Assembly (NCBI GenBank): GCA_029233965.1
Contig: JARGOP010000037.1
Span: forward strand, 1 to 46,178
Reading direction: 5' to 3'
DNA: 46,178 nucleotides
Source of the DNA: Verrucomicrobiales bacterium
Lineage (GTDB): Bacteria > Verrucomicrobiota > Verrucomicrobiia > Verrucomicrobiales > DEV007
Shown here: piece by piece, positions 1 through 46,178 of the stretch
How positions within the stretch are numbered: position 1 is the stretch's first letter
Layout of the letters: every line of letters starts with the position of its first letter
Program-made: the position numbers and the translations under genes
The notes under the pieces: generated by a model
The model's input: only the letters and a program-made list of their open reading frames with translations
Databases searched by the model: none
Told to the model about the DNA's origin: nothing

Positions 1-2081
1 GCTTCTGCTTCTGCTTCTGCTTCTGAAGCCACTTCTTTCGGCTCCTCCGTTTCCGCTGATGCTTGTTCGATCGCGGGGACTTCATCCGCTGACGCGGCTG
101 ACTCTTCCGTTGCAGGCCCCCCCGGACTCAAGGTCTCTGCTGCTTCCCCGACTGCTGGCTTGGCTTCAACTTCCGGCTTCACTTCGCTTTCCACCGCAGC
201 CGGTTCTTCACTCGTTTCCTCCGTTTCCGCTGATGCAGGCTTCACCTCGTTCGCCAGAGCTTTCTTTTTGGCCGATGCCGTCTTTTTCACAGAGGGATCC
301 GGCCCGCCCTGCTTCGGCTGCTTGCCGAGAGCAAGCTTCGTGTCGGGAAATTCGATCACATAACCTTCCGAAGTGAGCCAGCGAAGATCCTTCAAGATCG
401 TTTTGGCTTTGACAGTCAGCTCGAGCGATTCCGGGGCCTGGTCCTTTTCCGGCCGGGTAAAGTCATCCGCCAACTCAACGAGAAGGTCGATTACCTTCAT
501 TCCGGGCTTCGCCAGAATGCGGTCAATGATGGCCTGGACATGTCCCGTCAAAGAGACCGATTCATTGATTTCTTTCGGTCTTACGCTGGAGACATGGAGA
601 GCCTTTTTCCCACGCTTGAAGAAACGAAGCCCCTCTTTTTCGAAATCACGGCAGAGGGCCTGAATCAACGGAAGCGGAAATCCACGACGAAGTTTCTCAC
701 TCTCCTGCTTCAAATGCACGAGGAGACCACGGGAAAGATCACGTCCCTGAACGTCACCGCGGACGACAGCCTTCTTCGTCTCGATCACCGCCTCTGAGGC
801 AAAGTGCTCGCGGAAATGTCGGGCCAACTCCTCGGGAGACTTCAAAAGAGGGCCCTCCTCTTTTGCCGGGGCCGGCGCTTCTTCCACCCTTGCCTCTTCA
901 GCGGGAGCTTCTTCCCCTGACTCGACGAGCTCGGTGCCATCGCCCTCAGCTTCGGGTCTCGTTTCCTCCTCCTCACTTTCCGGAGCAGCTTCGACAGCCT
1001 CTTCCACCACGGTTTCTTCCACCACGGTTTCTTCCACCGCAGCTTCTTCCGCCGCCACGGCAGTTTCCGTCGCATCCACTTCGGTTGGCGCTTCTGTCGA
1101 ATTCTCTGTCTCGACCACAGTTTCTGCGGCCTCAACCGGTTCCGCTGCCTCTGGCGCAGCTTCAACTTCCTCAGGCGGTGCCGCTTCCGGAGCCTCCCCG
1201 GACTTCAGCCGATACTGAAGACGCTTGCTGACTTTTTCCTTCCACTTCTCGACGATCTCTTCGCCACTTTCCATGACGATGCGGGACTTGTATCGCTCGA
1301 GAGGCATGTTGGCAAACCGCTCGGCATGAAGCCTCGCAATGTTGCGCTGGTACTCATGATGGTTGGGCGGCCCGAGAATTTCTCCACTCATCCCGCAAAC
1401 AGCGATGTTCGAAAAATTACCCGCAGGAGCACCCACATCGACTTCCTCGACCACATAATACCTGGAAAGCACATCGGAACTCAGCAAATGTTTGATTGCT
1501 TCGTCACGGCTCAGCCAAATCGATTTGTCATCCTTACACTGATACAAAGAGACGCCATCTTCAGTCGCTTCAAAACAAACCTGATAGCGGTCGCGCCCAC
1601 TCAAAATCATCTTGGCGAGATCGGCCAGAGGAAATGCCCGGTAGGTTTCCCGGATATGCCTGGTGATTCCCTTGATCGCAGAGTCGGACGGCTCGATCGA
1701 AGCCTTAACCCCGGGCGCCGGCTTGTCCTCCGGCGGGCGCTCGCGTCGATCGCCACCCCGAAAGTCATCACGCCCCCCGCCACGGCGGTTACCACCACCC
1801 CGTCGATCCTCACGGCCGCCGCCGCCACGGCGGTCTCCTCCTCCAAAATTACCACGTCCCTGGCCCTGCCCCTGGCCACGACGGTCTCCCCCGCCTCGAC
1901 GGTCTCCGCGGAAACCTCCCCGTCGATCATCGCGGCCACCACCACCTCGGGAGTCACCCCGTGAATCCTCGCGATCATCGCGCGGGCGCTGTTTTATCTC
2001 TTTCGGCTTCGCAGACTCCTGGGCCCAGTCGGGCATCAGGTCAAAGGCGGAAAATTCGAGGGGCTTGTCTTCGTCGCTCAT
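1..2081 (-). CDS. RGG-rich / acidic hypothetical protein, 3' end outside the window
   Basis: This is an open frame of at least 693 codons running leftward off the window edge with no stop. The order is: a short N-terminal segment (LEFSAFDLMPDWAQ), an Arg/Gly/Asp-rich low-complexity region at about residues 35-110 with repeated RRGGG and GRDDR units, a globular part at about 120-300 (includes SLYQCKDDKSIWLSRDEA), a Glu/Ala/Val-rich acidic stretch, a second globular part (ARHFREHF, then a possible winged-helix-like stretch ending LRWLTSEGYVIEFPD), and an Ala/Glu-rich tail ending in EA repeats. RGG tracts in other proteins often bind RNA, so an RNA-associated role is an inference only. I do not recognise the family. 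The ATG at 2081 was chosen; an in-frame ATG at 2111 would add ten residues. Neither has a Shine-Dalgarno sequence. Shorter open frames inside it are shadows. Confidence 0.75.
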   Translation of the reverse strand, partial: MSDEDKPLEFSAFDLMPDWAQESAKPKEIKQRPRDDREDSRGDSRGGGGRDDRRGGFRGDRRGGGDRRGQGQGQGRGNFGGGDRRGGGGREDRRGGGNRRGGGRDDFRGGDRRERPPEDKPAPGVKASIEPSDSAIKGITRHIRETYRAFPLADLAKMILSGRDRYQVCFEATEDGVSLYQCKDDKSIWLSRDEAIKHLLSSDVLSRYYVVEEVDVGAPAGNFSNIAVCGMSGEILGPPNHHEYQRNIARLHAERFANMPLERYKSRIVMESGEEIVEKWKEKVSKRLQYRLKSGEAPEAAPPEEVEAAPEAAEPVEAAETVVETENSTEAPTEVDATETAVAAEEAAVEETVVEETVVEEAVEAAPESEEEETRPEAEGDGTELVESGEEAPAEEARVEEAPAPAKEEGPLLKSPEELARHFREHFASEAVIETKKAVVRGDVQGRDLSRGLLVHLKQESEKLRRGFPLPLIQALCRDFEKEGLRFFKRGKKALHVSSVRPKEINESVSLTGHVQAIIDRILAKPGMKVIDLLVELADDFTRPEKDQAPESLELTVKAKTILKDLRWLTSEGYVIEFPDTKLALGKQPKQGGPDPSVKKTASAKKKALANEVKPASAETEETSEEPAAVESEVKPEVEAKPAVGEAAETLSPGGPATEESAASADEVPAIEQASAETEEPKEVASEAEAEAE

Positions 2082-2091
2082 GGTGGACTGA

Positions 2092-2109
2092 GTCAGAACT
2101 GCTTCTGAC
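2092..2109. promoter_or_regulatory. Perfect 7-bp inverted repeat at the start of the RGG/acidic gene
   Basis: GTCAGAA and TTCTGAC are separated by four bases (GCAG). The repeat lies between the two candidate start codons (2111 and 2081) of the leftward gene. It could be an operator or an RNA hairpin just upstream of the ATG at 2081. Function is inference; short repeats of this size also occur by chance. Confidence 0.25.
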
Positions 2110-2220
2110 ATCTACTGCGTGATTCTAATCGGTCTAAAGTTGGAGCCTACACTCCGGATCGGGTCGGGGCAGATATCAAAATTGTCACCTTGCCGCCAAT
2201 TCCCATCTCATCGTATCCCC

Positions 2221-3513
2221 TTAACTCAGAGCTACTTTAAGCGCTTCAGCGGTGACTTCAGCCGTTTTTTCTATCTCATCCGGCCCGTGCGCGAGCGAGA
2301 TAAATCCCGCTTCATACTGCGAGGGCGCGAAATAAACGCCTCGATCCAGTGCCGCCCAGAAGAACTTCCGGAAGGCATCAAAATCAGACTTCTTCACGTC
2401 ATCCACGTTGGTGATTTCCTCTTCGGTGAAAAACAGACAGAACATCGAGCCGATTCGATTGAGCGTAAGATCGCGTCCTGCCTCCTTCAAGACCGCGCGA
2501 ACCCCGTCTTCAAACTGCTGCCCGATTTCATCGAGTCGCGCCCAGCCATTGTGACGCTCCATCTCTTTCAACTGGGTGATTCCCGCCACCATCGCAAGCG
2601 GATTGCCGGAGAGAGTTCCCGCCTGGTAGACCGGCCCGTCCGGAGCGAGATAATCCATGATCTTCGCCTTGCCGCCGAACGCTCCCACAGGGAGACCGCC
2701 ACCGATCACTTTTCCCATCGCGGTGAGATCCGGCGTGATGCCCACCAACTCCTGGACCCCGCCTTTGGCGAGCCGGAAACCAGTCATGACTTCATCAAAG
2801 ATCAACACGGCTCCGTATTTTTCGGTGATATCCCGCAGGAATTGAAGATAACCTTCTTTCGGAAAAATCAGACCGGCATTGGCCGGGATCGGTTCGAGGA
2901 TGATCGCCGCGATGTTCTCGCCCTCGAGACGAAACGCTTCCTCGACTGCGTCTGGGCGATTGAAAGGAAGCGTGATCGTGAGCCTCGCAAGGTCTTTGGG
3001 GACTCCGGCACTGTCCGGCGTTCCCAGGGTCAAGGCACCGCTGCCCGCCGCGACGAGCAGGGAATCGACATGGCCATGATAGCAGCCTTCGAACTTGATG
3101 ATTTTGTCCCGACCGGTGTAGCCCCGGGCGAGACGGATCGCCGTCATCGTCGCTTCGGTGCCGCTGCTCACCATGCGGACCTTCTCCACCGACGGTACGT
3201 AGTCGCGAACCATGCGGGCGAGCTCGACCTCGTGTCGGTTTGGAATTCCAAAACTGATGCCCTCTTTGGCCGCATGACTCACCGCCTCGATCACCGCCGA
3301 AGGGGCATGGCCGAGAATGGCGGGCCCCCACGTGCCCACGTAGTCAATCATTTCATTGCCATCGACATCCCAAATCCGGCAGCCGCGGGCGCGCTGGACG
3401 AAGAACGGATCGCCGTCCACGCTCTTGAAAGCGCGGACCGGTGAATTCACTCCGCCGGGGATCACTTCCCTGGCAGCTTTGAATAATTTAGAGGAGAGGT
3501 CTCGGTTTAACAT
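2221..3513 (-). CDS. hemL: Glutamate-1-semialdehyde 2,1-aminomutase
   Basis: A 430-residue class-III aminotransferase-fold enzyme, about full length for the family. It converts glutamate-1-semialdehyde to 5-aminolevulinate with pyridoxal phosphate, the last step of the C5 route into cytoplasmic haem and tetrapyrrole synthesis. Visible features: the N-terminal PGGVNSPVRAF motif, the cofactor-binding SSGTEA at about 116-121, the FEGCYHGH motif near 141-148, FDEVMTGFR near 239-247 and the Schiff-base lysine Lys268 in AMGKVIGGGLPVGAFGG. The ATG start at 3513 gives the expected N-terminus; there is no evident Shine-Dalgarno. It is divergent from the LysR gene, with 164 bp between the starts. It fits a haem-demanding organism that also encodes two CxxCH proteins in this window. 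Confidence 0.97.
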   Translation of the reverse strand: MLNRDLSSKLFKAAREVIPGGVNSPVRAFKSVDGDPFFVQRARGCRIWDVDGNEMIDYVGTWGPAILGHAPSAVIEAVSHAAKEGISFGIPNRHEVELARMVRDYVPSVEKVRMVSSGTEATMTAIRLARGYTGRDKIIKFEGCYHGHVDSLLVAAGSGALTLGTPDSAGVPKDLARLTITLPFNRPDAVEEAFRLEGENIAAIILEPIPANAGLIFPKEGYLQFLRDITEKYGAVLIFDEVMTGFRLAKGGVQELVGITPDLTAMGKVIGGGLPVGAFGGKAKIMDYLAPDGPVYQAGTLSGNPLAMVAGITQLKEMERHNGWARLDEIGQQFEDGVRAVLKEAGRDLTLNRIGSMFCLFFTEEEITNVDDVKKSDFDAFRKFFWAALDRGVYFAPSQYEAGFISLAHGPDEIEKTAEVTAEALKVALS

Positions 3514-3677
3514 GGTGGGACGGCACTCAATAGCGATACGCTGAATACGTCAACTCACGTCTCAAAGATGAGGCCCGAAAGAAAACGGGGCTCAAAACCA
3601 CTTTTAAGTTTACACCGCCACCCCGGAACCGTTTAGCTTATCCTCCCCTTTCCCGAAACACACAACACCCTTTCCGC

Positions 3678-4583
3678 ATGAACGTTCATCATCTTGAGCT
3701 GTTCTATTTCGTCGCGAAATTCGAAGGCATCACCGAAGCTGTTCGAAAGATGCCCTATGGAATTCAACAGCCGGCCGTGAGTGGTCAAATTCTTCAGCTT
3801 GAGAAAGATCTCGGCGTGAAACTTTTCCACCGACGCCCTTTCGCCCTGACCCCTGCCGGGGAGGAACTTTACGACTTCGTCTACCCTTTCTTTTCCCGCC
3901 TTGGACAGATGAAGGAGCGTCTCAGCGGCGAGGAAAGCCATCATCTCCGGCTCGCAGCCTCCGCCGCGGCCCTGACGAATCACCTCCCCGATGTGCTCCA
4001 GAGCCTTCGGGCGGAGTTTCCAACCCTCCGGCTTACGCTTCGGGAATTGAACAACGGGGACATTGAAGAAGCGTTGCGAAAACAGGAGGCGGACGTCGCC
4101 GTGGCAATTCTTCACCGGAAACCGGGGCCCGGCATCAAGTCGGTCAAGCTGATCGATCTGCCCCTTGCCATCGTTGCCCCGGCAAATTCTCCGATCACCA
4201 GGTTCCGGGAACTCAGTGCAAAAGCTCCGGGAGGGCAGATCCTCCAACCTCTCATTTCACTTCCAAAGCATGAGCCCGTCGCCCGGCTTTTTCAGCAGGG
4301 ACTCACCGCCCGGCATCTCAGCTGGGAGACATCGGTGGAAGTCTCTGAACTGGGACTGATCCAAAATTACGCGGCCAATGGATTCGGATTCGGTGTCACT
4401 GTGGACATTCCGGGAGCCGTCTGGCCGGAGGGAACCAAAAAAATCAAACTCCCCTCCGATTTTCCTCCCCTCTCAATCGGAGCGCTTCATTCCGGCGATC
4501 TGAAAAAAGTCGCGAAGCGGTTTATTGATCTGGCTGCGGAACAGGCTTCACTTCTTGAAGAAAAAAAGAAAAGTAAAAAGTAG
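3678..4583 (+). CDS. LysR-family transcriptional regulator
   Basis: A 301-residue protein with a winged helix-turn-helix at about residues 1-62 (MNVHHLELFYFVAKFEGITEA, then QQPAVSGQILQLEKDLGVKLF and LTPAGEELY) and a periplasmic-binding-protein-like effector domain from about 90 to 290. This is the usual LysR length. The N-terminus is typical, so the ATG at 3678 is well supported. The C-terminal tail is lysine-rich. LysR regulators often control a divergent neighbour, and hemL lies divergently upstream, but I see no convincing T-N11-A operator and do not assign a target. The HAD phosphatase gene begins 4 nt after its stop codon, so the two are probably co-transcribed. Confidence 0.93.
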   Translation: MNVHHLELFYFVAKFEGITEAVRKMPYGIQQPAVSGQILQLEKDLGVKLFHRRPFALTPAGEELYDFVYPFFSRLGQMKERLSGEESHHLRLAASAAALTNHLPDVLQSLRAEFPTLRLTLRELNNGDIEEALRKQEADVAVAILHRKPGPGIKSVKLIDLPLAIVAPANSPITRFRELSAKAPGGQILQPLISLPKHEPVARLFQQGLTARHLSWETSVEVSELGLIQNYAANGFGFGVTVDIPGAVWPEGTKKIKLPSDFPPLSIGALHSGDLKKVAKRFIDLAAEQASLLEEKKKSKK

Positions 4584-4587
4584 CTGC

Positions 4588-5271
4588 ATGCCGGAAGCCC
4601 TGATTTTTGATTTCGACGGACTGATTCTCGATACTGAAGTCCCTGTCTATGAAGCGTGGCGTCAGAACTACGAAGCGCATGGACAAACGCTCCCCCTCGA
4701 GACCTACGTGAATTGCGTGGGCAGTGACTTCAACCGCTTCGATCCGAAGGCTCACCTTGAGACGCTCACCGAAACAATCGTCGACTGGAATCATTGGGAT
4801 CCGCGCCGCGAGCAAATCGCCCGCGAGCAAACCATCGAGCTGGCTCCTTTCCCCGGAATCATCGCGCTCCTCGAAGAAGCCTCCACAGCCAACGTGCCCT
4901 GCGTGGTCGCCTCAAGTTCCCCCAGAAGCTGGGTCGAAGGACATCTTGAACGGCTCGGCCTGCGGCATTTTTTCGAGACGACCCGCTGCCTCGACGATGT
5001 CGCCGCCCCGAAACCGGCACCCGAGTTATTTCTCACTGCCGCCGAAGCTCTTTCGATTCATCCTGACAAAGCCATTGTTCTCGAGGATTCCCTGAATGGC
5101 TTAAACGCCGCGAAAGCAGCCGGCATTGATTGCGTCATCGTTCCGAATCGGATCACGGAGTCTCTCGACTTCACCGGCGCAGCTGCTGTTTTGCCGACTT
5201 TGGCAGGCGTCACGATCCGCAAACTCGAATCGATCAAGACAGGAAATGCCCGGGATTCCTGCATGAGTTAA
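4588..5271 (+). CDS. HAD-superfamily hydrolase, beta-phosphoglucomutase-like
   Basis: A 227-residue cytoplasmic HAD phosphatase. Motif I is DFDGLILDTE near residue 8, motif II is the serine in VASSSPRSW, motif III is the lysine of KPAPELF and motif IV is VLEDSLNGLNAA. The cap domain sits between motifs I and II, as in the beta-phosphoglucomutase/phosphatase subgroup. The ATG at 4588 is chosen because it places motif I at the N-terminus; the frame is open further upstream, inside the LysR gene, but that part has no HAD similarity. Four nucleotides separate it from the LysR stop. Substrate cannot be predicted; sugar phosphates are typical of the subgroup. Confidence 0.88.
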   Translation: MPEALIFDFDGLILDTEVPVYEAWRQNYEAHGQTLPLETYVNCVGSDFNRFDPKAHLETLTETIVDWNHWDPRREQIAREQTIELAPFPGIIALLEEASTANVPCVVASSSPRSWVEGHLERLGLRHFFETTRCLDDVAAPKPAPELFLTAAEALSIHPDKAIVLEDSLNGLNAAKAAGIDCVIVPNRITESLDFTGAAAVLPTLAGVTIRKLESIKTGNARDSCMS

Positions 5272-5318
5272 AGAGAAAATCGTCTTACCCGGGAAAGCAA
5301 CTCTGAGCATTTCCGGAT

Positions 5319-6239
5319 ATGAAAACAATCTCTGCCCTTCCTCTTCTCTCAATCACACTTCTTGCCAGCACGATTTCGGCATCGGCCCAGATCGATCTTT
5401 CCAGGGCGACTCAGAAAGGCATAGAGATCAGTCGTCAGACCGACCGGCGTCCCGTTCCCCGTCCTCTCCCGGTTTATCAGGGGAATCCAAAGGTCCAGCC
5501 TCTTCCTCCGCAGCGCTTTCAGCCGAAGCCGAACCCGTCCCACCAGCCGAACCCGAACCCGGCAGTTCGCCCGGTGCCGATGGATACCGGCAAAATGATC
5601 TCGGTTCTCAGAGGAAACTCCACTTCTTCCCACTCAGCTCCGACGATATCGAATCGCACGACCAAAATTGATCCGAAAGTGATGCCGAAAGGATACGAGG
5701 TTTATCGCATGAAACAGGGCCGTGACCGGGCGGAGGGAGTTTCCTCTCCTCCTGCGCAGACAACCCGCGTCAAGGACGGTCGTCCCATGGCGAGCGGAGA
5801 AAGGACTACCCCGCCCTCCTCGTCAAGCCGACCACCTCGTGTCGAGACGCCGCCACCTACACTCAACTACCAGGTTGATTCCCATTCCCAACTTGCCACC
5901 AGCTCGGTTCGTTTTCGCAAGGGCAGCACTGAGCTGGCAGACAGCGCCTCCTATCAATACCTCCGGAATCTCGCTTCCGCGCTTCAGGATCACTCTCTCC
6001 TCCATCATCGTTTCGTGGTCGAAGGGCACGCCTCGGCGGACGGGTCGGACTATTCCAACCTCCTTCTCTCGCAGCGCCGGGCGAACGCCATCTTTGACTT
6101 TCTCATGAGCGAAGGAGTTTCGCCCGATCGCCTTCTCGCCGTCGGTCACGGCGAAAGTCACGCCCGCTTTCGCCCCGGAGATCCTGAGTATCTCCTCGCT
6201 CAGGACCGACAGGTCGTTGTCTTTAAGCTGGCGGACTGA
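5319..6239 (+). CDS. Secreted OmpA-family (peptidoglycan-binding) protein
   Basis: A 306-residue exported protein. Residues 1-24 form a signal peptide ending ISASAQ. A Pro/Asn/Gln-rich low-complexity region follows to about residue 90, then a poorly conserved Ser/Thr/Pro-rich middle. The C-terminal OmpA-like domain spans about residues 195-306, with VRFRKGSTEL at its start, EGHASADGSDYS and the LSQRRANAIFDFL helix that carries the peptidoglycan-contacting arginine. There is no membrane beta-barrel, so it is probably periplasmic or tethered to the wall by the OmpA domain. It starts 47 bp after the HAD gene and may be read from the same transcript. Confidence 0.87.
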   Translation: MKTISALPLLSITLLASTISASAQIDLSRATQKGIEISRQTDRRPVPRPLPVYQGNPKVQPLPPQRFQPKPNPSHQPNPNPAVRPVPMDTGKMISVLRGNSTSSHSAPTISNRTTKIDPKVMPKGYEVYRMKQGRDRAEGVSSPPAQTTRVKDGRPMASGERTTPPSSSSRPPRVETPPPTLNYQVDSHSQLATSSVRFRKGSTELADSASYQYLRNLASALQDHSLLHHRFVVEGHASADGSDYSNLLLSQRRANAIFDFLMSEGVSPDRLLAVGHGESHARFRPGDPEYLLAQDRQVVVFKLAD

Positions 6240-6363
6240 ATTTATCGCCGCCGGGGAATGCGGCAACTCCAGGGCAGCACCGCGCGGCTTTCGATCAGGC
6301 CGTCCGGTGCTTTTCCGTCTCCACGGATGACCGGATTAATGCCTTCAACCGTTCGCGGTCACT

Positions 6364-6763
6364 TCAGGCATGAGCCTCCCGGGCAGGCACAATAGGGAAA
6401 GCGGCGGGAGATAGCGCATGCAAAGTGCTTGGGGGTTCGTGGGAAGAGACGAACTCGTCCCGATTTGAATGGGAGGAATTTCCTTCGTCATCCTGAACGG
6501 TGACACCTTCATCCGAGATAGAGAAGGAAAACGGTTTCCACATCTTCGGGTAGCGATCCCCGGTTTCGTGTGACCCGATAGCGAAACAGCAGAGGCGAAA
6601 CCAGAGTCCCGCAGGCGATCATTGCGAGACCCGGTCCGATAAGGACGCTCGAACAGGTCATACCGGCAGACCGGAACATCGAATCCATCGACCATGATGA
6701 TCCCCCGGATTCAAAGACATTGCTTCGCGGCGAGGCCCCGAAAACACTCAAGAGATTCCCCAT
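6364..6763 (-). pseudogene. Probable frameshifted small membrane-protein gene
   Basis: In the 630-bp interval between two clear genes, one leftward frame from an ATG at 6763 encodes a hydrophobic stretch (VLIGPGLAMIACGTLVSPLLF) followed by RYRVTRN, then runs to a stop at 6509. A different frame becomes protein-like at the same place: GDRYPKMWKPFSFSISDEG, then VTVQDDEGN, ending at a TGA at 6364. Removing one base near 6556-6566 joins them into RYRVTRNGDRYPKMWKPF. I infer a single-base frameshift, from decay or a sequencing error. No family is recognised. The rest of 6240-6869 shows nothing else I can support. Confidence 0.35.
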
Positions 6764-6869
6764 GATGCTGATTCCGCTGCCCGGGAATGGTTCCACGCAT
6801 TCGAAGAGACTGACTGCTTCCCGCGAAACAAGCGGACACGGCAGATTCAACGGCGGAAACGAAGAGAAT

Positions 6870-8492
6870 CTAATCGATCACAAGCACGACGCGAAAACCG
6901 TAGTCGTCATCGCGCCGATCCCGCTCATCGTAATCTCTCAGCTCGCTCCGGAAGTCGAGCCCGGTAAAGTTATCCCACGCTCCTCCCCGGATCGACTTGA
7001 AAGGCCTCCCTTTTTCGTCCCTCGTTTCATCAAGCGATGGATTCTTCTCGCGGAGTTCAATAGAGTTGAGTTCGGGACGATAATCTTCCTCGATCCACTC
7101 CCAGACATTGCCGGCCAGATCAAAAAATCCGTTTCCGTTCGCCGCATAGCTCCCGACCCGGGCGGTGCGTTCCGCCCCATCATCGTAGGGGCCTCCACCA
7201 ATCACGGATTTACTCCAGTCTCCCGGCAAGTTCCTGATTGCTGCCTCATCCCAGAAATTCCCGACATTGGCAGGCGGAGGCCAATCGTTCCCCCACGGGA
7301 AACGTTCAGTTCCAGCCGCAGCCGACCACTCGGCATCTCGCGGAAGTCGATAGGTTTCGCCCTCATGCGCGGAGAGCCAGGTGGCGAACGCCTTCGCTTC
7401 ATCCCAGGTCACGCACACGACAGGGTGATCGCCGCTTTGTTGAAATCCCGGCTTCTCCCATGAGGCTTCCTTCTGATGCACCCATTCGGTCGTGTATCCA
7501 CCAGCCGGTTTTTCGGTGACGGAGAACAGGTGGGCTCCCCCTGCCTGAACGTAATCCGTTGCTTCCACGAAGACTCGAAAATCCTTTACCCGAGTCTCAG
7601 TGGTCGACATGAGCACTCCGGGCTGACCTGGAACCGGACAGAACTTCATTCCGAGAGAATTGACCCAGGGGCGATCTTTCGTCGCTTCTTCAGGGGAAAT
7701 CGAAGCGCCAGGTAACCCGGCACCTTCTTCAACGAACTGAAAGCTGCCGTAGAACTTGCTGTTAAACCAGGGCTCCTGCTCCCCTCCGGTCAAACTGGCG
7801 ACTTCTCCACCAACAGCCTTGAAGACTTCCTCAAAGGGGCGTCCGGGTTTTGGCAGGTGCTTGAGCAATGCCGACGTATATGGACTGTTCTTCCCTTCCC
7901 CATCATCGGCGACATCGTCAGGGGAGGTGGAAAAAGCGATGAACATTCCCTGGGGCGCTCCGCCGGGCATCGCGAGTCCACCGGAGGACGTGCTGCGACT
8001 GCCACGCCAGGCCCGCGAAAAAGGGTCGTTACGGCAGCAGTCGAGGATCAGCAAATTCAGACCGGCTCCGGCAGTCTCGAGTCCCTCCATGATCAAATTC
8101 ATCGAGAGTGTTTCGTCGGGCACCTCGAAGTCACGCGCCATCTCTGCATCGACCGGGATCAGAAAATTCTCCCCTTTCATCTGCACTCCGTGCCCCGCGA
8201 AAAAGACGAGTGCGACCGCATCAGGATCCGGGTCAGTCGGCAGGCCATCGACAAATTCACGGAGCGCCCGTCTCATCGCTTTCAGATCGGCATCGATTCG
8301 AAAGGTGACATCGAAGTCGAGGCGACGAAGCAGTTCCGCCATGTCGGAGGCATCGTTTGCCGGATTGCTGAGAGCGCGGGCGTGAACGTATTCGTTATTC
8401 CCGATCACCAACGCTTTCCTCGGCGAATCCCCTCCAAACACGAAGCTGGAAAGCGCGAAAATAATCAGGGAGTAGAAAAACGATGCTCTCAT
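6870..8492 (-). CDS. Secreted caspase-fold (peptidase C14) and SUMF1/FGE-like fusion protein
   Basis: A 540-residue protein with a signal peptide (about 1-21, ending FVFGG). The caspase p20-like domain covers about residues 25-255: strand ALVIGNNEY, catalytic His101 in FFAGHG and catalytic Cys153 in LILDCCRNDPF. A SUMF1/formylglycine-generating-enzyme-like domain covers about 271-538, with VCVTWDEAKAFATWLS, YRLPRDAEW, DLAGNVWEW, SIRGGAWDN and DDYGFRVV. The two cysteines that true FGE enzymes use are absent (GGAWDNFTGLDFRS), so this half is probably a binding or structural domain. Related fusions occur in PVC and cyanobacterial genomes. The protein is probably exported; its substrate is unknown. 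The ATG at 8492 places the signal peptide correctly. Confidence 0.9.
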   Translation of the reverse strand: MRASFFYSLIIFALSSFVFGGDSPRKALVIGNNEYVHARALSNPANDASDMAELLRRLDFDVTFRIDADLKAMRRALREFVDGLPTDPDPDAVALVFFAGHGVQMKGENFLIPVDAEMARDFEVPDETLSMNLIMEGLETAGAGLNLLILDCCRNDPFSRAWRGSRSTSSGGLAMPGGAPQGMFIAFSTSPDDVADDGEGKNSPYTSALLKHLPKPGRPFEEVFKAVGGEVASLTGGEQEPWFNSKFYGSFQFVEEGAGLPGASISPEEATKDRPWVNSLGMKFCPVPGQPGVLMSTTETRVKDFRVFVEATDYVQAGGAHLFSVTEKPAGGYTTEWVHQKEASWEKPGFQQSGDHPVVCVTWDEAKAFATWLSAHEGETYRLPRDAEWSAAAGTERFPWGNDWPPPANVGNFWDEAAIRNLPGDWSKSVIGGGPYDDGAERTARVGSYAANGNGFFDLAGNVWEWIEEDYRPELNSIELREKNPSLDETRDEKGRPFKSIRGGAWDNFTGLDFRSELRDYDERDRRDDDYGFRVVLVID

Positions 8493-8619
8493 CAGAAGGA
8501 TTGCAGATTCGAATTGGACGAATCAGGAGCGCCGATTTGCACTGTTCGAGGCCTCAATTCTGAAAATTGAGGAGAAAACAGGGCCGACGGGAACCTTTCG
8601 ACCGACAATCCCCGGCCGA

Positions 8620-8937
8620 TCAGGAATACTTGGGATCCTTGCCCGGCTCAGTCTCATAGAGATACTCACGACGGGCAGTGGCGTGAGGCTTGATCACATC
8701 GGACTCGAAGCGAAGATAGTTCGGATCCTCACGGAACATCGAGAGCTTATCCTTGCTCTCAAAGTCAGCGGAAATGAAAAAACCGAAATCATTTTCCGGC
8801 TCGATGCTCCGGCCTGAGCGGAAATTGTGGGCCTCGTTGACCCGATGAAAACAGGTCCTGCTGAGGCGGATCATCTCCTCAATCTCGTCCTCCGAGGTTC
8901 CTTTCCGGAGTCGAAAAAGCGCGATAAAATGAACCAT
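8620..8937 (-). CDS. Dabb (stress-responsive alpha/beta barrel) domain protein
   Basis: A 105-residue protein of the dimeric alpha/beta-barrel (ferredoxin-like) class. It begins MVHFIALFRLRKGTSEDEIEE and continues with a histidine-containing helix (RTCFHRVNEAHNFRSG) and the late stretch DPNYLRFESDVIKPH, an arrangement typical of Dabb proteins. The ATG at 8937 is selected because the domain starts there; the frame is open upstream but overlaps nuoA. It lies 41 bp downstream of the nuoA stop and is likely co-transcribed with it. Family members have varied or unknown functions, so none is assigned. Confidence 0.75.
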   Translation of the reverse strand: MVHFIALFRLRKGTSEDEIEEMIRLSRTCFHRVNEAHNFRSGRSIEPENDFGFFISADFESKDKLSMFREDPNYLRFESDVIKPHATARREYLYETEPGKDPKYS

Positions 8938-8978
8938 GATGGAGACCGGGAAATTAGCTCCGTCGCAGAAACGCCGGA

Positions 8979-9353
8979 TCAGTTGCGCCACTCCAGCGCA
9001 CCCTTTTTCAGAGCGTAGAGGTAGGCAACAAACAAAATCATCACGAAGCTGAACATCGACCAGAAGAAGACACTCGCCCCGGCGGCGATCTGCTCTTTGT
9101 AAACCACGGCCCAGGGATACAGGAAAACCACCTCGATGTCGAAAAGGACGAAGAGCATCGCGACGAGATAGAATTTCACGCTGAATCTTGCCTGACCGTC
9201 TCCAATCGGTAGCATTCCGCATTCATACGCAGAATCCTTGGTCTTGTTTCGAAGCGCTCTCTTTCCAAGAAGGGCACTCGCAATCAATGTCGCCACGGCA
9301 AAGCCTGAAGCGAGGATGATCTGGATGACAACTGGGATGTAATCAGACAACAT
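8979..9353 (-). CDS. nuoA: NADH-quinone oxidoreductase subunit A
   Basis: A 124-residue membrane protein with three predicted transmembrane helices (about 6-27, 66-86 and 93-114). NuoA signatures are YECGMLPIGDGQARFSVKFYL and FVLFDIEVVFLYPWAV. It is a small membrane subunit of respiratory complex I (NADH to quinone, proton pumping). The ATG at 9353 gives the normal N-terminus (MLSDYIPVVIQ); an upstream TTG would add eight residues encoded inside a hairpin and is unlikely. No nuoB follows downstream; a Dabb gene does. The start codon sits directly after a terminator-like hairpin and T-tract, and no Shine-Dalgarno is seen. Confidence 0.93.
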   Translation of the reverse strand: MLSDYIPVVIQIILASGFAVATLIASALLGKRALRNKTKDSAYECGMLPIGDGQARFSVKFYLVAMLFVLFDIEVVFLYPWAVVYKEQIAAGASVFFWSMFSFVMILFVAYLYALKKGALEWRN

Positions 9354-9356
9354 GGC

Positions 9357-9396
9357 AAAAAAATTCCGGTGCCTCAACGAAGTAAGGCACCGGAAT
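9357..9396 (-). terminator. Rho-independent terminator (or attenuator) just before nuoA
   Basis: A perfect 12-bp stem (ATTCCGGTGCCT at 9363-9374 and its complement at 9385-9396) with a 10-nt loop is followed, on the leftward strand, by seven T residues (9363-9357). It is a textbook intrinsic terminator for the small gene at 9511-9810, whose stop lies about 115 bp upstream. It ends three bases before the nuoA ATG, so it may also control nuoA. Confidence 0.85.
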
Positions 9397-9510
9397 GTAT
9401 TGAAATTAGCGGTGTCGTCCAGACGATTTCGTCGGAACGGGAAGAAATGATCGGAACGGCCTCTAAACTCTCACCAGGAAGAGTCCGGAAACCGTTCGAA
9501 CATTGCTCAA

Positions 9511-9810
9511 TTAGCTACTTGCAGCAGCTGCGGCGCTGGAAGCGTCGCCGATATTCTCGAGACCACGGTATTCCTTACCGTTTTTCTCGACAAGACCGCG
9601 AGTGACGAGATTCTGAAGCTTCTCGTAGGCGCGGAGACGGAGCATTTCTTCACCTCCGCTGACTGCGTTACGTGCTTTCAGATTCTCATAAACAACTTCA
9701 AAAAGGTCGTTGAATCCGAAGGTCTGTTTATCAGAGAGGACGGTGACGAGTTCGTCTGTCACGTGATCTGGGACCCGGCGGGAGAATCGTGTTCTGCGTG
9801 TGGTTGACAT
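9511..9810 (-). CDS. Small hypothetical protein, possibly winged-helix-like
   Basis: A 99-residue, strongly basic-then-mixed soluble protein. The start (MSTTRRTRFSRRVPDHV) is basic, the middle is predicted helical (VLSDKQTFGFNDLFEVVYENL and MLRLRAYEKLQNLVTRGLV), and a short beta-like GKEYRGL follows. That order resembles a compact winged-helix fold. The tail is Ala/Ser-rich. No known family is recognised; a nucleic-acid-binding role is inference. The ATG at 9810 is the only reasonable start. Its transcript probably ends at the hairpin at 9357-9396. Confidence 0.6.
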   Translation of the reverse strand: MSTTRRTRFSRRVPDHVTDELVTVLSDKQTFGFNDLFEVVYENLKARNAVSGGEEMLRLRAYEKLQNLVTRGLVEKNGKEYRGLENIGDASSAAAAASS

Positions 9811-9883
9811 GGCTGACAGTATACCACATCCGGCTGGCCGTGCCTACCGATTTCTCTCTGGATTTCGCAAAAACTGGATATTC

Positions 9884-10246
9884 TCAAAATTGAGTTTCGG
9901 AAACCGCTTCAAAACCAAAATCAGTAAGTGATTGATAAACAATGACTTTTAAGGAAGGTAAACTAATTTGCGGTGCATTCATGAGAGTGCAGCAGTGGAC
10001 ATACCCGACCATCTGCGGGAACGGCCTTGCCCCGGTATTTTGCTCCTCCAGCCATCGATCAAATTCAACGAGAGCTTCGGCCCAATCGACTGCCGAGTAG
10101 TCCGAAGAGTCGACTTGCTCGAGGAGACGTTCGAGGTCGAATTCCTGAGCACGATCCACAACTCCGGAGAAAGCTTCGATCAGCGGAGCATCTTCCGCGA
10201 GGTGTCGATTGAAGAGTTCGAGCTCGGAATGAGATGGTTGCGACAT
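9884..10246 (-). CDS. Hypothetical acidic protein
   Basis: A 120-residue soluble, acidic, mostly helical protein (for example ELELFNRHLAEDAPLIEAF and DWAEALVEFDRWLEEQN) with a Cys-Cys pair in YVHCCTLMNAP. There are no membrane segments and I do not recognise a family. The ATG at 10246 (MSQPSHSE) is chosen; an ATG ten codons upstream (10276) would add a hydrophobic MYFLILPLFP and directly abuts the stop of a possible 21-codon leader frame. It lies 73 bp upstream of the gene at 9511-9810 on the same strand. Confidence 0.55.
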   Translation of the reverse strand: MSQPSHSELELFNRHLAEDAPLIEAFSGVVDRAQEFDLERLLEQVDSSDYSAVDWAEALVEFDRWLEEQNTGARPFPQMVGYVHCCTLMNAPQISLPSLKVIVYQSLTDFGFEAVSETQF

Positions 10247-10601
10247 GGGAAAAAGGGGCAGGATCAAAAAATACATTCAGCCGATCGACTGGGGAAAACC
10301 ACCGCCTTTTGCGAGCGATGTCTTCGTCTTGATGCCCCGCATCGATCCATAAACAAGGATAGTCTGAATCTGCAAAATAGCACAAATTCCCGGGGTGCAA
10401 CGGCGCAGCATGCGGCCTCCCGACAAAACCTTCAGCAGCCTTTTCTGATTCCCCGGGTAGATTGTTTTCCCGGATTTATCCCAATGCTCCGGGAATTTTT
10501 GAGCGAGGGGTAAACGTGGAGGACGCAGGGCAGTTTCCTCGCCGCCTTCGCAAAGGCCGGGTTCCTACCTGTCCGAAGCCGGGCGCCCCCTCCTCCTGGC
10601 G
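10247..10601. other. Intergenic region with a hairpin, no supported gene
   Basis: This 355-bp gap lies between the PVC haem-protein stop and the start of the acidic hypothetical gene. An 8-bp inverted repeat (TTCCCGGA at 10467-10474, TCCGGGAA at 10488-10495) precedes five T residues on the plus strand, but no rightward gene ends there. A 21-codon leftward frame (10277-10342, beginning MRGIKTKTSLAKGG) ends exactly at the ATG at 10276 and could be a leader peptide. I recognise no RNA family here. Confidence 0.4.
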
Positions 10602-13202
10602 TTACTTCATCTTCTGCAACTCATGAGCCGGCCACGGGGCCCGCACCTCAGTTGACTCGCGATACTTCGTAAGCTGATCAGCTTGAACCGGTGTCGCGGC
10701 ATTGCCCCAGGCATTTCGAACGTATGTCAAAATCGCGGCCAGTTGTTCATCGGTCACCTCAGGGTTAAGCCGAAGACCCGGCATGAGGGGCTGAATTTCG
10801 GGAGCGGTGTAGGTTTTTCCGAGCACTTCGATAGGACCTTCGACGCCGTCCATGACAAGAGCGACGAGGCGGTCCGTCGATCCCAGGACCCACTCGGAGC
10901 CCACCAGTGGCGGCGCCAGATACTGCTGCCCGTTTCCATGAATCTGGTGACATCCGAGGCAGACCCGCTGGTAGTGAACCTCGCCTTCCTTAAACTGCCG
11001 GCGATGTTCATCGGTGACCAGAAAGTTCGCTTCCTCGCCGGAACCGACTTCGAAAAGGCGGGCGAGTTCTTTGAATTGTTCCCCATCCACCCCATCGAGC
11101 ATCGTCAATTCGGTGACCGGCATCGGCTTGAATTTTTTGTCTTTCCCTCCGGAGAGCATTCCTTCGATGACCGCCTTGCGAACCTTTTCATCGGTTGCTG
11201 TATCGACTGAAATCGTGAGCAACTCACGGGCGGCGGTTCCCCGTCGCATTGAGACGACACTGCGGGCGAGGGTCTTCCACTCTGCGGGAGACTGGACTGA
11301 GGCAATGAGCTCGCGCAGTTCCGCTTTCTCGTTCCGTGTCACAAGAGTCTGAATCAGGGGCGCTCTCAGCGGATGAGCATCCGGAAGAGCCGCAAAGAGA
11401 GTCAGCTCCTGCCCGCTGAGGCCGCTCACGGCGAGATCGCCGAGAAGCGCATCGTCTTGGTTCTGCTTCAGCATTCCGGCAATCACAGGAACGGCTTTTT
11501 CGCCGAAGAGGCCAAGGGAAGCCGCGAGCTGTCGCTTTACGAGAACATTTCCGGTATCCACTTGAGACGAAAGCAATGACAGCATTTCGTCGTGATCAGC
11601 AGATCCCGCCAGCGACTCGGAAGCGCGAATCGCCTCTGCCGCCACCCTCGGGTGAGAATCACTGAGTGCAGCTCTCACCGTCGCGGGGTCGAGGCTTCCG
11701 AGTCCTTCGAGGGCCCAGATTGCGTGAATTTTACCCAGATGGCTCTCAGCCCTCTTCACGACTTCTTTCAAGGCGGGAACCGCAGACCTGTCGCCGCGTT
11801 CGACGATGATCCTCTGAGCCGTGTCCCGCCACCAGCCATTGGCATGAGAAAGATAGCCCACGAGGGCAACGGAATCCTCATTCTGCATTCGCGGCTGCTC
11901 TCCCAACTCCCTGCCCGCAGTGTGTCGAACTCTCCAAATTCGTCCGAGGCCGATCGGGGTGTCGAGCTTTCTCTCAATCACCTGTGCTCTGAGATAGGAA
12001 GTCATGTAAGTCTGGTGCTGAATGATCCCACGATAGAAATCGAGGAGATAAAGGCTCCCGTCCGGAGCCGTATAGGCATCCACCATGCGGGAGCGCTCAT
12101 CGGTCGAGGTCAGAAACTCGGCATTCTTCAGCGCACTCTTAATCTCGCGAAATCCATCTGCGCCCTCGGTCACGACCGCGCGTTTCACGAGATTTCCGGC
12201 CGGTTCCGGAACAAAAATATTCCCGTAATACTCCGCCGGAAACTGGTCCCCGCGATAAATCGCCATGCCGGAGGCAGCGGTCGGTTTCGTGAGACGACCT
12301 TCCTCTGTGAGCATCCCGTCCATGTAACCCCGATTGATCCCGGGAGTGATCCGCGCCGGCCAGACCGCCTGGTCCTTGATTTGAGATTTCACGTTGGAAC
12401 GGAACTGATAGGCTTTGTTTCTCACCGTAAGTCCGGGAGGAATCTCCTCCACGGTGATCAGATTCGAGTTCGTGTTCGTGAGAAGCCGACCATAATTGTC
12501 CTGCTTGATCCCCCACTGTCCGCGATCCTCCGTCTTTTCCTTGATCCACTGCCCGTTGATCTTGCGATAGCGCAGATCGCTCTTTGCGTTGTAGAGCCAG
12601 TTGTCGAGTCCAAACATGAGCCCGTTCGGCTTGTGTTCAGGGTTCCCACCCTCCGCGTAGGTGTCATCGACGACAACCACTTCGCCGGCGGAAATCGTTC
12701 CATCCTCAGCGATCAGGATCTCCGCCTCGTAGAGCTTCAGGTTGTCGGCAAAGAGCAGTGACTTGTCTCCGTCAACAAGAGCGACAGCCCGCGGCAGAAG
12801 AAACTCTTCCAGGAAAACGGTGTGTTTATCGGCTTTCCCGTCACCATCAGTATCCTCCAGAACCGAAATGCGCCCGTAGGTCTCCATCTCCTTTTTCGCA
12901 TCGATGTCCGGCATGTAACCCTGCATCTCAGCGACCCACATGCGGCCGTTTCCATCGAAAGCGAGAGCGACGGGGTCGTGGATCATTGGTTCAGCGGCGA
13001 CAAGCTCGAGCTCGAATCCCTTCTCCATCGCAAAGGTTTCGAGCGCTTTGTCGGCATCAGTCACCGGCGCATCCGGAATCTTCCAGTGAGCCGGCGGCGG
13101 CTCCATGACATGCCCTTCCCGGTCACCGTTCTGCGCCATCGCAACAGGTTCAAAAAGAGCCAACGTGGCAAAAACAGACAACAGGGGGAGGAGTGTTCTC
13201 AT
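10602..13202 (-). CDS. PVC-type haem-binding (CxxCH) secreted protein with beta-propeller and HEAT-like repeats
   Basis: An 866-residue exported protein with a signal peptide to about residue 23 (ending VAMAQ). About residues 45-420 form the glucose-dehydrogenase-like beta-propeller of PVC 'membrane-bound dehydrogenase' proteins (PVALAFDGNGRMWVAEMQGY, VLEDTDGDGKADKHTVF, LYLLDFYRGIIQHQTYM). HEAT-like helical repeats follow to about residue 700. The C-terminal cytochrome-c module has CLGCH at 748-752 and a likely distal Met near 807 (LMPGL). It is probably periplasmic and redox-active; the substrate is unknown. It lies 23 bp downstream of the SGNH hydrolase, so the two probably form an operon for degrading an extracellular compound. 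Confidence 0.9.
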   Translation of the reverse strand: MRTLLPLLSVFATLALFEPVAMAQNGDREGHVMEPPPAHWKIPDAPVTDADKALETFAMEKGFELELVAAEPMIHDPVALAFDGNGRMWVAEMQGYMPDIDAKKEMETYGRISVLEDTDGDGKADKHTVFLEEFLLPRAVALVDGDKSLLFADNLKLYEAEILIAEDGTISAGEVVVVDDTYAEGGNPEHKPNGLMFGLDNWLYNAKSDLRYRKINGQWIKEKTEDRGQWGIKQDNYGRLLTNTNSNLITVEEIPPGLTVRNKAYQFRSNVKSQIKDQAVWPARITPGINRGYMDGMLTEEGRLTKPTAASGMAIYRGDQFPAEYYGNIFVPEPAGNLVKRAVVTEGADGFREIKSALKNAEFLTSTDERSRMVDAYTAPDGSLYLLDFYRGIIQHQTYMTSYLRAQVIERKLDTPIGLGRIWRVRHTAGRELGEQPRMQNEDSVALVGYLSHANGWWRDTAQRIIVERGDRSAVPALKEVVKRAESHLGKIHAIWALEGLGSLDPATVRAALSDSHPRVAAEAIRASESLAGSADHDEMLSLLSSQVDTGNVLVKRQLAASLGLFGEKAVPVIAGMLKQNQDDALLGDLAVSGLSGQELTLFAALPDAHPLRAPLIQTLVTRNEKAELRELIASVQSPAEWKTLARSVVSMRRGTAARELLTISVDTATDEKVRKAVIEGMLSGGKDKKFKPMPVTELTMLDGVDGEQFKELARLFEVGSGEEANFLVTDEHRRQFKEGEVHYQRVCLGCHQIHGNGQQYLAPPLVGSEWVLGSTDRLVALVMDGVEGPIEVLGKTYTAPEIQPLMPGLRLNPEVTDEQLAAILTYVRNAWGNAATPVQADQLTKYRESTEVRAPWPAHELQKMK

Positions 13203-13225
13203 AATCCAAGGAGGAGGAGGGGTAA

Positions 13226-13954
13226 TTACTCAGCAAGAACCGCGTCAAGGATACGAGCGACATCCGCCGCAAGAACCCGGGAACCTTCCGGAGTGTAATG
13301 AACATCTGCTTTTTTCTGAATTTCAGCAGCCCGTTCTTTGGCAAACGAATACAGATCGTGAGTCTCAATCCCCGCTTCTTCCATCACCTCTGCTGCGATG
13401 GCGTTGTAAATTGCGGAATCGCCGACAACCCGACCTTTCGCACCCTCCGGCACGGGCGTCGTGTTGCGCCAGATGAGGGTAGCTCCAGTCTCTTTCAATC
13501 TCGCGACGAGTTCGGTGAGGTTGTTCCTGTAATCCTCCGGTGAGACTTGAGGCTTACTGTCGGCCGCCTTCGGGTCGGAAAGGTTCTCGCCATTCGGCCC
13601 CATGTATTTCAAGTCGTGGAGCCCCCAGTTGAAGTGGATCACGTCCCAGGATTTGTCCGCACCGCCCGTCTCCAACCATGCGTCAAGATTGGCGAGCCCG
13701 CTCGTCGTCGGACCGCAGTTTGCGAGGGGGCGGTGAACGTTCGCTTTGCCCTTCATAAGTTCCTGTACTGCCACCGTGTAGCCGATTGAAATACTGTCCC
13801 CGATAAGGAGAATCCGCGGAAGCCCTTCGACATCCTTCACCGGGATCATTGCGGGATTAGGTTTCTTCTTCGCATTCTGGCCGGGAGATTCTGACGGAAT
13901 CAAAGCAAGGAGAAGAACGGTGAGGAATCCGAAAAGTCTGGGGGGTAATGACAT
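13226..13954 (-). CDS. Secreted SGNH/GDSL hydrolase
   Basis: A 242-residue protein with a signal peptide (about 1-27). SGNH blocks are visible: GDSIS (nucleophile serine), the glycine in NCGPTTSG, FNWGLHD in place of the usual block-III Asn motif, and the C-terminal DVHYTPEGS carrying the catalytic Asp and His. Members are esterases or lipases, often acetylesterases on carbohydrates. The ATG at 13954 is selected over a TTG three codons upstream because it starts the signal peptide. It is followed after 23 bp by the PVC haem protein. The pairing suggests extracellular substrate breakdown, but that is inference. Confidence 0.85.
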   Translation of the reverse strand: MSLPPRLFGFLTVLLLALIPSESPGQNAKKKPNPAMIPVKDVEGLPRILLIGDSISIGYTVAVQELMKGKANVHRPLANCGPTTSGLANLDAWLETGGADKSWDVIHFNWGLHDLKYMGPNGENLSDPKAADSKPQVSPEDYRNNLTELVARLKETGATLIWRNTTPVPEGAKGRVVGDSAIYNAIAAEVMEEAGIETHDLYSFAKERAAEIQKKADVHYTPEGSRVLAADVARILDAVLAE

Positions 13955-14050
13955 GATGATCAATATCAGCCCGTGATACGGGTTTTCAACCGGCCTGAAC
14001 AGGCGTAAAAACTGGTATTTTTGCGCAAAGTCTTAGACAACACTTGAACA

Positions 14051-14289
14051 ATGCCTGCTCTCACCCCGACTTCCGCCCCCGGGTCACTCCTCGCCGAATC
14101 GAAGCTTATCGCCGTTCTCGTCATCGATACCATTGAATCAGCCGTCCCCGTCGCCTCAGTGTTGTTGGCGGGTGGAGTCCATGCGATGCCGTTCTCTTCG
14201 AGATCGGAGTAGGCGCCCGTTCCCCGGAATCTACTTTCGCGCCCGGCGACACGATCAACCTCGAGGAGCTTGACGACCGAAAGGATTAG
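14051..14289 (+). pseudogene. Truncated remnant resembling KDPG/KHG aldolase N-terminus
   Basis: From an ATG at 14051 the frame reads MPALTPTSAPGSLLAES, then KLIAVLVIDTIESAVPVAS and LLAGGVHAM before a TAG at 14210-14212. This resembles the N-terminal strand and first helix of 2-dehydro-3-deoxyphosphogluconate / 4-hydroxy-2-oxoglutarate aldolases, where LLAGGV.AME.TLRT is typical. A second frame continues protein-like (EIGVGARSPESTFAPGDTIN) to a stop at 14287. The normal enzyme has about 200 or more residues, so only a decayed or recombined piece is present. Attribution rests on recall of the family pattern. Confidence 0.45.
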
Positions 14290-14306
14290 CAGTCCAATTC
14301 CCGATC

Positions 14307-14909
14307 ATGAGGTTTCCTCACTTCTCCTTCTCTCTGCGCCCCTTCCCACACGGGTCGACGCGCGGCGGCGGAGCTGTAACCTCCCTGCTCGTGGCAGCGA
14401 CATCCGTCGGTCTGGTTTCCTGTGTCGCAAACCGTCCTGTGGATCTAGAGAGCCGCGCCCCCACCAGCACTTTTTCCCATCGGCTAGCCAGCGTGTCGCC
14501 GCTTAAGGGAGTCCTGCTCTACGGAAATTGGGGAGGTCCCGGCAATCTCGGCGGGGAGCCGATCGACGCAATGGATGAGCTGTTCCGCCGCCACGACCTG
14601 GCTTATTACCTGAGCCGGGGACGGGACACCATGCGATACTCCGATCTATTGCTCATCGAAGAACTTCGCAAACTGGATCCGGACACCCTTGACGATGCGG
14701 CCCTGAGATATCGAAAGGAGACGATCACTTACTTCGAATCGGACTTTGCCCACGTCATCGGGAAGCCGCCTCGCGCGCTCATTTACCGGCGCGAACTGCC
14801 CGGGAGCGTCTTTGCAGAACCGGAAATACTCCGCCGCCATATGCAGGGGGATCTTCGTAATTACCGCCATCCCCGGAAAAACGGAAGTCCCGGCAAATTG
14901 CGTTTCTAA
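14307..14909 (+). CDS. Phospholipase A2-like putative lipoprotein
   Basis: A 200-residue protein. A hydrophobic segment ends in a lipobox-like GLVSC with Cys39, suggesting a lipid-anchored export. The core resembles the phospholipase A2 calcium loop and active site: YGNWGGPGN at 72-80, then EPIDAMDELFRRHDLAY, with His96-Asp97 as the expected catalytic pair. PLA2 enzymes cleave the sn-2 ester of phospholipids. Usual disulfide cysteines are missing, as in parvovirus-type and bacterial PLA2-like domains. The C-terminus is basic. Convergent with the amidase gene, stops 36 bp apart. Activity is inferred from the motif only. Confidence 0.7.
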   Translation: MRFPHFSFSLRPFPHGSTRGGGAVTSLLVAATSVGLVSCVANRPVDLESRAPTSTFSHRLASVSPLKGVLLYGNWGGPGNLGGEPIDAMDELFRRHDLAYYLSRGRDTMRYSDLLLIEELRKLDPDTLDDAALRYRKETITYFESDFAHVIGKPPRALIYRRELPGSVFAEPEILRRHMQGDLRNYRHPRKNGSPGKLRF

Positions 14910-14944
14910 TTACAGCGCTCCCGACAGCCGCAAGCACTCCTGTC

Positions 14945-15700
14945 TTAGCGCCCGCCCGACTCAACCCAGTCGACGAGAAACTCTGCGATGGAACGGGATA
15001 TGACGCGAAACTTCTCCTCCCGCCCACTTTTCAGGAGAGCCTTCTCCACGGCGGGATTATCAATGAACTCCACCTCAAGAAAGCACTTCGGAACGGAACG
15101 GATCTCCTTGTGCTTCGCCATTTGGAAGAAGAAATTAGAGCCGAGACCACCGTGAAGGTGTCCGTCCGTGATCACCCCCCGACTTCTGGACGAGGGGAGA
15201 AACTGACGGACCCCGGCATTGCAGGCTTCGGCGAGCGCTTTACCGAAGGCTTCATCGGCGGCGTAGTTTGCATTGCGCTCCCGCGCCGAAATCAGAGCGA
15301 GACTGCCCTTCGCATTGCCTCCCCCGTCGGCATTGAAATGGATGCTGATGACGCAGGCGGTGTCGGGTCGATTCGCGATTTCAGCCCGTTCGATGAAGTT
15401 GAGATTCCAGTCATCCTGACGGGTCAGGAGCACCCCGACCCGCGTTCCTTTTCCCGAAGCCTGCCTCAGGATTTCATCGTGGAGAATTTTGCTGAATTCC
15501 AATGTTAGATCCTTCTCCTTCAACCCACCCGGCGAGGTCGCATTGTTGGGAGAACTGTTGCTCCGCGAGGAGAGCGAGCCTGCTGTCGAACTGCCTCCGT
15601 GCCCCGGGTCAATGATGATGACCGGAGTTGCTGCGCTCAACTCCAACGAGAGGACAAATCCTGCGAAAAGTGACAAACAGGGCCTGAAAAATCGGAACAT
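14945..15700 (-). CDS. N-acetylmuramoyl-L-alanine amidase (amidase_3)
   Basis: A 251-residue exported zinc amidase that cuts the bond between N-acetylmuramic acid and L-alanine in peptidoglycan. A signal peptide (about 1-24) precedes the catalytic domain. Motifs: IIIDPGHGG with zinc ligand His34, the glutamate of GLKEKDLTLEF, LLTRQDD, CVISIHFNADGG with the second zinc His, and FLEVEFIDNP with the catalytic glutamate. No SPOR, AMIN or LysM targeting domain is present, so it is a stand-alone catalytic unit. The ATG at 15700 opens the signal peptide. Confidence 0.92.
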   Translation of the reverse strand: MFRFFRPCLSLFAGFVLSLELSAATPVIIIDPGHGGSSTAGSLSSRSNSSPNNATSPGGLKEKDLTLEFSKILHDEILRQASGKGTRVGVLLTRQDDWNLNFIERAEIANRPDTACVISIHFNADGGGNAKGSLALISARERNANYAADEAFGKALAEACNAGVRQFLPSSRSRGVITDGHLHGGLGSNFFFQMAKHKEIRSVPKCFLEVEFIDNPAVEKALLKSGREEKFRVISRSIAEFLVDWVESGGR

Positions 15701-15834
15701 GAGAAAATGTTGAAAGATTGGATCGCTTTCTACCGTATCACACCTGCCTCAAAAAAGCTCGTTTTCCTAAGAGGCGCCCCCTTTGAAACGTCTTGTCTCT
15801 AAACCGATTCTGCCTCATCTTTTCCCCTCCCCCC

Positions 15835-16920
15835 ATGAAACTCATCCCCCGACTTTCACTCGCTTTCACACTCGCGGCGCTGACCGCATCGGCTCAGGCC
15901 CGGAATTCCGCGCGGGAAGCCCTCGGAATTATTTCGACTCAATACGGCCCCAACGCGACCCGGTGGATTGCTGAAATCAGCGGAACCGGCGGAGTTCCCC
16001 AGCCTTTCGAGTGGGACGTCGTCGCTTTCGATGACCGCGCCCCCCGTCTTCTGTATCGCTTCCGCGCCGGAGGAGGACGTGCCACAGACATGGGTGTGGA
16101 TCGTCAATTCTATCCTGAATACGCGCCCGCCGGCTACTTCAGCATGAACCAGATCGCGGTCGACAGCGTTGCCGCTTTCACCGTTGCCGAGGGCGAAGCA
16201 CGCAAAGCAAAAATGGCCTTCGACAGCTGCAATTACCTTCTCCGGGTTCGCGATTTCTCGACCGAGCCGATCTGGCGTCTCGATCTCGTCGATGTGCGTC
16301 GGGCCGTCGTGGGGAAAATCTATCTGTCCGCGAACAGCGGAGCGGTCCTCAGAACGATCTGGATCTACCGTGACCAGCGGGGGCGCTCCGACGGCGAGCC
16401 GTTGATCATTGATTCCTTCGCGCCGACACAACGCACTCTTCATACCGGAATCACCGGTAGTGATGTCCCGACGCGTGCCCCGTATCCGGGCGAAGACACC
16501 GGTATCGTGCAGACAGTCCCGCCGGCGACGTCTCCCCCGTTCCAAAATCCGACACCGGGCCAGAGCGGCATCGCCGGTATTCCGGCGCCTCCCGCCCCGT
16601 CGACCCCGCGCATGACAGACCCTCCTGTTTCAAGCGTCCCACCCACAGCGTCTGCGCCGCAGGTGTTCCGTCCTGTCGACCCGAATGGCCGGGTCATGGA
16701 CAGCAACGATGGAATTCCTGACCCTCCCGCTATCGCGCCGCCCTCGACGAGCCAGATTCCCCCGACTTCGACAGCTCAGACGCCGCCACCCCGTACGGGA
16801 ATGGCAGACCTTCGGGAAGAATCTGCAGCTCGGCCCGACCCGACGAGACCTCCGATTGAAGTGCCGGCCGGAACCGGAGGATCCAGCGAGCGAATCCCGC
16901 CTCCTCCGATCCCGCGCTAA
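15835..16920 (+). CDS. Secreted hypothetical protein with Pro-rich C-terminus
   Basis: A 361-residue protein with a signal peptide (about 1-20, ending ASAQA). An N-terminal domain to about residue 195 has mixed alpha/beta character (for example AREALGIISTQYGPNATRWIAE and DSCNYLLRVRDF) with no family I recognise. From about 200 to the end it is Pro/Thr/Ser-rich and probably disordered, as in cell-wall-spanning or surface proteins. The ATG at 15835 is preferred over an upstream alternative start because the signal peptide begins there; the bases before it are pyrimidine-rich with no Shine-Dalgarno. Its TAA overlaps the TAG of the convergent cyclase gene. Confidence 0.75.
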   Translation: MKLIPRLSLAFTLAALTASAQARNSAREALGIISTQYGPNATRWIAEISGTGGVPQPFEWDVVAFDDRAPRLLYRFRAGGGRATDMGVDRQFYPEYAPAGYFSMNQIAVDSVAAFTVAEGEARKAKMAFDSCNYLLRVRDFSTEPIWRLDLVDVRRAVVGKIYLSANSGAVLRTIWIYRDQRGRSDGEPLIIDSFAPTQRTLHTGITGSDVPTRAPYPGEDTGIVQTVPPATSPPFQNPTPGQSGIAGIPAPPAPSTPRMTDPPVSSVPPTASAPQVFRPVDPNGRVMDSNDGIPDPPAIAPPSTSQIPPTSTAQTPPPRTGMADLREESAARPDPTRPPIEVPAGTGGSSERIPPPPIPR

Positions 16921-18719
16921 ATCAAGCCGGCACGGGAAGCGCGACCGAGCGCTTCCACGGTCCAGATGATGGGATAGCTCCGCTCGAAATACCACAACCG
17001 GGCGAAGTAAAACCCGATCGGGCTGGCTTCGAATCGGGTTCCGTTTTCGGTCTCTTGAACGAGCCAGTTCACTCCGCGAAGGACGCTTTCCTGCGCCTCC
17101 GATCTTCCGGCGAGGCTGGCCACCGCGAGGGCGGTTTCTTCGATGGAAGAGGGCGTCTCATCTTTCAAGGCCCCCCATCCTCCATCCGCATTCTGGTTCG
17201 CGATGAGCCAGGCCGCTCCCCGCTCGGCCAGACCGGTCTCTCCCATTTCGTCGAGCGCCCGCACCACCATGGCCGTGCCATAAGTGGGATTCTCCTCATC
17301 GACGAATCGAAACTGGTTTCCGAACCAGAGGGGCGACCACGAGCCGTCGGAGCGCTGCTGTTTTCTCAAATAACGGAGCGCTTTCTCCTTTCCCTCCTCG
17401 ATTCGTCGCGAGACTTCAGGCGGGAGCCGGTCCCGCCAGCAGTGCCAGGCACGGAGGGTATGAGCGGTGAGGTCTTCAGAGGAACGATCAAAGGGAAGCG
17501 CTCCCCATCCCCGACAAAACGTCGGGATTCCACCATCGCGGTTCTGCAGATCCAGAAGCCAGACCGCACCGTTTTCCGCCGCTCTCCGGATCTCGTCGGA
17601 GCGGCTTTCCGCATTCAAACAGTCGAGTGCCAGGAGCGCGCCCGGGGTGTCGTCGGCATCCGGAACACCCCCGGTGAGATCGGTCCAGGCCCAACCTCCG
17701 GGGGCACTGTTGGTGAAAGGATGAACTTCCTGATATTGCTGCCCGAGGAGCCAGTCCAGCACCGTGTCCTGCCTCTCAAACAGGGTTGAGTCGTCGGCTT
17801 GCCCCTGTCGGTCCTTTGATTCAACAGGTTGCGATGAGGCATTCGACCCTGTTGAATTCGCGGAGGAGAGGGCCTTCACGGCGAGAGTCGTCGCCCAGGT
17901 CGCGAGATTGGTATCGATCGGCCAGCTGCCGTCCGCGCGGACCGTACTGATAAGAAACCCGACCCCCCGCTTCGCAACGGGATGATCCTTTTCCCCCGCC
18001 GCAACGAGGGCCATCGTCACGAAACTGGTGAGTGGTGCCGCCTCAAGAAATCCTCCCGAGGCCGGCTGAATCTCCTCAAGAAGGCGGGACACCCGCGGCC
18101 AGACCGGGTGCGGAAAACGACCGGACCAGCTCTTCCGAAAACCGGCGTAGCCGATCGCAATGAGCGCGGGAAGGGCATAACTCACGACCGGCAGACGCAT
18201 CACCGCGAACCACTCTCTCGGAAACGCGGCGAGCTCAAAGGGCAGTCGGAGGACGAGTCGCCAGCCCTTTGGACCGAGCGTGCCGCAGATCGCGCAGAGC
18301 ATGAGGATGGGTACTGAAAAGGTCCGGTCCTTTCCATAGCGGGCCTTCACCGTTTCAGCGATGAGCCCGGGATTCAGGGAGCCGACGTAGTCGTGAATCC
18401 AGGAGCGGGCATGTCCGATGGAGCCTTTCGCGGCGCCACCTCCGAAACGGGTCAGGGCTGACCAGCAGAGCAGCGTCGTGGAAATGTTGGAGAAGCTTTT
18501 CGTGGTGTCCCCCCAGCCCCCGTCTTCGTTTTGATTCGCGATGAGCCAGCCTGCCGCCGATGAAACCTGCGTCGCGTATTTGTCAGGATCGACGCAGCCG
18601 AGGGCGACCAGGGCCGTCGCCGTTGAAAGCGCCGAGGTGGATAATTCACCTTCCCAGTGACCCGCTTCAATTCTTTCCTCAAGCAGTCGGCGACGCGCGT
18701 TTTCGAGAGCTTCGATCAT
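16917..18719 (-). CDS. Squalene-hopene-cyclase-family protein
   Basis: A 600-residue class-II terpene-cyclase-family protein, slightly shorter than typical squalene-hopene cyclases (about 630-720). The catalytic-type acidic motif DADDT lies at 354-358. Several QW-type repeats are visible: QNEDGGWGDT near 63, QNRDGGIP near 392, QQRSDGSW near 454 and QNADGGWG near 509. The C-terminal FYFARLWYFERSYPIIW resembles the end of SHC. A Ser/Asn/Gln-rich linker (about 287-318) is unusual. Hydrophobic segments around 137-195 suggest membrane association. The expected reaction would be cyclisation of squalene or a similar isoprenoid, but the substrate is unproven. The ATG at 18719 starts 4 nt after the upstream gene's stop. 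Confidence 0.85.
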   Translation of the reverse strand: MIEALENARRRLLEERIEAGHWEGELSTSALSTATALVALGCVDPDKYATQVSSAAGWLIANQNEDGGWGDTTKSFSNISTTLLCWSALTRFGGGAAKGSIGHARSWIHDYVGSLNPGLIAETVKARYGKDRTFSVPILMLCAICGTLGPKGWRLVLRLPFELAAFPREWFAVMRLPVVSYALPALIAIGYAGFRKSWSGRFPHPVWPRVSRLLEEIQPASGGFLEAAPLTSFVTMALVAAGEKDHPVAKRGVGFLISTVRADGSWPIDTNLATWATTLAVKALSSANSTGSNASSQPVESKDRQGQADDSTLFERQDTVLDWLLGQQYQEVHPFTNSAPGGWAWTDLTGGVPDADDTPGALLALDCLNAESRSDEIRRAAENGAVWLLDLQNRDGGIPTFCRGWGALPFDRSSEDLTAHTLRAWHCWRDRLPPEVSRRIEEGKEKALRYLRKQQRSDGSWSPLWFGNQFRFVDEENPTYGTAMVVRALDEMGETGLAERGAAWLIANQNADGGWGALKDETPSSIEETALAVASLAGRSEAQESVLRGVNWLVQETENGTRFEASPIGFYFARLWYFERSYPIIWTVEALGRASRAGLI

Positions 18720-18723
18720 TTCC

Positions 18724-19611
18724 TCACAGCGCCAGATGACCGAGGGCGAGAAGCCCATAGTAGGTATATTCGATATCGAGGTCGTCGTCGTCCCAGGTTC
18801 CATGGAATCCGCCCGCGGCAGTCCAGAGACTGTCGACAAAATCGAGGATGCGGTCCTTTTTCCCCTCAAATGAAATCTGGAGTCCGTCGAGGGCATGCAG
18901 CGCCACCGCGGTCGAGAGAAGGTCCGGCAAAGGGGCCATTGGAAAGGGAAGAAACCCACCGGTGGGATGCAGGGAATTCAGAATCCAGCCGGGTGTTTCT
19001 TCGGGAATGGGAAGGCGCAGGTTGCGGCACAGGGTGATCGCTGCGGCAGTCGAGGGGACATTGGGAATGGGTAACTCAACCTCATTCGCCCAGGCCCCGC
19101 CTTCCACCTCGAGCTGTTTCAGGGAGCGGGCGATGCCGTCGGCGTCCGGAACGGATTGTCCGTGATCGGCGTAGGCACCGTAGGCGAGAAAGCAGGCGTA
19201 AGCGGATCCGGTTTCCGCGTCGTCGCTCTGATTGTACCCTCCATCGGCCGTGCGATAATTCTCAATCGCCGAAAACACAGGGGCCAACCCGGCTGCGGCA
19301 GGCTTGTCTTTCAGCGCGGAAAAACATCGTGCGAGGCAGCAGAGATGAACAAAATCAAGTTCATCCAGTCGGGATAATTTTGAGGTCAGAAAAGCGCTCA
19401 GCTTTTTCTCCGGGAGATCGGCCTGCAACGCAGTAAGACAGTCGATCGCAAAACTGGTGTAGTAGAGATCAGCATCGCCGTCACGATCACAGAATCCACC
19501 CTCAGCATGGGCCTGCGAGAGGACAAAATTCCGGATCAATCCGCTCGCTTCCTCGCCCAGAACAGTTGGAGCAAGCCGGGCGACCTGCAGCATTTCGAGT
19601 CGCAGCGACAT
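18724..19611 (-). CDS. Prenyltransferase / squalene-oxidase repeat protein
   Basis: A 295-residue alpha-toroid protein made of prenyltransferase-type repeats. Examples are HAEGGFCDRDGDADLYYTSFA near 35-55, YRTADGGYNQSDDAETGSAYA near 147 and AAGGFHGTWDDDDLDIEYTYYGL near the end. It is similar in shape to the beta subunit of protein prenyltransferases and to half of a squalene cyclase. The usual cyclase DxDD motif is not obvious, so it may bind or modify an isoprenoid or act as a partner of the cyclase. Bounded by 3-nt and 4-nt gaps, it is the middle gene of a three-gene operon. Confidence 0.8.
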   Translation of the reverse strand: MSLRLEMLQVARLAPTVLGEEASGLIRNFVLSQAHAEGGFCDRDGDADLYYTSFAIDCLTALQADLPEKKLSAFLTSKLSRLDELDFVHLCCLARCFSALKDKPAAAGLAPVFSAIENYRTADGGYNQSDDAETGSAYACFLAYGAYADHGQSVPDADGIARSLKQLEVEGGAWANEVELPIPNVPSTAAAITLCRNLRLPIPEETPGWILNSLHPTGGFLPFPMAPLPDLLSTAVALHALDGLQISFEGKKDRILDFVDSLWTAAGGFHGTWDDDDLDIEYTYYGLLALGHLAL

Positions 19612-19614
19612 CGC

Positions 19615-20220
19615 TCAATTTCCGGAAACCTCCAGTTCGTTTCGAATGTCCGAAAGATACGTGCCTGCGAAGGTATTCACTGCCAATTCAGAGTAAAATT
19701 TGATTTGTCCCTGCTCCTTACACTTTCCCCTCAGGGTAACGACACCTTCTTTGTAACTCACGTAGGGATCTTCGATCTCCATGAAATAGGGTATCAGAAA
19801 AGCGGCGCTAACACGGTTCCCCCAGCCCACGGGATGCCGGTGAACTTCGACGACAAGCTGATCCTCGACCTTACTCCCCGGAATATCCCGCAGGAGCTCT
19901 TCGGCAATACGCTTCTTTTGAAGGCGACTCTTCAGCGCCCCCCGAATCATAATCGTATCGCCTTCGGTAAAGACCTCAAGCTCGGGGTGAGCCGGTTCGA
20001 GCCTGACAAATTCCGGAGTCGCTCCGGGGGCTTCTCCGGGAGGAGCGTTCCCATCCGGGGAGGATTTTGAGACCGCCGCCTCCGGCGCCGGGGCCTTCCC
20101 CGGGGACACGGGGTCGTCATCTTTCACTGCCAATTCCGGTTTGTCACACGAGGTCAACAGCGTTGCGAAAAGCGCGACCCCGAGGGTCCGTAAGGTTTGA
20201 AGTGGGATTTTCGTCATCAT
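19615..20220 (-). CDS. BON-like domain lipoprotein
   Basis: A 201-residue exported protein with a lipobox (LLTSC, Cys24). A Pro/Ala/Asp-rich linker runs to about residue 68. Two BON-like stretches follow (EVFTEGDTIMIRGALKSRL near 82 and YVSYKEGVVTLRGKCKEQ near 153), each with the ..GxVxLxG-type strand of such domains. BON domains are thought to bind phospholipid or peptidoglycan surfaces. Two start codons lie in tandem (ATGATG at 20220); the first was used. It is the first gene of the cyclase operon and divergent from the flavin oxidoreductase, with 83 bp between starts. Domain assignment is moderate. Confidence 0.65.
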   Translation of the reverse strand: MMTKIPLQTLRTLGVALFATLLTSCDKPELAVKDDDPVSPGKAPAPEAAVSKSSPDGNAPPGEAPGATPEFVRLEPAHPELEVFTEGDTIMIRGALKSRLQKKRIAEELLRDIPGSKVEDQLVVEVHRHPVGWGNRVSAAFLIPYFMEIEDPYVSYKEGVVTLRGKCKEQGQIKFYSELAVNTFAGTYLSDIRNELEVSGN

Positions 20221-20303
20221 TGATGCTTTCCAAGGGACTTAGTAGAGCGAAGAATGCTTCTTTCCTCGTGCCAAGTCCAGAAATTGTCGATACCCAAAAC
20301 AAC

Positions 20304-21725
20304 ATGCACCCAGTTTACGATTTTTTAGTCATTGGTGGCGGAAGCGCCGGTTACGCGGCGGCCCGCACCGCCCACGACCTTGGAATGAAGACCGCAGTGA
20401 TTGACGGAGCCGATGAACTGGGCGGTCTTTGCATACTTCGCGGCTGCATGCCGTCGAAGACTCTCATCGAATCTGCAAACCGGTCCCGCTCGATGCGTCG
20501 AGCCGAAGAGTTTGGACTGCGCGCCGGTCAGACCGGAGTTCATCCATCTGAAATTGTCGCCCGGAAAAGACGACTCATCGGAGAATTCGCAGAATATCGC
20601 CGGGAGCAACTCGCCGACGGTCGCTTTGACCTCATCCGCGGAACTGCGTCTTTTTCCGGACCCAATTCGGTCACAGCAAGCCTCCATGATGGAACCACCC
20701 GGGAAATTGAATTTCGTTCCGCCCTCATCGCGACGGGCTCAAAAGTGAAACGCATTCCGATCGAGGGACTGGAGGAAACCGGCTACTGGATCAGCGACGA
20801 TGTCCTTGAAGCGGAGTCAATCCCCGAAAGCATCATTGTCCTCGGTGGTGGGGCCATCGCCCTCGAAATGGCCTGCTATTTTGAAGGCATCGGCCGCGAT
20901 GTAACCGTGATTCAAAGGAGCAGTCAGTTGCTTTCCGGATCCGACCTCGATGTTGCCAAGGCACTCGAAGACGCTCTGCGGTCGCGGGAAAATCTCACTG
21001 TTCACACCGGCACCACGCTGAGGCGGGTTTTTCAAGACGAAGCCTCCGGTCAGAAAGCAGTCATTTTTGAAAAGGACGGGGAAGAAATTACGGTAAGCGG
21101 GGGGGAAATCCTGCAAGCGCTGGGACGAACTCCCAACACGGACGACCTTGCCCTCGATCAGGCCGGAGTGAGCCTCAGTGAAGGAAGCCCCCATATTTCC
21201 TGCGATCTTTTTCAGTCCACCTCCACTCCTCACATTTACGCGGCCGGGGACGTCTGCGGGCCGCATGAGATTGTCCATATCGCGATCGAGCAGGGGGAGC
21301 TCGCCGCGCACAATGCGGCGGTGGACCTCGGGTTCACTTCAGAAGCAAAAAAAGAAATCAGCTACCGACTCAAACTCCTCGGAATTTTTACCGATCCTGC
21401 CGTCGCCATGGTGGGAATGACAGAGGCCGAGGCAAGAAAAGCGGGGCGCAGTTTCGCGACAGCCACTTATCCGTTCGATGACCACGGCAAGTCGATGGTC
21501 ATGGGTGAAACCCACGGATTCGTCAAAATGATGGCGGATACGAAAACGGGCGAAATCCTTGGTGCTTCGGTAGTTGGCCCGGAAGCCGTGGAAATTATTC
21601 ACGAGCTCGTCGTCGCGATGCACTTTGGCTCTACCACCGGTGAATTTCTAAAAATCCCCCATTATCATCCAACTTTGAGCGAAATATGGTCATATCCAGC
21701 AGAAGATCTTTTAATTTTTGAATGA
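20304..21725 (+). CDS. FAD-dependent pyridine nucleotide-disulfide oxidoreductase
   Basis: A 473-residue flavoprotein of the dihydrolipoamide dehydrogenase / mercuric reductase class. Features: N-terminal FAD fold VIGGGSAGYAAA near 9-20, redox-active cysteines in GGLCILRGCMPSK (C..C four apart), an NAD(P)-binding VLGGGAIALEMA near 180, the second FAD contact IYAAGDVCG near 312, and the C-terminal HYHPTLSEIW. The first Cys is in GGLC rather than GGTC. Substrate could be lipoamide, glutathione, mycothiol-like or metal ions; there is no neighbouring acyltransferase gene to favour lipoamide dehydrogenase. The ATG at 20304 starts the FAD fold. Confidence 0.9.
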   Translation: MHPVYDFLVIGGGSAGYAAARTAHDLGMKTAVIDGADELGGLCILRGCMPSKTLIESANRSRSMRRAEEFGLRAGQTGVHPSEIVARKRRLIGEFAEYRREQLADGRFDLIRGTASFSGPNSVTASLHDGTTREIEFRSALIATGSKVKRIPIEGLEETGYWISDDVLEAESIPESIIVLGGGAIALEMACYFEGIGRDVTVIQRSSQLLSGSDLDVAKALEDALRSRENLTVHTGTTLRRVFQDEASGQKAVIFEKDGEEITVSGGEILQALGRTPNTDDLALDQAGVSLSEGSPHISCDLFQSTSTPHIYAAGDVCGPHEIVHIAIEQGELAAHNAAVDLGFTSEAKKEISYRLKLLGIFTDPAVAMVGMTEAEARKAGRSFATATYPFDDHGKSMVMGETHGFVKMMADTKTGEILGASVVGPEAVEIIHELVVAMHFGSTTGEFLKIPHYHPTLSEIWSYPAEDLLIFE

Positions 21726-21796
21726 TTATTGTATGTTTTGCCCGAAGGTAGGGAATTCGCCCGGGCTTCAAGATCTTAATTTAAAATTTTCTCGCC

Positions 21797-22315
21797 GTGC
21801 TTAAGCAAATCATCAACCAAGACGACACTCCGGACTCCGGTGACAAACCCACCTCGCCTTCGGGCGGCGGAGACATTTTGAGCAACAAGCCGAAAACCCC
21901 TGCTCCTCCCATGACGTTGAGTAAAAACATCATTTCCAGCGACGTTCAAATCAAAGGCAAGCTCCGGTTTTCGAATGATCTTATCATCGATGGTCGCATC
22001 GATGGGGAAGTGAATTCCGAGGGTGATCTCACTGTCGGCGAGAACGCACAGATCGTCGGCGACATCAAGACCCGCACGGTCGTTGTCTTCGGCAAGATCC
22101 ACGGGAATATCACCGTGACGGATCGCTGCGAGTTAAAACAGAATGCGGAACTCCATGGAGACGTCGTCGCCGGCAAGTTGGCGATCGAAGAAGGCGCCGC
22201 GTTCATGGGAGCTTCCACCGTGGGTGCTCCATCCAAACTTGGTGGATCGAAGCCGGTTTCTTCGCCACCCCAGAGTTCCTCGGAGTCCCCTTCCGGTGAC
22301 GAGGATTCGAAGTGA
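21797..22315 (+). CDS. Bactofilin (polymer-forming cytoskeletal protein)
   Basis: A 172-residue protein of the bactofilin family, which self-assembles into filaments that organise cell shape or wall synthesis. The beta-helical core spans about residues 43-145 with regularly spaced short strands (KGKLRFSNDLIIDGRIDGEV, LTVGENAQIVGDI, VVVFGKIHGNI). Flexible N- and C-terminal ends (TPDSGDKPTSPSGGG and Ser/Pro-rich tail) match the family. The GTG at 21797 is used; an in-frame ATG at 21910 would remove the N-terminal arm. It lies 71 bp after the oxidoreductase stop. Confidence 0.92.
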   Translation: MLKQIINQDDTPDSGDKPTSPSGGGDILSNKPKTPAPPMTLSKNIISSDVQIKGKLRFSNDLIIDGRIDGEVNSEGDLTVGENAQIVGDIKTRTVVVFGKIHGNITVTDRCELKQNAELHGDVVAGKLAIEEGAAFMGASTVGAPSKLGGSKPVSSPPQSSSESPSGDEDSK

Positions 22316-22333
22316 ATTCCCCGCTCACACTAA

Positions 22334-22359
22334 GCCGTAATTCATGGTAGAATTACGGC
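22334..22359 (+). terminator. Hairpin between the two bactofilin genes (first of tandem pair)
   Basis: A perfect 10-bp inverted repeat (GCCGTAATTC / GAATTACGGC) with a six-base loop. No T-tract follows, so it alone is not a classical terminator. It sits 19 bp after the bactofilin stop and 8 bp before a second hairpin with T residues. Confidence 0.5.
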
Positions 22360-22366
22360 AACGGAG

Positions 22367-22394
22367 ACGCGCCGATTCACTCCGGCGCGTTTTT
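22367..22394 (+). terminator. Rho-independent terminator downstream of bactofilin
   Basis: An 8-bp GC-rich stem (ACGCGCCG / CGGCGCGT) with an eight-base loop followed by a run of T residues (22390-22394). It would end the bactofilin transcript. The next bactofilin-like gene starts with GTG only 26 bp later, so part of transcription may read through or that gene may have its own promoter. Confidence 0.85.
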
Positions 22395-22419
22395 CGTATT
22401 TGCACTCTCCGATCACGTT

Positions 22420-23562
22420 GTGTTTCGCAAGCTGAACAAGACCAAAAGAATCACGCTGACCTGCCCTGCCTGTGGTCACACGCAGGAGGAGCCGCCGCTG
22501 GTGATCTCATCATTCTGCAAAAGTTGCGGAGAGCATTTCCGTGTCAGGAAAGGGAAAGCGATTTCCAACCCGGGCCCTAGAGTCAGCGGCCTCGCTGAGG
22601 TGAGAGCTCCCGAGAAAAAAACGGAAGCCCCCTTTGTCCTGGATGCACCCGGGGAGACCGAAGCCGCCGATGAATCCTGGGTGATTTCCGCCGAAGACAC
22701 AGAACGCAAAGCAAAACCTCTTCCCGGGCCCAAAGAAGAGGACGATACGATTGAAGAGGGAATTTCTGCCGGCGCCTTTTTCGGTCTTGCTGACGGGGAA
22801 GAGGCGGCGGCGCCACTCTCGACGGGATCGACCTCACTGGGTGAGCGGGCGCAGGGGAAAGAGGCTCTGGCTGAAGGATCGATGGCAGCCTTGATTCAAT
22901 CCCAGGGCCCCGTCATTTCCGCCGATGTGGAAAAAATGCCGCCCAACTATCAGGCACCGGACAAACGACGCCGGGCTGCTGATGCCACAACAGCACTCGA
23001 GGTCCGCTGCTTCCGCTGTTATCACATGCAACAGGTGTCGCGCTTCGCAAAGTCGACGCAATGCGAGCGTTGCAGCGCCTACATCAGTCTCGCGAATTAC
23101 GAAATCAAGACACAGAAAAACCACACCCTTCGGACCCGTGGAGACATCGTCATCGGGAAACGGGGGGGACTGAAAAATTGCGAGATCGCCTGCCACCATC
23201 TGACCGTCAATGGGAACATCGACGCTCGAGTCGACTGCTCCGGGGATGCGGTCTTCCGCCACTCAGGCGTCGTCAGGGGCAACCTCTACTGCCGGAAACT
23301 TCTCATCGAGAAAAACTGTGTCATCGAATTCCCGGACGGAGTCAAAGCGCAGCGGGCAGATATCCAGGGACAACTCGTCGGCAATCTTACCTGCTCCGGC
23401 CCGGTTCGCATCTCCCGTACCGGTTCCGTCACCGGCGATGTCCACGCGACCGAGATTGATCTCAAAGACGGCGCGGCCATTTCCGGCAAAAGCCGCATCG
23501 ACCCTGACACTTCTACACAACTGCCCGTGAAAATGGGCTTCAACCCCTCCGTGATCGGATAA
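22420..23562 (+). CDS. Bactofilin with two N-terminal zinc-ribbon-like motifs
   Basis: A 380-residue protein. The N-terminus has a zinc ribbon with Cys15-x2-Cys18 and Cys33-x2-Cys36 (TCPACGH / FCKSCGE). A low-complexity acidic stretch follows to about 190, then a second CxxC pair (Cys197, Cys200 and Cys215, Cys218; CFRCYH / QCERCS). From about 225 to 365 a bactofilin-like beta-helix is visible (GLKNCEIACHHLTVNGNI and similar). The arrangement suggests a filament-forming protein with a metal-binding or nucleic-acid-contacting head. The start codon is GTG. It is the first gene of a tightly packed rightward run continuing with nadA. Confidence 0.8.
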   Translation: MFRKLNKTKRITLTCPACGHTQEEPPLVISSFCKSCGEHFRVRKGKAISNPGPRVSGLAEVRAPEKKTEAPFVLDAPGETEAADESWVISAEDTERKAKPLPGPKEEDDTIEEGISAGAFFGLADGEEAAAPLSTGSTSLGERAQGKEALAEGSMAALIQSQGPVISADVEKMPPNYQAPDKRRRAADATTALEVRCFRCYHMQQVSRFAKSTQCERCSAYISLANYEIKTQKNHTLRTRGDIVIGKRGGLKNCEIACHHLTVNGNIDARVDCSGDAVFRHSGVVRGNLYCRKLLIEKNCVIEFPDGVKAQRADIQGQLVGNLTCSGPVRISRTGSVTGDVHATEIDLKDGAAISGKSRIDPDTSTQLPVKMGFNPSVIG

Positions 23563-23568
23563 TCCCTC

Positions 23569-24513
23569 ATGACCACTACTTTACAATCAACCGACCTGCG
23601 CGCCGATATTCTCGCGCTGAAGAAAGAACGGAACGCCGTGATTCTCGCCCACAATTATCAGATCGCGGAGATTCAGGAAATCGCTGACTACGTCGGCGAT
23701 TCCCTCGGCCTCGCGTTCCGCGCTCAGGAAACGGACGCAGATGTGATCGCTTTTTGCGGCGTCCACTTCATGGCCGAGACCGCAAAGATGATCAATCCCG
23801 AGAAGACCGTCGTCCTTCCCGATCCCGATGCCGGCTGTTCGCTCGAGGACTCCTGTCCTGCCGAAGACCTCGGTGCTTTTCTCGAAGAGAATAAGGAGAA
23901 GAATTACTACGTCATCACTTACATCAACTCCTCGGCCGCCGTGAAAGCGCTCTCGGACGTTATTTGCACAAGCGGGAATGCGGTGCGCATTGTCGAAGCG
24001 GCCCCGAAAGACCGCCCAATCCTTTTCGTTCCCGACCAGAATCTGGGGGCCTGGGTTTCCCAGCAAACCGGAAGGGAGATGGATTTCTGGAACGGCAACT
24101 GTTATGTGCACGTGGAGTTCACGCGTGACAGCATTCAGCGGATCAAGGACGAATATCCCGACGCGGTCACGGTCGCGCACCCCGAATGCACCACCGCCGT
24201 TCGTCTTCTCGCGGACGTTGTGTGCTCGACCGAGAAGATGGTCGATTTCTGCAAAGAAACGGAAGCGCAGAATATCATCGTTGTGACGGAAGCGAACATG
24301 CTGCACCGCCTCCGCCGCGAAGTTCCCGGCAAAAATCTCATCCCGGGTCCGACTGACAACTGTGCCTGCGCCGAGTGCCGCTACATGAAGATGAACACCA
24401 TGGAAAAACTCTATCTCTGCCTGCGTGACCTCAGTCCGGAAGTACAACTCGACGAATCCACGCGCGAGCGGGCCAAAGCCCCGATCATGAAGATGCTGGA
24501 ACTCAGTAAGTGA
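23569..24513 (+). CDS. nadA: Quinolinate synthase A
   Basis: A 314-residue 4Fe-4S enzyme that condenses iminoaspartate with dihydroxyacetone phosphate to quinolinate in de novo NAD synthesis. Features: ILAHNYQ near 26-31, a cluster cysteine in AFCGVHFMAETAKM (Cys63), the substrate-pocket stretch YVITYINSSAAVKAL, HPECTT, and a C-terminal cluster motif in GPTDNCACAECRYMKMN. Length agrees with the short (about 300 residues) NadA type. It starts 6 nt after the bactofilin-like gene. nadB and nadC are not in the window. Confidence 0.96.
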   Translation: MTTTLQSTDLRADILALKKERNAVILAHNYQIAEIQEIADYVGDSLGLAFRAQETDADVIAFCGVHFMAETAKMINPEKTVVLPDPDAGCSLEDSCPAEDLGAFLEENKEKNYYVITYINSSAAVKALSDVICTSGNAVRIVEAAPKDRPILFVPDQNLGAWVSQQTGREMDFWNGNCYVHVEFTRDSIQRIKDEYPDAVTVAHPECTTAVRLLADVVCSTEKMVDFCKETEAQNIIVVTEANMLHRLRREVPGKNLIPGPTDNCACAECRYMKMNTMEKLYLCLRDLSPEVQLDESTRERAKAPIMKMLELSK

Positions 24514-24539
24514 AACCGACCCCCGACGTCTCCTCAACC

Positions 24540-25064
24540 ATGAACAACTACCAGTGGGACTCCCAATTCACGGAACTCTTCGAGCGCTGCCTTGAGCGGT
24601 ACCGCAACGGCGACGAGGATTTCACAGGCTACTACAACGAAGCCGATCAAAAATTCCTCGAATCCTTCGGCTACAAACCCCGGGAATTTTTCGACTTCGT
24701 GGAAGACTTTGGGGACGGGGGGGAGCCCACCCTCACCACCGCTATTCTGGTGGCCAGCGCCCGACGGGACTATTTCAAGTGGGAAATGGACGGTGAATTG
24801 GGAACCCGCGAAATCAAACCGGCAGACCTCCCCGGTAAGGGCGAGGAACTGGACGGTATCGTTTGGCTTCCCCGGATCATCATGAAAGCAGTCGGCAAAC
24901 TTCGGGGGGAACTCGATCCCGACATCATGTTCTGCTGCGGCGGTGATCGAAAATTTCTCAGAACCCGCAACATTGCCCCCGCTGATTTCCTTCGCGCAGT
25001 CTGGAGTACAGGAGGCGACGCAGGAAAAATGGTCGACTTCGTGAGGAGTCACACTGCAGGGTGA
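24540..25064 (+). CDS. DUF5069-like protein
   Basis: A 174-residue soluble protein. The C-terminal half (WLPRIIMKAVGKLRGEL, then DIMFCCGGDRKFLRTRNIAP and DFLRAVWSTGGDAGKMVDFV) matches the pattern I recall for DUF5069 proteins, common in PVC bacteria and of unknown function. The N-terminal half is acidic, with DFTGYYNEADQKFLESFGY. The ATG at 24540 is preferred; a GTG ten codons upstream is possible. It begins 26 bp after nadA and precedes the TPR gene by 8 bp, so it probably belongs to that transcript. Confidence 0.65.
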   Translation: MNNYQWDSQFTELFERCLERYRNGDEDFTGYYNEADQKFLESFGYKPREFFDFVEDFGDGGEPTLTTAILVASARRDYFKWEMDGELGTREIKPADLPGKGEELDGIVWLPRIIMKAVGKLRGELDPDIMFCCGGDRKFLRTRNIAPADFLRAVWSTGGDAGKMVDFVRSHTAG

Positions 25065-25072
25065 CCCCTGAC

Positions 25073-27424
25073 ATGAGCGCCTTCCGAAAATGGTTCAGCC
25101 TTGCTCTGGGCGGCAGTCTCTGGCTTACCGCAGGAGGGATAGCTCTTTCTCAGGAGAGCCTCTCAGACCTTCCCTCGTTTCGTGACGGTTGTCGCGCCCT
25201 TGCGGACGCCCGTTATGGAACCGCATCGGATCATCTTCTCGAAGCCCTGGACACCCTTGCAGCAGAAGGTGCAGGCGAGGTGGAAAAAGAATTCGTCACT
25301 TCGCGACTTCTCGAAGCCTGGGTGAAAAATGATGATGCCGGCAAAGCCGTTCAATGGCTTGATAAAAATCCATCACTGGCCCCTTCCTCCGCGAGACTTC
25401 GCTGGACTGCGCTCGCCCTGCAAAAGCAGCTTCGATTTGCCGAAGCAGCCGAAGCCTACAGTCTTCTCCGCGGACTCCCGGGTGATCCTGCCAAGGCTAC
25501 GAAACTCGATCACGCATTTTGCCTCGCGATGAGTGGCGATATCACCGGAGCCAACGAACTTCTCAAAACGGTGTCATCAGTCGCGACACCCGGCGGGATC
25601 CTTCAAGCTGCCCTGATTGCCGGGAAAACATCAGATCATGAAGCGGCGCTGAAGTGGCTTGATGGGGCCGGCGGGAAGATAGATCCACTGGTAAAACTGA
25701 ATCTTCAATCGTGGAACCTGATCAAACTCGGACAGGTTTCCGAGGCGTTCGATCTTATCCTGGAGTCGATCCGGGAAGAGGGCAGCGACGACATTCGACT
25801 TCGAAAGTTCCTCTTGCTTGAGCAGGCAGAGAAGGAGGGAAACACGAATGCCCCGCGCGAGACGCTGGAGCGGTGGGCTGTCGGCGAAAACCAGTCTCTC
25901 GCAGCCGGTGCCTCCCTGTTTCTCGCCCTCACTGAACCTGAGGGGGATGAGCAGCAAAGACAGCTCAGCGAATGGTTGGAGCAACACCCCGGCAGCCCCT
26001 ACTCGGCAGAAGTGAGAATACGCCTACGGACGCCGGGGGGAGGACTTCCTGAGTTGCCACCACCTTCCACAGACTTCGCGAACAATTCTGACTTTTCGAT
26101 CCGGGAGCAATTTTCGCTCGCTTCAGCTCACTACAGCGCGGGCCTCTTTGAGAAAGCGAGTCGGGAATTTTTGAATCTATCCGGAGCGGATCCCCTCGAG
26201 AACCGTTTCCGAAGCCTCTACAACGCCGCTCTCGCCGCTCTCAAAGCGGAAGACTTTGACTCCTTTCTTCTCCACGAAGGCACTCTGAAAAAGCTCAACC
26301 CGAATTCCGGGCGGGTCGCCAACCTGACTTACCTAGCCGGCCTCTTCCGGGCTGCAAAAGCGGAATCCGATGCCCTGACGTATCTTCAGTCCTTCATTCG
26401 AAATAACCCTTCACATCCGAACCGGGTCGAGGCTCAACTTTCTCTCGCCGAAATCCATCTCAACCAGGCACCGGCGCGTCCCCAGGCAGCCCGCCAGATC
26501 CTCGAGTCCCTCGGGACCCAGTCCCTGACACTCTCACAAAATGAGAGACTCGACTATACCGGCGTCTGGTTGGAGTTAGTCGACAACAACGCCGCCAATT
26601 TCACTCAAAAGGCGGAAACCTTCCTGCGCGAATGGCCGGGATCGAACTACTTTGCCGAAGTTTCCATGCTCCTGGCAAGACGCTACTACGAGGAGAACCG
26701 CTTCGAAGAAGCCAATCTTCTCTTTGATCGCATCGCGACGGAGTTTCCTGATTCCCCCTTCTCGGATCTCGCACCACTCTTCTCCGCCAAATCGAGTCCT
26801 CCCGGCGATGAAGCCATTCTCGCCTGGAAAACAATCGCCTACGGCACGGGCCCTTTCAAGATTGAAGGCCTTCACGGATTGGGCCTCCTCTTCTTGAGAA
26901 TGGACCGGTTCGATGAAGCCCGGAATGTCTTCGCGGAGATTCTTGAGAAAGCCGCCCCGGAGTCAGAAATGTATTTCGCGGCGCTCGCCGACACTGGATA
27001 TGCGTACTACCTCGAAGCACTTGATGCGAATCAGGACGAGGAATTATTGCTGCAGGCAGCGGAAGTGTTTTCCACTCTCTCCAGACAATCGGATGCCCCG
27101 ACTTACTGGCGATACTCAGCCGCCCTGAGAAGGGCCCGATGCCTTGAAGCGGTCGGAAATCAGGAAGTCGCCCTCGAACTCTACCGCTCGATTGTCGCAA
27201 ACTCTTCCGACTCGGGGATCGGATTATCAGCCGATAGCGACATCAGAACTCAGGAGTGGGTTTTCCGGGCCGGCTTCTTTGCGATCCGAATCCTGGAGGA
27301 AAACAAGGATTGGCGTGCCGCCATCAAAATGGCGGATGACCTTTCAAGAAAGAACGGACCGAGAGCAATCGAGGCCTCGAACCTTGCCGAGCAAATGCGG
27401 CTGAAGCATTGGGTCTGGGACTGA
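25073..27424 (+). CDS. Secreted tetratricopeptide-repeat protein
   Basis: A 783-residue exported protein with a signal peptide (about 1-26, ending GIALSQ). Most of the chain is helical repeat (TPR or TPR-like): KQLRFAEAAEAYSLLRGL, ARRYYEENRFEEANLLFDRI and MDRFDEARNVFAEIL are examples. Such scaffolds bind proteins in the periplasm or outer membrane; no catalytic motif is seen. The ATG at 25073 is used; a GTG four codons upstream overlaps the preceding stop. It is the last gene of the rightward run, with no clear terminator in the 69 bp before the convergent HAD gene. Confidence 0.85.
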   Translation: MSAFRKWFSLALGGSLWLTAGGIALSQESLSDLPSFRDGCRALADARYGTASDHLLEALDTLAAEGAGEVEKEFVTSRLLEAWVKNDDAGKAVQWLDKNPSLAPSSARLRWTALALQKQLRFAEAAEAYSLLRGLPGDPAKATKLDHAFCLAMSGDITGANELLKTVSSVATPGGILQAALIAGKTSDHEAALKWLDGAGGKIDPLVKLNLQSWNLIKLGQVSEAFDLILESIREEGSDDIRLRKFLLLEQAEKEGNTNAPRETLERWAVGENQSLAAGASLFLALTEPEGDEQQRQLSEWLEQHPGSPYSAEVRIRLRTPGGGLPELPPPSTDFANNSDFSIREQFSLASAHYSAGLFEKASREFLNLSGADPLENRFRSLYNAALAALKAEDFDSFLLHEGTLKKLNPNSGRVANLTYLAGLFRAAKAESDALTYLQSFIRNNPSHPNRVEAQLSLAEIHLNQAPARPQAARQILESLGTQSLTLSQNERLDYTGVWLELVDNNAANFTQKAETFLREWPGSNYFAEVSMLLARRYYEENRFEEANLLFDRIATEFPDSPFSDLAPLFSAKSSPPGDEAILAWKTIAYGTGPFKIEGLHGLGLLFLRMDRFDEARNVFAEILEKAAPESEMYFAALADTGYAYYLEALDANQDEELLLQAAEVFSTLSRQSDAPTYWRYSAALRRARCLEAVGNQEVALELYRSIVANSSDSGIGLSADSDIRTQEWVFRAGFFAIRILEENKDWRAAIKMADDLSRKNGPRAIEASNLAEQMRLKHWVWD

Positions 27425-27493
27425 GCGAAGCCCTCATGCGCAGGGTGACCGATCTGCCTTCCTCCAGGGGATACGGAGCGGAAGCTCAAATCA

Positions 27494-28150
27494 CTAACGT
27501 CCCGCCTCGAAGGAAAGAGCGCATTCGATGAGTTCCCCCGGGTGGTCGATGCAGAAATCAGGCCCTTCGGTTTCCATCGCTTCGCGACCATTCGCCCCCC
27601 AGCATACCGCGAGGCCACTGACTTTACTGTCTCTCGCCGCTTCCATATCCCGGGTTTCATCGCCCACATAAATCGCGTGACCCGGCGTAAGTGACTCCTT
27701 TTTCAACACGCTGAGGATCCGGTGCGATTTCCCGAAAAGGCTCACTCCTGCTTCAATGAATGAAAAACACTCCAACAAGCCGAAACGGCGAAGCACAAGC
27801 CTGACATTCTCCGCAGAATTCGAACTCAGGACTCCAAGCCGGAACCCCGCCCTGTGAAGTTCGAGAACAGCCTCTTTCGTCCCCTGAATCATTTCCACCT
27901 GATCCATCTGCTGATGAAGCACCTTTCGAATGTGAGCACCAAGTTTCACCGCGAGAACGCGTGAAATCCCCAAGTGATCAAGGAGCGCCCGGGTGTTCAA
28001 TTTCCGCAGCTCCCTCGCCTCGTCAAGCGCCACCGTTTTCAGCCCGTAATCGGGAGCGAGGTCATTGAAAATGCCGATTCCTGTTTCAAGCGTATTGGCG
28101 AGAGTGCCGTCGAAATCGAAGATCAATAAAGGCTTGGAATGAACGGCCAT
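27494..28150 (-). CDS. HAD-superfamily phosphatase, Gph-like
   Basis: A 218-residue HAD hydrolase with motif I DFDGTLANT near residue 10, motif II LGVLSSNSAEN, motif III lysine in LFGKSHRIL and motif IV YVGDETRDMEAA. A helical cap lies between motifs I and II. It resembles phosphoglycolate phosphatases, which repair 2-phosphoglycolate, but the exact substrate is uncertain. The ATG at 28150 puts motif I at the usual distance; upstream sequence in frame is not HAD-like. Confidence 0.87.
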   Translation of the reverse strand: MAVHSKPLLIFDFDGTLANTLETGIGIFNDLAPDYGLKTVALDEARELRKLNTRALLDHLGISRVLAVKLGAHIRKVLHQQMDQVEMIQGTKEAVLELHRAGFRLGVLSSNSAENVRLVLRRFGLLECFSFIEAGVSLFGKSHRILSVLKKESLTPGHAIYVGDETRDMEAARDSKVSGLAVCWGANGREAMETEGPDFCIDHPGELIECALSFEAGR

Positions 28151-28290
28151 TACCCGCACACTCTCCGACCCGGCGCGTGATTCGCAAGCAATCTCTCGTT
28201 CCAAAATCTCCAGCGTTTAGCGTCATTCAGGCCCGGCTCAGGCTTGAATTACCAGCGCCGTGCCACAGATTACAGACTTCTAATTTTTCT

Positions 28291-31026
28291 ATGAAAATCA
28301 TCGCAAACATTACGTCCGGCATCATCGTCGGCCTGGCCGGCAGCTTGATCCTGACAGGCACATTTTCGCTGTCTCTCGTCGCGCAGGACGACGGCCCGAA
28401 GTTTCCCGATGCTGAGGCTGAAATCGTGCCCGAAGAACTCTTCGTCGTGCCGGAAGGCCTTGAAGTCACCGTCTGGGCGACCTCACCCCGGCTTTACAAC
28501 CCGACCAATATCGACATCGACAAAGACGGCCGCATCTGGGTCGCCGAAGGGGTCCGCTACCGGAAGAACCACGAGCGTCAACCCGGGGGCGACCGCATCG
28601 TCGTTCTCGAAGATACAAATGGCGACGGCACCGCAGACTCCAGCCACACCTTTGTTCAGGAGCCGCTGCTGGTGGCTCCTCTCGGCGTCGCCGTGATCGA
28701 TAATCAGATCGTCGTCTCCCAGCCCCCTCACCTGCTCGTTTACACCGACGAAGACCGCGACCTGAAATTCGATCCTGCCGTTGATAAGCGCGAAGTTCTC
28801 CTCACCGGTTTCAACGGACAGAACCACGACCACTCACTCCACTCCGTAACCGTCGGCCCCGATGGAAAGTGGTATTTCAATCAGGGCAACTGCGGGGCTC
28901 AGTTCACCGACAAATCAGGACAGACTTTTACCGTCTTCGGTTCCTACCGTCCCAAGCCGATCGGGCCGTTCGAGTATCCCCACGACGGAGCGGCTCTTGC
29001 CGGAAAACCGAGCGATGACGGCCACGTTTATGTCGGCGGATTCACCGTCCGCATGAATCCGGACGGCACCGACGCCGAGATTATCGGCCACAACTATCGC
29101 AACTCCTACGAGCAGTCGATCAGCTCTTTCGGCGATGTCTTTCAAAACGATAACGATGATCCACCCGCCTGCCGCGTCAGTTGGGTCATGGAGTATGCCA
29201 ACTTCGGGTTCTCCTCCAACGACGGGCAGCGCACCTGGCGGGTCGATAAACGTCCGGGGCAAACGATCCCGACGGCCGAGTGGAGGCAGGACGATCCCGG
29301 AATCACCCCGGCCGGCGACGTCTACGGCGGAGGTTCTCCGACCGGCAACGTCTACTACGAGAACGGTGCGCTCGGCGATGAGTGGATCGGCACGTTCCTC
29401 GCCTGCGAAGCCGGAAGGAACGTGGTCTTCGGTTATCAGCCCGAACTCGAAGGAGCCGGTTTCAAGCTCGACCGCATGGATTTCATGACGAGCAACGCGG
29501 AAGGCGAATTTGCCGGGTCCGATTTCCTCGGCGGCAGCGACAGCGTCAAGGACGACACGAAGACCCTCTTCCGCCCGTCAGACATTGCAATCGGCCCGGA
29601 CGGAGCGCTGTATGTTTCCGATTGGTATGACCCCCGTGTGGGAGGTCACCAGGACCTCGACGAAACCTGTTCCGGCGCGATCTACCGGATTGCTCCGAAA
29701 GGATTCAAATCCGTTGTCCCTGAAATTGATCTCGACACGATCGAAGGTCAGATCCTCGCCCTCAAGTCCCCTGCCCCCAATGTTCGCGCCCTCGGTTTCG
29801 AACGCCTCAAGGCCCAGGGCCGCGCTGCCCTCGATCCGGTTGCCGAACTGCTCGAGGATGAAAACCCCTACATCCAGGCTCGCGCCATTTACCTCCTATA
29901 CCAGCTTGGCATCAGCGGTCCGCGTGTCGCCGGTTATCCTTCTGAGCAAGCCACCCCGGAGCTGAAGATCGCCGCTTACCGCGCAATGCGTCGCGCAAAT
30001 CTCGACTTCCTCTCCAGCGCGATGCGTCTTGCCGCCGATCCAAATCCCGCAGTCCGGCGCGAGGTCGCCCTCTCAATGCGCAATGAAACCATCGAAACGG
30101 CCGAAGAGATTCTCGTGATGGTTGCCTCAGGTTTCGACGGCGAAGACCGCAGCTATCTCGAGGCTCTGGGAACCGGTGCGGCCGGCAAGGAGAAGGAAAT
30201 CTACAATGCGATGAAAGCCGCCATCGGCAGTGACGATCCCCGCGCCTGGAGCGAGCCTTTCGCGGCGATCGCCTGGCGCCTTCACCCTTCCTCTGCGGTT
30301 GAGGACTTTACTGTCCGCGTCAAAAACGAAGGACTCCCCCGGAAACTCCGCAAGCAGGCTCTCGACGCCCTTGCCTTCATCAACACCCGGACCGCTGTCG
30401 ATGCGATGTTGAATCTGGCGATGTTAGACACCCCCTTCAAGTCCGATGCAACGTGGTGGCTCATGAACCGCGCCAACAACCACTGGCAGCAGTATGACCT
30501 CATGACGCAACTCAAGGAGCGGGGCATCTACGACCCTGCCAAAGTGGTCATCCAGGAGATCACCACGCCGGAGCCTGACGAGGCCATAAAGAATGCCATC
30601 ACCGTCGAGCAGGTTCTTGCTCTCAAGGGCGATCCGGCCAAAGGGAAAATCACCTCAGCCCGCTGCATCATGTGCCATGAAATCGGCGGCATGGGCGTGC
30701 AGTTCGGCCCGGCTCTTGATGGCTGGGGGAAAACCCAAACCGAGGAAGTGATCGCCCGCTCAATCGTCGATCCCAGTGCGGATATCGCGCATGGTTTTGA
30801 CGGCACCGAAGTCAAAATGAAGGACGGCAAAACCGTTCACGGCATGGTCATTCAGGACGGCAATCCTCTCATCACTGTGAGTATGGGAGGTGTCACCCAG
30901 TTGATCCCGAAAGGTCAAATCAAAGGAAAGCCGAAGATGCAGCGCTCCCTCATGATGTCAGCGGCGCAACTGGGCCTGACCGCGCAGGACGTCGCCGACC
31001 TCGTCGCCTACATGAAGGAAAACTGA
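28291..31026 (+). CDS. PVC-type haem-binding (CxxCH) secreted protein
   Basis: A 911-residue exported protein. The N-terminus is hydrophobic (signal peptide to about 34, FSLSLVAQ). The beta-propeller domain spans about 50-470, with NPTNIDIDKDGRIWVAEGVR, VLEDTNGDGTAD and YVSDWYDPRVGGHQD. HEAT-like repeats extend to about 780. The cytochrome-c module has CIMCH at 792-796 with a GVQFGPAL loop, followed by SIVDPSADIAHGF and a beta-sandwich-like tail. It is probably periplasmic and redox-linked. It is a paralogue of the protein at 10602-13202 with a different C-terminal module. It stands alone between the HAD gene and gyrB. Confidence 0.9.
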   Translation: MKIIANITSGIIVGLAGSLILTGTFSLSLVAQDDGPKFPDAEAEIVPEELFVVPEGLEVTVWATSPRLYNPTNIDIDKDGRIWVAEGVRYRKNHERQPGGDRIVVLEDTNGDGTADSSHTFVQEPLLVAPLGVAVIDNQIVVSQPPHLLVYTDEDRDLKFDPAVDKREVLLTGFNGQNHDHSLHSVTVGPDGKWYFNQGNCGAQFTDKSGQTFTVFGSYRPKPIGPFEYPHDGAALAGKPSDDGHVYVGGFTVRMNPDGTDAEIIGHNYRNSYEQSISSFGDVFQNDNDDPPACRVSWVMEYANFGFSSNDGQRTWRVDKRPGQTIPTAEWRQDDPGITPAGDVYGGGSPTGNVYYENGALGDEWIGTFLACEAGRNVVFGYQPELEGAGFKLDRMDFMTSNAEGEFAGSDFLGGSDSVKDDTKTLFRPSDIAIGPDGALYVSDWYDPRVGGHQDLDETCSGAIYRIAPKGFKSVVPEIDLDTIEGQILALKSPAPNVRALGFERLKAQGRAALDPVAELLEDENPYIQARAIYLLYQLGISGPRVAGYPSEQATPELKIAAYRAMRRANLDFLSSAMRLAADPNPAVRREVALSMRNETIETAEEILVMVASGFDGEDRSYLEALGTGAAGKEKEIYNAMKAAIGSDDPRAWSEPFAAIAWRLHPSSAVEDFTVRVKNEGLPRKLRKQALDALAFINTRTAVDAMLNLAMLDTPFKSDATWWLMNRANNHWQQYDLMTQLKERGIYDPAKVVIQEITTPEPDEAIKNAITVEQVLALKGDPAKGKITSARCIMCHEIGGMGVQFGPALDGWGKTQTEEVIARSIVDPSADIAHGFDGTEVKMKDGKTVHGMVIQDGNPLITVSMGGVTQLIPKGQIKGKPKMQRSLMMSAAQLGLTAQDVADLVAYMKEN

Positions 31027-31057
31027 TCCGGAAACCGGCGTTTCTTTCCCCAAATTC

Positions 31058-31089
31058 AACAGGGTTGGATCGTTGATCCAACCCTGTTT
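31058..31089 (+). terminator. Strong hairpin downstream of the second PVC haem gene
   Basis: A perfect 14-bp inverted repeat (AACAGGGTTGGATC / its complement) around a 3-nt core at 31072-31074 follows the stop by 31 bp. Only three T residues follow, so termination would be by a strong stem with a weak tract. It could end transcripts before gyrB. Confidence 0.7.
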
Positions 31090-33971
<2,882 letters not shown>

Positions 33972-34015
33972 TCACAAGGTCCTCGACTTCTTTTCTTCTC
34001 AACTTCTTTTCTGCT

Positions 34016-34038
34016 GACCGCAAAGCGGTCGTTTTCTT
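34016..34038 (+). terminator. Terminator-like hairpin abutting the gyrA start codon
   Basis: A 6-bp stem (GACCGC / GCGGTC) with an AAA loop is followed by GTTTTCTT and then the gyrA ATG at 34039. The arrangement is like a weak intrinsic terminator or a translation-blocking hairpin between gyrB and gyrA. Effect on gyrA expression is inference. Confidence 0.5.
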
Positions 34039-36708
34039 ATGGCTGACAACGATCCCGCCCCCGAAGTCTCTCATCACGATAGGCACATCGAGCCTATTTC
34101 CGTGGCCGATGAGATGTCGAATTCGTTCCTCGACTACTCCATGTCGGTCATCATCTCACGGGCATTGCCGGATGCCCGTGACGGCCTCAAACCCTCCCAG
34201 CGACGCATCCTCCTTGCGATGAATGACCTTGGTCTCGCCCCGGGGAAGAATTACCGAAAGTGCGCCAAGATTTGCGGCGATACCTCCGGTAACTATCATC
34301 CGCACGGGGAAGCGACGATCTACCCCACACTCGTGAACATGGCCCAGCCGTGGACAATGCGGGAAATTCTGATTCAGGGTCAGGGTAACTTCGGTTCCGT
34401 TGAAGGCGATCCCCCGGCCGCGATGCGATACACCGAGGCCCGCCTTACCCACATCGGCCATGTCCTCATGACGGACATGGAGAAGGACACTGTCGATTTC
34501 ATCCAGAACTACGACGAAACCCGCCAGGAGCCCGTCGTTTTTCCCGCGGCGATTCCGAATCTTCTTGTGAACGGCGGAACCGGTATCGCCGTCGGCATGG
34601 CGACGAACATCCCGCCTCACAATCTCGGTGAGGTCATCGACGGAGTTTGTGCAACGATCGACAACCCCGATATCACTCATGAGGAACTCCTTCAGCTCAT
34701 CAAAGGACCGGATTTCCCGACCGGATGTACCATTCTCGGTCAGAAAGGCGTTCAGGATTATTCCCGCACCGGTCGTGGCTCGATTCGAGTGAGAGGTCGC
34801 GCCACCGTTGAGGAAACGAAAACGGGGCGCGAACAAATCATCATCACGGAGATCCCCTACGTCGTGAACCGGGCCCGACTCGTCGAACGAATCGCGGAAC
34901 TGGCGAACCAGAAAATTCTCCCCGAGATTTCAGCGGTGCGCGATGAGTCGGATGAAAACACCCGCGTCGTCGTCGATCTGAAGCGTGACTCACGGGCTCA
35001 GGTCGTCCTGAACAATCTCTACAAGCACACCGCGCTGGAGTCCTCCTATTCCGCCAACATGCTGGCGATCGACGACCGTCGTCCGAAACTCCTTTCGGTG
35101 AAAGACGCTCTCGTTTGTTACATCGAGCATCGTCGCGAAGTGATTCTCCGCCGGACCCGGTGGTTGCTTGCCCAGGCCGAGAAGAACGCGGAGAAGCTCG
35201 AAGCGTATCTCCTCGCCCTCGGGAATCTGGATGACTTCATCCGGATGATTCGTGATTCGAAAACGCGGGATGAAGCGCGCGAGAAAATCAAAGCCTACAC
35301 CTTCAGCCCGGCAGATGTTGAAGCCCTCGGCATTCTCCTTCGCGATCAGCCCAGCCTCAAGATCGAACCCGGCCGCTACGTCTTCACCGACACGCAGGTC
35401 AACCACATCCTTGAACTGCGCCTCTACCAGCTTGTGGGACTAGAGCGGGATAAGATCAAAGCGGACTACGACGAGCTCATTGAAACAATCAAGGACCTCC
35501 TCGACATTATCGCCCGTGAAGAGCGCGTCCTCCAGATCATCAAAGATGAGCTCCGTGAAATTCAGGAAAAATGGGCGACTCCACGGAAGACTGATTTTGC
35601 AGCCTACGAAGGGGAAATCGCCAATGTCGATCTCATCGCGAATGAATCGAATGTCATCACGATTTCTCATCGTGGCTACATCAAGCGAACCCTTGCGACC
35701 GAGTTCAGGACCCAGGCCCGCGGCGGAAAAGGTCTCAAAGGCATGGAAACGCGGGAAGTCGTCGACGAGGCGGAAGAAGCGGATTTCGTCGAGCACCTCT
35801 TCGCGGCAACCTCGCACGATTACCTCATGTTCTTCACGAACACGGGACGCGTTTACATCGAACGGGTTTATCAAATCCCGGAAGGCAGTCGGATCGCCAA
35901 AGGGCGCTCGATTAAGAACCTCCTCAATCTGAAGCCCGAGGAGTCCATTGCTTCCGTGCTCCGCATCGTGGCGGTTGGTAACGAAGACAAAGACGCCACC
36001 TTTGTCGACGATCAGTTTGTCCTCTTCGCGACACGCAGCGGAAAGGTGAAAAAGACCAAACTCTCCGACTTCCGGAACTTCCGGAAAGACGGGATCATCG
36101 CGATCAAGATCGAGGAGGGCAACGAACTCATCGATGTGAAGATGACCGACGGGACGGATGACATCTCACTCGTGACCAGCAAAGGCTACGCAGTTCGCAC
36201 CAGCGAATCGAACATCCGCTCCATGGGTCGTCCTTCCTCGGGAGTTGCCGGAATCCGCCCGGGACCCGATGATTTTCTCGTCTCTCTCGAAGTGGTGAAC
36301 AATGACGAACAGCTTCTCGTCGTGAGCGAAAAAGGTCTCGGCAAACGAACTCCGTTCGAAGACTACCCGACCAAGGGCCGCGGCGGCAAAGGAGTCATCA
36401 CGATGAAAGTGACCGAAAAAACCGGCCGCGTCGTCTGTGCCCTCCGCGTCGCAGAGGAAGATGATGTCATGCTCATGACGAACAAGGGGCAGTCGGTTCG
36501 TATCAAGGCTTCGAGCGCGAGACTCACGGGCCGGAACGCTCAGGGCGTCATTCTCATGAAGACCAAGGAAGGTGAGTTCATCCAGGATGTCGCCCGCGTC
36601 GTGAATGAGGAAGAGGACGAGGTCGAAAGCCAGGTGGAAGAGTCCGGGGAGATCCAAGACTCCGCGGAAATCGAAAACGAAACCCCGCCGGCGGAGGAGC
36701 AGGAGTAA
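34039..36708 (+). CDS. gyrA: DNA gyrase subunit A
   Basis: An 889-residue breakage-reunion subunit of gyrase. The catalytic tyrosine is Tyr131 in PPAAMRYTEARL. The quinolone-binding region reads HPHGEATIYPTL: the positions corresponding to E. coli Ser83 and Asp87 are Ala92 and Pro96. The C-terminal beta-pinwheel includes a GyrA-box-like QARGGKGLKG and a second RGGKGV element. The tail is highly acidic (EEEDEVESQVEESGE). It is 67 bp downstream of gyrB and starts directly after a hairpin, with no Shine-Dalgarno. M42 peptidase follows 21 bp later. Confidence 0.95.
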   Translation: MADNDPAPEVSHHDRHIEPISVADEMSNSFLDYSMSVIISRALPDARDGLKPSQRRILLAMNDLGLAPGKNYRKCAKICGDTSGNYHPHGEATIYPTLVNMAQPWTMREILIQGQGNFGSVEGDPPAAMRYTEARLTHIGHVLMTDMEKDTVDFIQNYDETRQEPVVFPAAIPNLLVNGGTGIAVGMATNIPPHNLGEVIDGVCATIDNPDITHEELLQLIKGPDFPTGCTILGQKGVQDYSRTGRGSIRVRGRATVEETKTGREQIIITEIPYVVNRARLVERIAELANQKILPEISAVRDESDENTRVVVDLKRDSRAQVVLNNLYKHTALESSYSANMLAIDDRRPKLLSVKDALVCYIEHRREVILRRTRWLLAQAEKNAEKLEAYLLALGNLDDFIRMIRDSKTRDEAREKIKAYTFSPADVEALGILLRDQPSLKIEPGRYVFTDTQVNHILELRLYQLVGLERDKIKADYDELIETIKDLLDIIAREERVLQIIKDELREIQEKWATPRKTDFAAYEGEIANVDLIANESNVITISHRGYIKRTLATEFRTQARGGKGLKGMETREVVDEAEEADFVEHLFAATSHDYLMFFTNTGRVYIERVYQIPEGSRIAKGRSIKNLLNLKPEESIASVLRIVAVGNEDKDATFVDDQFVLFATRSGKVKKTKLSDFRNFRKDGIIAIKIEEGNELIDVKMTDGTDDISLVTSKGYAVRTSESNIRSMGRPSSGVAGIRPGPDDFLVSLEVVNNDEQLLVVSEKGLGKRTPFEDYPTKGRGGKGVITMKVTEKTGRVVCALRVAEEDDVMLMTNKGQSVRIKASSARLTGRNAQGVILMKTKEGEFIQDVARVVNEEEDEVESQVEESGEIQDSAEIENETPPAEEQE

Positions 36709-36729
36709 GACAAGAAAGCAACAAAAATC

Positions 36730-37803
36730 ATGGACAAGGAAGCCAGATCATTTCTCTATGAACTCCTCAACACGCCAAGCCCGACGGGGTTTGAGGTAAA
36801 AGGACAACGCGTCTGGGCAAATCGCTGCCGCCAGTTTGCCGACGCTGTCGAAAGCGACACCTACGGCAGCGCCTGGGCAACAGTCAAAGGCACCGATGAA
36901 AACGCCCCGACGATCATGATCGAGGCGCATGCGGACGAGATCGGATTCATCGTCAAATACATCACCGACGACGGCTACCTTCACGTTGACCGGATCGGTG
37001 GCTCGGACTGGGCTACCGCCCGCGGCCGTCGTCTTACCATCTTCGGAGACAAGGGTGATGTCCTCGGCATCATCGGCAACACTGCCATTCACATTCGTGA
37101 TCGCAAGGATGGCGAGAAGGCTCCTGAAGTTCATGAGCTCTACGTCGACATCGGCGCAAAATCTGCCGATGAGGTGAAGGAGATGGGAATCCGGGTCGGA
37201 CACCCTTCCGTTTATGCCGACAGCGCGGTTCCGTTTGGAAAGAACCAGATCGTCGGACGCGCCCTCGACAACCGCATCGGTGGCTTCATCATCTCGGAGG
37301 TGACCCGTCGCCTTGCTCAGGATAAGCCCAGGGCCACCTGTATCGCCCTCAACGCAGTGCAGGAAGAGATCGGGGGCTATGGGGCGAAGATGGCGGCGTA
37401 TCGCCTCCAGCCTGACATTTGCATCGTTCTCGATGTCACCCACGCGACAGACAGCCCTGAGATCAAGCATTCACAGCACGGAAAGATCACACTGGGCGGT
37501 GGACCCTCCATCACCCATGGCACCTGCAATCATCCTCAAGTGGTGCAGCGAATCATCGACCAGGCCGCGGCACACGAAATCCCGCTGCAACATGAGTCTT
37601 CTTCCCGCTATTCCGGGACAGACACAGATTCCATCTACCATCTTCGCAGCGGCATTCCCTGCGGGCTGATTTCTCTTCCGCTCCGCTACATGCATTCGAT
37701 TGTCGAGATGGCGGATTTTGGGGATGTCGAGAAGGTCATCGATTTGATGACTGCGGTGGTTCGCTCGATCCAGACGGACGACCGTTTTGCGGTCGAGATT
37801 TAG
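36730..37803 (+). CDS. M42-family metal-dependent aminopeptidase
   Basis: A 357-residue cytoplasmic aminopeptidase/glutamyl aminopeptidase-like enzyme of family M42. Visible metal and catalytic motifs: EAHADEIGFIV (His), RALDNRIGG (bridging Asp), AVQEEIGGYGAK (catalytic and ligand Glu), VLDVTHATD (Asp) and the late HSIVEMADFGDV (His). The length fits the family. Such enzymes release N-terminal residues from short peptides and often form large tetrahedral complexes. It follows gyrA by 21 bp and is probably co-transcribed, without a clear functional link. Confidence 0.92.
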   Translation: MDKEARSFLYELLNTPSPTGFEVKGQRVWANRCRQFADAVESDTYGSAWATVKGTDENAPTIMIEAHADEIGFIVKYITDDGYLHVDRIGGSDWATARGRRLTIFGDKGDVLGIIGNTAIHIRDRKDGEKAPEVHELYVDIGAKSADEVKEMGIRVGHPSVYADSAVPFGKNQIVGRALDNRIGGFIISEVTRRLAQDKPRATCIALNAVQEEIGGYGAKMAAYRLQPDICIVLDVTHATDSPEIKHSQHGKITLGGGPSITHGTCNHPQVVQRIIDQAAAHEIPLQHESSSRYSGTDTDSIYHLRSGIPCGLISLPLRYMHSIVEMADFGDVEKVIDLMTAVVRSIQTDDRFAVEI

Positions 37804-37925
37804 AATTCTTCCGGACCCATCCCTGCGTTCGGGACTTCTCTTTCCGGGGAAATCTCCTTCCGGGGATCACGCAACCGCCCTCTTGAAACACGGAAAACGC
37901 GCCGGGGGATTATCGCCCCTGAAGA

Positions 37926-38999
37926 CTATTTCGGAATCCTCTCAACACGCCGGGCGATCACCTCGGGGTAGATTCTATGCTCGACCCTGTGGATCTTTTC
38001 CAGGAGCGAAGCTTCCGTCTCGCCCTCACTGATCGCGACCACTTCCTGCCTCAGGATCTCCCCGGTATCGACACCGGAGTCAACGAGATGAATCGTCACG
38101 CCCGTTTCAGAAACCCCGGCTTCGAGCGCGCGGGAGACAGGATTCAGCCCCGGAAAATCCGGCAGCAACGAAGGATGAAGATTCAGGATCCGCCCCTCAA
38201 AAGCGCTCAGGAGCGGCTCGCGCACAATCCTCATGAAACCGGCCAGAGCAATCAGGTCAATTCCGGCCGCCACGATGCGATCCGTCATTTCTTTCAGGGC
38301 CGCATCGGAGAGATGCCCCCCCTTTTCCGTTCCGGGATAAATAGCGAGTCCGGGCACGGAATATTCCTTCGCAGCAGCGAGCACACCGGAGTCCGCGCAA
38401 TCGGAAATCACCAAGGCAACTTCCGCACCGAGACTCCCGTTCGCTCCGGCTTCCAGAATAGCCCGCGCATTCGTTCCCGCTCCGGATCCTAGGATGGCGA
38501 CCCGCCGGGCCCTTGCACCATCCTCCGACAGCTTGAGAAGCGTGGAACTCGTCGATTTCCCCGGAACCAGCGACAAGATCCGGACTTCGGTTCCGAGGCG
38601 CTGGAGGAGTTCACGTTCTTCATCGATCAGGGAATCGACCGTGTAGTCGCCTCCCTTCGTGTAGATATGCGGATGAATCGCCTCAATTACGGAGGTCGCT
38701 CTCAGGCTGTCAAAAACCACGACCGAATCGACGGCGCTGAGTGCGCACAGCATTTCGGCACGCTCTTCCGCCGAATTGACCGGTCGACCGGGGCCCTTTA
38801 ACTCGCGAACCGAGGCATCGGAATTGATCGCCACGACAAGGTGGTCACCGAGGGACGCGGCCTCATTCAGATAGCGCACGTGGCCCACGTGAAGAAGGTC
38901 AAAGGCCCCGTTCGTGAGCACAAGTTTCCCGCCCTCAGCCCCGATCCTTTCTCTCAGGGCGGCCATTTCTTCGACGGTGCTGATATACCGGTCTGCCAT
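37926..38999 (-). CDS. Fusion of RfaE2-type heptose-1-phosphate adenylyltransferase and PurN
   Basis: A 357-residue bifunctional protein. Residues 1-158 are an adenylyltransferase of the RfaE/HldE C-terminal type, which makes ADP-D-glycero-beta-D-manno-heptose for lipopolysaccharide: [12 protein letters not shown] carries the HxGH motif at 37-40, and [17 protein letters not shown] match. Residues 165-357 are phosphoribosylglycinamide formyltransferase (PurN) for purine synthesis: [12 protein letters not shown] at 170-181, and Asn273, His275 and Asp311 in NLHPSLLP and [10 protein letters not shown] correspond to the catalytic residues. Both halves look intact. A start at 38999 was chosen because the adenylyltransferase begins there; the frame is open upstream. 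Divergent from the M29 gene, 60 bp apart. Confidence 0.85.
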
Positions 39000-39059
39000 C
39001 CAACCAACTACGCCACAAATTCTGCTTTTCACAATCCCGTTTTCCACGGAGACTACCGC

Positions 39060-40157
39060 ATGAAAGATCCGCGCTATGATGAACTCGCCCGCCAACTCGT
39101 CAGGTATTCCACCGAGACAAAACGCGGTGAAAATGTCCTCATCGAGCTGTTCGATGTTCCGGAGGAGATGGGCATTGCGCTCATCCGTGAAGTCAGATCG
39201 GTGAAGGCCACTCCTTTCATCAACATCCACAATGCACGGATCTCGAGGGAAATGGGCCGCGGCGCGACCGAGGAGCAGTATTCAACAATCGCCAAGCATG
39301 CGATGCATCAGATGAAAAACATGGATTGCTACATCGCGATCCGCGGGAGTCACAACGTAAACGAGCTCTCGGATGTCCCTTCGGCGAAAATGCAGATGCT
39401 GTCGAGCAAGATGCGCCCGGTCCTGAACGAACGAGTCAACAAGACCCGCTGGTGTGTCCTTCGCTGGCCTCACGCCTCGATGGCTCAGAGTGCCGGCATG
39501 TCGACCGAGGCGTTCGAAGATTTTTACTTCAAAGTGTGCCTCCTCGACTACGGCAAATTGAAACGCGGCATGGCGGCTCTCGCCAAACTCATGACCGACA
39601 CAGACGATGTTCATATCATGGGTCCCGGAACGGATCTCCGTTTCAGCATCAAAGGGCTCCCCGGCATCGCCTGCGGCGGAACACACAACATCCCGGATGG
39701 CGAATGCTTCACTGCTCCGGTCAGGAATTCGGTCGAAGGAGTCATCAGCTACAATGCTCCCTCCATTTATCAGGGCATTGCTTTCGACAACGTGAAGCTG
39801 GAATTTGATGAAGGAAAGATCGTCAAAGCGACCTCCAACAATACCAAAGCGCTCAATAAAATCTTCGACACCGATCCCGGCGCCCGTTACATCGGGGAAT
39901 TCGCGATCGGCTTCAATCCGGAAATCAAAGAGCCCATGCGCGACATTCTCTTCGATGAAAAAATCGCGGGAAGCTTCCACTTCACCCCGGGCCAGGCCTA
40001 CGAGGTTGCTGACAATACCAATCGCAGTTCGGTGCACTGGGATCTCGTGAACATCCAGCGTCCCGACTACGGCGGCGGTGAAATTTACTTCGACGGAAAA
40101 CTCATTCGCAAAAACGGCCAGTTCCTTCCGAAGTCACTTCAGGTGCTGAACTACTGA
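39060..40157 (+). CDS. M29-family (AmpS/thermophilic) metallo-aminopeptidase
   Basis: A 365-residue aminopeptidase of family M29. It has the C-terminal metal site pattern: [44 protein letters not shown] and [12 protein letters not shown], which hold the ligand Glu, His and Asp residues of the family. The N-terminal half ([21 protein letters not shown]) matches the family start. It cleaves N-terminal residues from peptides and is cytoplasmic. The ATG at 39060 was selected; the frame is open further upstream across the divergent gene but not family-like. Followed by crcB after 19 bp. Confidence 0.92.
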
Positions 40158-40176
40158 TCCCGTTGCGTTTCCCGAG

Positions 40177-40551
40177 ATGATCAAGGCAATGGCGTCCCTC
40201 ATGATCGGCGGGGCTTTCGGCGCCGTTTCGAGATGGGGCCTTCATTACTGGATCGATTCCCGGCTCAGCCACAGCCCGTTTCCCTGGGGCATCCTCCTCG
40301 TCAATGTAGTCGGCTGCTTCCTATTCGGGTGGCTTTTCACCCTCTTTGAGAACAGGGCCTGGTTTTCAGATGCCGTTCAACTTGCCGTCTTCACAGGTTT
40401 TCTCGGTAGCTTCACAACGTTTTCGACCTTCAGTTGGAACACCCTGGAACTGCTTCGCTCCGGCCAGATCGGACTCGCTCTTGGAAATGTCACCCTCAGC
40501 GTCGTCGCCGGCTTTCTTGCGGTCTGGGCCGGGTGGAGCCTCGGACGCTGA
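40177..40551 (+). CDS. crcB: Fluoride channel CrcB/Fluc
   Basis: A 124-residue protein with four transmembrane helices, the normal length for a Fluc fluoride exporter that works as an antiparallel dimer. Family motifs are GGAFGAVSRWGLHYW near 9, NVVGCFLFGWLF near 48 and GFLGSFTTFSTFSWNTLE near 74. It reduces toxicity of cytoplasmic fluoride. It starts 19 bp after the M29 stop, so no room exists for a fluoride riboswitch immediately upstream. Its stop abuts the stop of the convergent membrane-protein gene. Confidence 0.95.
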   Translation: MIKAMASLMIGGAFGAVSRWGLHYWIDSRLSHSPFPWGILLVNVVGCFLFGWLFTLFENRAWFSDAVQLAVFTGFLGSFTTFSTFSWNTLELLRSGQIGLALGNVTLSVVAGFLAVWAGWSLGR

Positions 40552-40989
40552 TCAGGAGGATGCACCGTCAGAAGACTGACGAAGTTCAACGCGATAGAAC
40601 GACCCCGGAGAATTCGTCGCCATTCCCAACGCCGCAATCACGAAAAGTGGAAGTGTCTCTGTCAGGGTAGCACCGGAAAGGCCAAGCGCGAGCGCAAGGA
40701 TCGCGGGCAGCTCGGCGAAAGCGAGAGAGAGGATGAATGCGGAATCAATCCACGGCGGCACCCGGGAAGCTCCTTCGGGAGTTCTGAGATGATTGACCAG
40801 ATATTGAACCGCCTGACTGAGCAGAAAGAAGAGAAACCCGATGCCATAGAATATCGGCTTCAGCCCGATCATCTTTGCATCAGGCTGATCGCGCTCCGCC
40901 ATCGTTAGCGAAACGATGATATAAACGCCGATGGAGAGGGTCAGCATCCCCCAGATCACCCATCGGACGGGAATCGGGAAACGATTCAT
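40552..40989 (-). CDS. Small membrane protein of unknown function
   Basis: A 145-residue protein with four predicted transmembrane segments (about 8-28, 44-66, 82-102 and 108-125) separated by short loops. It has an N-terminal WGMLTLSIGVYIIVSLT and a C-terminal polar tail ending SSDGASS. I do not recognise a family. The stop directly abuts the crcB stop on the other strand. It lies 25 bp downstream of another small membrane-anchored gene, probably in the same transcript. Confidence 0.7.
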   Translation of the reverse strand: MNRFPIPVRWVIWGMLTLSIGVYIIVSLTMAERDQPDAKMIGLKPIFYGIGFLFFLLSQAVQYLVNHLRTPEGASRVPPWIDSAFILSLAFAELPAILALALGLSGATLTETLPLFVIAALGMATNSPGSFYRVELRQSSDGASS

Positions 40990-41014
40990 TCCTTCGGAAC
41001 AGGAAAGCTAAAGC

Positions 41015-41362
41015 TCACTTCGCGCGCCGGAACAAATAATGATTGTCCGCTGTCACGCCAACGAGCGACCATCCACCATCTTTTTCAACCATATGAATCG
41101 TCTTGGGAAGCATGTTGATCTTTGCGATTTTATCGACCATCTCCTGCGGGAAATTAATTTCCCCTTCTTCGGAGACTTCGAGCCCCTCTTCTTCCGCAAT
41201 CGCACGAAACCCGATCGCATCCATCTGCTGGGCATTCAGCGCCTGATATTCGTAGCTGCCCGCTCCTCCGGTCGCACCCCCGAGTAATCCCAGAGTGCCC
41301 AGGAGGTTAACAACAGAAACCAGAAGAATGGTGACGAGCAGAGCAATAATCGTGTTTTTCAT
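41015..41362 (-). CDS. Small membrane-anchored hypothetical protein
   Basis: A 115-residue protein with one N-terminal transmembrane segment (MKNTIIALLVTILLVSVVNLL) and a short linker (GGATGGAGSYE). The remaining soluble part is acidic, EEEGLEVSEEGEINF, ending MVEKDGGWSLVGVTADNHY. No family is recognised. The ATG at 41362 is the only good start. It and the downstream four-helix protein may form a two-gene operon. Confidence 0.65.
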   Translation of the reverse strand: MKNTIIALLVTILLVSVVNLLGTLGLLGGATGGAGSYEYQALNAQQMDAIGFRAIAEEEGLEVSEEGEINFPQEMVDKIAKINMLPKTIHMVEKDGGWSLVGVTADNHYLFRRAK

Positions 41363-41655
41363 TTAAGGGGGATAGAGTTTTTTAATGTGAGGGAAGAACT
41401 TCAACAGATTTCGCGGTTTCTGTAAAGCGCTTAGACTCTTTGCCAAAGGTGTTCGTGAAAAAGTTGCGTCGGAAATTCGTATGGGTAGGCGCGTCGGAGA
41501 GGGCGAAGCCAGCTTCGTGACCGAAGACGGAACACCGCCACGGGGATTTCCGGCCAACTCACCCGGCGTTTCGAGCGGAGCGGGCATTTCCTCCCCACCC
41601 GGAAAACCCTTCTTGTTTGCGAACAGAGATTTGGCAGGCAGTCCAGGTCACAAGA

Positions 41656-42366
41656 CTAAGCGAAAGCTGCTTCTATCGCCGCGAGGGCATCGTCCGTGTT
41701 TGCAAAGTCCTCCAGGAGAATGTCAGGATCGAATGCTGCCAGTTCCTCATGAGAGGAAGCACCCGTGGCCACCGCGATGACGCGCGCGCCGAAAGCACGG
41801 GCGCAGGCAACGTCCTTCGGAGTGTCTCCGATCACCACGACATCGGTCGGGTCAAATTTCAAACCATGGTCCCTCTCCGCCCGCTCAAGCGCAATCGGCC
41901 CCAGGGCATTCCGATCCGCATGATCATCGCCGTAGGCTCCGAAAACGAAGTGATGATCAACGCCATAATGGCTGAGCTTTACCTTCGCTCCATCGGCCGT
42001 GTTTCCCGTGAGAAGCCCCAGAGTCACTCGATCGGAACACCGGGCCAATCCCTCAAGAAGCGGGACAACACCGGCGAGAAGCCGACCCTTTCCCTCCTTC
42101 TCAAAAGATTGCAACCGCCCTTTCAGAGCATGGAGGTAGAACTCAAAAAACCGCTCCCGATTCCCGGAATGATCTTCCAGCCCGAATGCCTCGAAGAGAA
42201 AGGCAATGACACTGCCATCGGTCGCCCCCCCGAGGTCCAGAGGCGGAAACGGTCTTCCTTCCAGTTCCGGAAATGCGGAAAACAATCCCTCTTCGAGCGA
42301 AATCAAACCGGCACCCTCAGTATCAATGAGGGTGCCGTCGATATCAAAAAGCAGGAGCTTTTCCAA
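41656..42366 (-). CDS. HAD-superfamily hydrolase (phosphoglycolate-phosphatase-like)
   Basis: A 236-residue HAD hydrolase with motif I FDIDGTLIDTEG at residue 7, motif II LGLLTGNTADG, motif III near RNALGPIAL and motif IV VVIGDTPKDVACA. A helical cap lies between motifs I and II. The start is a TTG at 42366, since no ATG or GTG is nearby in frame. It lies 38 bp after infC on the same strand, so it is the third gene of the thrS-infC run. Substrate not assigned. Confidence 0.85.
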   Translation of the reverse strand: MEKLLLFDIDGTLIDTEGAGLISLEEGLFSAFPELEGRPFPPLDLGGATDGSVIAFLFEAFGLEDHSGNRERFFEFYLHALKGRLQSFEKEGKGRLLAGVVPLLEGLARCSDRVTLGLLTGNTADGAKVKLSHYGVDHHFVFGAYGDDHADRNALGPIALERAERDHGLKFDPTDVVVIGDTPKDVACARAFGARVIAVATGASSHEELAAFDPDILLEDFANTDDALAAIEAAFA

Positions 42367-42404
42367 AACGTCGAGAGAGCTCAGAAAAGTCGATGTCTGC
42401 GATG

Positions 42405-43112
42405 CTATGCCTTCTTCCCGGAGGATTCCACCCCGGAAGACGATTCGTCTTCAGAATCTTCAGCATCGCCCATGACGTCATCATCCTCGTCGTGAGGATC
42501 TTCATCCTCGTGTTCAGCATGGGCCGCCTCGGTCTCCTCAAGATCGTATTCCTCGTCATCTTTCCGGAATTTACGAACCTGCTTCTCCGGAGGCAGCGGG
42601 GAAAGCATCATGAGAATGTTCCGGTTGTTGAGCTTCGGCTCGAGATCACAGTTCGCCACCGTCGAGAGGTCCTCTTTGACGCGCTGCATCAATTCGAATC
42701 CCAACTCTTTATGAGCCATCTGTCGACCGCGGAACTGGAGCTGGACCCGAACCTTGAAACCGTGTGTGAGGAAATCCTCCGCATGCATCATTTTGATCCC
42801 GTAGTCATGAGGATCAATATTCACCCGGAATTTCACTTCCTTCTCGCGCTTCTTCGGCTTGTCCGCCTTCTTCTGCTTGGACTGCTCGTACTTGTATTTC
42901 CCGTAATCCACAATCCGGCATACCGGAGGACGTGCATGAGGTGCAATCTCAACGAGGTCCAACCCCAACTCTTTCGCTTTGCTCAGCGCTTTGTGAGTGG
43001 GGAGAACAACATTGTGTTCACCATAGATGACGCGAATTTCGGGAGCCCGAATTCGGTCGTTTACCCGCGTTCTTGGCTCACGCGGTCTTCGTTTCATGGG
43101 TCTCTTAGCGAT
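42405..43112 (-). CDS. infC: Translation initiation factor IF-3, apparent AUC start
   Basis: A 235-residue IF-3 with the typical two-domain form: RVNDRIRAPEIRVI in the N-domain, KPPVCRI-like ARPPVCRIVDYGKYKYE, a basic linker (KKREKEVKFR), and C-domain KVRVQLQFRGRQMAHKELG. It binds the 30S subunit and checks start codons. An acidic tail of about 50 residues (EDEDPHDEDDDV) is added at the C-terminus. Although an ATG lies at 43097, a strong Shine-Dalgarno (GGAGGT at 43126-43121) is 8 nt before an in-frame ATC at 43112; the ATG is 23 nt away. I choose the ATC. This follows the known use of non-AUG infC starts for autoregulation. It lies 168 bp downstream of thrS. Confidence 0.9.
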   Translation of the reverse strand: MAKRPMKRRPREPRTRVNDRIRAPEIRVIYGEHNVVLPTHKALSKAKELGLDLVEIAPHARPPVCRIVDYGKYKYEQSKQKKADKPKKREKEVKFRVNIDPHDYGIKMMHAEDFLTHGFKVRVQLQFRGRQMAHKELGFELMQRVKEDLSTVANCDLEPKLNNRNILMMLSPLPPEKQVRKFRKDDEEYDLEETEAAHAEHEDEDPHDEDDDVMGDAEDSEDESSSGVESSGKKA

Positions 43113-43120
43113 GGCTTTTT

Positions 43121-43126
43121 ACCTCC
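43121..43126 (-). promoter_or_regulatory. Strong Shine-Dalgarno that decides the infC start
   Basis: GGAGGT is read on the minus strand, 8 nt before ATC at 43112. It supports translation start at ATC rather than at ATG 43097. Most other genes in the window have no such sequence. Confidence 0.75.
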
Positions 43127-43280
43127 AATGGATTGATTTGATGGGTGGACAGACAGATTCCCCGCAAAAGGCGGAGAATCTGAAAATAGAAATTGGGGCC
43201 TCTCCCGGAGAAGAACGGCTCCCGGGATGGAATTTCGCTCAGGCGCTGGCAGGCTTGAGTTCGATGGAAGGAAGCCCCGA

Positions 43281-45167
43281 TCATAAACTGCGGGAGCGAA
43301 CCTCATCGACAATTCGATTGGTGAATTCGTCGACGGGCATAGCCCCTTCGTCACCGCGGTCGCGGTGGCGAATGGAAACTTGATTCGATTCCTGTTCTTT
43401 CGCTCCTATAATTAACATATACGGAATCCTGTCGAGCTGAGCAAGCCGAATTTTCGCTCCGACCTTTTCATCTGCTTTATCGACTTTGACGCGAATCCCC
43501 TCTTTCCGGAGGGTTTCGTAGACGACATCAGCAGCATCGACAAACTTTTCGGAGATGGGAAGAATCCGCACCTGCTCCGGAGAAAGCCACGTGGGGAACT
43601 TGCCGGCGAAGTGTTCGATCAGGACACCGACAAAACGCTCCATCGATCCGAAAGGTGCCCGGTGAATCATGACAGGGCGATGCGTTGCATTGTCCGCCCC
43701 CACATACTCCAGTCCGAAACGCTCGGGAAGATTGTAGTCCACCTGGACCGTTCCCAGCTGCCACTCCCGACCAATCACATCCTTGACCACAAAGTCGATC
43801 TTCGGTCCGTAGAATGCAGCCTCCCCCGGTTCCTCCGCGAAATCGGTTCCGAGAGTCGTGGCCGCTTCCCGCAAGGCCTGCTCAGCACGATCCCACTTCT
43901 CACTGTCGCCAACATACTTGGTCGAATCCGGATCTCTCAGTCCGACGCGGACGCGGTAATCATCCATGCCGAGAGTGCCGAGAACAATTTTCACCAGCTC
44001 AAGACATCCCATGATTTCCTCTTTGACCTGATCCTCTGTGCAGAAGAGGTGGGCGTCATCCTGAGTGAATCCACGAACCCTCGTCATCCCGCCAAGCTCG
44101 CCGGATTGCTCCCAGCGATAGACCGTTCCAAACTCCGCCAATCGAACCGGAAGATCCCGGTAGCTGTGATGATTGCTCTGAAAAATCTTGATGTGATGTG
44201 GGCAGTTCATCGGCTTCAACATGAACCCGGCCACTTCACCTGACTCCAGCTTGTTCGACAATTCACCGCAGGAACAACCCTCGTCGGAGAGAACCTTCAT
44301 CGCCTCCCGCTCCGGGATCGGAGGAAACTGCGAGTCCGCGTAGTACGGAAAATGCCCCGAGGTCCGATAGAGATCGAGCTTACCAATGTGCGGCGTGAAG
44401 ACCTGGCTGTATCCCTGTCGCTCAAGATGCTCGCTGATGAAATTCTGCAGTTCCTGACGAATCACTGATCCGTTCGGCTTCCAGAGAATGAGCCCCTGCC
44501 CGACCGCTTCATCGATGTGGAACAGGTCGAGCTCTTTGCCGATCTTCCGATGATCGCGCTGCTTCGCCTCCTCAAGGCGCTCAAGGTGCTCAGCGAGTTC
44601 GGTCTTGTTTTTAAAGGCGGTGCCATAGACCCGCTGGAGCTGAGGATTGGCGGCGTCGCCTTTGTAAAAAGCACTGGCGACACTCATGAGCTTGTATGCC
44701 TTGCAGTTCCCGGTCCTCCCGACATGAGGACCGGCGCAAAGATCCCAGAAATCTCCATTCTTAAAAATGGAGATTTCCTCGTCCTCAGGAATATCGTTGA
44801 GAAGATCAATTTTAAACTGGCTGGGGGTGCTGCGCTCCGTCTCAGCGGCGAGGCGCCCTTTCTTTGCCATCTCCATCGCTTCCCCGCGACTCACGACCAT
44901 GCGCTCGAAGGGCTGATTCTCCTTCACGACCTTCTTCATCTCCTCCTCGATTTTTTCAAAATCATCAGACGAGATGCGGTGCTCCATATCCACGTCGTAG
45001 TAAAAGCCATTTTCGACCGGAGGGCCGGCCGCAAATTGAGCATCGGGCCAGATCCGGCAGATCGCCGTCGCAAGAACATGTGCCGTCGAGTGACGAAGGC
45101 GTTCAAGATCGGACATCTGATTGCGCTCATCGAGCGTCTTTCTGTGGTTTTCTGTGGAATCCGGCAT
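43281..45167 (-). CDS. thrS: Threonyl-tRNA synthetase lacking the TGS domain
   Basis: A 628-residue class-II synthetase that joins threonine to tRNA-Thr. The editing domain is present: HSTAH (His26, His30) and DLCAGPH. The catalytic core includes MLKPMNCPHHIKIF (zinc Cys), TRVRGFTQDDAHLF (His), the ATP-site HRAPFGSMERF (His) and a C-terminal anticodon-binding domain (VRILPISEKFVDAAD onward). The roughly 60-residue N-terminal TGS domain is missing, as the HxxxH lies near residue 26 rather than 73. An insertion of about 20-25 residues with CSC (GCSCGELSNKLESGEV) interrupts the catalytic domain before MLKPMNC. It leads the thrS-infC-HAD run. Confidence 0.95.
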   Translation of the reverse strand: MPDSTENHRKTLDERNQMSDLERLRHSTAHVLATAICRIWPDAQFAAGPPVENGFYYDVDMEHRISSDDFEKIEEEMKKVVKENQPFERMVVSRGEAMEMAKKGRLAAETERSTPSQFKIDLLNDIPEDEEISIFKNGDFWDLCAGPHVGRTGNCKAYKLMSVASAFYKGDAANPQLQRVYGTAFKNKTELAEHLERLEEAKQRDHRKIGKELDLFHIDEAVGQGLILWKPNGSVIRQELQNFISEHLERQGYSQVFTPHIGKLDLYRTSGHFPYYADSQFPPIPEREAMKVLSDEGCSCGELSNKLESGEVAGFMLKPMNCPHHIKIFQSNHHSYRDLPVRLAEFGTVYRWEQSGELGGMTRVRGFTQDDAHLFCTEDQVKEEIMGCLELVKIVLGTLGMDDYRVRVGLRDPDSTKYVGDSEKWDRAEQALREAATTLGTDFAEEPGEAAFYGPKIDFVVKDVIGREWQLGTVQVDYNLPERFGLEYVGADNATHRPVMIHRAPFGSMERFVGVLIEHFAGKFPTWLSPEQVRILPISEKFVDAADVVYETLRKEGIRVKVDKADEKVGAKIRLAQLDRIPYMLIIGAKEQESNQVSIRHRDRGDEGAMPVDEFTNRIVDEVRSRSL

Positions 45168-45352
45168 GGCTGAAAAGAACTGGAACGCTCAACGTACTTA
45201 TTTTGCGGCAATTACAAACGGGAATGCTGCCCGATTGAGTTTGAATCGAAAAAAACTGCAGGAGTTCAGGAGTTTTCATTCTCCTCGAAATAGCTCTTGA
45301 AACCGTCAGGAAAACGAGGAGGTTACCCGCCCTCACGTCGAGGATCTAACGA

Positions 45353-45426
45353 CGGGATGTAGCACAGCTTGGTAGTGCGCCTGGTTTGGGACCAGGAGGT
45401 CGCTGGTTCGAATCCAGTCATCCCGA
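45353..45426 (+). tRNA. tRNA-Pro (anticodon UGG)
   Basis: A 74-nt cloverleaf. The acceptor stem is CGGGATG / CATCCCG, followed by the discriminator A. The D-loop contains AGCTTGGTA, the anticodon arm CCTGG-TTTGGGA-CCAGG holds TGG, and the T-loop has TTCGAAT. CCA is not encoded. The last 16 nt recur in the two following repeat units. Confidence 0.95.
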
Positions 45427-45646
45427 TTCTTTCGCAACGCGAAAGCAAAAAGGAATCCACTGGATGAAGAACGCAGTTCGAGCCGGAGTCCCGCGCGCGG
45501 GACGGAGTCAGCCGAAGGCAATCCAGTCATCCCGATTCTTTCGCAACGCGAAAGCAAAAAGGAATCCACTGGATGAAGAACGCAGTTCGAGCCGGAGTCC
45601 CGCGCGCGGGACGGAGTCAGCCGAAGGCAATCCAGTCATCCCGATT
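45411..45646 (+). repeat. 109-bp tandem repeat that copies the tRNA-Pro 3' end
   Basis: Two identical 109-bp units (45411-45519 and 45520-45628) are followed by a partial third copy of 18 bp (45629-45646). Each unit begins with the last 16 nt of the tRNA-Pro gene (AATCCAGTCATCCCGA). Inside are a hairpin TTTCGCAACGCGAAA, an 11-nt palindrome ATCCACTGGAT and a perfect 16-bp palindrome GTCCCGCGCGCGGGAC. The third copy breaks off where an ISL3-type element begins. The arrangement looks like a tRNA-derived or att-like repeat. The function is unknown. Confidence 0.9.
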
Positions 45647-45650
45647 TTCC

Positions 45651-46178
45651 GGGTCTCCAACAAAGGTTGGGGACTTTTGTCTTGTTAACCGCACTCCGCG
45701 ATGACTCTCAAGCGGTAGTTTTCGAAGTTTTGGAAGCCGTATGTACGGCGTTGGATGAGCTTCCTCTTTCGATGGAAGCCCTCCGTGATCCCGTTGGATT
45801 TGGAGAAGCGCCACATCCAGACGATGGCTTCGTCCCAGTTGGCGAGGGTCTTGGCTAGCGTGACGATGGGAGCGAAGCCGCTCTCTTTGAGAGTGTCGAT
45901 GAGCTCCAGCAACTGAGGGATCAGCTTCCGGGCCTTGCGAGCGGCGATGTTCCTGGTTCTCATGAGTTGGTTGGTGTGTTGCATTTGTTGATCGATGGGT
46001 TCGAGGGCTGGATGATCGGCGAAGAGGCGCTCCAAGGTCGCTTTCTGTTTTGGGAAGAGCTTATCGGGATGAGTGCGAAGAGCGGCTGAATATCCGCGGT
46101 GGTTTTTGACCTCGGGCGCAATCTGGCGCACCAGGTCCATGAAGTGCTGTTGGATCACACGAATGACGTGGAAGCGAT
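45651..46178 (-). mobile_element. ISL3-type insertion sequence, right part outside the window
   Basis: An element inferred from its transposase gene. The left end is taken at about 45651 because the tandem repeat copy stops at 45646 and a possible terminal sequence (GGGTCTCCAACAAAGGTTGG) begins there. The other end and target duplication are not visible, so the boundary is approximate. Confidence 0.6.
45685..46178 (-). CDS. ISL3-family transposase, 5' end outside the window
   Basis: The C-terminal 164 codons or so of a DDE transposase. The frame is open to the edge, with upstream FHVIRVIQQHF matching the family's RFHVI stretch. The end has the ISL3 signature: NWDEAIVWMWRFSKSNGITEGFHRKRKLIQRRTYGFQNFENYRLRV, quoted here by key parts (SNGITEG and RRTYGFQNFENYRLRV). 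The internal GTG at 46158 is not the true start. The stop is at 45685-45687. Its presence marks insertion at the tRNA-Pro repeat. Confidence 0.85.
   Translation of the reverse strand, partial: RFHVIRVIQQHFMDLVRQIAPEVKNHRGYSAALRTHPDKLFPKQKATLERLFADHPALEPIDQQMQHTNQLMRTRNIAARKARKLIPQLLELIDTLKESGFAPIVTLAKTLANWDEAIVWMWRFSKSNGITEGFHRKRKLIQRRTYGFQNFENYRLRVIAECG

Follow-up and report, generated by a model that had tools for sequence, protein, structure and literature searches.

A TLR-type array downstream of tRNA-Pro(UGG) in Verrucomicrobiales and covariation between inverted T-arm copies and host tRNAs

In E. coli K-12, 22 tRNA-linked repeats (TLRs) are described at ten loci; they share 18-19 bp with the 3′ end of the tRNA or rRNA gene that precedes them (PMC8144298, cited here and below from an excerpt). 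The excerpt cites Egan and Landy 1978 and Rudd 1999 for these repeats, 1978 being the earliest description, and gives their function as not known, except for an sRNA role proposed for three rRNA-linked ones. It also proposes the copied 5S tail as an sRNA processing signal and reports that rrA/rrB/rrF bind Hfq and CsrA. The tyrT/tyrV repeat constitutes the Rfam family RtT (RF00391). The E. coli tyrTV record has the plan of the array studied here: its 178-bp units begin with the tRNA-Tyr 3′ end, followed by GGGGAAGGATGAGAAG and then GGTTCGACTCGAGCG. The Rfam structure pairs the inverted T-arm copy of this repeat, called antiT below, only with the downstream tail copy. Covariation is reported to reveal a tandem-GA motif in this family (PMC7657543 and PMC8250186, both in excerpt), and we take it to be the GA of GATGAGAA. 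RtT matches lie next to tRNA genes in Actinobacillus, and enterobacterial repeats include rtT-like sequences (PMC4986893 and PMC2965389, respectively, also in excerpt). A literature search, conducted largely outside subscription journals, met no report of such repeats in Verrucomicrobiota.

The array studied here belongs to an uncultured member of the Verrucomicrobiales and lies in a stretch of 46,178 nt that was analysed as a whole (the window). It follows a tRNA-Pro(UGG) gene at 45353-45426 on the forward strand (ARAGORN; Rfam tRNA model, 69.4 bits), which lacks an encoded CCA. The final 16 nt of this gene, AATCCAGTCATCCCGA (45411-45426), open every repeat unit. Two units of 109 nt (45411-45519 and 45520-45628) are followed by a partial third of 18 nt that amounts to a terminal tail copy (45629-45646), all on the forward strand. 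Units 1 and 2 are 100% identical (TRF score 472), and an exact repeat of 109 bases is not due to chance. The copied stretch comprises the 16 nt of the tRNA and two flanking nt, and is exact in both further copies. After the tail, each unit runs through hairpin 1 (CTTTCGC-AAC-GCGAAAG, evident in sequence and fold; 45429-45445 and again 45538-45554) to the antiT ACTGGAT (45459-45465 and 45568-45574; helix 1 of our alignment A3), which is directly followed by GAA. The P2 hairpin GAAC-GCA-GTTC comes next (45469-45479 and 45578-45588; helix 4 of A3), then a body bearing the GC-rich perfect palindrome GTCCCGCGCGCGGGAC (45488-45503 and 45597-45612), then the next tail. The antiT of unit 1 is complementary both to ATCCAGT within the tRNA (45412-45418) and to its tail copy (45521-45527). 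Our covariance model R1 (see below), for which this unit served as a seed, matches 45411-45482 and 45520-45591 with 67.3 bits each and the partial unit weakly, with 18.9 bits. The fold of the whole unit is not exceptionally stable (z -0.94). An earlier reading of this DNA (the sequence-only reading) had described two exact 109-bp units and a partial third, all of which open with the final 16 nt of tRNA-Pro(UGG), and had assigned to each unit a GC-rich perfect palindrome and two smaller ones. TRF and the coordinates above bear out this description. The 4.83-Mb, 151-contig genome contains no other long match to the 109-bp unit, which was rejected as a dispersed repeat on this result. A DNA pattern scan of genome contigs for the unit core gave no match. 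Given the 151-contig assembly, the copy number of the array may be a minimum.

On its 5′ side the tRNA gene adjoins a threonyl-tRNA synthetase gene (43281-45167, reverse strand), as it does in several relatives (L044-L046 and L050). The two genes are divergent in the window and co-directional, tRNA first, in other genomes. Among the matches listed, the closest to this synthetase was from a Verrucomicrobiales MAG, with 94% identity.

On the 3′ side the proposed ISL3 neighbour is indeed present: the C-terminal part of an ISL3 transposase, cut by the window end, occupies 45688-46176 on the reverse strand (PF01610, E 5.4e-28). An ISL3-like element end composed of a terminator-like hairpin and a T tract lies directly 3′ of the array (45651-45676, forward strand) and is probably a neighbour of the array, not a component. 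It was the only terminator-like hairpin in 45150-45760, where 0.9 were expected from shuffles; none of the array hairpins in that interval was listed as an intrinsic terminator. Elsewhere, 32 of 41 loci have a hairpin of -5 kcal/mol or lower in the spacer that separates tRNA and antiT, with a T tract in one of the 32. On both findings intrinsic termination was rejected as a general role of hairpin 1. By eye, the spacer hairpin of E. coli lysV and proK resembles an intrinsic terminator. The ISL3-like end motif has four matches at three places in the genome, all downstream of tRNA genes: window positions 45654-45674, contig C133 36841-36891 and contig C89 28487-28507. Those at Gln (two matches) and Val lie within about 110 nt of the tRNA, and that at Pro directly 3′ of the array, 228 nt from the tRNA. 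Two relatives (L036 and L038) also have tRNA-Pro followed by the same end. This ISL3 group may prefer tRNA 3′ flanks.

We inspected the DNA downstream of the 33 tRNA genes that the Rfam tRNA model finds in the window's genome, one of them cut by a contig end. Eight of the 33 have their own 3′ end repeated in the DNA downstream. The first tail copy has at most one mismatch in 16 for Pro(UGG), Tyr, Cys, Ser(UGA), Ser(GCU) and Ser(CGA); those of Thr(CGU) and Ser(GGA) are degenerate, with three mismatches. The units after the seven other tRNAs are equivalent to that of the window but have other sequences. Within this one genome, the common plan recurs after the tRNAs for Pro, Tyr, Cys and Ser and, weakly, after that for Thr. 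Four of the 33 tRNA genes (L057, L060, L075 and L162) stop within 40 nt of a contig end, which places any array there beyond assessment, and arrays perhaps disrupted the assembly at these breaks. The trailer of tRNA-Thr(UGU), at a contig end, starts nearly as does that of tRNA-Thr(UGU) in the relative G025, which has a tail copy. Among relatives, tail copies follow Pro (three anticodons), Ser, Cys, Tyr, Thr, Arg, Val and Glu tRNAs. Their occurrence is patchy even between close relatives: the Pro array is present in the window's genome and absent from G025. The word GCGAAGC, an unusually stable single-strand DNA mini-hairpin, recurs in unit hairpins and bodies (for example L076, L079 and L003), as raw sightings. 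No 5S rRNA gene was found in the window's genome, which is 96% complete.

In clear units, a reverse-complement copy of the T-arm, the antiT, lies 15-95 nt after the tRNA. Its usual form is GGATGAGAAC, and it varies with the T-stem of the host tRNA. The match often reaches into the loop (GATGAGAAC vs GTTCGAATC). Some units (Ser, Cys and Pro-GGG types) carry a near-exact reverse complement, and several arrays (Val, Glu, some Arg, Thr and Ser) have no clear antiT. To our knowledge of the TLR and RtT literature searched, much of it in excerpt, an inverted T-arm copy covarying with the host tRNA has no earlier description, and we consider it a new element of the TLR kind.

The seed of the covariance model R1 comprises 16 Verrucomicrobiales units that were selected because their antiT is clear, and no E. 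coli sequence. The 31 core rows were picked by eye, L071 being unusable and eight degenerate rows being excluded. L051, L067 and L262 were left out of alignment A1, and three Ser rows in which MAFFT had misplaced antiT were dropped to give A2. R1 was run on Verrucomicrobiota genomes and on 84 kb of E. coli K-12, namely 18 regions with tRNA and rRNA genes. In the latter it matches four tyrT/tyrV TLRs (E 4e-5 to 8e-4) and two proK TLRs (E 0.0015); nothing further appears below E 1 in the 84 kb, the next match having E 1.7. The arg, lys and rrn TLRs in these regions gave no R1 match. By eye, argV has the antiT AGGGAGGATAACG for the T-stem CCTCC and lysW has CGTGTAGGATAACG for CCTGC, while argZ, argQ, lysT and lysY have one mismatch in the antiT stretch and lysV retains the loop side only. 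Matches at E<=0.001 occur in 23 of 387 Verrucomicrobiota genomes, that of the window counted, and at E<=0.1 in 27 of 72 family genomes, both lower bounds because strict filters apply once a scan exceeds 40 genomes. Outside the window's genome the matches make up 24 arrays, of which 23 come immediately after a complete tRNA (Pro, Ser or Tyr). In 20 of these 23 a tail copy with at most three mismatches is found within about 330 nt. The 24th (L328) is preceded by a bare tRNA 3′ fragment. With the eight tRNAs above, these arrays substantiate the suggestion of a family that follows tRNA 3′ ends; such units are neither peculiar to this locus nor a spacer unrelated to tRNAs.

The correspondence between antiT and host tRNA was assessed in two ways. 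In a decoy test, the best complement of a tRNA's own 10-nt T-arm segment was compared with those of other tRNAs' T-arms in the same downstream DNA. With arrays defined by the tail copy alone, p<=0.05 was reached in 15 of 36 array loci vs 6 of 120 others (Mann-Whitney p 2e-6). The first run had given 18 of 41 vs 3 of 115, but its array set included five hand-added rows, and for four of these the antiT had already been seen when they were added. The test was non-significant in 21 of the 36 array loci, including the window (rank p 0.53), where the pairing of T-stem and antiT comprises seven bases. In a motif-anchored test, the sole guide to the site was the word GGATGA(A/G)(A/G)A, in which one additional purine was allowed, 12-125 nt downstream, and three variable T-stem positions were compared per row. 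The word occurs in 42 of 271 distinct tRNA rows vs none when reversed and three when reverse-complemented. Among the 21 rows not fetched by the model, 57 of 63 variable cells pair, compared to a mean of 40.4 and a maximum of 54 in 2000 shuffles. The 21 R1-fetched rows also give 57 of 63 (shuffle mean 32.7, maximum 46). All 42 rows together give 114 of 126 (mean 64.6, maximum 81), a count that leans towards pairing because half the rows were model-fetched. Seventeen of the 126 cells are non-Watson-Crick (5 U-G, 12 mismatches). Within Verrucomicrobiota, fully paired antiT exist for eleven different T-stem strands.

Alignments gave the same picture. The tail-antiT helix is 95.3% paired in the 16-row seed, picked for clear antiT, and 94.6% paired in A3, which comprises 87 matches (75 distinct) and is fitted to the structure. 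At the four variable pairs of this helix in A3, both partners have changed in 34, 26, 16 and 6 cells, respectively. The total for all helices of this structure-fitted alignment is 130 such cells vs 38.9 after shuffling (0/500 shuffles). As the tRNA tail and the tail copy are the same in sequence, covariation fits an upstream and a downstream partner alike.

Within arrays the units are homogenised. Identity between the first and the second unit reaches 0.95 or more in 14 of 19 arrays and ranges from 0.69 to 0.949 in the remaining five, while the window unit is 0.51-0.72 identical to the tRNA-Pro(UGG) units of ten other genomes. High identity within arrays and low identity between genomes are expected if recombination between tails homogenises the units, and the exact identity of the window units agrees with homogenisation inside arrays.

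The possible partners of antiT were compared by folding 33 of the 42 motif rows, those with a first tail copy and no N; many of them were R1-fetched, and R1 rewards the pairing. These energy-model folds ignore modifications, tertiary contacts and co-transcriptional order. In full precursors up to the first tail copy, antiT is predicted to pair with the tRNA T-arm (probability >0.5) in 27 of 33 cases and with the downstream tail in none. In the six others, E. coli proK included, it is predicted not to be on the T-arm either. On average, the native T-stem forms with a predicted probability of 0.70 when the tRNA is folded by itself and of 0.69 when the trailer is added as far as antiT; once antiT is included, the value falls to 0.11. 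The tRNA alone is folded natively (>0.5) in 23 of 33, the window tRNA-Pro reaching only 0.01. When the tRNA is removed, the predicted partner of antiT becomes the downstream tail copy in 24 of the 33 loci.

These predictions, together with a covariation that fits both partners, led us to propose a two-state trailer. The array would most likely be transcribed as the 3′ trailer of tRNA-Pro, and antiT would have two possible partners, the upstream T-arm or the tail copy that ends the unit. As long as the tRNA is unfolded or unprocessed, antiT could hold the T-arm. Once the tRNA is folded or cut off, antiT would instead pair with the tail copy of its TLR and so close the unit into a compact RNA whose 3′ end resembles that of a tRNA, and the terminal partial unit would provide the last antiT with a partner. 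Such a switch may serve to control processing or folding of the tRNA. Tandem copies would arise and be homogenised through unequal recombination between identical tails, which would always restore an intact tRNA 3′ end. That the window array is a TLR is well supported; to the full reading, a Verrucomicrobiales TLR that acts as a two-state trailer and whose tails recombine, we give an even chance.

Alternatively, the array may encode an RtT-like structured small RNA, in which antiT closes only on the downstream tail copy, the tail is a processing site and no upstream pairing takes place in cells. The Rfam RtT consensus closes antiT in just this way, the 24 of 33 folds obtained without the tRNA agree with it, the downstream partner accounts for the covariation equally well, and the copied 5S tail has been put forward as a processing signal (PMC8144298). 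However, the predicted partner in precursors is the tRNA T-arm (27/33) and never the downstream copy (0/33), and an RNA of this kind alone leaves the extension of antiT into the loop (GATGAGAAC vs GTTCGAATC) unexplained. We consider it a genuine possibility, if a lesser one.

The arrays could also be a functionless by-product: template switching at the quasi-palindromic T-arm would produce an inverted copy, and tandem duplication would follow. An inverted T-arm is the expected product of fold-back copying; moreover, some antiT are near-exact reverse complements (the Ser, Cys and Pro-GGG types above), arrays are patchy between close relatives, as the Pro array of the window's genome and its absence from G025 illustrate, and arrays homogenise. 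However, most motif-type units have GGATGAGAAC rather than the exact reverse complement GGATTCGAAC, both in Verrucomicrobiota and in E. coli, and pairing is retained although T-stems and unit bodies diverge. In two phyla GATGAGAA recurs where the exact complement would read GATTCGAA, which favours selection over neutral fold-back. We consider a neutral origin unlikely.

The 3′ ends of tRNA genes are common integration sites, and the sequence-only reading had considered a mobile non-coding element family or a site used by unknown machinery. A MITE- or REP-like element, or an attachment-site remnant that targets and restores tRNA 3′ ends, would be of this kind. The scan for integrases took, for each locus, only the longest open frame of at least 80 residues within 1.2 kb downstream, and sampled 41 of 42 array loci (one being a duplicate) and 29 of 92 other loci. 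A tyrosine-integrase match was found at 1 of 41 arrays vs 1 of 29 comparison loci, the latter being an impure set in which at least L331, L325, L309, L310, L313, L320 and L173 bear R1-type units with weaker or missing tails. Both matches are just below the Pfam cut-off (26.7 and 25 vs 27.1 bits), the first scoring 27.5 bits in a separate scan, and there is one DDE-integrase match (L337). On this comparison an integrase or attachment-site origin was rejected. PF00589 has no match on the window's contig (C114), in line with the sequence-only reading, which saw no integrase there. In favour of mobility, a tyrosine integrase gene of the same genome (L003, 1666-2994, contig C42) begins about 60 nt after the tail copy of tRNA-Tyr, and an R1 array stands behind a bare tRNA 3′ fragment (L328). 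At the tRNA-Tyr array, an element may have targeted the tail copy instead of the tRNA. At L328 and L299, only a 3′ portion of tRNA-Pro precedes the array, and unrelated DNA stands where the 5′ portion would be, which is what integration of an element within the tRNA gene would leave; L299 is possibly a contig or assembly effect. Against mobility, the units of one genome differ and the clear ones are matched to their own tRNA, and the exact unit is confined to this place in the genome. A portable element would not by itself show an antiT matched to each host tRNA. The common RNA plan and this match give no support to either suggestion of the sequence-only reading, and a mobile element is highly improbable. 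An assembly artefact would fit a fragmented assembly whose contigs break beside tRNAs but is barely credible, since R1 matches stand behind tRNAs in two single-contig genomes (G164 and G344) and in independent assemblies, and such repeats exist in the complete E. coli K-12 chromosome.

Returning to the two-state trailer, a further generalisation can be envisaged. TLRs could form a widespread cis-acting switch of tRNA biogenesis, in which the anti-T-arm of the trailer unfolds or holds back its own tRNA and the decoy tail copy releases it, tuned to the T-stem in at least two phyla. We regard this extension as rather doubtful. If true, array copy number would set the dose of antiT and decoy, and act as a copy-number dial on tRNA maturation. 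A stretch complementary to its own tRNA is in any case a testable clue to how TLRs work. With antiT, a curiosity first described in 1978 becomes the testable question of whether a trailer pairs with and controls its own tRNA. The covarying inverted T-arm also gives TLRs a searchable structural definition.

Finally, the array was compared with the systems introduced above. No Rfam family reaches its gathering score on the repeat in the window, where RtT (RF00391) has no match up to E 10, and RtT has none at its 45-bit gathering cut-off in 72 family genomes, with a best score of 29.5 bits. Two tandem full-length matches at this sub-threshold score lie on the tRNA-Ser array of a relative. RtT shares the antiT core, P2 and the closing tail copy with the Verrucomicrobiales units. 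The sRNAs rrA/rrB/rrF sit between T1 and T2 of E. coli rRNA operons, behind 5S rRNA (PMC8144298), and resemble the array in the copied 3′ end of an upstream stable RNA and a hairpin between tails (rrnB sequence). The closest counterparts are the E. coli TLRs themselves. Like the window array, they lie directly 3′ of a tRNA gene, with units that copy the 3′ end of the upstream RNA. Like the Verrucomicrobiales repeats, they occur in one to several copies at multiple loci per genome; the two units and a partial one of the window, in a genome where eight of 33 tRNAs are concerned, fall within one to five units per locus. The TLRs of tyrT, tyrV and proK have a locus-matched antiT with GATGAGAA or GTGAGAA and GGTTCGA, and those of argV and lysW have, by eye, the matched form AGGATAACG. 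In sequence and structure, the likeness is confined to the core, by which R1 recognises the tyrT/tyrV and proK TLRs. The window-type repeats differ in belonging to another phylum, in standing behind Cys, Ser, Thr and other tRNAs, in the sequences of their unit bodies, and in a window tRNA without encoded CCA. The feature is the TLR class already described in E. coli, here in Verrucomicrobiota, and since its plan stands there behind several tRNA species, the class is broader than the enterobacterial cases.
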